DNA from: a virus
Reading direction: 5' to 3' (one strand)
IMG/VR virus record: IMGVR_UViG_3300028388_003030
Coordinates: 1-32,742 of that record
Length of the DNA stretch: 32,742 nt
This document shows, in pieces, positions 1 through 32,742 of this stretch. Within the stretch, counting starts at the first letter, position 1. Each line of letters begins with the position of its first letter. The translations under genes and the position numbers were made by a program. The notes under the pieces are model-generated. The model was not told the DNA's origin, searched no databases, and saw only the letters and a program-made list of their open reading frames with translations.

Positions 1-1
1 C

Positions 2-451
2 TTAACAGATGAGCAGCGTACAGCGGAAATCTGCTTAGAAGCTGTTAAGAATTATGGGTATGCTGTTGAGTACTTAACAGATGAGCAGCGTACAGCGGAA
101 GTCTGCGTAGAAGCTGTTAAGCAGCATGGATATGTTGTTAATTACTTAACAGATGATCAGCGTACTCCTGAATTATGCCTAGAAGCTGTTAGGAATGATG
201 GATACGCCGTTGGTTACTTAACAAATGAGCAGCGTACAGCGGAAGTCTGCTTAGAAGCTGTTAAGCAGACAGGCTATGCAATTCAGTACTTAACAGATGA
301 TCAGCGTACTTCTGAATTATGCTTAGAAGCTGTTAAGCAGAATGGGTATGCGATTAAGCACTTAACAGATGAACAACGTACAGCGGAAGTATGCTTGGAA
401 GCTGTTAAGCAGAATGGGTGTGCTGTTGATTACTTAACAGATGAGCAGAAA
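2..451 (+). repeat. 72-bp tandem coding repeats
   Basis: Copies begin at 2, 74, 146, 218, 290 and 362, and a partial one at 434. Each keeps the reading frame and starts with TTAACAGATGAGCAG or a close variant. The array continues past the left edge of the window. The high DNA identity makes it prone to slippage and to assembly collapse. Confidence 0.9.
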
Positions 452-466
452 GGATATTTAAAATAA
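2..466 (+). CDS. DUF4116-like repeat protein, 3' end only
   Basis: The 5' end lies outside the window; the visible 154 residues run to a TAA at 464-466. The protein consists of six complete 24-residue repeats plus a short seventh, each with the pattern LTDEQRTxEhCLEAVKxxGY. This matches my memory of DUF4116-type repeats, found in intracellular bacteria, large viruses and some phages and predicted to be alpha-helical solenoids. No catalytic motif is visible. The last repeat is cut to LTDEQKGYLK before the stop. The repeats are nearly identical in DNA, so copy number has probably changed recently. Function unknown; a protein-binding role is inference only. Confidence 0.75.
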   Translation, partial: LTDEQRTAEICLEAVKNYGYAVEYLTDEQRTAEVCVEAVKQHGYVVNYLTDDQRTPELCLEAVRNDGYAVGYLTNEQRTAEVCLEAVKQTGYAIQYLTDDQRTSELCLEAVKQNGYAIKHLTDEQRTAEVCLEAVKQNGCAVDYLTDEQKGYLK

Positions 467-471
467 TAATT

Positions 472-505
472 ACCTGTTTGGATAGCAATATCCAATCAGG
501 TTTTC
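472..505 (+). terminator. Rho-independent terminator after the repeat protein
   Basis: A 13-bp stem with one mismatch (472-484 with 489-501) and a GCAA loop is followed by a short T run, six bases after the stop codon of the repeat gene. It should end that transcript and separate it from the gene at 570. Confidence 0.75.
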
Positions 506-569
506 CCGTATGTAGAAGCAACTTATTTTTTGTTTCTAATCAAAATTTAAATTCAGAAGGAGGTACTTT

Positions 570-1133
570 ATGTACTCAAAAATTAAAACACTGCAAATCA
601 ATGCAGGTATTATCAAATTTCAAACAACTGACATGGCAGAGCCAATTACAATCTATCATAAAGAACATATTGAATACTCTGATAAGTTCTTTGTAGAGCA
701 AACAAACACATTTGCTGTAGATAAATCAGGCGAATCTTTTAATATCCGATGCTTTAAAAATAATATTTACATAAGCAATAATATTGATCTTATTTGTAAG
801 ATTTATGTTCCACAGAAGGTCAAGTATCTTATAAACAAAGATATATTAAACAAAGAAGATGGATTTTCACTAGAATACAGAAAACATCTAAGAACTGAAT
901 ATTCTTGTGAGCGTCATGTATTTCTATCATTTAATTACATTCCAGAAGATTATGAAAGTCTTGTAGAAAAAGCTAGAACAATTTGCAAGAAGTATTCAAG
1001 TGGTGTTTATAATCAACCAATTCTTTGTTGTTACTTTGATGAAGATCGAGAGAAATTATTTTACGCTATCGTTAAAGATAACATATCCGTAGAAAACGGC
1101 TATCTATCATTGACTCCGAATGTATGGGAGTGA
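570..1133 (+). CDS. Hypothetical protein, 187 aa
   Basis: The ATG at 570 follows a strong AAGGAGG site at the right spacing, so the start is secure. I do not recognise a family. The sequence is soluble, mixed alpha/beta, with scattered Cys and no signal peptide or membrane segment. An acidic patch (YIPEDYESLVEKA) precedes a predicted strand region (NQPILCCYFDEDREKLFYAIV). It is followed four bases later by a small membrane protein and then a third unknown gene, so the three probably form one operon between the terminators at 472 and 1947. Confidence 0.75.
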   Translation: MYSKIKTLQINAGIIKFQTTDMAEPITIYHKEHIEYSDKFFVEQTNTFAVDKSGESFNIRCFKNNIYISNNIDLICKIYVPQKVKYLINKDILNKEDGFSLEYRKHLRTEYSCERHVFLSFNYIPEDYESLVEKARTICKKYSSGVYNQPILCCYFDEDREKLFYAIVKDNISVENGYLSLTPNVWE

Positions 1134-1137
1134 GCAT

Positions 1138-1356
1138 ATGGACTATGAAACATTTGTTGATCTTTGTGGCTCCTTATTTGAACTTGGTTTATTATTATTA
1201 GGAATCTTTTTTGCTATTTTGAGAATAATAATAATATGCTGGGTGATTATTACATTTTTAAGGCTGATTGTCCCAATATTCATAATATCTGTATTTTCGC
1301 CTAGCTTTGGGATAACTTGTTTTAAAACTGTGGTAGATTTATTTAAGAAAGGATGA
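1138..1356 (+). CDS. Small membrane protein, 72 aa
   Basis: I place the start at the ATG at 1138, behind GGGAGTGAG, rather than at the in-frame ATG at 1120, which would overlap the previous gene and lacks a ribosome site. Two hydrophobic stretches, about residues 10-30 (LFELGLLLLGIFFAIL) and 32-55 (IIICWVIITFLRLIVPIFII), look like a helical hairpin in the inner membrane. There is no signal peptidase site or catalytic motif. A holin-like or host-takeover role is possible but unsupported; the recognisable lysis genes are far away at 28.4-31.5 kb. Confidence 0.65.
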   Translation: MDYETFVDLCGSLFELGLLLLGIFFAILRIIIICWVIITFLRLIVPIFIISVFSPSFGITCFKTVVDLFKKG

Positions 1357-1359
1357 GCA

Positions 1360-1941
1360 ATGAAAAAATGCTGTCAGAATGTAAATATACAAAAAATAGT
1401 TAATCATCATGAGAACAAAACTATTCCTATTTGTTGTACAAGATGCATAAACATAGTTGAGCATTTAATAAAAGTCGAAAATGAATGCGATATAAACAAA
1501 CTAGATATCATTATTGATACCAACAATAAACTCAAGCTCGTTTTAATCAAAACAAATACTGTCGAACAAGAAATGACAGATATAATTAATCAGATTGAAA
1601 CTATGTTTATCTGCATAAATCTTAATCAAGACTTATCAGAGTTATCTTTTGATAATAACAAGACAATCCTGGTTGATAAGAATTATACGGATATCGGCAA
1701 GGCGCTTATTGCTGAATTATATAATGAAGAAATATTAACAACAAAGGATATTAAATATGTCATAGCACATCTTAACAATGATTCTATATTAAAAGACAAA
1801 AGTTTTAACAACTATGAACACATAGATGTTAAAACAAGCTTAGGGCACTATCAAGCTATAAGAATTCTTAAAGAATATAATCTAACAGAATTCCAACTAG
1901 AACTGCAAAAATCTATAGAAGTGCCATTAAATATTAACTAG
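1360..1941 (+). CDS. Hypothetical Cys/His-containing protein, 193 aa
   Basis: The ATG at 1360 sits behind AAAGGATGAG. The N-terminal 45 residues are rich in Cys and His (KKCCQNVNIQ, then NHHENKT, then ICCTRC), suggesting metal binding, but the spacing fits no zinc-finger class I know. The rest is mixed alpha/beta with an acidic character. Last gene of the plus-strand group, ending just before the bidirectional terminator. No family recognised. Confidence 0.7.
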   Translation: MKKCCQNVNIQKIVNHHENKTIPICCTRCINIVEHLIKVENECDINKLDIIIDTNNKLKLVLIKTNTVEQEMTDIINQIETMFICINLNQDLSELSFDNNKTILVDKNYTDIGKALIAELYNEEILTTKDIKYVIAHLNNDSILKDKSFNNYEHIDVKTSLGHYQAIRILKEYNLTEFQLELQKSIEVPLNIN

Positions 1942-1946
1942 AATGC

Positions 1947-1990
1947 AAAAAAAAATATAGCCCGCTGGGAAAATCCAGCGGGTTATTTTT
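1947..1990. terminator. Bidirectional terminator between convergent genes
   Basis: A perfect 8-bp GC-rich stem (CCCGCTGG at 1961-1968, CCAGCGGG at 1975-1982) extends by A-T and G-U pairs. A run of A precedes it and a run of T follows it. It can therefore stop the plus-strand group ending at 1941 and the long minus-strand operon ending at 1999. Confidence 0.9.
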
Positions 1991-1998
1991 TTGTAAAT

Positions 1999-2565
1999 TT
2001 ACAAATCATCCAAGTCGATTTTACTGATATTAACATCCAAATCCTCTAATTCTTTTTTCATTTCTTCCGCAATGTCATTGTCTGTATCTATGTTTTCTTC
2101 TTCTACAATGACAGCATCACTAGTGTTGGTTTTTAAAAAGGCATTAACTTTATCCAAGACAGATTTTTTAATTTCTTGTAAACCTTCTACTTCGTTTTTA
2201 ACACCACTTTGTTCTAATTTTTCTTGGTTTGCATTTTCTCTAACATATACATTTAATACAGATTCCAGTGCATCTATCTTGTTTAACACTTTCATGTTAG
2301 CGTTATTAATGTACTTAAACAATGACATAGTTTGTTGCACGCTGAGTTCTTTCAAATATTCAGCTTCAAATATTTTAGCCTCTAATGCATCAATCCATCG
2401 CTTCATGCGCCTAATAAGTTCAATTCTGGCCTCGGTTGCTGCCTTTAATGTATCAAATATAGCAGCTTTCCTCACCGACAATAGCTTATTATCAACGGTA
2501 GCCAACTGCTGTTGTTCTTTTTCAATTAAACTTAAATCGTTTTTTGTTATATTTACTAAGCTCAT
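1999..2565 (-). CDS. Hypothetical coiled-coil protein with acidic tail, 188 aa
   Basis: Starts at the ATG at 2565 behind AAGGGTGG; an upstream in-frame TTG at 2571 is a weaker option. The protein is almost entirely helical, with heptad-like stretches around residues 10-60 and 85-140. It ends in an acidic tail with the LDD motif (ELEDLDVNISKIDLDDL). Similar acidic LDD stretches occur in the SSB-like protein and the SNF2-like helicase of this operon. Last gene of the long minus-strand operon. No family recognised. Confidence 0.7.
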   Translation of the reverse strand: MSLVNITKNDLSLIEKEQQQLATVDNKLLSVRKAAIFDTLKAATEARIELIRRMKRWIDALEAKIFEAEYLKELSVQQTMSLFKYINNANMKVLNKIDALESVLNVYVRENANQEKLEQSGVKNEVEGLQEIKKSVLDKVNAFLKTNTSDAVIVEEENIDTDNDIAEEMKKELEDLDVNISKIDLDDL

Positions 2566-2854
2566 ATTCAATCGCCACCCTTTGTTCTTTTGTCAGTGGT
2601 AATAGGTCAACAACTTGTTTGACATAATCAGAATAATCAACGTGTATAAACTTATCAACCATCAATATATGATTTATGTAATTAAACAAACCTTTTTTTT
2701 GGTTGTTTGTTAGTTTAGTTTTGTTTACAATTGTTCTTATTTTTTTAAGATTATCTGTTTTCTTTATTAATAAAAATACCCGAACAATTTCTTCTTCAGG
2801 TATTTGCTCATCATCAATATTGATGCTTTTAATTAATCGCTTTATGGCTTGCAT
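2522..2854 (-). CDS. Hypothetical protein, 110 aa
   Basis: The ATG at 2854 overlaps the end of the flap exonuclease by 13 bases and has no clear ribosome site, so translation is probably coupled to that gene. It overlaps the next gene by 44 bases. The sequence is short, charged and helical (EEEIVRVFLLIKKTDNLKKI), with a basic C-terminus ending KKRFKFN. No domain recognised. Tight coupling to the exonuclease suggests a DNA-replication accessory, as inference. Confidence 0.65.
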   Translation of the reverse strand: MQAIKRLIKSINIDDEQIPEEEIVRVFLLIKKTDNLKKIRTIVNKTKLTNNQKKGLFNYINHILMVDKFIHVDYSDYVKQVVDLLPLTKEQRVAIEYELSKYNKKRFKFN

Positions 2855-3714
2855 TGATCATAAACTTCAGATATGCCATACTCACATAGTAACGCAAAAA
2901 GTGCATTATTGTCAATTCCTAATACAGATTTAACCTTTTCTTTAACAAGTTCTTGTAGTCGTTTATCATTTTTTACCAATGATAAATCCATTAACTGTTT
3001 GTTTAATTCCATTTGTTTTGCATCAAAACTAAGAAATTTTTCATCAGTTTTTGTAAGCTTCTTTTTCGCTTTCAATGCATTACAAATGTCTGTATAACTA
3101 CCATATTTATTTATGTATTTCATGGCTGTCTTTTCACCAACACCATTAATACCAGGTATGTTATCGGAATCATCCCCACACATACATTTCATATCCAAAT
3201 AAAACTCTTGTGCTATCCCAAAAACTTGTTGAAAATTAGTTGATGTAATTTCAATCTTTTTATTTGGACTATATACTGAGATATTTCTACTGACTAGTTG
3301 TGGGAAATCACCATCTGTAGAATATATCTTGACTAGGTGACGATTACAAAGCATAAACGATAACATTGCGATATAATCATCCGCTTCGTAGCCGTCGCCT
3401 TCAAGTACTCGTAATTTCATATTACGACAAATAGCAATAAACGATGGAAATACTTTACCATACATCTCTAGTTGTTTTTCTGTAAGAGATGATTTTCTAT
3501 GGCCTTTATATTCTGGATATAATGCTAATCTTTTTTCACTCTTACAAGTATCAAATGTCATTATTACCTGACTATCTTTCAGTGAACCATTCTTAAGCTG
3601 TAAAAATGGTCTAAGAACACCTAACAAACTTGCATGAAAGTTATCTTCTACATAACCATGATAAAATGTTCTTCTGAAAAAATTATTTCCATCAATTATA
3701 GATATTTTAGCCAC
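2842..3714 (-). CDS. 5'-3' flap exonuclease, T4 RNase H / T5 exonuclease family
   Basis: Removes RNA primers and 5' flaps during lagging-strand synthesis. The acidic metal-binding residues of the FEN superfamily are visible: D8 (IIDGNN), D55 (MTFDTC), E110, D112 and D113 (YEADDY), D134 and D136 (STDGDF), then D181, D182 and D184 (GDDSDNIPG). A helix-3-turn-helix DNA-binding motif follows (GINGVGEKTA, about 188-197). At 290 aa it is close to T4 RNase H. The start is GTG at 3712-3714, placing the first strand MAKISIIDGNN at the family's usual N-terminus, with GGAGT upstream. A conserved element lies about 50 nt before the start. The ligase of the same operon would seal the nicks it leaves. Confidence 0.93.
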   Translation of the reverse strand: MAKISIIDGNNFFRRTFYHGYVEDNFHASLLGVLRPFLQLKNGSLKDSQVIMTFDTCKSEKRLALYPEYKGHRKSSLTEKQLEMYGKVFPSFIAICRNMKLRVLEGDGYEADDYIAMLSFMLCNRHLVKIYSTDGDFPQLVSRNISVYSPNKKIEITSTNFQQVFGIAQEFYLDMKCMCGDDSDNIPGINGVGEKTAMKYINKYGSYTDICNALKAKKKLTKTDEKFLSFDAKQMELNKQLMDLSLVKNDKRLQELVKEKVKSVLGIDNNALFALLCEYGISEVYDQCKP

Positions 3715-3762
3715 GATATAAAATTACTCCTATTCATTTTTATTAACAACTATTCATGGTTG

Positions 3763-3796
3763 CTAACTGGATTATACGTCAAATGAAGAATCTTCG
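3763..3796 (-). promoter_or_regulatory. Upstream element, copy C (exonuclease)
   Basis: On the minus strand this reads GATTCTTCAT, then TTGACGTATAATCCAGT. It resembles copies at 10000-10037 and 20763-20800, which share GACGTATA(T/A)TC and a preceding TTC-rich box. The TATAAT (3771-3776) lies 56 nt before the exonuclease start. The hairpin of the other two copies is largely lost here, which favours a promoter -10 reading for this copy. Confidence 0.45.
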
Positions 3797-3806
3797 ACGC
3801 AAGAAA

Positions 3807-4100
3807 TTATCTATTCTTGAGAGCTTTTTTTGCTCTGGCTGCTGCCATTGCTTCAAGACGTTTTTTTGTCACTTCTGCTTTTCTTTCAGGTGTCATGTTA
3901 AGTTTTAATACCGGGAGCTTTTTAACATCATCCTGAATAAGTTTTCGTAGATGTTTGGCTATCTTTGCCATGTTGTTCAGCAATTTTCTAGAAACCTTTG
4001 CTGATTTTTTTTGTTTGTCGTGTGAAAACTTGTAAATTTCTCCACGCAAAACTGTCATATTTTCTTCCAGCTGAATTATATAAGTTTCGTAATTAACCAT
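3807..4100 (-). CDS. Small basic protein, 97 aa
   Basis: The ATG at 4100 is behind an ideal AGGAG site. The protein is rich in Lys and Arg, with a helical first half (ENMTVLRGEIYKFSHDKQKK) and a C-terminal KKRLEAMAAARAKKALKNR tail resembling histone-H1-like or nucleoid-binding tails. DNA or RNA binding is likely from charge alone. No family recognised. Confidence 0.7.
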   Translation of the reverse strand: MVNYETYIIQLEENMTVLRGEIYKFSHDKQKKSAKVSRKLLNNMAKIAKHLRKLIQDDVKKLPVLKLNMTPERKAEVTKKRLEAMAAARAKKALKNR

Positions 4101-4162
4101 AATAAACTCCTAATGGGTAAGATATGTTTCATTATATATCAGTTCGTTTATTGTGTCAATAT

Positions 4163-4522
4163 TTATTTTTCTGCTTTCTTAAACATTTCTTTCAATTCTT
4201 TTTCAAGTTCTTCCAATGATTCAATATCATCTATCACAGTAATACAATGAACATATTCGACACTATAGTATCTTTCTTCTTCCATAATACCATATGTGGC
4301 TATCATCGCTCTTTCTTTGCTAGTTGTTTTTTTAATAGTTGGGTCTTTTGGTGCAAGTGTTTTAACGATTGCACCTTCTTTTTTAAAGTGCAGGTATTTT
4401 CTGGTGAATATCACACTTGGTTCATCAAAAGGCTGAAATACCTGTACTCCGTCTTTAAATAAAATACGAATCACTGGTTTCTTGTCTTTAATTGTTTGCA
4501 AAATCAACGGTAGTTTATTCAT
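4163..4522 (-). CDS. Hypothetical protein, 119 aa
   Basis: I choose the ATG at 4522 because AAGGGG lies just upstream; it overlaps the ligase stop by eight bases. The first half is beta-rich (PVIRILFKDGVQVFQPFDEPSV) and the end is an acidic helix (ESLEELEKELKEMFKKAEK). No catalytic motif or family recognised. Overlap with the ligase gene suggests coupled translation. Confidence 0.7.
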   Translation of the reverse strand: MNKLPLILQTIKDKKPVIRILFKDGVQVFQPFDEPSVIFTRKYLHFKKEGAIVKTLAPKDPTIKKTTSKERAMIATYGIMEEERYYSVEYVHCITVIDDIESLEELEKELKEMFKKAEK

Positions 4523-5765
4523 CTGATTCCCCTTTGTCTGTTCTGATAGTTTCAAACACTGGATGTCTAAGACTTCCTGTTTTTGTTAATTCCATGTAGC
4601 TTATTTCACAAATTTTACCTATAATTTCTTTCCTTTTTTCCCAGAATTCTTTCCTTTCTGATTCTGTAAACCCAGAACCACAACGAACTGTTGTATTTTT
4701 GTATTTTAAAATAAATCCACCCAAACTATTTTCAAACTGAGTGCCTTTTTCTCCTGAAAATGTATCTAAAATCTCCAAATCTATTGTGTTTTTGTCTTTA
4801 AACTTCAACCAGAAATTACTTCTTTTTGCTTCATATTTACTGAGAGGATGCTTAATGATAATCCCTTCAGCACCAAGATCAATATACTTTCTAGCGATAG
4901 AAGAAATTAACGGATAATCTTTTTTAACTTTGAAGTATTTTATAAATGAAATACAGTTAGAATTAAGTTTTTCACTCATATTATTCATCAACATAACTCT
5001 GTTTGCTAATGGCTCATTGCCCCAATTGATTACATCAAATATCTTGTATTTAACTGAATTTCTTATGTAGATAGAATCCATTGTTACATTTTTACGATTA
5101 ACAACTCTCATCAACTGTTGAAAGTTATTGCTGTATATTTCACCATCTAATTTATTACCTTCAAATAATTCGTAGTTGGTTAATATATCAGCTTTAATTC
5201 TATCTGTTAAGAATGTCTGTAGTTCTTTGCCATTCCTAGAATAGAAGTTTATTTCTTCTTTGCTTTTAACATCGCAAATACACCTGACGCCGTCTATCTT
5301 CACGTTATAGTAGCACCAATCAGTATCAGAAAAGTTATTTATCCATCGCTTTTCATCTTGCTTGAATGCAAGCATCACAGGAAAATCTGGTATTAATTCT
5401 TCCCCAAATGCTTTATTGATTAACTTTCTGTTAATACCTATATTAAGGTCTCTGTCAATCACATTCAAAATCAATTTAGACGCACGAGCTGTATAACGTC
5501 TAAGCTCCATTGCTATAGCTTTTAACTTATCGTTTCTACCAGAAAGCTTTTGCAAGGTTTCAAAAAACAATAAATCTATTTCTTCAACAAAACCATAGCC
5601 CGGTATTTTTACACCATTGTTAGTTACGTTAAAAACAACATCATTTGAATAAGCATACCAAAGCAATAGTTTTAAGCGATCTTGATCGGGATAACTTCTA
5701 AGAAGCTCAATCTTTTTTGTGCTCCTCGGTTCGTTTCTTATCGCTTCTATGACTTCGACTAACAT
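4515..5765 (-). CDS. ATP-dependent DNA ligase
   Basis: Seals nicks using ATP. The nucleotidyltransferase motifs appear in order: motif I with the adenylated lysine K156 (VKIDGVR), motif III with E209 (KLDGEIYS), motif IV with E300 (GAEGIIIKHP), and motif V K321/K323 (FWLKFKDK). An N-terminal helical DNA-binding region (1-130) and a C-terminal OB-fold region (about 325-416) complete the usual layout. At 416 aa it is somewhat shorter than T4 gp30. The start is ATG at 5765 behind AAAGGAC. It overlaps its neighbours on both sides, consistent with one operon with the flap exonuclease downstream. Confidence 0.95.
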   Translation of the reverse strand: MLVEVIEAIRNEPRSTKKIELLRSYPDQDRLKLLLWYAYSNDVVFNVTNNGVKIPGYGFVEEIDLLFFETLQKLSGRNDKLKAIAMELRRYTARASKLILNVIDRDLNIGINRKLINKAFGEELIPDFPVMLAFKQDEKRWINNFSDTDWCYYNVKIDGVRCICDVKSKEEINFYSRNGKELQTFLTDRIKADILTNYELFEGNKLDGEIYSNNFQQLMRVVNRKNVTMDSIYIRNSVKYKIFDVINWGNEPLANRVMLMNNMSEKLNSNCISFIKYFKVKKDYPLISSIARKYIDLGAEGIIIKHPLSKYEAKRSNFWLKFKDKNTIDLEILDTFSGEKGTQFENSLGGFILKYKNTTVRCGSGFTESERKEFWEKRKEIIGKICEISYMELTKTGSLRHPVFETIRTDKGESDE

Positions 5766-6108
5766 GGTCTTTGTCCTTTAATTTAATTATCTCTTTATTA
5801 AGTTTATCATATCTTTGGCTAAGAATCAAGAGAAATTTTAAATTTTTGAATATCCAGCGTTGAAATTTTAAAAAATCCATAACTGATTTCATTTCATATT
5901 TATCATACATTTTAAAAAAAATAGATGTAGAAAAAGCAAACATTAATGAAACGAATCTAGTGTAATCACATGCGTTCATAAACACACATTCATATAACAA
6001 CGCCATATACTTATCATAAACAGTAGGAACCAATATTTTCTTTGGTACCCAGTGTTTATATCCTAACCATCGAAGTATTTTACTTTTTTCTTCAGACAAC
6101 TTTGGCAA
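5707..6108 (-). CDS. Hypothetical protein, 133 aa
   Basis: No ATG occurs until far inside the frame. I place the start at the TTG at 6108, nine bases after AGGGGGG; another TTG at 6132 has no ribosome site. It overlaps the Rad50 C-terminal half by 17 bases and the ligase by 59. It has one fairly hydrophobic stretch (MNACDYTRFVSLMFAFSTSI) that is probably a buried helix, and a strongly basic tail (SRSHRSDKKRTEEHKKD). No family recognised. Confidence 0.55.
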   Translation of the reverse strand: MPKLSEEKSKILRWLGYKHWVPKKILVPTVYDKYMALLYECVFMNACDYTRFVSLMFAFSTSIFFKMYDKYEMKSVMDFLKFQRWIFKNLKFLLILSQRYDKLNKEIIKLKDKDHVSRSHRSDKKRTEEHKKD

Positions 6109-6688
6109 TTGTTGTATCCCCCCTAAGCTCAAATACGTAATTTTTATCAGCAGATTCCATTAACTGTTCAATATGAGTAACTATTATAAACTGTAATCCC
6201 ATTTCAATTGAAATCGTTTTTAGCCATTTGATGGCAAATTCTCTACGAATCGCATCTATGTTTTTAAACGGCTCATCCAATATAAGAACCTGTTCTATTT
6301 GTCCTTTAAATATACAAAGGTAGCTTATTCTCAAACAAATACTTATTATATCTAAGACACCACCACCCTTGCTATCATCTAACGGTGTAATCACGCCATT
6401 TGTTTCTACATATGGAACGTAATAAAGACCACGTTTATTCTTATTTGGTATCAGTTTGAATATTATTTCTTTATCTGGAAACACTGTTTTAAGTGCCATA
6501 TTTGCAATGCTTTCAATCTTGGCCTTAACAGATGTTCTTGTATATTCAGAGAATGAGAATAAGAACTGAACTGTGTTTGTAATCAATGATAGCTCTGATG
6601 TTATATCAGTTTGTCGTTTTTCTAATAACGATATTTGTTCTACATAACCAGATATCTTTGATTTAACTTTATTCCATCTATCAATCAT
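6092..6688 (-). CDS. Rad50/SbcC (gp46-like) C-terminal ATPase half
   Basis: Carries the C-terminal half of an ABC/SMC-type ATPase: a short coiled-coil (1-35), the signature-like motif DDSKGGGVLDI (104-114), Walker B VLILDEPF with D138 and E139, and the switch histidine H172 (VTHIEQL). It has no Walker A. That motif is in a separate gene at 8020-9351, with the Mre11 gene and two small genes in between. The ATG at 6688 overlaps the coiled-coil gene by eight bases. Complex formation with the N-terminal half is expected, since ABC sites need Walker A and signature from two lobes, but is inference. Confidence 0.88.
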   Translation of the reverse strand: MIDRWNKVKSKISGYVEQISLLEKRQTDITSELSLITNTVQFLFSFSEYTRTSVKAKIESIANMALKTVFPDKEIIFKLIPNKNKRGLYYVPYVETNGVITPLDDSKGGGVLDIISICLRISYLCIFKGQIEQVLILDEPFKNIDAIRREFAIKWLKTISIEMGLQFIIVTHIEQLMESADKNYVFELRGDTTIAKVV

Positions 6689-6944
6689 TTATGATATTTT
6701 CAACCTCTGCCAGTTTTGCTTCAAATTTGATTAGCGCAGCTTCTATACCGGACTTCTTTTCATTGATAGTTGATTGCATTTTTTCTAAATTAGAATCAAT
6801 CTCTTCTGGCTTTATACCAAAATCATCGTTAAGGCGTTTATGCAACATCTCTTTTTGTGCTTCTGCCTTTGTTATCACCTGTGATACAGCATCACTTCTC
6901 TTTTTAAGTTCTTCTGCTTTTTGTTTAAGTTCTGTCAAATTCAT
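6681..6944 (-). CDS. Small coiled-coil protein of the Mre11/Rad50 cluster, 87 aa
   Basis: Entirely helical and charged, with heptad-type spacing throughout (LKQKAEELKKRSDAV; EKMQSTINEKKSGIEAAL). The ATG at 6944 shares its A with the Mre11 stop (TAATG), and the stop overlaps the Rad50 C-terminal half. I recall similar short coiled-coil genes beside phage SbcC-like ATPases. Here it may supply part of the descending coiled-coil of a Rad50 split over several polypeptides, which is inference. Confidence 0.75.
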   Translation of the reverse strand: MNLTELKQKAEELKKRSDAVSQVITKAEAQKEMLHKRLNDDFGIKPEEIDSNLEKMQSTINEKKSGIEAALIKFEAKLAEVENIIND

Positions 6945-7855
6945 TACATGTGCTCCATTCTTTCTTGTATAAACTTAATAATATCTTTATCGGTATCCAT
7001 CTTTTCACCAAATATTGCAAGAGATTCGCCGATAGAAACATTACATATATCTGTATCTATAAGATCTATCATCTTTTTTACATTGTCGATAATGTTGGTT
7101 TCTTGTGGTTCTTCTTGTATCTGTTCAACAAATACATTTTTAACAACATCTGCTATTTTAATAAAATGGATTTTGCCATTTTTAAAATACACGTAACATG
7201 GATCACGGTTTATATCAGATGGTGTATTCTTTCTTCTAGCCATTGCACCAGGACTAACAAAGTGAGTATCGCCATTTAAAACTATTCCTTGTTGTGGGTG
7301 ATAATCTGCCAAAAATACATAGTCAAATTTTGTATTAAATTCACTTATCAAAATATGTTCATATGGAATAGACTTTTCTACAATCAAGTGATGTGTCATT
7401 AAAATATTATAATCAAATGATTTATCTACAAAACGCTCGTATCGCTGCGGATTCATATCATTTGGTGCCATTACAATATGCATATTATTTATGTCTACAA
7501 ATGGATCCCCATCTGACAGCGTTATGTTTTTAAATGCATATGCTAATATACTAAGTGGGCTTGATTCTGGATGACCATCATGGCTATAATTACCACGATT
7601 TATAATTATATCAACATCTCTGTAACGACCAAACAAAGAAAATATATCCATCAGTCTTGTCATAGATATTCTTGGTGTATCAAATAAATCCCCACCGATT
7701 AATAGTGGTATTTCCCTTATTTGTGCAATTGCTAGTACATTTCTAATCTTTTTTAAGATAGAAGCATTGTAATCATCTATTCTTGAAACTGGTTGTGCAC
7801 CATAATGACAATCACATATATAAAGAAACTCATTCTTCTGATTTAATTCGTTCAT
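6944..7855 (-). CDS. Mre11/SbcD (gp47-like) phosphoesterase
   Basis: A metallophosphoesterase nuclease that processes DNA ends with Rad50. Metal-binding motifs are D15 and H17 (CDCHYG), D56 and D59 (GGDLFD), N89 to D93 (GNYSHD, where the family usually has GNHD), H155-H156 (MTHH) and H186 (ADYHP, where the family usually has GHxH). I start at the ATG at 7855 because TTAGGA precedes it; an ATG at 7873 lacks a site. The product is 303 aa, near T4 gp47. A helical C-terminal extension (about 255-303) would contact Rad50. The gene lies between the two Rad50 halves. Confidence 0.88.
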   Translation of the reverse strand: MNELNQKNEFLYICDCHYGAQPVSRIDDYNASILKKIRNVLAIAQIREIPLLIGGDLFDTPRISMTRLMDIFSLFGRYRDVDIIINRGNYSHDGHPESSPLSILAYAFKNITLSDGDPFVDINNMHIVMAPNDMNPQRYERFVDKSFDYNILMTHHLIVEKSIPYEHILISEFNTKFDYVFLADYHPQQGIVLNGDTHFVSPGAMARRKNTPSDINRDPCYVYFKNGKIHFIKIADVVKNVFVEQIQEEPQETNIIDNVKKMIDLIDTDICNVSIGESLAIFGEKMDTDKDIIKFIQERMEHM

Positions 7856-8042
7856 TATATTTCCTAATAACATTTAACATTCTTTTTTCATTGTAGTTTT
7901 TGATCATTATCCCAAACAACTGAGCAACACACTCTTCGCAAAGTGCTATGTATTTACCCTTTAATAACCTGTATTGCCAAACAATTGCCCTGGTGTCACA
8001 CAAGCTACAATGGTTTGTTTTAAGCTCTGGTATTATATTCAT
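7830..8042 (-). CDS. Small zinc-ribbon-like protein, 70 aa
   Basis: Two CxxC pairs (HCSLCDTR and ALCEECVAQ), about 20 residues apart, form a likely zinc ribbon, followed by a basic helix (KRMLNVIRKYNERIKSEE). The ATG at 8042 overlaps the Rad50 N-terminal half by 23 bases, and the end overlaps Mre11. It sits exactly where a Rad50 zinc hook would be encoded in an unsplit gene. A structural role in the complex is a guess; it could also be an unrelated regulator. Confidence 0.7.
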   Translation of the reverse strand: MNIIPELKTNHCSLCDTRAIVWQYRLLKGKYIALCEECVAQLFGIMIKNYNEKRMLNVIRKYNERIKSEE

Positions 8043-9351
8043 CTTTCAACACCTTTATGCATTTTTCACAGTATTTATCTTTAATTATTGGACAAATACT
8101 ATCATCTATCTCTTTACAAATATCCATATTAACTTCATCTTGTAATAGCCATATCTTGTTAATTGTTGTTGTATTTTCAGAGATTATTTGTTCTATGCAA
8201 TAAACTTCTTTTTTGATATCAGTCAAAGATTTAATTAATCTTGTATCCGATATCACACCATCTATATCAATCTCAAATGGCTCTAATTCTAATCCATTCA
8301 ATTTATTTAATATGACTAATGCGGAGTTCAATTTATTCATTGATAAATAGCGCTGACCCGAACTAATTAAACTATCAATGTCGGCAATCAGTCTATTATC
8401 AAATGTTATAGATTCTATATTATCAAATCTATTCAACAAAATCAATGCATTTCTTAAATTATTTAAAATGACAAATTCTTTATCTATGCTTGATATCTTT
8501 GATAATAAACCACAAGTCCTTGTTAGCTTATCAGATAGCCGCCGAATGATATCAGCGCAACAAGTTGCCGCGTTTAGCTCGTTAATCATGCTTTTAAATT
8601 CTAATAGCTTATCCATGTTAGCCATCAATTCTGATAGTTTTGTTTGTTCTAATGTTATTTCTTCGGATATTGCCTCACATTCAGCATAAGGAATAGAACT
8701 ATCAGATATTTTACTTCTATATGTGTCTAAATCTCGGGTTGTAACTTTTAAAGATTCTGATATTGTTGCCTTTTCTGAGTTAAGTATTTTGATCAGTTCA
8801 TCAACCTTATCTGAGTCTACAATTAAGCTAGAAATCATCTTATTTCTAAGATTATCGTAACTAGAACCAATAAAAAAGAAATCATCATGCTGTTTAGATA
8901 GATTGATAAATATTTCTTTGTCGATAAAGTTAATAGGATTTATTCTTATTTTTTCCTGAATATAATCAGGTAACTTAGCCCCAAACTTTTCATACTTAAC
9001 CCCATCTATCATGTAATAATCTGATGAAGAATTAGTAGGTAATAACTCTCCACACTTTTCACAGACTTGACATTCTTTTTCTATTTTAGTTTTACAAAAT
9101 GGGCACTTTTGTATATTACTTTTACCATAATGTCTGGAAATATTAGACGTATCTTTTATTACCTCAACATACCCAGATTTACTACCGTATTTTGGATAAA
9201 ATGGTGCTTTTCTGACAACTGAATCAATTGCTCGAATAAAACCAGATTTACCAGAATCAGATAGCCCTGTTATTACATTTATATTTTCATGTAAATCAAT
9301 GGATGTATTTTTATGTGATTGAAAGTTATTAATGTTTATTTGTTTAATCAC
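8020..9351 (-). CDS. Rad50/SbcC N-terminal ATPase half with zinc-ribbon insert
   Basis: The N-terminal lobe has strand IKQININNFQSHKN, Walker A G29-S36 (GLSDSGKS), and a Q-loop at Q154 (SKQHDDFFFIG). Between them is a Cys cluster, C83, C86, C94, C97 and C100, that looks like an inserted zinc ribbon. From about residue 180 to 410 it is long coiled-coil. The protein ends with C412, C420 and C428xxC431, a hook-like Cys group at the point where the coil would turn. There is no signature motif or Walker B; these are at 6092-6688. The start is GTG at 9351, overlapping the RuvC-like gene by eight bases. Confidence 0.87.
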   Translation of the reverse strand: MIKQININNFQSHKNTSIDLHENINVITGLSDSGKSGFIRAIDSVVRKAPFYPKYGSKSGYVEVIKDTSNISRHYGKSNIQKCPFCKTKIEKECQVCEKCGELLPTNSSSDYYMIDGVKYEKFGAKLPDYIQEKIRINPINFIDKEIFINLSKQHDDFFFIGSSYDNLRNKMISSLIVDSDKVDELIKILNSEKATISESLKVTTRDLDTYRSKISDSSIPYAECEAISEEITLEQTKLSELMANMDKLLEFKSMINELNAATCCADIIRRLSDKLTRTCGLLSKISSIDKEFVILNNLRNALILLNRFDNIESITFDNRLIADIDSLISSGQRYLSMNKLNSALVILNKLNGLELEPFEIDIDGVISDTRLIKSLTDIKKEVYCIEQIISENTTTINKIWLLQDEVNMDICKEIDDSICPIIKDKYCEKCIKVLKDEYNTRA

Positions 9352-9946
9352 TTAACGTCTGCCCTCTGTCTTTCATATATCCATAATAGGCTATACATAC
9401 AGCATCTGCGATTCCATCATGTGCATTCTTTTTGCCCATATATAAATCAACTTCTGGAAACATCTTTAAAACAAAAGTAGTAGATGCTTCTTTGGCTTTC
9501 TTTTTTGCCAAGTTGTTTCTACTTGTGTTTTCTTTTTTAAATTCAGATTTTAGTCGTGCTATAACGTCTTTAGGAGTACCTTTTGGTGCTTTAAATTTAA
9601 TTGTCTGTGCTTTCCACGGTAATCCCTTGAGTACATTCTTTTTCCATTCTATTGGAGATACTTCAAAAAATGGAATTTTCAACATTTTAAGCACGCATAT
9701 TTGCTCACCAGTCGTTTTTCCGAATGTAAAAGTAGCAACCGATGACTGGTTTGGCATACCAAAAACGTGCTCAAATGTGCATATTAATTCATCTTTGTAT
9801 TTATTTAATCGTTTTGCGAAATCTCTAGGAGAAAATAAATCACCATTATACGGAATAATACCATATTCAACAACTGTTGCCGATTGATCTATAATGGCAA
9901 ATCCCCCATGTCTACCGGGATCTATACCTAAATAGTATTTACTCAT
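9344..9946 (-). CDS. RuvC-like Holliday junction resolvase
   Basis: RNase H-fold nuclease with the RuvC acidic residues: D9 in YLGIDPGRHGG, E59 in CTFEHVFGMP, and D177 and D181 in NAHDGIADA. At 200 aa it is a little longer than E. coli RuvC, with a basic insertion (about 120-155, rich in Lys) that could contact DNA. It probably resolves or debranches recombination intermediates before packaging, the role filled by endonuclease VII in T4. The ATG at 9946 has only a weak ribosome site. A conserved upstream element lies about 53 nt before it, so it may be the first gene of a sub-operon. Confidence 0.88.
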   Translation of the reverse strand: MSKYYLGIDPGRHGGFAIIDQSATVVEYGIIPYNGDLFSPRDFAKRLNKYKDELICTFEHVFGMPNQSSVATFTFGKTTGEQICVLKMLKIPFFEVSPIEWKKNVLKGLPWKAQTIKFKAPKGTPKDVIARLKSEFKKENTSRNNLAKKKAKEASTTFVLKMFPEVDLYMGKKNAHDGIADAVCIAYYGYMKDRGQTLSD

Positions 9947-9999
9947 AACAAGTCCGATACATTTCCGTTAACAAGTATTATTACTTATCAACTGAGGTT

Positions 10000-10037
10000 C
10001 ACACCAGAATATACGTCTAGTATGGAAGGGATTTCTT
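10000..10037 (-). promoter_or_regulatory. Upstream element, copy A (RuvC-like gene)
   Basis: On the minus strand, CCTTCCATACTAGACG is followed by TATATTCTGGTGTG. As RNA, CATACTAGA can pair with TCTGGTGTG (9 pairs, two of them G-U) around a CGTATAT loop (10000-10024). Copy B makes the same hairpin with one wobble at another position. It also holds a TATATT that could be a -10 box 61 nt before the start codon. Whether it acts as DNA promoter or RNA hairpin cannot be decided from sequence. Confidence 0.5.
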
Positions 10038-10062
10038 TGGCATTCAGGTTAAAATCCCATCA

Positions 10063-10107
10063 ATAGATTTTAAGTCTGCTGTGTATTACCATTTCCACCA
10101 CACTGGC
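10063..10107 (-). pseudogene. tRNA-Leu(UAA)-like 5' half
   Basis: The minus strand reads GCCAGTG, then TG, then a D-arm GTGGAAATGGTAATACAC, then an anticodon arm GCAGA-CTTAAAA-TCTAT, whose loop would present UAA. This closely follows the leucine tRNA pattern up to position 43, although one anticodon-stem pair is C-A. Downstream there is no T-arm and no 3' acceptor strand complementary to GCCAGTG. I read it as a broken tRNA or a tRNA-like RNA element. Confidence 0.35.
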
Positions 10108-10259
10108 AGGTACCACCGTCTAAAGGGTTTAAACTATTTACTAATGAATGGCCGGTTCCACGTTCAATAAAATTATAAATGATGACGTCGTCACATTTAT
10201 TTATCACCACAAAAGACAGTTATTAAAAAGTAAAGGGATTGACCTAAACTTCTCAATTT

Positions 10260-10631
10260 CTAACTAGGCCCACCTACTGTTTTCATAATATTATCCTTCA
10301 GCAACTTGTATGCTTTCTTATAGCATCTATCTACAGCTAGATCAATACCAATTCCGGTTTTCCATTCATCATTTGGATGACACTTCGCAATGCCACGAAT
10401 AGAAATAGAACCATTTTCATCTTTTGGTATTTCCTTGAACATGGGAATTGTTATTCGTTTAACTGTATTGTAACCACCATTTTCATCAAGAGCCAGGTCA
10501 TTAATGGTCACGTTTGCATATGTAGGTGCGAACTCTTTCAACCAAGCATGAATTACTTTCTTTTCTTTGTTTATTGAAACATTGAATACAAAACCATTTT
10601 TTTTCTTTTTAATAACTTTCATATCGCTCAT
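10260..10631 (-). CDS. Hypothetical protein, 123 aa
   Basis: ATG at 10631 behind GAGGT. A basic N-terminus (MKVIKKKKNG) is followed by beta-rich sequence and a conserved-looking C-terminal segment (GIAKCHPNDEWKTGIGIDLA, then DRCYKKAYKLL). I recall small phage proteins with a 'CHPxDExxxxxGxxLA' pattern but cannot name the family or a function. It lies directly downstream of tRNA-Gln. Confidence 0.7.
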   Translation of the reverse strand: MSDMKVIKKKKNGFVFNVSINKEKKVIHAWLKEFAPTYANVTINDLALDENGGYNTVKRITIPMFKEIPKDENGSISIRGIAKCHPNDEWKTGIGIDLAVDRCYKKAYKLLKDNIMKTVGGPS

Positions 10632-10662
10632 AATTTACCTCATAATTAAAATTAAAAACCAA

Positions 10663-10735
10663 AAGGGGCAGTAGGACTCGAACCTACGTATACTAGAATC
10701 AAAGTCTAGTGCCTTTCCAGCTTGGCTATACCCCT
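10663..10735 (-). tRNA. trnQ: tRNA-Gln (anticodon UUG)
   Basis: Complete cloverleaf on the minus strand. The acceptor AGGGGTA pairs with TGCCCCT (one G-U). A D-arm GCC/GGC is followed by anticodon arm CTAGA-CTTTGAT-TCTAG, giving UUG, and T-arm GTAGG-TTCGAGT-CCTAC. The overall sequence resembles bacterial tRNA-Gln. CCA is not encoded, so host CCA addition is required. It lies within the replication operon, between the SSB-like gene and a small gene, and must be cut from a longer transcript unless it has its own promoter. Confidence 0.92.
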
Positions 10736-10738
10736 AGA

Positions 10739-10765
10739 TGTGTGCAGGGAGACAACCTGCACACA
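10739..10765 (-). other. Perfect hairpin between SSB-like gene and tRNA-Gln
   Basis: A 10-bp perfect stem (TGTGTGCAGG with CCTGCACACA) and a 7-base loop lie three bases upstream of the tRNA 5' end. There is no T run on the minus strand after it, so it is not a standard terminator. A processing site or 3'-end stabiliser for the SSB mRNA is plausible. Confidence 0.65.
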
Positions 10766-10786
10766 AGAAACAGAGAGAGAGGAATA

Positions 10787-11848
10787 TTAGAATTGAATTA
10801 GATCATCTACCAAGTTTTCTGGAACTTCTACCTTATTATTTTTAAGGTATGCATATAGCGCCTTAATGTCTTTAAGGTAATCATGTTCCATTTTGATAAA
10901 TCCTTTTTCATTGAAATATTCAATTATTGGATTTATCATATCTCTATTGTTTTTATTTGCCTGTATAAAATCCAATGTAAGTGGAGCCATTTTTTCAACA
11001 TCATCCAATGATAAATCATCCAATGATAAATCATCGCTCAACGATTCGTCCATGGATATATCATCTAATGACATTTCATCAACTGTTGTTGTTTTTGATT
11101 TATTGACTTTTACATCAGGAGCAATATCAAAAACATCTACGCCAGAGCTAGATTCTTCTTCGTCTGATTCATTAGATACTGCTGTGAGATAAGATGTTAA
11201 TTCTTCTTCTGTTTGCTTTTTACCAAAACCATTTTCCAAGTCAACCAAACCACCTGCTTCATACTCACGTTCAACCAACTCATCGTACTTCTGACCCAAT
11301 TCGATTGCATCTTTGTCGTCAATAAGTTCTGTAAGAACATAACCAATCTTATCTTTATTGTTTGACATAGGGGTAACTGTCTTTTTGTATAGCCACTTGA
11401 TACGATCAATCTGATGTTTTTCTACAACATTCATAATATCTCTTACTTTTGATGTTGTAAACTTAATCGCGACAAACTTCAGCTCTGCATCTGACATATC
11501 AATGCCATTAACGTAGAAGTATTCACCATTGAGTCTGTTAATGATGGCTTGAATCTTCAGCTTTTCTTCTTTGTTTGTGGTAGAACGCCATTTTTTCCAG
11601 AGTTCATCCACGTAGTTACAGATCATGCACTTCTTGTTATCTTTTCCGTATTCTGTGTTAAGACACCAGCATGATTTTTTGTTGGTTTTTACACCCGGAA
11701 CTTTCTGAATCTCATAATGCTTTCTGACAAAAAAGAATTCATCTTTTGGAATCCAGATCATCTTTTGCTCGTTTTTACCCATTGCTAATACACGAGTTTT
11801 ACAACCACTTAGTTTGCTTTTCAGCTCTGAGGCATTATAATAAGCCAT
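10787..11848 (-). CDS. Probable single-stranded DNA-binding protein, gp32-like
   Basis: I start at the ATG at 11848 (MAYYNASELKSKL), eight bases after AAAGGA; longer versions read back into the clamp gene. The core has a likely zinc site, C60, C62, C74 and C77 (CWCLNTE, then KKCMICNYVDELWKKW). This recalls phage gp32 proteins, where a zinc-containing OB fold binds ssDNA. Around residues 230-300 comes a highly acidic tract with repeated SLDD units, like the acidic protein-recruiting tails of SSBs. Unlike gp32, a further roughly 60-residue helical domain follows it. Its position directly after the clamp supports a replication role. The family assignment rests on pattern, not close similarity. 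Confidence 0.65.
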   Translation of the reverse strand: MAYYNASELKSKLSGCKTRVLAMGKNEQKMIWIPKDEFFFVRKHYEIQKVPGVKTNKKSCWCLNTEYGKDNKKCMICNYVDELWKKWRSTTNKEEKLKIQAIINRLNGEYFYVNGIDMSDAELKFVAIKFTTSKVRDIMNVVEKHQIDRIKWLYKKTVTPMSNNKDKIGYVLTELIDDKDAIELGQKYDELVEREYEAGGLVDLENGFGKKQTEEELTSYLTAVSNESDEEESSSGVDVFDIAPDVKVNKSKTTTVDEMSLDDISMDESLSDDLSLDDLSLDDVEKMAPLTLDFIQANKNNRDMINPIIEYFNEKGFIKMEHDYLKDIKALYAYLKNNKVEVPENLVDDLIQF

Positions 11849-11862
11849 TTTAAAATCCTTTC

Positions 11863-12639
11863 TTATTCTACTGTAGCCAAATTGAAATAAACATCTTTTC
11901 CGTTTGTAAGAAGTATGCACCGCTCATCGATATACATCTTGATTTTTTCTTTGTTATTGGCCTTATCAAGAGTTTTAACCATCTCTTTAAATCCTAACCC
12001 AAGAACAACTGATGGCATGTTATCAACAGACCCAAAGCCACCACTATCCGCAATTGTTCGAGTGAACTTTTCAGTAGTTGCAGTATTTTCAAGTTTGCAT
12101 TTAAGGCTACCTTTAGCATAGTTGATTGTAAAAATCTCATATGAGAAGGCTTTTGCATCATCAACTAATGTCATAAGCATACCAGTTGGCATTTCAAACC
12201 CATCTGCGTATTGTATCAGACCATTTGCGTAAGTTAATGTATCTTTATCAAAGGCACTCAAGTTGTTAGCAATAGGGTCAAATGATTCTACCAACTCAGC
12301 ATCGGATGTTTGCAGAATCTTTGCATTGAATTTACCAACACCAACACCATCAGAAAAAACAACGGCATCTGCCGTAGACTTGATTCGAACCAAATCAGAA
12401 TCACACCGTTTCATAATCTCCATTAGCTTTTTAAGATTCGGTATTCTGATGTTTCCTTCTTCGTTTATTTTAATTTCTGTTAAGTAAACCTCACCATACA
12501 TTGTTTTGGACTTATCAGCAAACTTGCTGAATAAGCCAGCGTTTCCATTGGTGTGAACTACCAAATCTTTGATAATGCCTTGCAAGCTGCATTTTTCGAG
12601 AAATTGTCTAAATTTCTCGACGTTAACGATAACATCCAT
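11863..12639 (-). CDS. DNA polymerase sliding clamp (PCNA/gp45-like)
   Basis: The length (258 aa) and the alternating strand-helix pattern match PCNA-fold clamps. There are two similar halves, and the protein ends with the typical final strand (KDVYFNLATVE). Visible clamp-like segments include FRQFLEKCS near the N-terminus, the turn SDAVVFSDGVGVGKF, and GLGFKEMVKTLD before the last strands. The ATG at 12639 lies behind an ideal AGGAGG site, suggesting high expression, as expected for a clamp. The clamp loader (19854-20711), polymerase and helicase are in the same operon. It probably assembles as a trimer, by family. Confidence 0.82.
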   Translation of the reverse strand: MDVIVNVEKFRQFLEKCSLQGIIKDLVVHTNGNAGLFSKFADKSKTMYGEVYLTEIKINEEGNIRIPNLKKLMEIMKRCDSDLVRIKSTADAVVFSDGVGVGKFNAKILQTSDAELVESFDPIANNLSAFDKDTLTYANGLIQYADGFEMPTGMLMTLVDDAKAFSYEIFTINYAKGSLKCKLENTATTEKFTRTIADSGGFGSVDNMPSVVLGLGFKEMVKTLDKANNKEKIKMYIDERCILLTNGKDVYFNLATVE

Positions 12640-12691
12640 TCTTATTATTCCTCCTGCGTTGTTATTAATAGAATATCATAGAACTAACTAA

Positions 12692-14167
12692 TTAGTCAAG
12701 CAAAATTATTTCATTTTCATCAAAATCGACTTGATCTATTTCGGGATTGTCTAATTTCTTCTCTAATTGTTCCATTTTCTCTTTATTTAATGTTTTTTGG
12801 CTTTTGATGGAAGTGAATCCAACTGACATCATTTCATCGGATTCTTTTTCAATAAAATCCATTTTGCTAAAGTTTGGTATAATTTGTGTTTTACATTTTG
12901 GTATATTTCTCCCTTTAACTATTGATAGACTAAGACGACCATTGTAAATAATTCCATTATGTTCTGTAATAAAATCTTCATCTTCTTTTGTACACTCAAT
13001 TGCTATTATCATATCGGCTTTATTGGCAGCTACCTGAGTTAATGCACCCGATTCTGAATCTATTCTCTTAACATCACGTCTTACCTGTTGGGCCGAATAA
13101 AGAACTATGTCATAATCACCAGCTATTTCTTTTAAGCCTGAATAGATTTCTGCTTGTGCCGTAGCTTCAAAATCCGACTTTCCATACAGATTGGATTTCA
13201 TATCACCAGCATAATCGACTACAACCAAATCCGGTTTAAATGGATTATTTTCTATGATAGACCGAACTTTTTGTATGGTACAATCAGATGGTACCCAATA
13301 ACACAACAAATCATGAGGATTATTGATATTTGTAATAGCATCAGACCACTTGGTCATTAATTCTGATGTATCGCTTATGGTTCCCATTTGAAACTCTTTG
13401 TGTGCTATTTTACTAAGCTTAGAGTCCATTCTGAATAACCACTGACTTGATGACATCTCAATAGTGATAACTATAACCTTTCTACCTTTAACCCAATTAT
13501 GAACTGCCGTATGAGCCATGAACATGGATTTACCCATATTGGTCTTTGCATTATAGATAACAAAATCACCACCAGATTGTCTGCCTATATATTTATCTAT
13601 ATTGATAAGACCTGTTTCAATCAATCCTAGATTGTCTGGTTGATTCTTAACATCTTTAACATGTTGGATTCTTTCTGTTAATCCTTCTTGTAAACCCATC
13701 ACCCTGCGAACTTGTAATGGATTCATTTCTTTTTTAACATTGTCTAATGTTTTCTGAATGTCTGTTATACTTGGCTCAAAATCTACATCCAAGTGATCTA
13801 TCTTGCTACTTATTTTAGCAAGAATCGTTCTTATACAATAATACTTCCTTAAATCTGGTATATAAGTTTTTATATCCAGTAGAGTACACGGATGTAGTTT
13901 TATAGACTTCAAACAGGTTTCAATTTTTATTAATTCTTTATCCAGTCGTTTTAAATTGTTTTTATAATGGGTGAAAAACGCACCCAACGAAACAGATTCT
14001 ACGTTCTTCAAGACATTGGAAAGTTCTATATAAACTTCACGATGTACTAAGTTTGAAAAGTATTCAGGCTTTGTTCCAATTGATTCTATTTCTTTTAAAG
14101 CAGACGTACCAAATCGAAACAATGAAAACAAAACCGAAAGTTCTGTATCTAAACATTCTGTTTTCAT
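12692..14167 (-). CDS. Replicative DNA helicase, DnaB/gp41 family
   Basis: A hexameric 5'-3' helicase. The N-terminal helical domain (1-150) and linker are followed by a RecA-like core: Walker A A207-S214 (AKTNMGKS), the conserved TIEMSS (235-240), Walker B VVVDYAGD with D318, and the sensor-like segment LYSAQQVRR. An acidic tail ends the protein (EIDQVDFDENEIILLD). At 491 aa it is typical of the family. The ATG at 14167 overlaps the upstream loader-like gene in an ATGA arrangement, so the two are translationally coupled. The primase partner is encoded separately at 27350-28309. Confidence 0.93.
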   Translation of the reverse strand: MKTECLDTELSVLFSLFRFGTSALKEIESIGTKPEYFSNLVHREVYIELSNVLKNVESVSLGAFFTHYKNNLKRLDKELIKIETCLKSIKLHPCTLLDIKTYIPDLRKYYCIRTILAKISSKIDHLDVDFEPSITDIQKTLDNVKKEMNPLQVRRVMGLQEGLTERIQHVKDVKNQPDNLGLIETGLINIDKYIGRQSGGDFVIYNAKTNMGKSMFMAHTAVHNWVKGRKVIVITIEMSSSQWLFRMDSKLSKIAHKEFQMGTISDTSELMTKWSDAITNINNPHDLLCYWVPSDCTIQKVRSIIENNPFKPDLVVVDYAGDMKSNLYGKSDFEATAQAEIYSGLKEIAGDYDIVLYSAQQVRRDVKRIDSESGALTQVAANKADMIIAIECTKEDEDFITEHNGIIYNGRLSLSIVKGRNIPKCKTQIIPNFSKMDFIEKESDEMMSVGFTSIKSQKTLNKEKMEQLEKKLDNPEIDQVDFDENEIILLD

Positions 14168-15009
14168 AAAATATGCCTGCCCCGATTATTAACCTTTGAT
14201 GTCTTTGTTGTTTGTCGTTTATCTATCTTTAAATCACTAAATACGTCATTTAATTCTGGGTTAATCTCTGCAACTTTTTTGTAAGGTGTTTTCTTTTGTG
14301 ACAATGGACTAATTACACAATGTAGATAGTTTTTAGCAATGTATGTTGTGATATAATCGCTATATATATCACCCAATTTGTCCATATTACAATCAAAAGA
14401 AATAACTGTAACAAAGCCAGCGGATTGTCTTGTTGTCAAAAACATCATTAGTTGGTTGTGTGAGTAAGATGCTTTATCCATGAAGTATTTGTTATAAACT
14501 AATGGAAATGCATCGATAATAACGTATTTATAACTTGAAAGCTCTGTAATCAACTCTTCACATGTTTCATAGTTACAAAACGCTCTAGTCAAATCTATTC
14601 CTTTTATTAAAATAACAGATCGTTCTAACTCTACCAAAAACTTAGCTATTTTATTACATATTAGCGACACACATTCAGAATTATTGGTTGTTGATGATAT
14701 ACAAATATTTCCGTATGTTGATGTTTGATCTAACTTCATTATATACTTAATCAATTTAGCTATTCTATCTTTATCATCATCATTAAATAATGTTGATTCT
14801 TCTTTGTATCCACCTAACAAGTAATTTATCGAAATGCCTCGCTTGATAAATTCCTTACATTTCAGAAATATTTTAGTACAATCACAATCAATGAATGTTT
14901 GACTGGTTTTATGTATAATTCCTCCTGCATTACATTTATCACAAGACAATTTCAGTTTGCTATAAAACTCCAATGCCAATGCTCTATAAATCTCCGTTAA
15001 TTTTCCCAT
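14164..15009 (-). CDS. Helicase loader-like protein (degenerate DnaC/IstB type)
   Basis: The N-terminus has a Cys group, C23, C26, C42, C44 and C51 (SCDKCNAGG; DCDCTKIFLKC), as in some DnaC-type loaders with a zinc-binding head. The rest has AAA+-like order. The P-loop position reads CISSTTNNSECVSL (about 103-116) with no GKT/S, and the Walker B position reads YVIIDAFPLV (162-171) with D166 but no following acid. ATP hydrolysis is therefore unlikely. Immediate overlap with the helicase gene supports a loading role. Start ATG at 15009, with a weak GGGGA upstream. The assignment rests on architecture and position. Confidence 0.55.
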   Translation of the reverse strand: MGKLTEIYRALALEFYSKLKLSCDKCNAGGIIHKTSQTFIDCDCTKIFLKCKEFIKRGISINYLLGGYKEESTLFNDDDKDRIAKLIKYIMKLDQTSTYGNICISSTTNNSECVSLICNKIAKFLVELERSVILIKGIDLTRAFCNYETCEELITELSSYKYVIIDAFPLVYNKYFMDKASYSHNQLMMFLTTRQSAGFVTVISFDCNMDKLGDIYSDYITTYIAKNYLHCVISPLSQKKTPYKKVAEINPELNDVFSDLKIDKRQTTKTSKVNNRGRHIL

Positions 15010-15032
15010 CTGTTTCCCATCCCCACCCCTGG

Positions 15033-15995
15033 TTAATTGTTATCAATTGCCGAAACCGGCTGAAATAGTGCTGTTGCGTTCAACCGCTTTTTTTGATCAT
15101 CGACATAACTATCTGATATATCAATGGAAACATAGAAGCGATTTAACCCCTTCGCAACAACGGCGGTTGTCCCAGAACCGCCACATGGGTCTAACACTAT
15201 ATCATATTCGTTTGTCCATGACAAGATATGATCTCTGACCAATTCCTCTGGAAACACGGCGGGATGGTCATTTGACTGCTTTAAGTACCTATCATATGTA
15301 TTTTTAATAGCCCAAACATCTGCACGTTTTCCGTTAGGGTCTAAAATTACATAACCACGATTTACATAATATAATATCTTTTCGGCCGTTAAGTTTTCTG
15401 GTGCACCAAGATCAATTTTATCACCATCTAAACCAAATGCCCAAACATTCCACCTGGCACCTATTTCTTTATATTTCTTTCCAGTTTTACATGCTTCTCT
15501 TTTTGTACCATCATATTTTCGTTCTCTACCTGGTACAAGAGCACCAGCCCAGAAGTTTTGTCTATCTTCAATGATATTTATGGTTTTCGGCTTGCCTTTA
15601 CTGAATACAAACATGTACTCAAACGACTGATGATATCTGATTTTCTCAGGATATTTAAGAAACGTTTTCTGCCAAATCATAGTATCATGTAATTTAAGCC
15701 CAAGTTTTTGTGTAAAATATAGAGCATGTTTAAAGCTTGTACAATCTTCAGAACCATCCACAATCATATCATTTATCACCCAAACAATTACACCACCAAC
15801 TTTAAGTATTCTTGTCATTTCTTTTGCTATTTTACAAAAATCAAAAGTATAACCAGAATACGTTCTTAATGCTGAGTATGGTGGCGAACTTATAATACAA
15901 TCTATACTTTCATCGGGATACAATTCAAGGACTTTAGCAGAATCCCCACAATGTACTTTATTAACTAATTCTTTCATATTCTCTGGTAAATTCAT
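15033..15995 (-). CDS. DNA methyltransferase, beta-class amino-MTase (N4-C or N6-A)
   Basis: Catalytic motif SPPY (37-40) comes before the AdoMet motif DPCGGSGTT (about 269-277), the beta-class order. SPPY is more common in N4-cytosine enzymes, though N6-adenine cannot be excluded. I start at the ATG at 15995, seven bases after GGAGC and two bases after the polymerase stop; an ATG at 16007 is possible. No restriction enzyme is nearby, so it probably protects phage DNA or marks it for regulation. The middle (about 150-230) would be the target-recognition region. Confidence 0.9.
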   Translation of the reverse strand: MNLPENMKELVNKVHCGDSAKVLELYPDESIDCIISSPPYSALRTYSGYTFDFCKIAKEMTRILKVGGVIVWVINDMIVDGSEDCTSFKHALYFTQKLGLKLHDTMIWQKTFLKYPEKIRYHQSFEYMFVFSKGKPKTINIIEDRQNFWAGALVPGRERKYDGTKREACKTGKKYKEIGARWNVWAFGLDGDKIDLGAPENLTAEKILYYVNRGYVILDPNGKRADVWAIKNTYDRYLKQSNDHPAVFPEELVRDHILSWTNEYDIVLDPCGGSGTTAVVAKGLNRFYVSIDISDSYVDDQKKRLNATALFQPVSAIDNN

Positions 15996-15997
15996 AT

Positions 15998-18784
15998 TTA
16001 GCTCCATAAGTTACGGCCTAATTTCAATGAGCCTGTTTTATTTTTATCCAATATGTAGTATTCATCCCATTTAACAGATGGAAATGCAACTACAAGAATT
16101 CGTTCAAATGCTGGAAATATGCAGTTATTCCAATAATAAGACGAGTTGTATGTTCCATTGTAATGATAAATTGGCAATGGTACTGGTTTTTTCTTAGAAT
16201 CAAATGTCAAGAAAAAGTATTGAACTTTATCACCTATCCAAAAATCCTTACCATCTTTAATCATCTGCTTTGCTACTTTAACTTGTGGTAATTCTGTTAC
16301 GTATTCTGATAAAGGTTTGGTTATTTTTTTAGAGAACATCAAATCATCTGCTATTAGCTTACCACACATAACATCCGTTCTTTTGTTTATAACCCAATCT
16401 CTTACTTCTAGCAAATCAGGGGTTTTATCGTTCAATAGCCATGTTAGAAACTCTTTTTGATACTTTTTAACAAAGTAACACACGTCATTTCTGACATATT
16501 CAAATCCTGTTATTTTCAACTTCATTGGTTCTATAATATGACCATCTAAGTAATTTAGATAGCCCGCATATCGTTTCTTGGCATTACAAATAATAAACTT
16601 ATGGAATCCTTTGTCATATGCCATTTCCAGAGTACATTCATCGCAATTAAACTTTTGTTTTGCATGTATTTCACATAATTTGGCTAAGTATTTTATTATT
16701 TTATCTATCTGTTCTGGTGTTATCTTTTCTACAAATACTGAGTCTGTATTATGTAAAAGTACATGACCATCTGCATCTACAAAGTTGTTATTATCTTCTA
16801 CTGACAAATCATAAACGTAACCATCGTATTCAATTTCAGTAATAGTTGGCTTATTCCCATTCTTTGTATATGTTTCAAAAACAAGAAATGGTGAATTTAC
16901 ATCACATTCGGTAGCTTTAAAACAATTGCCACTAGAATTTATCAATGAATGATCTTCTGTTACTTCTGTAGAATAACCACAACCAACTATTCGATATATT
17001 TTTTTGTTAGTTTTATGTTTAATAACAACATTTATTCTTTTCCACTCTGATTCTTTTGTATTAAAGTTATATGATAACGTAAAAACTTCATTATTTTTAA
17101 ATTCCCCGAATTCTTTGCCACGTTGATGTGTAAACTTATCACACATATTATAAAGTTCTTCAAATGAAACTACAGATATTTCATTGTCTATTTTTATAAT
17201 GGTTCGTCTGTTTTTAGTAACACTATCACCATATACTATTACCTTGCCCTGTTTTTCTAACCATGCAGCACATGTCTTATTAAAATACTGACCACCAAGT
17301 GTAACACTTTCTGCTATTCTGACATCATAAAATCTAGTGTGTTTTTCACCAAGAGCGCCATAAAAAGACAAACCAAACGACTTATATACATATTGTAGTG
17401 TGTCATATGTTTTATGCATTACACTGCCGGGTTCTTCTTTCGCCATTAGGTCTTTGTAATAATCCCTGTTCTTTTTCATCTTCATAATTACTTTTGGAAG
17501 AATACCAATAAAGTCTTTTCTGAACTTATGCTTTGCTGGTGTTGGTGTTGTAATTATGAATTTTTCATCAATATTATCACCATGTCTGATCAATGTATCT
17601 GGTGAAATATTCAATGTTTTAATAGTGTTAGGATATAGTGATGAAAAGTCAAATACCTTTATCCCATAATAAATACCGGCTTTTGGTGGGAATACATAAG
17701 CACCCTCATAACTAACATCATCTACATCGATTTCTCCATAATTTTTAACCATCGTTTTAAAATGGAAATGCTTATCCTCTTGCGCCTGTTTAAGCATCAA
17801 GTTATCTATCTTTCTTGTAATGTATGGATCATCACAAGGACACATACCAATGATGTTAACATTTCTAGCCGCATTTAAGTAGTTTGTTTTCTTCTCCATC
17901 TCTATCATGATGTTAACGTCTTGGATGTTATATTTTTTTAACAGCGGTCTATTGTCTTTCCACATTCTGTAAATTGAATAATCAGAATGTTCAACTTTGC
18001 CTTCTAATTCTAATTCTTTAGCAACTGCATCTAACGCATAAGATCGCAATGATACAGTTTTCTGAAATATCTTCATGAAATCCTGAGAAAATAATTTACG
18101 CCAATCTATTGATATACCATACCGCATAAAGCGACTTTTGATATATGGTAGGTCAAATGAACTAGAATTCCAACCAATCAACACATCATAGCTATTCATG
18201 ATCTTAGCCAGTTTTAACAGCATTGATTTTTCTGCTTCGTCTGTATCTTCATCAATACACAACCAAGCAATCTTGCTATTCATTTCGCCAAGGGCCACAG
18301 ATAAAATTCTATATTCCCCTGGCACTGGCTGACCATTCCTATGTCTATCATCTGTTTCTATGTCCAAAAACAGCAATTTGTGTTTATCTTCAAATTCTAT
18401 ATCATCTTGTAAACAAAAGCGTTTATAAGGTAAAACATCTGCTTCATATGTTTGTACGCTTAATAGTTCCAACTTTTGTTGTAATTCGTTAAACAGAAAG
18501 TTTTTATGCTCCCATACGAATTCCATTTCTGTGTTGAACAGTTCTGTTCTATGTGGTCTTTCTACATAAACCCTGGTGTATAATCCTTCTGGTTCACATC
18601 GCATAATAAGATTTTGATTCTCAAACGACTTAAACTGATTCTTGTAATGCTCATAATCAGAAGTTTTTACATAAAACCACCAATCAAATTTTCTTTCGCC
18701 TATCTTTTTTCTACCAGTTTCTTTATCACGATAAACAAAAGCAACTTTACTATTGCCTTTATCCCAAGCTCGCATTATTTTCAT
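15998..18784 (-). CDS. Family B DNA polymerase with mini-intein
   Basis: The replicative polymerase. Exonuclease motifs: D141/E143 (FLDIETDD), N206/D211 (GWNSSSFDLPY), and Y285/D289 (YNIQDV). Polymerase motif A has D379 (FDFSSLYPN) and motif B is KSFGLSFYG (468-476). Motif C is split: YGD (518-520), then a 159-residue intein (521-679), then TDS (680-682). After splicing the enzyme would be 769 aa with an intact YGDTDS; without splicing the active site is destroyed. The mature size is smaller than T4 gp43. Start ATG at 18784 behind CAGGT. The methyltransferase gene follows two bases after its stop. Confidence 0.95.
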   Translation of the reverse strand: MKIMRAWDKGNSKVAFVYRDKETGRKKIGERKFDWWFYVKTSDYEHYKNQFKSFENQNLIMRCEPEGLYTRVYVERPHRTELFNTEMEFVWEHKNFLFNELQQKLELLSVQTYEADVLPYKRFCLQDDIEFEDKHKLLFLDIETDDRHRNGQPVPGEYRILSVALGEMNSKIAWLCIDEDTDEAEKSMLLKLAKIMNSYDVLIGWNSSSFDLPYIKSRFMRYGISIDWRKLFSQDFMKIFQKTVSLRSYALDAVAKELELEGKVEHSDYSIYRMWKDNRPLLKKYNIQDVNIMIEMEKKTNYLNAARNVNIIGMCPCDDPYITRKIDNLMLKQAQEDKHFHFKTMVKNYGEIDVDDVSYEGAYVFPPKAGIYYGIKVFDFSSLYPNTIKTLNISPDTLIRHGDNIDEKFIITTPTPAKHKFRKDFIGILPKVIMKMKKNRDYYKDLMAKEEPGSVMHKTYDTLQYVYKSFGLSFYGALGEKHTRFYDVRIAESVTLGGQYFNKTCAAWLEKQGKVIVYGDSVTKNRRTIIKIDNEISVVSFEELYNMCDKFTHQRGKEFGEFKNNEVFTLSYNFNTKESEWKRINVVIKHKTNKKIYRIVGCGYSTEVTEDHSLINSSGNCFKATECDVNSPFLVFETYTKNGNKPTITEIEYDGYVYDLSVEDNNNFVDADGHVLLHNTDSVFVEKITPEQIDKIIKYLAKLCEIHAKQKFNCDECTLEMAYDKGFHKFIICNAKKRYAGYLNYLDGHIIEPMKLKITGFEYVRNDVCYFVKKYQKEFLTWLLNDKTPDLLEVRDWVINKRTDVMCGKLIADDLMFSKKITKPLSEYVTELPQVKVAKQMIKDGKDFWIGDKVQYFFLTFDSKKKPVPLPIYHYNGTYNSSYYWNNCIFPAFERILVVAFPSVKWDEYYILDKNKTGSLKLGRNLWS
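16748..17224 (-). other. Mini-intein in polymerase motif C (pol-c site)
   Basis: Residues 521-679 of the polymerase. It starts with Ser (YGD/SVTKNRR) and ends with His-Asn (VLLHN/TDS), with Thr as the +1 residue. Block B shows the T-x-x-H signature (VTEDHSLI, T609 and H612). Block F is EIEYDGYVYDLSVEDNNNF and block G is DADGHVLLHN. Only about 38 residues separate blocks B and F, so there is no homing endonuclease. All splicing residues I can check are present, so it is probably active. Confidence 0.92.
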
Positions 18785-18810
18785 TAAATACCTGCCTATT
18801 ACACTGTAAT

Positions 18811-19437
18811 TTATTTAGAAAGAATGAAATTTACCCAATCATATTGAGCAGCAAATTTATCTGCCTTAATTTTAGGTTCATATGAGTTAGTTAAGTTCAA
18901 AAATCCACAATCTTTAAAAATAGATTCCCATTTTTCTTTACTAAAACATGAAATATGGGTAGGGTCTTGATCCGGTTCTGGTATAGCTGGCCCTTCTCCA
19001 ACAGTTGATATATATAAAATACCACCATCTTTAAGAACTCTCTTGATTTCTAGCAGTTCTTCGCGTATATCTTTTTCTGGAATATGTTCTATTACTTGGG
19101 ACATATGTACAAACTCAAACATATTATCAACAAATGGAATGATGTTATTTTCAATCACTTTCATTTTATGTTGAATATCTTTAAATTTTGTATTTTCTAT
19201 ATACCACGGAGATACATCACATCCATACATTGTTCTTGAATGTCGTCTAAACAGTTCCAAATAGTTACCAGTGGCACACCCAACATCCAATGAAAGATGA
19301 TGAGGCTCCATATGATCTTTAAATACATTAAGAAGAAATTTAAAGTATTCTTCGTGCCAATCACCAAGATCATTCATATTGAAGTTGTTTTTGTTTTTAC
19401 AAAAATCGTAATATTCTTTACCATATTTAATAGTCAT
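18811..19437 (-). CDS. Class I SAM-dependent methyltransferase
   Basis: Rossmann-type motif I is clear (LSLDVGCATGNYLELF, about 48-63). An acidic residue ends the next strand (MYGCDVSP), and motif post-I/II sequences follow (FEFVHMSQVIEHIPEKDI and GGILYISTVGEGP). This resembles Methyltransf_11/23-type small-molecule, sugar or lipid methyltransferases rather than a DNA methyltransferase. The start is ATG at 19437, eight bases after AGGAG and overlapping the previous stop as ATGA. Substrate unknown; capsule or other surface chemistry is possible given the sugar-related genes at 29-33 kb. Confidence 0.85.
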   Translation of the reverse strand: MTIKYGKEYYDFCKNKNNFNMNDLGDWHEEYFKFLLNVFKDHMEPHHLSLDVGCATGNYLELFRRHSRTMYGCDVSPWYIENTKFKDIQHKMKVIENNIIPFVDNMFEFVHMSQVIEHIPEKDIREELLEIKRVLKDGGILYISTVGEGPAIPEPDQDPTHISCFSKEKWESIFKDCGFLNLTNSYEPKIKADKFAAQYDWVNFILSK

Positions 19438-19598
19438 TTTTCTAACTCCTGTACATAACATTCAGGGTCTTTTATAAATTGAACAGGTAGTCCAACTTTT
19501 TCTGCATTTCTCTTATGATGTTCATAGTATCTATCGCAGTTATTTCTTTTTTTACAATCATCTTTAACACAAAACGCCTTATCTTGATAACACAACAT
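19434..19598 (-). CDS. Small Cys-rich protein, 54 aa
   Basis: A short gene with ATG at 19598, two bases after the previous stop, and its TGA overlapping the next ATG. The N-terminus has four cysteines (C3, C10, C15, C21) followed by RYYEHH, which looks like a small zinc finger, then a helix and a final Cys. ATGA coupling with the methyltransferase and continuity with the upstream gene support real translation. No family recognised. Confidence 0.7.
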   Translation of the reverse strand: MLCYQDKAFCVKDDCKKRNNCDRYYEHHKRNAEKVGLPVQFIKDPECYVQELEK

Positions 19599-19600
19599 AG

Positions 19601-19849
19601 TTAATCGTCATCTATTGGTATATCCATATCAAAAATATTTCTACCAACTTTAGACTGGCTCTCTTTCTGAACAAAGCCATCGGCCTGTTCTAATTCTATA
19701 TCAATGTTTTCCATTGATTTCAATTCTATTCGATAAGACCACAAAGGACAAGTCTTAATAGGACAGTTTATAATTTCTTCTTTATTCCCACAAGAACACT
19801 CTTTACATTTAGCCCGAATCGCATCCAGTGGTGTTTTTTTCTTAACCAT
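19601..19849 (-). CDS. Conserved phage-type Cys-cluster protein, 82 aa
   Basis: Starts at ATG 19849, five bases after the clamp-loader stop; a TTG at 19882 inside that gene is an alternative. The pattern TPLDAIRAKCKECSCGNK, then INCPIKTCPLWSYR, is a four-Cys motif I recall as widespread in phages and prophages ('IRAKCxxCxxGxxxEVxxCPxxxCPLWxYR') with no known function. A zinc-stabilised fold is likely. The C-terminal half is acidic. The ribosome site is weak, so coupling to the clamp loader is likely. Confidence 0.75.
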   Translation of the reverse strand: MVKKKTPLDAIRAKCKECSCGNKEEIINCPIKTCPLWSYRIELKSMENIDIELEQADGFVQKESQSKVGRNIFDMDIPIDDD

Positions 19850-19853
19850 TTGT

Positions 19854-20711
19854 TTAAAAATATTTTTCCAGTAGATTAGCAATGAATAGTGTTTTATGAA
19901 TACTCATATTCATTTTGTAGTTACATTCGGACATTGGAAGCAACTTATCCCATGCTTTTTCTCTTTGTACAATATCAAACAACTTACCAAAGAGCAATTC
20001 CGGGTCTATAGCAAATGCAAGCTTGCTCATTTTTTCATCAACAGACATTGACTTGATTTTACTAAGTGTAAGTCCATCCAATATTTCTGATGATGAGAAG
20101 TCTACATTGCCTTCTAGGTTATTAATAGCCAAGCGCATATCACCATTAGATATTTTAGCAAATTGCTTAATCTGTTCATCTGTATAATTGAGTTTATGTT
20201 TAACTACAATTCGTTTAAGATGCTTTGCTATTGTAATTAAATCAATTGGGTTAAATGCGATATTTACACATCTAGAACAAATAGGGTCAATAATTTTATA
20301 TGGAAAATTACAAGTAAAAATGAATCTTGTAAACTTTGCATTGATTTCCATAATACGACGCAAACATTGTTGTGCATCTGGTGTAATACCGTCTGCCTCA
20401 TCAAGTAGTATGATTTTATATGGAGCACCAAATGGTCTACGTTTAGCGATTTCAGCGATTTCATCTCTGATAAAATCAATACCACGGCTAGATGATGAAT
20501 TAAACTCATAATAATTACTTTTAATTGAATTACCAAATATGCTTTTAGCAATTACACTCGCCATTGTAGTTTTGCCAGTTCCAGCTTTACCACTGAATAG
20601 CAAATGAGGAATTCCATTTTCTTTTTGTAACAGTTCTTTAATTTTTTTAACTTCTTTATCTCTGCCTACAAGTTCGTCTAACGACTGCGGTCGTTCTGTT
20701 TCAAATAGCAT
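19854..20711 (-). CDS. Clamp loader ATPase subunit (RFC small subunit / gp44-like)
   Basis: AAA+ ATPase that opens and loads the sliding clamp. Walker A is G41-T48 (GKAGTGKT), Walker B is LLDEAD with D104-E105 (followed by GITPDAQQCLRRIME), sensor 1 is N135, and the RFC-type SRC motif is at 146-148 (ICSRC). A helical collar region fills 200-285. At 285 aa it is close to T4 gp44. Start ATG at 20711, seven bases after GGAG. The shared upstream element lies 51 nt before it. The preceding gene may encode the partner subunit, as gp62 follows gp44 in T4, though the order is reversed here. Confidence 0.93.
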   Translation of the reverse strand: MLFETERPQSLDELVGRDKEVKKIKELLQKENGIPHLLFSGKAGTGKTTMASVIAKSIFGNSIKSNYYEFNSSSSRGIDFIRDEIAEIAKRRPFGAPYKIILLDEADGITPDAQQCLRRIMEINAKFTRFIFTCNFPYKIIDPICSRCVNIAFNPIDLITIAKHLKRIVVKHKLNYTDEQIKQFAKISNGDMRLAINNLEGNVDFSSSEILDGLTLSKIKSMSVDEKMSKLAFAIDPELLFGKLFDIVQREKAWDKLLPMSECNYKMNMSIHKTLFIANLLEKYF

Positions 20712-20762
20712 TAATATACTCCATTCATTTCTTTTAATGAATAATATTCATTAATTAAAGTT

Positions 20763-20800
20763 CATACTAGAATATACGTCTAGCATGGAAGAATCTTTCT
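20763..20800 (-). promoter_or_regulatory. Upstream element, copy B (clamp loader)
   Basis: On the minus strand, GATTCTTCCATGCTAGACG is followed by TATATTCTAGTATGAAC. As RNA, CATGCTAGA pairs with TCTAGTATG (9 pairs, one G-U) around loop CGTATAT (20763-20787). A second perfect inverted repeat (TTAATGAATA with TATTCATTAA) lies between it and the start codon. Nearly 40 positions match copy A. Position relative to the start codon (about 50 nt) is the same in all three copies. Confidence 0.5.
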
Positions 20801-20837
20801 ATATCCAGTGAACTGCTTTCTAGCCCCCTGTCTATCT

Positions 20838-21410
20838 CTAGTCCTTGTTGTTATTCACTTTCTTTGGGAATTTCCACGGCAACCACTTAATAGTTGATTG
20901 TGGTTTAATCTTATAAGCCATAACCGCATAAAGAATCTCTGGATTTACTTTCCAAATGTGCATATCCAACCAAGCTATAACTTGTTTGTTTGATTTAGAT
21001 ACTACATCATATGCACCAATTAACGCCTTAACAAGCATATACATCTGAGGTTTATTTGCTTTTAAAAAGTTAAAAATATAATCACGATCTGTTAATTTCA
21101 TTACAGCGGTAGCAACTTCAAAGACATTTGTATTTGCTGTACCGCCATCAAATGTTATTTTAACTTTTTTGCCTTGTCTAATCCCCTTAATCAACTTGTT
21201 TGATTGTAAAACTATTTTAATATCCTTCGTAGCTGATTTTGCTATTGCTTTACAATCATCTGCTGTGATACCTGCATATTCCCCAAATATAACTATGGGT
21301 TTCTCATCCAATGAGTCCAGTTTATGTTTGAAAATAACCGCTGAATTATATCTATCAACAACAATCTCTGTTTCTTTTGGCGAATAGTCGCCAATAATAA
21401 ACTCCACCAT
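20838..21410 (-). CDS. Possible clamp-loader accessory subunit (gp62-like), 190 aa
   Basis: Start ATG at 21410, five bases after AAGGGGG; a neighbouring ATG (21413) and GTG (21407) are alternatives. I see no nucleotide-binding motif. A beta-rich first half (VEFIIGDYSP; KPIVIFGEY) is followed by a helical C-terminal half (DRDYIFNFLKANKPQMYMLV; PEILYAVMAYKI), a layout seen in small clamp-loader subunits such as T4 gp62 (187 aa). Size and position beside the RFC-like ATPase are the main support, so this is a guess that a structure comparison could settle. A good sigma70-like promoter lies just upstream. Confidence 0.4.
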   Translation of the reverse strand: MVEFIIGDYSPKETEIVVDRYNSAVIFKHKLDSLDEKPIVIFGEYAGITADDCKAIAKSATKDIKIVLQSNKLIKGIRQGKKVKITFDGGTANTNVFEVATAVMKLTDRDYIFNFLKANKPQMYMLVKALIGAYDVVSKSNKQVIAWLDMHIWKVNPEILYAVMAYKIKPQSTIKWLPWKFPKKVNNNKD

Positions 21411-21434
21411 CATTGCCCCCTTTAAGATATTCAA

Positions 21435-21463
21435 ATTAAAACATATCTTTGAAAATTTGTCAA
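21435..21463 (-). promoter_or_regulatory. Sigma70-like promoter before the gp62-like gene
   Basis: TTGACA (21458-21463), a 17-base spacer and TTTAAT (21435-21440). Transcription would start near 21428, giving a very short leader that contains the AAGGGGG ribosome site. It lies between the SNF2-like stop and the next start. Confidence 0.6.
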
Positions 21464-21469
21464 GAACTA

Positions 21470-23272
21470 TTATTTTTCTTTTTCAAATTTATTTAAAACT
21501 TCTTTTTCTATATCTGTGTCTAATTTTTTAAGAATATCATCAAGGGAATCGTCTAATGAATCTGTGCCCAATGATTCTATTACTTTATCAATGACTTCTT
21601 TTTTTGAAAGCCACTGGTGTTGAATAATATCTTCTACAGTTCCTTTAACTACAAAGCTATAAAGATGCACATCTTCTGTCTGACCAGCCCTATATGCACG
21701 ACCAACACGTTGCATTGTAATTGTTGGCTTTATTGGTTTTTCCCATTCGATTACAATCTTGGCACTCTGGATATTATGACCAAAGTTGATTTTATCTGTT
21801 GTTATTAATGCTTTAATTTCAGGGTTTTTTTCAAACTCTCTAACAACATCAAACGCATCTGTGCCATCGCCACCCATACATGTAACATATTTATAGCCAA
21901 TGTTATCAAGGTGACTTGCTATGGCCGAAATTGAGCACTTAAAAAAGCTAAATATTATTACCTTTGATGATGTTTGTGTGATAATATTTTCAAGTTCTTC
22001 ATATTTTGGGTTATCAAACCAATTATGACGACTGGTATCACATAGAAACTGCCTGGCTGCTGCGTATTGTGCTGATTTATTATTAAACTGTTGTTTAACC
22101 CATCTGTAATGATCTATAAACTTATTACTTGGATAAATTTCAACATCTTTTTTATAACAAGCAACTGGTAAATCAAGCTTCTTTTTAATTATATATGGCT
22201 TGATTAAGTCTTGTATAAATCGATGGTTTTTAAACCCCGTGGCAACAAGTTCTGTTTTTATTAATGGTGGTTTATTTTTACCATAAATGTAAAGAGGATA
22301 AGTTTTTTCTGTATATTCAACGAAGTTATTATCAAAAAACCTCTGACCACCAAGAACTTTACCATCATCCAATAGCTTAAATACTGGATATAAGTCAAAA
22401 AGCTTATTTTCGATTGGTGTTCCTGACATAGGGTATCTAAATCGTGGGTTCCATTTGTCTATCATTTTAAAAAAGTTAATACTTCGCTTGGCTGACATGA
22501 AATTCTTCATTCGGTGGAATTCATCTACAATAATCGCATCAAAGTTTAACCTAATTAAATGTTCTGCATCAAAGTTACATTTCTCATAGTTTGTAATCAA
22601 AAACTTATATTGACTATTTACCAAGAAGTTTTCATATAATGTTTTTCTCTTTGCTTTTGTTTGCGTAGAAACCATTAACATCTGGGTGTCATCAAAAAAT
22701 TTTAAATAGTCTTTGTAAAAGTTCTTAACAAGTGATGCTGGTAACATAATAAGAATCTTTTTTACATTCTCATATTTTATTAAGTACTTTGCAATAACTA
22801 ATGATGTAAGTGTTTTACCAGTGCCAATGTCATTACCAATCACTATCTTCTTACCAATAATTCCATAAACAATAGTTTCTACTTGATTGCTGTAAAACTT
22901 AAATTCTTTATTGTACAACGACTTAAATCTGTCGTTTATTTCCACTTCTACTGTTTTAATGTAATCAAGAATCTTCATTACTTTTGTATCGTCTTGATTG
23001 TAAGCTCTGTCTTTTAGCTTAGATAAATACGCTCGCCAGTTGTTGTATTTTTTATAATAATCTTTTAATTCTCTTGTAAATTTTGATGGATATTTTAACT
23101 CTTTTAATCCTTTCAAAACAACTGGTAATGAAATAAATGGCACCTGAAAAGAACCATTTCTGAGTTTTGGACATAAATTAAACCCGCATCTATTTTGCAG
23201 GCTTATAAACGATTCGCCACTTTCTTCTTTTAAAACTAGCTGATTGTTTTTGTGATTATAACTAATTAACAT
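21470..23272 (-). CDS. SNF2-family superfamily 2 helicase
   Basis: Motif I GNDIGTGKT (146-154), Ia LIMLPASLVKNF, II DEFH (250-253), III MSGTPIENK (282-290), IV KVIIFSFFKCS, V NFGHNIQSA, and VI QRVGRAYRAGQT (521-532). The RAGQ ending and overall spacing place it with SNF2-like ATPases, which move on dsDNA. A role like T4 UvsW (branch migration, control of recombination-dependent replication) is plausible. The C-terminus is acidic with DSLDDSLDDILKKL. Start ATG at 23272 behind AGGT. First gene of the minus-strand operon, directly under the promoter at 23299-23339. Confidence 0.9.
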   Translation of the reverse strand: MLISYNHKNNQLVLKEESGESFISLQNRCGFNLCPKLRNGSFQVPFISLPVVLKGLKELKYPSKFTRELKDYYKKYNNWRAYLSKLKDRAYNQDDTKVMKILDYIKTVEVEINDRFKSLYNKEFKFYSNQVETIVYGIIGKKIVIGNDIGTGKTLTSLVIAKYLIKYENVKKILIMLPASLVKNFYKDYLKFFDDTQMLMVSTQTKAKRKTLYENFLVNSQYKFLITNYEKCNFDAEHLIRLNFDAIIVDEFHRMKNFMSAKRSINFFKMIDKWNPRFRYPMSGTPIENKLFDLYPVFKLLDDGKVLGGQRFFDNNFVEYTEKTYPLYIYGKNKPPLIKTELVATGFKNHRFIQDLIKPYIIKKKLDLPVACYKKDVEIYPSNKFIDHYRWVKQQFNNKSAQYAAARQFLCDTSRHNWFDNPKYEELENIITQTSSKVIIFSFFKCSISAIASHLDNIGYKYVTCMGGDGTDAFDVVREFEKNPEIKALITTDKINFGHNIQSAKIVIEWEKPIKPTITMQRVGRAYRAGQTEDVHLYSFVVKGTVEDIIQHQWLSKKEVIDKVIESLGTDSLDDSLDDILKKLDTDIEKEVLNKFEKEK

Positions 23273-23298
23273 TGATTTACCTGTTTTCTAGTTCCTGA

Positions 23299-23339
23299 AT
23301 TATAGCATTCATCCTAACATTCATTTGATTTATTGTCAA
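23299..23339 (-). promoter_or_regulatory. Promoter region for the minus-strand replication operon
   Basis: A perfect TATAAT (23299-23304 on the minus strand) has an upstream TG in the extended -10 position (TGCTATAAT) but no matching -35. A TTGACA (23334-23339) farther upstream pairs better with TAGGAT after 17 bases. Either or both could start transcription 20-45 nt before the SNF2-like gene. Confidence 0.6.
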
Positions 23340-23364
23340 GCAAAAAAATATTTTTAAAAAAATC

Positions 23365-23393
23365 TTGACAAACTCCAAACAATCGTTTATTCT
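23365..23393 (+). promoter_or_regulatory. Sigma70-like promoter facing right
   Basis: TTGACA (23365-23370), a 17-base spacer and TATTCT (23388-23393), with an A/T-rich upstream region. The predicted start near 23400 coincides with the beginning of the GC-richer, hairpin-dense segment and precedes no convincing ORF, which supports an RNA product. Confidence 0.7.
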
Positions 23394-23399
23394 TAAATT

Positions 23400-23810
23400 G
23401 CCGTAAAAAGCACGGGTGGAGTTAGTCCACCGAGGGGCGAAGGGGACAGTTAATCACTTCGCCAATCCTATCGCTAAGACACCCATCTTAACCAAATGGA
23501 CTCTTGTTGCAGCCGTAGGTACCCAACTAGATACAAGTTTCCTTAGCGAAGCTATGTATCAAAGACGTTTTATTCTTGCATTGGATAAGCGTTTTCGTTG
23601 GAAGGTTATTGTTCATACGCGATATGACAATGGCGTGCAAAAAGCGAAAGCATTACAAAATGCGATTAGACACGTCTTGTTACGCACATGACATGGTAAT
23701 AAGAATTACTAACAATAACGACTGGTGTAAAAACCTAATAGCCGAATGGTAAACGCCAAAATATTTGAAATGTAAATATTTTGGGGGAACCTAAAGGAGG
23801 GGGTTCTGCT
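23400..23810 (+). ncRNA. Candidate structured non-coding RNA, about 410 nt
   Basis: Begins at the predicted start of the promoter at 23365. It is GC-richer than its surroundings and contains many perfect or near-perfect helices: 23415-23420/23426-23431, 23436-23442/23457-23463, 23471-23478/23542-23549 (enclosing a multi-branched segment), 23608-23617/23623-23631, 23650-23654/23659-23663, 23696-23700/23705-23709, 23756-23766/23774-23784 (11 bp) and 23787-23791/23802-23806. No ribosome site and no convincing protein. I do not recognise it as tmRNA, RNase P RNA, a group I intron or a named riboswitch. Large ornate phage RNAs such as GOLLD and ROOL are a possible comparison. The 3' end is uncertain. 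Confidence 0.55.
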
Positions 23811-24045
23811 AAACAGTTAATCAGTTAAATACCAGATATTAATCTGTTAAATATCTGTTAAATTTCAGATAAATATCTGTTAAATTTCAGATAAATATCT
23901 GTTAAATTTCAGATAAATATCAGTTAAATTTCAGATAAATATCAGTTAAATTTCAGATAAATATCAGGGTTACTACTGGTTGATGGATGTTTCATAGAAT
24001 ACCTTATCATACCTGCTAAAATTTCAGATAGAAAGTTGCTAAATA
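23811..24045 (+). other. AT-rich spacer with repeat array, possible origin
   Basis: 235 bp without a gene between the RNA-like segment and the gene at 24046. It contains the 22-bp repeats, partial copies on both sides (around 23826-23848, 23959-23966 and 24018-24029) and no strong promoter. Its place between divergent operons, next to a promoter-driven RNA, fits an origin or partition site, as inference. Confidence 0.45.
23849..23958 (+). repeat. Five 22-bp tandem repeats (iteron-like)
   Basis: Exact units start at 23849, 23871, 23893, 23915 and 23937. Each contains an inverted half-site pair ATCTG...CAGAT separated by TTAAATTT. Units 4 and 5 differ from 1-3 by a single T-to-A change (CAG instead of CTG). 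The 22-bp period is two helical turns, so a bound protein would line up on one face. There are no spacers, so this is not CRISPR. Confidence 0.9.
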
Positions 24046-24387
24046 ATGGATAAATTTAAAAAACTACCACTTTTGGTTGATGTTGATGATTTTTTCAAAT
24101 CAATTAAGGCCTACAACTGTCTAAAAGTTGAAAAATTTCTGGATGTTAAACTTTCAGCCAATGAAATCACTAAACTAAAAATCCCCAATTATTTAATTAA
24201 ACTTAGCCAAGATTTTAATTTTCCACTAGAACAATTAATTAATTGCATTTTGCGTGATTTTGTGATAAAATTTAATTATGGTGAAGGGAAATTAAAGAAA
24301 TCTATCTGGAAAAATTTTCAGAAGATTCAAAACTTATCACCACAACAAAAGGCCAGTATTTTTAAGGCTTTATTTAAGGAGATTTGA
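24046..24387 (+). CDS. Hypothetical protein, 113 aa, next to the repeat array
   Basis: ATG at 24046 with a weak GAAAG upstream. Mostly helical, basic, with no recognised domain (VDVDDFFKSIKAYNCLKVEK; FPLEQLINCILRDFVIKF; SPQQKASIFKALF). It is the first gene after the 22-bp repeats, the usual position for an iteron-binding initiator or partition regulator, but no helix-turn-helix is clear. The methyltransferase gene begins seven bases after its stop. Confidence 0.6.
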   Translation: MDKFKKLPLLVDVDDFFKSIKAYNCLKVEKFLDVKLSANEITKLKIPNYLIKLSQDFNFPLEQLINCILRDFVIKFNYGEGKLKKSIWKNFQKIQNLSPQQKASIFKALFKEI

Positions 24388-24394
24388 AAAAAAA

Positions 24395-25147
24395 ATGTTG
24401 GAACACAATAAGATACATTGTGGTAATTGTCTTGATCTTATGCCAGAAATCCCAAACAATAGTATAGACATGATTTTAACAGACTTGCCTTTCGGTACAA
24501 CCCAGTGCAAATGGGATATTAGAATTCCCTTTGTTCAGCTGTGGGAACAATACGAAAGAGTAATAAAAGACAACGGGGCTATTGTTTTGTTTGGAACACA
24601 GCCTTTTACTTCTCTATTGGTTTCCAGTAATCTTAAATTGTTTAGATACGAAATAATCTGGGAAAAAGAACGCCCGACAAATATCTTTTTCATGAAGAAA
24701 CAGATTGGGAAAGTTCACGAAAATATTCTTGTCTTTTACAAAAAACAACCTATATACAACCCTCAAATGGAAGATCGAAAATTTAACACTAAGGGTGTTT
24801 TTGGTAAAGAACAAAAAAGCAAGACCCATAAAAATCAGACATACAAATATTCAAAAGACTATGATAAGACCAAAGTTTACCCGCGCAGTGTAATAAAAAT
24901 AAATAGGGATACCCTGAAGGGCAGTTTTCACCCGACTCAAAAACCCGTAGCTTTATGTGAATATCTAATACGGACGTATACAAATGCCGGGGATTTAGTA
25001 CTGGATTCCTGCATAGGTTCGGGAACAACTGCGCTGGCTGCAATAAAAACAGAAAGAAAATATATAGGCATAGAACTATATCCCAATATTGTAGAAATTG
25101 CACAAAGAAGAATAGGACAAATGAATGCAGCACATACAAACAGGTAA
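24395..25147 (+). CDS. DNA N6-adenine methyltransferase (beta class)
   Basis: Catalytic motif DLPFG (30-34, a DPPY variant) precedes the AdoMet motif LDSCIGSGTT (about 203-212), the beta order. A HPTQKPVALCEYLIRTY segment before it is typical of DNA methyltransferases with this architecture. ATG at 24395 behind AAGGAG. No restriction gene is adjacent. Together with the enzyme at 15033 the phage carries two orphan DNA methyltransferases. This one may mark the nearby origin-like region, which is speculation. Confidence 0.9.
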   Translation: MLEHNKIHCGNCLDLMPEIPNNSIDMILTDLPFGTTQCKWDIRIPFVQLWEQYERVIKDNGAIVLFGTQPFTSLLVSSNLKLFRYEIIWEKERPTNIFFMKKQIGKVHENILVFYKKQPIYNPQMEDRKFNTKGVFGKEQKSKTHKNQTYKYSKDYDKTKVYPRSVIKINRDTLKGSFHPTQKPVALCEYLIRTYTNAGDLVLDSCIGSGTTALAAIKTERKYIGIELYPNIVEIAQRRIGQMNAAHTNR

Positions 25148-25397
25148 AACAAATAATTGCCATTTAGATATTTTGAAAAATGCTTCAACTGAAAAATCAA
25201 ATACATTTCTGCTTATATGTAAAAACATGACAGACGCTAAACGACAATACAGCAACTTTATGCAGTATATAGACGAGCAACGTGATGTATTAGTTAAATC
25301 AATTAAACAGACAAAAAATGAATTGATTGTTACGTTTAAAAATGGTTCAATTGTTGTATTCACCGATAATGATAGAAAGTGTATTGGTGTTTATTGA
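25125..25397 (+). CDS. Hypothetical protein, 90 aa
   Basis: The ATG at 25125 overlaps the methyltransferase end by 23 bases and is preceded by AGGAC, suggesting coupled translation. The N-terminus is polar; a helical middle (MTDAKRQYSNFMQYIDEQRD) is followed by a beta hairpin (ELIVTFKNGSIVVFTDND). The C-terminal part resembles small phage proteins of unknown function; no family named. Confidence 0.6.
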   Translation: MQHIQTGKTNNCHLDILKNASTEKSNTFLLICKNMTDAKRQYSNFMQYIDEQRDVLVKSIKQTKNELIVTFKNGSIVVFTDNDRKCIGVY

Positions 25398-25412
25398 TGT
25401 TCAAAACAACCT

Positions 25413-25565
25413 GTGTATCTTGGGATACAATGTGGGATTGAAACATCAAGTACAATTACAAGACTGACAATCCAGCAGATTCGAGATGCGCTGCAATCGC
25501 TAATAGAATACGACGGATTGCCATCGGAATATACACGGCGGATTCGAGCAAATGATAATTCTTGA
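25413..25565 (+). CDS. Possible small protein, 50 aa (GTG start)
   Basis: An open frame from GTG at 25413 to TGA at 25565, with regular amphipathic composition (TITRLTIQQIRDALQSLIEY, then DGLPSEYTRRIRAND) and a base composition less AT-rich than its neighbours. There is no ribosome site or ATG, so it may be a remnant or not translated. It fills a 239-bp gap that otherwise holds only the promoter at 25562. Confidence 0.3.
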   Translation: MYLGIQCGIETSSTITRLTIQQIRDALQSLIEYDGLPSEYTRRIRANDNS

Positions 25566-25589
25566 TATTTTTTTAACTTGTGTTATAAT
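25562..25589 (+). promoter_or_regulatory. Sigma70-like promoter
   Basis: TTGATA (25562-25567), a 16-base spacer and a perfect TATAAT (25584-25589), about 40 nt before the ATG at 25637. It would drive the group 25637-27275 up to the terminator at 27298. Confidence 0.65.
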
Positions 25590-25636
25590 TTATGTCGCAT
25601 ATGATTTGATAATGACAGCAATCGAGAACGGCCGGA

Positions 25637-25948
25637 ATGAAAACAATAACAAGACGAAGAACATTTAACAACTTAATCATATATGCCAATCAAGAACAAT
25701 TGGATAGTTGTCTAAGGCTTCTAATTAAATTTAAGAAGAAGTTAGTTAAACTGATTCCATATAAGCTCCACAGGCTATCTATTGATATAATAAATTTTGA
25801 TTTTTTTTCTTGCTCTTTGATATCAAATTGTGATAAGATTGAATTCATGTTAGACAGGGAACAAGTGATATCGGTTATTAACGATAACACAAAACTAATA
25901 AACAAGGTATTAAACAAAGGAGTAAATTATGACAAACAAAATAATTAA
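25637..25948 (+). CDS. Hypothetical basic protein, 103 aa
   Basis: ATG at 25637 downstream of the promoter at 25562; ribosome site weak. Basic first half (MKTITRRRTF; LIKFKKKLVKLIPYKLHRL) and a hydrophobic middle (SIDIINFDFFSCSLISN). Its end overlaps the next gene by 20 bases, which includes that gene's ribosome site. No family recognised. Confidence 0.6.
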   Translation: MKTITRRRTFNNLIIYANQEQLDSCLRLLIKFKKKLVKLIPYKLHRLSIDIINFDFFSCSLISNCDKIEFMLDREQVISVINDNTKLINKVLNKGVNYDKQNN

Positions 25949-26777
25949 CAGTATTGATGATCTGGATGATCTCGACTTGGATTTGGAAGATACAAATATT
26001 TCTTCTGTAGATGATGAACTAGACTTGGATGATGTGTCTGAAAATAAAGAAGATACAAGCATTGATGATCTGGAATTAGATGATGTAGTTCCTGACGAAA
26101 AACCAACACATGATCTGGAATTAGATGATGTGTCTGAAAATAAAGAAGATACAAGCATTGATGATCTCGACTTGGATGATGTAGTTCCTGACGAAAAACC
26201 AACAGATGATCTGGAATTAGAAGATGCAGTTCCAGAAGAAATAGAATTGGATTTGGAATTGGAAGTAAATGAACAGCCAAAAGCAGAAGTTAAGCAAGTT
26301 GAAACTAAAGCTAAAGGCACACCAAAATCAGAACCAAAAGCTAAAGTCACACCAAAATCAGAACCAAAAGCTAAAGTCACACCAAAATCAGAAGTTAAGC
26401 AAGCTGAACCAAAATCAGAACCAAATGTAGAAGTTAAGCAAGTTGTTTCTGTACCAGAAAATAAAACAGAAGCATACTTGGATAATGCGGTTGATATGTC
26501 TAAGATAAACGATCAGCATTATAGATTTCTTGTAAAACCTTTAAATCTTCCCAACTATGACAAAATGGTAGAAGATTGTATTAGAATTAATGGCAATATG
26601 ATAAACCCAATTCAACTAGTAATTGAAGAAGGGGAATTCAGACTTATTTCTGGATTTAATACGTTTGATGTTCTTAAAAAATTAGACGTTAAAACAACAT
26701 GGGCGATTATTTTCTCGGAAATGAATACATATCAAGTTGCAAAGAGATATATAACCGCCACACATCATTTGGATTAA
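25929..26777 (+). CDS. Acidic-repeat protein with ParB-like C-terminal domain
   Basis: ATG at 25929 behind AAAGGAG. Three parts are visible. Residues 1-115 are highly acidic, with 32-residue repeats built from LDLDDVSENKEDTSIDDLEL. Residues 115-180 are Lys/Pro-rich with a 10-residue repeat (PKSEPKAKVT), probably a flexible linker. Residues about 190-282 resemble a ParB/sulfiredoxin-type N-terminal fold (INPIQLVIEEGEFRLISGFN). Where ParB has GxRR for nucleotide contact, this protein has GFNTFD, so CTPase activity is doubtful. It could bind DNA-related partners near the origin-like region. Confidence 0.6.
   Translation: MTNKIINSIDDLDDLDLDLEDTNISSVDDELDLDDVSENKEDTSIDDLELDDVVPDEKPTHDLELDDVSENKEDTSIDDLDLDDVVPDEKPTDDLELEDAVPEEIELDLELEVNEQPKAEVKQVETKAKGTPKSEPKAKVTPKSEPKAKVTPKSEVKQAEPKSEPNVEVKQVVSVPENKTEAYLDNAVDMSKINDQHYRFLVKPLNLPNYDKMVEDCIRINGNMINPIQLVIEEGEFRLISGFNTFDVLKKLDVKTTWAIIFSEMNTYQVAKRYITATHHLD
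26028..26219 (+). repeat. Two 96-bp in-frame repeats (acidic region)
   Basis: Copies start at 26028 and 26124 and encode the DDVSENKEDTSIDDL... unit twice, with few base changes. In-frame duplication within the acidic domain of the ParB-like gene. Confidence 0.85.
26307..26396 (+). repeat. Three 30-bp in-frame repeats (Lys/Pro linker)
   Basis: Copies start at 26307, 26337 and 26367 and encode KAKVTPKSEP-type units; the first differs by one base (GGC for GTC) and the third diverges at its end. Confidence 0.85.
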
Positions 26778-26780
26778 TTC

Positions 26781-27275
26781 ATGGACAACTTGTTTAAATT
26801 TGAAATCGTTACAATAGGGTCTTCAATACAACAGTTGAAGGATTCTAACAAATGTATCAATCGCCCAATGATTGATGTTGATGGTAAAATAAAAAAGTGG
26901 GGCGATGAATACATTATAATCTACAATGCGATTAGTAAAAAAGCTTGTAGTGGTTTAAGGTATATAGGTGCATTTTCTTTTGATAAGAACGCAAAAAAGT
27001 TTGTTAAATTATTTAAAGAAATAGATATACCTATAGATTGTGTTGATTTTTACATAGTTTCGCTAAAACTTGATACTTCTGAAAGAATTAACAAGTCAGA
27101 TTCTTTTATTAAACACGACCCAGATAGTTATTCGTGCATTTTATCATGTGCTTACAATAAAACAGATGATGATCTGTATGAAAACGAATTAATTGTTATC
27201 TGTCGGCATGGCGATAAAATAATGGTAGATGGTCAAATTTTGTTGTTTGATGAATGCTTGAAAGTGTTTTCTTAA
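26781..27275 (+). CDS. Hypothetical protein, 164 aa
   Basis: ATG at 26781, three bases after the previous stop, with no good ribosome site, so probably coupled. A globular mixed alpha/beta protein with a conserved-looking start (FEIVTIGSSIQQLKDSNKC) and end (ELIVICRHGDKIMVDGQILLF). No catalytic motif or family recognised. Last gene before the terminator at 27298. Confidence 0.65.
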   Translation: MDNLFKFEIVTIGSSIQQLKDSNKCINRPMIDVDGKIKKWGDEYIIIYNAISKKACSGLRYIGAFSFDKNAKKFVKLFKEIDIPIDCVDFYIVSLKLDTSERINKSDSFIKHDPDSYSCILSCAYNKTDDDLYENELIVICRHGDKIMVDGQILLFDECLKVFS

Positions 27276-27297
27276 ACGGCAAGATTGTACATATTAC

Positions 27298-27331
27298 ATG
27301 CTGGTGGTGTTAGCGCACCACCAGCATTTTT
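27298..27331 (+). terminator. Strong intrinsic terminator
   Basis: A perfect 12-bp stem (ATGCTGGTGGTG at 27298-27309 with 27316-27327), a TTAGCG loop and a following T run. It separates the unknown gene ending at 27275 from the primase gene starting at 27350. Confidence 0.9.
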
Positions 27332-27349
27332 AAATTACAGGATAAATCA

Positions 27350-28309
27350 ATGAGCGAAGTTAAAGCTGTTTTTGAAAAGCTTGAAATAGATTACAAAGAA
27401 CATAAAGGCGGGGATGAATTACAATTTAAATGCGTTCATCCGCTTCATAATGATAGAAATCCATCCGCGTTTATAAACACAAAAAGTGGGAAATGGTTGT
27501 GCTTTTCATGTGGTAGAAAAGGTTCATTGGTTACAATAATAAAGCTTGTAAAAGGACAAAATGTAAATGTAGAATCATTCCTATCAAAAGCAGAACTATT
27601 ACAGATGCAAATTAATGGTATTTATAAAACTAGCGCATCTAATATTTTGAAATATGATGAACTATTGCAATTTCAGGAAACGATTGATTATGAGTTTACT
27701 TTTTTTGAACCAGTTAAATCGAATAAAGAGGCTCTAAGCTATCTTATCTCTCGTGGTATATCCAATGCCACCATTAATGAATTTGGATTGAAATTTGCCC
27801 CTTCTGGTAACTACAGAAACAGAATAATTATCCCATATTATAAAGATAGACAAATAATAGGTTTTAATTCTAGGACTATCGACAAAAATGACCATCTGCG
27901 TTATTTGTATTACTTAAATCATGATATGTTCAAAGGATACATTTACAACTATGATAAAATAGTTAATTATAATTACTGTTTGTTGGTAGAAGGGCCATTC
28001 GATTTAATGTACTTACATAGTATTGGTTTAAAGAATGTGATTTCTACACTAAATACCAATGTATCACTAGAACATATTCGTGAAATAATTAAGTTTAAAA
28101 AGATAATATTCATGTTTGATAATGACATAAAAACAAACAGTGGTTATAAATCTGTTATAAAGGCCAGCAAACTAATAAAATCAATAGCAGATAAAGAGAT
28201 ATTATATGCAGAGTTACCAGAAGGAAAAGACCCTAATTCATGTTCTGTCGTTGAAATAAAACAATCCATATCAAATCTATACGTAATAGAAAAAAACCAC
28301 CAAAAATAA
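27350..28309 (+). CDS. DnaG-type DNA primase
   Basis: Makes RNA primers for lagging-strand synthesis. The N-terminal zinc-binding domain has C28, H33, C51 and C54 (KCVHPLHNDRNPS; WLCFSCGRKGS); two extra residues lie between the first Cys and His compared with the usual CxxH. The Toprim core shows E214 (LLVEGPFDLMYLH) and D257/D259 (FMFDNDIK). At 319 aa it lacks the long helicase-interaction domain of bacterial DnaG and is close to T4 gp61 in size. ATG at 27350 behind AGGA. It is the only core replisome gene on the plus strand here and follows a strong terminator, so its promoter or read-through is unclear. Confidence 0.92.
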   Translation: MSEVKAVFEKLEIDYKEHKGGDELQFKCVHPLHNDRNPSAFINTKSGKWLCFSCGRKGSLVTIIKLVKGQNVNVESFLSKAELLQMQINGIYKTSASNILKYDELLQFQETIDYEFTFFEPVKSNKEALSYLISRGISNATINEFGLKFAPSGNYRNRIIIPYYKDRQIIGFNSRTIDKNDHLRYLYYLNHDMFKGYIYNYDKIVNYNYCLLVEGPFDLMYLHSIGLKNVISTLNTNVSLEHIREIIKFKKIIFMFDNDIKTNSGYKSVIKASKLIKSIADKEILYAELPEGKDPNSCSVVEIKQSISNLYVIEKNHQK

Positions 28310-28326
28310 AATAATTGGTGGTTTTT
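28291..28326. terminator. Terminator after the primase gene
   Basis: An inverted repeat AAAACCACC/GGTGGTTTT (about 28293-28301 with 28317-28325) overlaps the last primase codons and is followed by T residues. The A-rich left arm allows it to work on both strands, matching the convergent gene order. Confidence 0.7.
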
Positions 28327-28410
28327 CTATTGTTCGCTCTTAACCAGAGAGCTATCTTTCGAGGGGTGAAAGGCTATTAATATAATGACATATTGATCTT
28401 TAAATGTCAA

Positions 28411-28653
28411 CTAAAATTTAAAATTTTTTTCAATATAAATTCTATGATCATCTTTAAAGTCTGTATTAATATATGCTTTCAATGAACGGCGTTTAAATGT
28501 AGCACCATATCTGATATCTATCTTTCCATCTACAACGCGTTTAAAAGCTTTAAAATGGAAACCTTCTTTGGTGCAGTTATTTAGCTCTTTTCTGAATTTA
28601 TCTAGCAGAGTTGTTGTCTTAAACAGATTATCAAATGCTATTACTTCTACCAA
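28411..28653 (-). CDS. Hypothetical basic protein, 80 aa
   Basis: No ATG is available; TTG at 28653, five bases after the holin-like stop, is the only sensible start. Short, basic and beta-rich (GFHFKAFKRVVDGKIDIRYG; FKRRSLKAYINTDFKDD). No family recognised. Last gene of the lysis operon; a spanin or antiholin role has no sequence support (no lipobox or membrane segment). Confidence 0.55.
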   Translation of the reverse strand: MVEVIAFDNLFKTTTLLDKFRKELNNCTKEGFHFKAFKRVVDGKIDIRYGATFKRRSLKAYINTDFKDDHRIYIEKNFKF

Positions 28654-28658
28654 CTCTG

Positions 28659-29111
28659 CTATTTCGTTAAAGGGATATTCTTAGCAAAACCCAACTTTTC
28701 TTTTGCGTAGTCTATAATGTATTTTTGAACAAGATTTTTTACAAATGATTCAAGTCCTTCTCCTAAGAAATAATTTGTTAATGTAGGTAATTCGGTTTTA
28801 AGACTAGCAATTACATCTTTTGTAACTTTGTCAATAATTGTTGAAATTTCTTCATTTGTAACAACACCATCTGCTAGTGCGTGCTGTGCTTCTTTTGAAA
28901 GAGTATTAAATGCATTACCAGCTAAGACACTAGTAATCATTTTAAGCTTTTCAATAGCATCAAATACACGTTCGCTGATTTTTGAGGCTTTATTTTTCTC
29001 AGCCCATGTCAAAAGAACACCAGTTAAATACCAGACAGTGACAACAAAGCCACCAATCGTAAAAAACAATCCACCAATTTTTAGTACGTTCAAAATAGTT
29101 TCAGTCATCAT
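28659..29111 (-). CDS. Holin-like membrane protein, 150 aa
   Basis: One clear N-terminal transmembrane segment (about 8-35, KIGGLFFTIGGFVVTVWYL) is followed by a long, mainly helical soluble region. The layout fits holins of the LLH/superfamily-6 type, as far as I can tell by eye. It sits directly after the amidase gene and overlaps its stop; AGGAC precedes the ATG at 29111. It would permeabilise the inner membrane or hold the lytic enzymes, by position. Confidence 0.6.
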   Translation of the reverse strand: MMTETILNVLKIGGLFFTIGGFVVTVWYLTGVLLTWAEKNKASKISERVFDAIEKLKMITSVLAGNAFNTLSKEAQHALADGVVTNEEISTIIDKVTKDVIASLKTELPTLTNYFLGEGLESFVKNLVQKYIIDYAKEKLGFAKNIPLTK

Positions 29112-29643
29112 ATTTTAGTCCTGTTCTAGATTTTATTATCCTGATCATATTTGCTAAATGATGACCAGGACATAATGTTAATTTTAAATCACAATGATTA
29201 AAAAGACAACCGGGAATATTCAAATGCGGATATTTCTTTTTTATAAATTTTAATAGCATTAAAAATGAGTGTATTTGTTCTCTAGTTGGCTTTTCTGCAT
29301 TAAAATTACCAAACATCATTATAGCGATGCTTTGATTATTGTGGGAATCACAGTGACAGCCAGCAGTTCCAATTGGTCTACCTTCATAAATAGAACCATT
29401 TGGTGATATTATAAAATGGTATTTTATATCTATCAATCCAAGCTGTTTTATGTGCGTTGATTGTAGTTTTTTAAGAGACTTATGTCCTTTAAACTTTTTA
29501 AACGATTTAGATTTGCCAAACTTCGATCTATATGAATAGCCATGAACTATTATCTTTTCTGGGAAGATAATAAAATATGGCTTTGTTGGAGTGATAGCAC
29601 CCCACTTTTCTCGTCTGATGATTGTTATCTCATTATCTGGCAT
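29101..29643 (-). CDS. N-acetylmuramoyl-L-alanine amidase (Amidase_2/PGRP fold)
   Basis: Cuts the amide bond between MurNAc and L-Ala in peptidoglycan. Likely zinc ligands are H34 (IIVHGYSY), H150 (FNHCDL) and C158 (TLCPGH). The central YHFIISPNGSIYEGRPIG and NQSIAIMMFGNF segments are typical of the fold. The 180-residue protein is a bare catalytic domain with a basic insertion (SFKKFKGHKSLKKL) and no binding module or signal peptide, so it needs a holin. ATG at 29643 overlaps the upstream pyruvyl transferase-like gene by 19 bases. Confidence 0.9.
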   Translation of the reverse strand: MPDNEITIIRREKWGAITPTKPYFIIFPEKIIVHGYSYRSKFGKSKSFKKFKGHKSLKKLQSTHIKQLGLIDIKYHFIISPNGSIYEGRPIGTAGCHCDSHNNQSIAIMMFGNFNAEKPTREQIHSFLMLLKFIKKKYPHLNIPGCLFNHCDLKLTLCPGHHLANMIRIIKSRTGLKYDD

Positions 29644-30662
29644 AACTTTTCTTTATAAAACGCAATAGATTGATTTAATAATTCCTGTGGATTCTGTTTT
29701 GAAACGTTATTATTTTCAAAAATTTCTTGAAAGTATTTAAATGTATAATCTTCAAGAGCAACAACAGGAATTCCTGCTTCTTCTACAGCTATTCCACGAC
29801 TGTCCACCCGTATCATTACAACATTTGAACCTATCCCAAATAAAGGCAATGCACAATGTAGCCTAGTGGTTACACAATAGTCAATAGATTGATAAAAATC
29901 TATGACCTCTAACGGTTTCTTAAACGTAATAACATCTTTAAAGTGTTCATTAAGAAAGTCATAGTCATTCCTATGAACTTGTCCTAAAATGTAACAAGGC
30001 TTGCCTGTTCGTTGTTCTAAGAACTTTTTTGTTTTATTAAACTCATTTAATAGTCTACCAGCATCATCTCTATTTTTAATATATTCAGCCGTTAAACAAA
30101 TGCAGTTGAATTTTTTATCAGTTTCTAAGTAACCATTGTTAATTAAATATGTTGCGAATGTACCAGAGCATGGTAATAGCTTACTTTCTACATTCATCTG
30201 TTCTAAGAAATTTTGTGCCATTTTATCCCTAGTTGTTACTAGTTTTATATTTTTCATAGCTTTTAATAGAACATTTTTTGTATATTCAGATGACATTAAA
30301 TGATTACCAAATTCTGTTGGTGTCATTGTTGTAGATGGATAACCACCACCCCCAGCAAGTCTTAAAATTGGAACGCCAGTTGAATTAAGGTCATCCCAAA
30401 TTTCATCATCGTAGTAAAACTTCCAATCGTCTAGGTTGTTGTACTGTGGCATACCGGCATAAACAATGAAATCACATTGCTTTATTTTTTCCAAATCATC
30501 ATTTGTTAATTTTGCAAACCTACTCATCATAACAAACTCTACATGTTCAGGTTTAAATGCTTCCCTTAAGATATATTTAAGACCCATTCCTATAAATACA
30601 TCACCTATATTTATGTGCTGATCTTCTGTGTGTAACAAGTTTGTTAAAAATGCTAGTTTCAT
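29625..30662 (-). CDS. Polysaccharide pyruvyl transferase family protein
   Basis: A GT-B-like protein of 345 aa. The C-terminal signature YCVTTRLHCALPLFGIGSN (about 266-284) and the N-terminal INIGDVFIGMGLKYIL with GGGGYPS match the PF04230-type pattern. Members add pyruvyl groups to, or otherwise modify, cell-surface polysaccharides. It is encoded between lysozyme and amidase, overlapping the latter, which is odd for a lysis cassette. It might change the host surface (for example, superinfection exclusion) or act on cell-wall sugars. The ATG at 30662 has a weak site. Confidence 0.8.
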   Translation of the reverse strand: MKLAFLTNLLHTEDQHINIGDVFIGMGLKYILREAFKPEHVEFVMMSRFAKLTNDDLEKIKQCDFIVYAGMPQYNNLDDWKFYYDDEIWDDLNSTGVPILRLAGGGGYPSTTMTPTEFGNHLMSSEYTKNVLLKAMKNIKLVTTRDKMAQNFLEQMNVESKLLPCSGTFATYLINNGYLETDKKFNCICLTAEYIKNRDDAGRLLNEFNKTKKFLEQRTGKPCYILGQVHRNDYDFLNEHFKDVITFKKPLEVIDFYQSIDYCVTTRLHCALPLFGIGSNVVMIRVDSRGIAVEEAGIPVVALEDYTFKYFQEIFENNNVSKQNPQELLNQSIAFYKEKLCQIMR

Positions 30663-30665
30663 AAA

Positions 30666-31133
30666 TTACCAACCTTGAAAACTATTAAATTCACCAGTTG
30701 ACCATAAATGGCCTTCTGATCTTCTTCTTCTTGTAAGGCCTGCTAATACTCTACCGCCGCCTTTATTCCAACGCATAAGCTGTGCAGGAACTTCATCATA
30801 TTGTCCGTTATTTAATAGTCGCAATAGGGTTGATTTTCTTAACGCACCAGAACCAACATTAAAGCTGAAAGACACCAGTGCATCAAATTGATTCTGTGTT
30901 AATGGAACTTTAACCAAAGACTCAACCGCTTTTTCAAATTTATTCATATCCTGACGAAGTAATTCATCTGCTTTTTCTTCTGTAATAATCTTTCCTACTT
31001 TAATAGGCACCCCATCAACTAAACCAGTATGCCCATATCCAATAGTTGGTACATTTGCAGGACAAAGATAGCCTTTCAGATACTTTCCTTCAAAGTGCTT
31101 AACTAGTTCTAAACCAACATCAGATATCTTCAT
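30666..31133 (-). CDS. GH24 lysozyme (endolysin)
   Basis: Hydrolyses the glycan chain of peptidoglycan. The catalytic pattern is E15 (HFEG), C24 and T30 (PTIGYGHTG), with the family's 8- and 5-residue spacing. The Asp of T4 lysozyme is replaced by Cys, as in phage P1 Lyz. The region MRWNKGGGRVLAGLTRRR is the usual C-terminal signature. No signal-anchor segment, so release depends on a holin. At 155 aa it has standard length. Start ATG at 31133 with AGGT upstream. Confidence 0.93.
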   Translation of the reverse strand: MKISDVGLELVKHFEGKYLKGYLCPANVPTIGYGHTGLVDGVPIKVGKIITEEKADELLRQDMNKFEKAVESLVKVPLTQNQFDALVSFSFNVGSGALRKSTLLRLLNNGQYDEVPAQLMRWNKGGGRVLAGLTRRRRSEGHLWSTGEFNSFQGW

Positions 31134-31181
31134 ATTCTTTACCTGCTTTCTTTTCGTCTATTGTTTCGATTCCATAGGATT

Positions 31182-31502
31182 TCACCTAATTGGAATTTCT
31201 ATTCCTAATAACTTACCAATCACAATGATTATCACAATGGCAATTAGCTTGATCATGTTAGGATGAATTGTACTCAAAAATGATGAATTATTCCAGCTAT
31301 CTTTTGGTGAAAAGTTTTTACAATTTCTTTGATTATGGTGAAAATCTTTACCAATCTTCTCTAACGTATCTTTTAACTCAGAGAATCCTTGATCAACTTT
31401 TTTATCCAGAACATTAAGCAATACTTTCTGTTCTGATTGTCTTTCTACCATTTTAACGAATTCTTCATCGTTGCGAAAATTTTCATTTGTTGGATGTGTC
31501 AT
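31182..31502 (-). CDS. XhlA-like tail-anchored membrane protein, 106 aa
   Basis: An N-terminal coiled-coil (about 20-50, LLNVLDKKVDQGFSELKDTL) and one C-terminal transmembrane segment (83-101, IKLIAIVIIIVIGKLLG) match the layout of XhlA-type lysis proteins. ATG at 31502, behind GGAG. First gene of the lysis group under the promoter at 31558. A holin, antiholin or holin partner is likely, by position. Confidence 0.65.
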   Translation of the reverse strand: MTHPTNENFRNDEEFVKMVERQSEQKVLLNVLDKKVDQGFSELKDTLEKIGKDFHHNQRNCKNFSPKDSWNNSSFLSTIHPNMIKLIAIVIIIVIGKLLGIEIPIR

Positions 31503-31557
31503 AGGGATTTCTCCGAACGTAATACAAGAATAAAATAGTAAACAATCATCACCTTTT

Positions 31558-31586
31558 ATTATATCATATTATTTAATCCTAAACAA
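31558..31586 (-). promoter_or_regulatory. Candidate promoter of the lysis operon
   Basis: A perfect TATAAT (31558-31563), a 17-base spacer and TTGTTT (31581-31586, inside the end of the upstream gene). The start would fall about 48 nt before the XhlA-like ATG. Confidence 0.4.
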
Positions 31587-32147
31587 ACTTTTTATTCGGC
31601 TTATTTGTCTGAAGAACCACATTCTAAGCAACTCAGACAGTTTTTTAACTACATTGCATTTATATATAATAAAACAGGTGTTAAACGGCCCGTCATTAGT
31701 AAAATAATCAATAACTTGTTTTGTTGTTAATTTTTTTGGGGTTAATTCATATCCCCAATGAAAATTAAAATATTCTGTATCATTCCCATGTATTTCGTTG
31801 TTTTCTGTAGTTATACCTGCAAAAACTACCCAATGTTGTTTAATTACATTCTTTTTAACCAACATCATTGTTTTATTCGGGATAGCTTCTTTATTTAAAA
31901 AGTCAGTTAATGTTAATTCTTTTTTCCAATATCCCAATTTTAGTAAAGTATATAATACAGTTAATGGATTACCATAAATAGGATTTTCAATAACATCTGG
32001 TAGATTTCTAATCCTATGCATTGCCTCATTTACTTTATCGTAGTCAACTTGGGTACATGTAGCAATTGCAGCTGTTTCACATTCAACTGGTGATTGCATC
32101 AGGAAAACTTTAGTTTCGTCTGGTAGAACAAAATATTTATTATGCAT
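31569..32147 (-). CDS. C39 peptidase-like (papain-fold) protein
   Basis: The N-terminal segment MQSPVECETAAIATCTQVDY has the Gln-x4-Cys (Q18, C23) and 'AA' helix pattern of C39-type peptidases. H105-W106 (KQHWVVFAGI) would supply the catalytic His, and the acid/Asn could be N122 or D123 (HGNDTEYF). The C-terminal 40 residues are basic and hydrophobic (LRMWFFRQISRIKSLFRI) and may attach to membrane. It starts one base after the FkbM-like stop. It might process a phage or host peptide. Assignment by motif only; a cysteine hydrolase with another substrate is equally possible. Confidence 0.5.
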   Translation of the reverse strand: MHNKYFVLPDETKVFLMQSPVECETAAIATCTQVDYDKVNEAMHRIRNLPDVIENPIYGNPLTVLYTLLKLGYWKKELTLTDFLNKEAIPNKTMMLVKKNVIKQHWVVFAGITTENNEIHGNDTEYFNFHWGYELTPKKLTTKQVIDYFTNDGPFNTCFIIYKCNVVKKLSELLRMWFFRQISRIKSLFRIK

Positions 32148-32711
32148 TTATTTATCCAGTTTTTCGTAGATTCTATCAGATTCTATTCGACCCGACTCAA
32201 CATAGCCATTTTCATTTAACCATTCTATTATTTCTTTGAAAAATGGATTTATGTATTTAGTGTTGCTATGATTACCAAGCTCAATTGATATAGTCTTAGG
32301 TCTGGATATCATGTTTTTCAAAACAAACCATTCAGCACCTTCGGCATCTATGTATAATGTATCTATATTTCCATCATCTATCTTGTCAAATGTATCGCCA
32401 TCCACTAATAAATCTTTTAAATTTTTAATGTTTGTTGTTTTAATTGGTGTATTTGGTATATAATCAAGACAACTAGACTGACAACCAGATCCGCTTTGAA
32501 TCATTTTAAATGTACCAGCAGTTTCAGTTATTGCTACTTTATAAACCTTTGTTTTATTTTTCAATTGTGGTGAATTATTTAGATGTTTAATTATTTCATC
32601 ATAACAATATGGTTCTGGTTCTACAAGTATAATAGCATCATAATCATGTGCCAAGTTCAATGCTTTTGATAGTTTTGGTATATTTACGCCAACTTCACAT
32701 ATAGTTTTCAT
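32148..32711 (-). CDS. FkbM-type SAM-dependent methyltransferase
   Basis: FkbM-family motifs: TICEVGVN at the N-terminus, ILVEPEPYCYDEI, VYKVAITETAGTFKM, and TLYIDAEGAEWFVLKNM, followed by KTISIELGNH. Such enzymes usually methylate sugars or polyketides. I start at ATG 32711, which places motif I at the usual distance; ATGs at 32726 and 32729 are possible and no ribosome site decides. It forms a pair with the C39-like gene and lies upstream of the pyruvyl transferase-like gene, suggesting surface-glycan modification. Confidence 0.8.
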   Translation of the reverse strand: MKTICEVGVNIPKLSKALNLAHDYDAIILVEPEPYCYDEIIKHLNNSPQLKNKTKVYKVAITETAGTFKMIQSGSGCQSSCLDYIPNTPIKTTNIKNLKDLLVDGDTFDKIDDGNIDTLYIDAEGAEWFVLKNMISRPKTISIELGNHSNTKYINPFFKEIIEWLNENGYVESGRIESDRIYEKLDK

Positions 32712-32742
32712 CTTTAGATAGCCCATCATTAAGTAATTTCAT

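Follow-up and report, generated by a model that had tools for sequence, protein, structure and literature searches.

A structured noncoding RNA beside an iteron-like repeat array in two related environmental phages

Comparative analysis shows that a predicted structured noncoding RNA of ~410 nt is conserved at the RNA level in two related phages. In the window (the whole stretch of DNA analysed here, a 32.7-kb phage fragment from an IMG/VR record) it spans 23400-~23810 on the + strand, and it is very probably a real RNA. It represents a new RNA family with two members; viral and genome collections gave one other phage only. Its likeliest function, to which we assign a probability of about 0.4 from sequence and gene context, would be that of a preprimer or R-loop RNA at a transcription-primed origin.

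Genomic setting of the RNA and its relative

The RNA lies between two operons that diverge from 23272/24046. The leftward operon encodes an SNF2-family SF2 helicase (21470-23272, − strand), which is the divergent neighbor, together with a clamp loader, a family B polymerase, a DnaB-like helicase, a ligase, and a 5′-3′ exonuclease. The rightward operon encodes a 113-aa protein (24046-24387, + strand), a DNA methyltransferase, and a DnaG-like primase. Two back-to-back promoters, the GC-rich stretch at 23400-23810, and an 11-bp repeat array at 23813-23967 fill the space between them. A sequence-only reading had placed the RNA between the replication operon and an iteron-like array, and we confirmed the array as well as the leftward replication genes.

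Several other features of these genomes were observed. The family B DNA polymerase (15998-18784, − strand) carries a mini-intein at its YGD/TDS motif (16700-17270), with a Pfam intein splicing match, and the mini-intein is missing from the polymerase of the relative (L162). A 72-bp tandem repeat of 6.2 copies occupies positions 1-448 at the contig edge. The protein at 25929-26777 has an acidic tandem-repeat region built of 45-51-bp units (26012-26425) and a weak ParB-like match in its C-terminal part. A hairpin-rich mRNA leader element, TATACTGGACGTATATTCCAGTATAAAC...GTTAACAA...TTGTTAACGGAAATAAATCGG, recurs upstream of several genes in both phages, with copies at ~9930-10040 and ~20725-20830 (both − strand) in the window, at ~7650-7760 and ~12753 in L162, and at ~7150, ~9680, and ~12890 in L167. 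The element resembles a shared 5′ leader RNA or a shared promoter.

The RNA would be driven by a sigma70-like promoter, TTGACA-17-TATTCT (23365-23393, + strand), that agrees with the consensus at 10/12 positions. The consensus-like promoter pointing into the stretch had been called from the sequence alone and is borne out: the related phage has both hexamers intact, while 4/17 spacer positions have changed. Promoter matches are no commoner here than by chance (5 in 1.5 kb vs. 6.9 in shuffles), and the promoter call therefore rests on this conservation. A divergent promoter, TTGACA-17-TAGGAT (23311-23339, − strand), would serve the helicase operon; the −35 boxes of the two promoters are ~26 bp apart, and L162 has a promoter-like site (632, + strand) at the place equivalent to the helicase-operon promoter. 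The start of the RNA was set from its promoter and the end from the terminal closing helix. We saw no intrinsic terminator at the 3′ end of the RNA and no promoter-like site on the − strand inside it. A weak terminator-like site is present on the − strand at 23431-23415.

A scan with a 91-codon open frame found one relative, IMG/VR contig L119/L002. L119 matches a portion of the metagenome-assembled genome (MAG) contig DYJV01000056.1 at 100% identity along 7462 nt and is the same molecule as the MAG-binned contigs L162/L167, of which L167 is the right half of the related phage and lies in the same bin. The MAG is from sample AS07-7, which from its name we take to be the Frasassi sulfidic cave. 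MAG DYJV01, which holds L162/L167, is labeled Candidatus Methylomirabilis; the binning may indicate the host or reflect contamination. The replication genes of the relative include a weak gp32-like match. DNA identity between the two phages is 85% in the RNA region (554 nt) vs. 75% in the adjacent helicase codons.

Structure of the RNA and its preservation

The stretch had been described as GC-richer than its surroundings, and its GC content is 42% vs. 32% for the window, whose maximum over 200 nt (46%) falls in the RNA. Against dinucleotide shuffles, the + strand folds with a minimum free energy (MFE) of −121.4 and a z score of −3.15, and 1/100 shuffles was as good. The − strand has a similar z score (−3.09), and thus folding energy alone neither names a strand nor proves an RNA. 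The copy in the relative has a fold z score of −1.80.

Base-pair changes between the two phages are more telling. When the RNA fold predicted from the window alone was applied to the relative and the substitutions were reshuffled, we found seven double compensatory changes vs. 1.1 expected and nine broken pairs vs. 21 expected, and the reverse test agrees. Without the variable arm at 23618-23690 there are still three double changes vs. 0.5 expected (P 0.0096; 0.0045 in the reverse test) and fewer broken pairs than expected (P 0.006 and 0.0035). The opposite-strand fold breaks 21 and 17 pairs vs. 9 and 12 for the + strand, and the functional strand is therefore the one into which the promoter points. 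With two sequences compared, support for individual helices is thin.

That 23416-23691 (+ strand) is instead a 91-codon protein gene is barely conceivable: the frame is open and has a tblastn match in the relative (68% over residues 1-68), but there stop codons and three single-base indels interrupt it, 8/9 changed codons in the 47 collinear codons are nonsynonymous and one synonymous vs. 141/336 in the helicase, and the frame has neither a protein family match nor a ribosome site. The sequence-only reading had likewise seen no convincing protein or ribosome site, and it had named conservation of the frame rather than of the helices as evidence against an RNA. We found the frame broken and the helices kept, an outcome that favors an RNA.

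The fold is closed by a helix in which AGCA (23409-23412) pairs with UGCU (23807-23810); in the relative, a C-G pair of this helix becomes U·G and an A-U pair becomes G·U. Hairpin P2 (GGUGGA/UCCACC, 23415-23431) shows two compensatory changes, from GG..CC to AA..UU. Hairpin P3 (GGCGAAG/CUUCGCC, 23436-23463) carries in its loop the iteron-like text ACAGUUAAUCA (23446-23456). It is followed by an irregular conserved arm, CCUAU..GUAGG (23467-23519), and by an arm closed by CCAAC/GUUGG (23523-23601) that holds two hairpins (23530-23560 and 23562-23595), the first of which has one compensatory change from U-A to G-C. A three-way arm (23605-23719) has an invariant base, GUUAUUGU/ACAAUAAC, and an invariant hairpin at 23694-23711; the sequence of its tip (~23618-23690) has diverged, and a hairpin fold is found there in both phages. 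An AU-rich hairpin, CCAAAAUAUUUG/UAAAUAUUUUGG (23756-23784), had been noted near the 3′ end with a length of 11 bp; the hairpin is present and its length is 12 bp (23756-23767/23773-23784). The G-cluster element GGGGGAACCTAAAGGAGGGGG (23783-23803) is invariant in both phages. Within it, AAAGGAGG has no further copy on either strand of the window, L162, or L167, and in L162 and L167 runs of five Gs occur only in this element.

We do not retain as a key element the 8-bp long-range pair between 23471-23478 and 23542-23549 that had been singled out in the sequence. The match, TCGCTAAG/CTTAGCGA, is exact as described. Shuffles average 1.66 such pairs and 71% of them have at least one, and the pair is missing from both MFE folds, competes with supported helices, and in the relative contains one G·U and one broken pair.

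Searches for known families and further members

The RNA had been said to match no recognizable class, and this holds: a cmscan with Rfam 15 at gathering scores gave no match to the RNA region, nor did a scan of 23250-24100 at E ≤ 10. The suggestion that it belongs to the large ornate phage RNAs is not upheld, as GOLLD, ROOL, and OLE gave no hit in that scan even at E ≤ 10 and were not detected at gathering scores anywhere in the window, L162, or L167. Group I and group II introns, RNase P, and tmRNA were considered and found no support in the Rfam scan. ARAGORN, scanning for tRNA and tmRNA, returned only a tRNA-Gln elsewhere. A GC-richer stretch in L167 (660-910, CCCCTCGCTTTAGCCGTGGGGAGGC...), which interrupts the space separating a short ORF from a phosphoesterase-like ORF, also has no Rfam match.

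Homologs in related phages had been proposed as a check, and the search was partly productive, yielding the one relative and no further members in viral and genome collections. A 'distant' blastn against 50,697 phage records returned only two 23-nt matches, and a plasmid nucleotide search only short chance matches. The pattern CTTGTTNCAGCCGTAGGTA found mostly one unrelated sequence common to many contigs, plus chance matches. The patterns AGCCGAATGGTAAAC and CTTAGCGAAGCTATG found L119 and otherwise chance matches only, and two longer patterns matched L119 only. The helicase, used as bait, drew in relatives of 23-26% only, all without the RNA. Among the loci searched with a covariance model built on the 3′ domain, only the two phages matched, and the RNA was not found in one other genome searched from the phylum of the MAG.

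The repeat array and candidate functions

The iteron-like array (23813-23967, + strand) has an 11-bp period, alternating at 22 bp, and a GC content of 0.20. No other 150-nt stretch of the window is as AT-rich, and the array directly adjoins the GC-richest one. The array of the relative consists of 5.6 units of 11 bp followed by at least 8.6 units of 10 bp, with a different unit, and neither the sequence nor the unit length of the array is conserved between the phages. The 113-aa protein, the first gene past the array, has 69% identity in the relative and is a candidate array-binding protein by position. It has no match in PDB or Pfam, and its AlphaFold2 model (pLDDT 48) is unusable. A ribbon-helix-helix pattern that we had suspected in it was not confirmed by the PDB and Pfam searches.

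In both phages the P3 loop (position 46) contains the longest match of the RNA to the array, ACAGTTAATCA in the window and ACTAGTTAA in the relative. The loop text differs between the phages and tracks the repeat of each. With P values of 0.013 and 0.146 that are not independent, the match is statistically weak, and we treat it as a lead only. Loop and repeats evolving together would follow if the RNA recognized its own origin, and the two phages suggest such joint change. It is improbable that the iteron-like copy in the loop pairs with or mimics the array and that the RNA, beyond an initiator protein, thereby selects the origin or counts copies.

In the preprimer reading, host RNA polymerase would start at the conserved promoter and the RNA would fold during synthesis. 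The 3′ segment with the invariant G clusters would exit the polymerase just ahead of the AT-rich 11-bp array, where the transcript may stay hybridized to the template as an R-loop and so open the array. The processed 3′ end of the RNA could then prime leading-strand synthesis by the T4-like replisome, while an iteron-bound protein and the folded RNA would set the frequency of initiation. Overall, such a preprimer or origin RNA would work in the manner of ColE1 RNA II or a T4 R-loop origin, supplemented by an iteron array.

The origin link is plausible. It draws on the invariant, almost unique G clusters placed before the AT-rich array, on a T4-like replisome, and on the iteron-like loop that follows the repeat of each phage. 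The abutment of GC-richest and AT-richest stretches also speaks for it, as do the 11-bp iteron arrays of the two phages, whose units differ, and divergent operons with PolB, a clamp loader, a DnaB-like helicase, a DnaG-like primase, and a 5′-3′ exonuclease. An RNA primer is not obligatory, since the phage encodes its own primase. GC skew changes at the point where the genes switch direction, which makes it no independent argument for an origin.

It is possible, though somewhat unlikely, that the RNA instead belongs to a long structured 5′ leader (~640 nt), which would regulate the genes of the rightward operon from 24046 in cis, whether as riboregulator, attenuator, or antiterminator. Structured leaders are common, no terminator was found at the 3′ end, the next gene on the right is co-oriented, and the homolog of that gene opens the right-hand contig of the relative just after a repeat-like sequence. 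However, the closing helix 23409/23807 makes the RNA a self-contained domain, more than 150 bp of array with neither sequence nor unit length conserved precede the first gene, and we saw no terminator or ribosome-site switch.

A free trans-acting RNA, whether it binds the ribosome through an exposed AAAGGAGG, regulates the host, or self-assembles as an ornate RNA, is unlikely. AAAGGAGG, which is complementary to the usual 16S 3′ end, is invariant and found nowhere else in the three phage contigs, and the high conservation and closed multi-arm fold would suit such a role. The palindrome ACUAGU in the P3 loop of the relative would suit it too, but is absent from that of the window, and Rfam gave no match to the known ornate families. 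A trans-acting role also leaves unexplained the fixed position of the RNA against the iteron array in both phages.

Quite improbable is a DNA-level element, in which the 113-aa protein would bind a partition-type or operator array and the adjacent conserved stretch would consist mainly of DNA binding sites. ParR/parC arrays have an 11-bp period, one helical turn, which the period here fits, and there is a weak ParB-like match nearby (phrog_16545, E 0.025). Compensatory and G·U-type changes that favor the + strand are unexpected for DNA sites, and the 113-aa protein offers neither a family match nor a usable model in support.

Comparison with known RNA-linked origins

ColE1 RNA II is a structured preprimer of several hundred nt with a G-rich segment before the origin. 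The preprimer reading gives the window the same succession of promoter, structured RNA of several hundred nt, and G-rich segment before a suspected origin. The two RNAs have no sequence match, however, and ColE1 lacks an iteron array while the phage has its own replisome. As for a counterpart of ColE1 RNA I, we saw no antisense promoter-like site on the − strand within the RNA.

Origins of T4 combine a promoter with an AT-rich unwinding element and use the transcript as primer (PMC3016281). The window resembles T4 oriF and oriG in having a promoter followed by an AT-rich element and in encoding PolB, a clamp loader, a DnaB-like helicase, a primase, and a 5′-3′ exonuclease, but its array lies 400 nt from the promoter. 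The minimal T4 origin is ~100 bp, with neither a large folded RNA nor iterons described as needed (PMC3016281). R-loops at oriF are independent of specific sequences (PMC3016281), which counts against the origin reading.

RNA-based prophage origins are known in cluster A mycobacteriophages (PMC7157519). They too tie a phage noncoding RNA to replication without a recognized initiator protein, a link that is a candidate one here. Those origins differ in being parABS-proximal and in belonging to prophages, and there is no sequence match in the phage collection. Like GOLLD and ROOL (PMC12286853), the RNA is phage-encoded, noncoding, and elaborately folded; it differs in being shorter (~410 nt), in having no Rfam match, and in lying beside an iteron array rather than in tRNA islands. 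The window shares with iteron and ParR/parC arrays its tandem direct repeats of 11 bp and the small protein gene next to them, but here a structured RNA stands between promoter and array, and the array-binding protein is only a candidate.

The RNA thus founds a new structured family, with two members so far, from poorly known environmental phages, and it sits where a transcription-primed origin would be. Mechanistically, it may be a new variation on RNA-linked phage origins and is not placed in any of them. RNA-based replication origins are known from few phages, and the present case pairs a structured RNA with an iteron array. Should its role at an origin hold true, this system would test how RNA structure, G clusters, and iterons jointly set initiation in a phage with a T4-like replisome.
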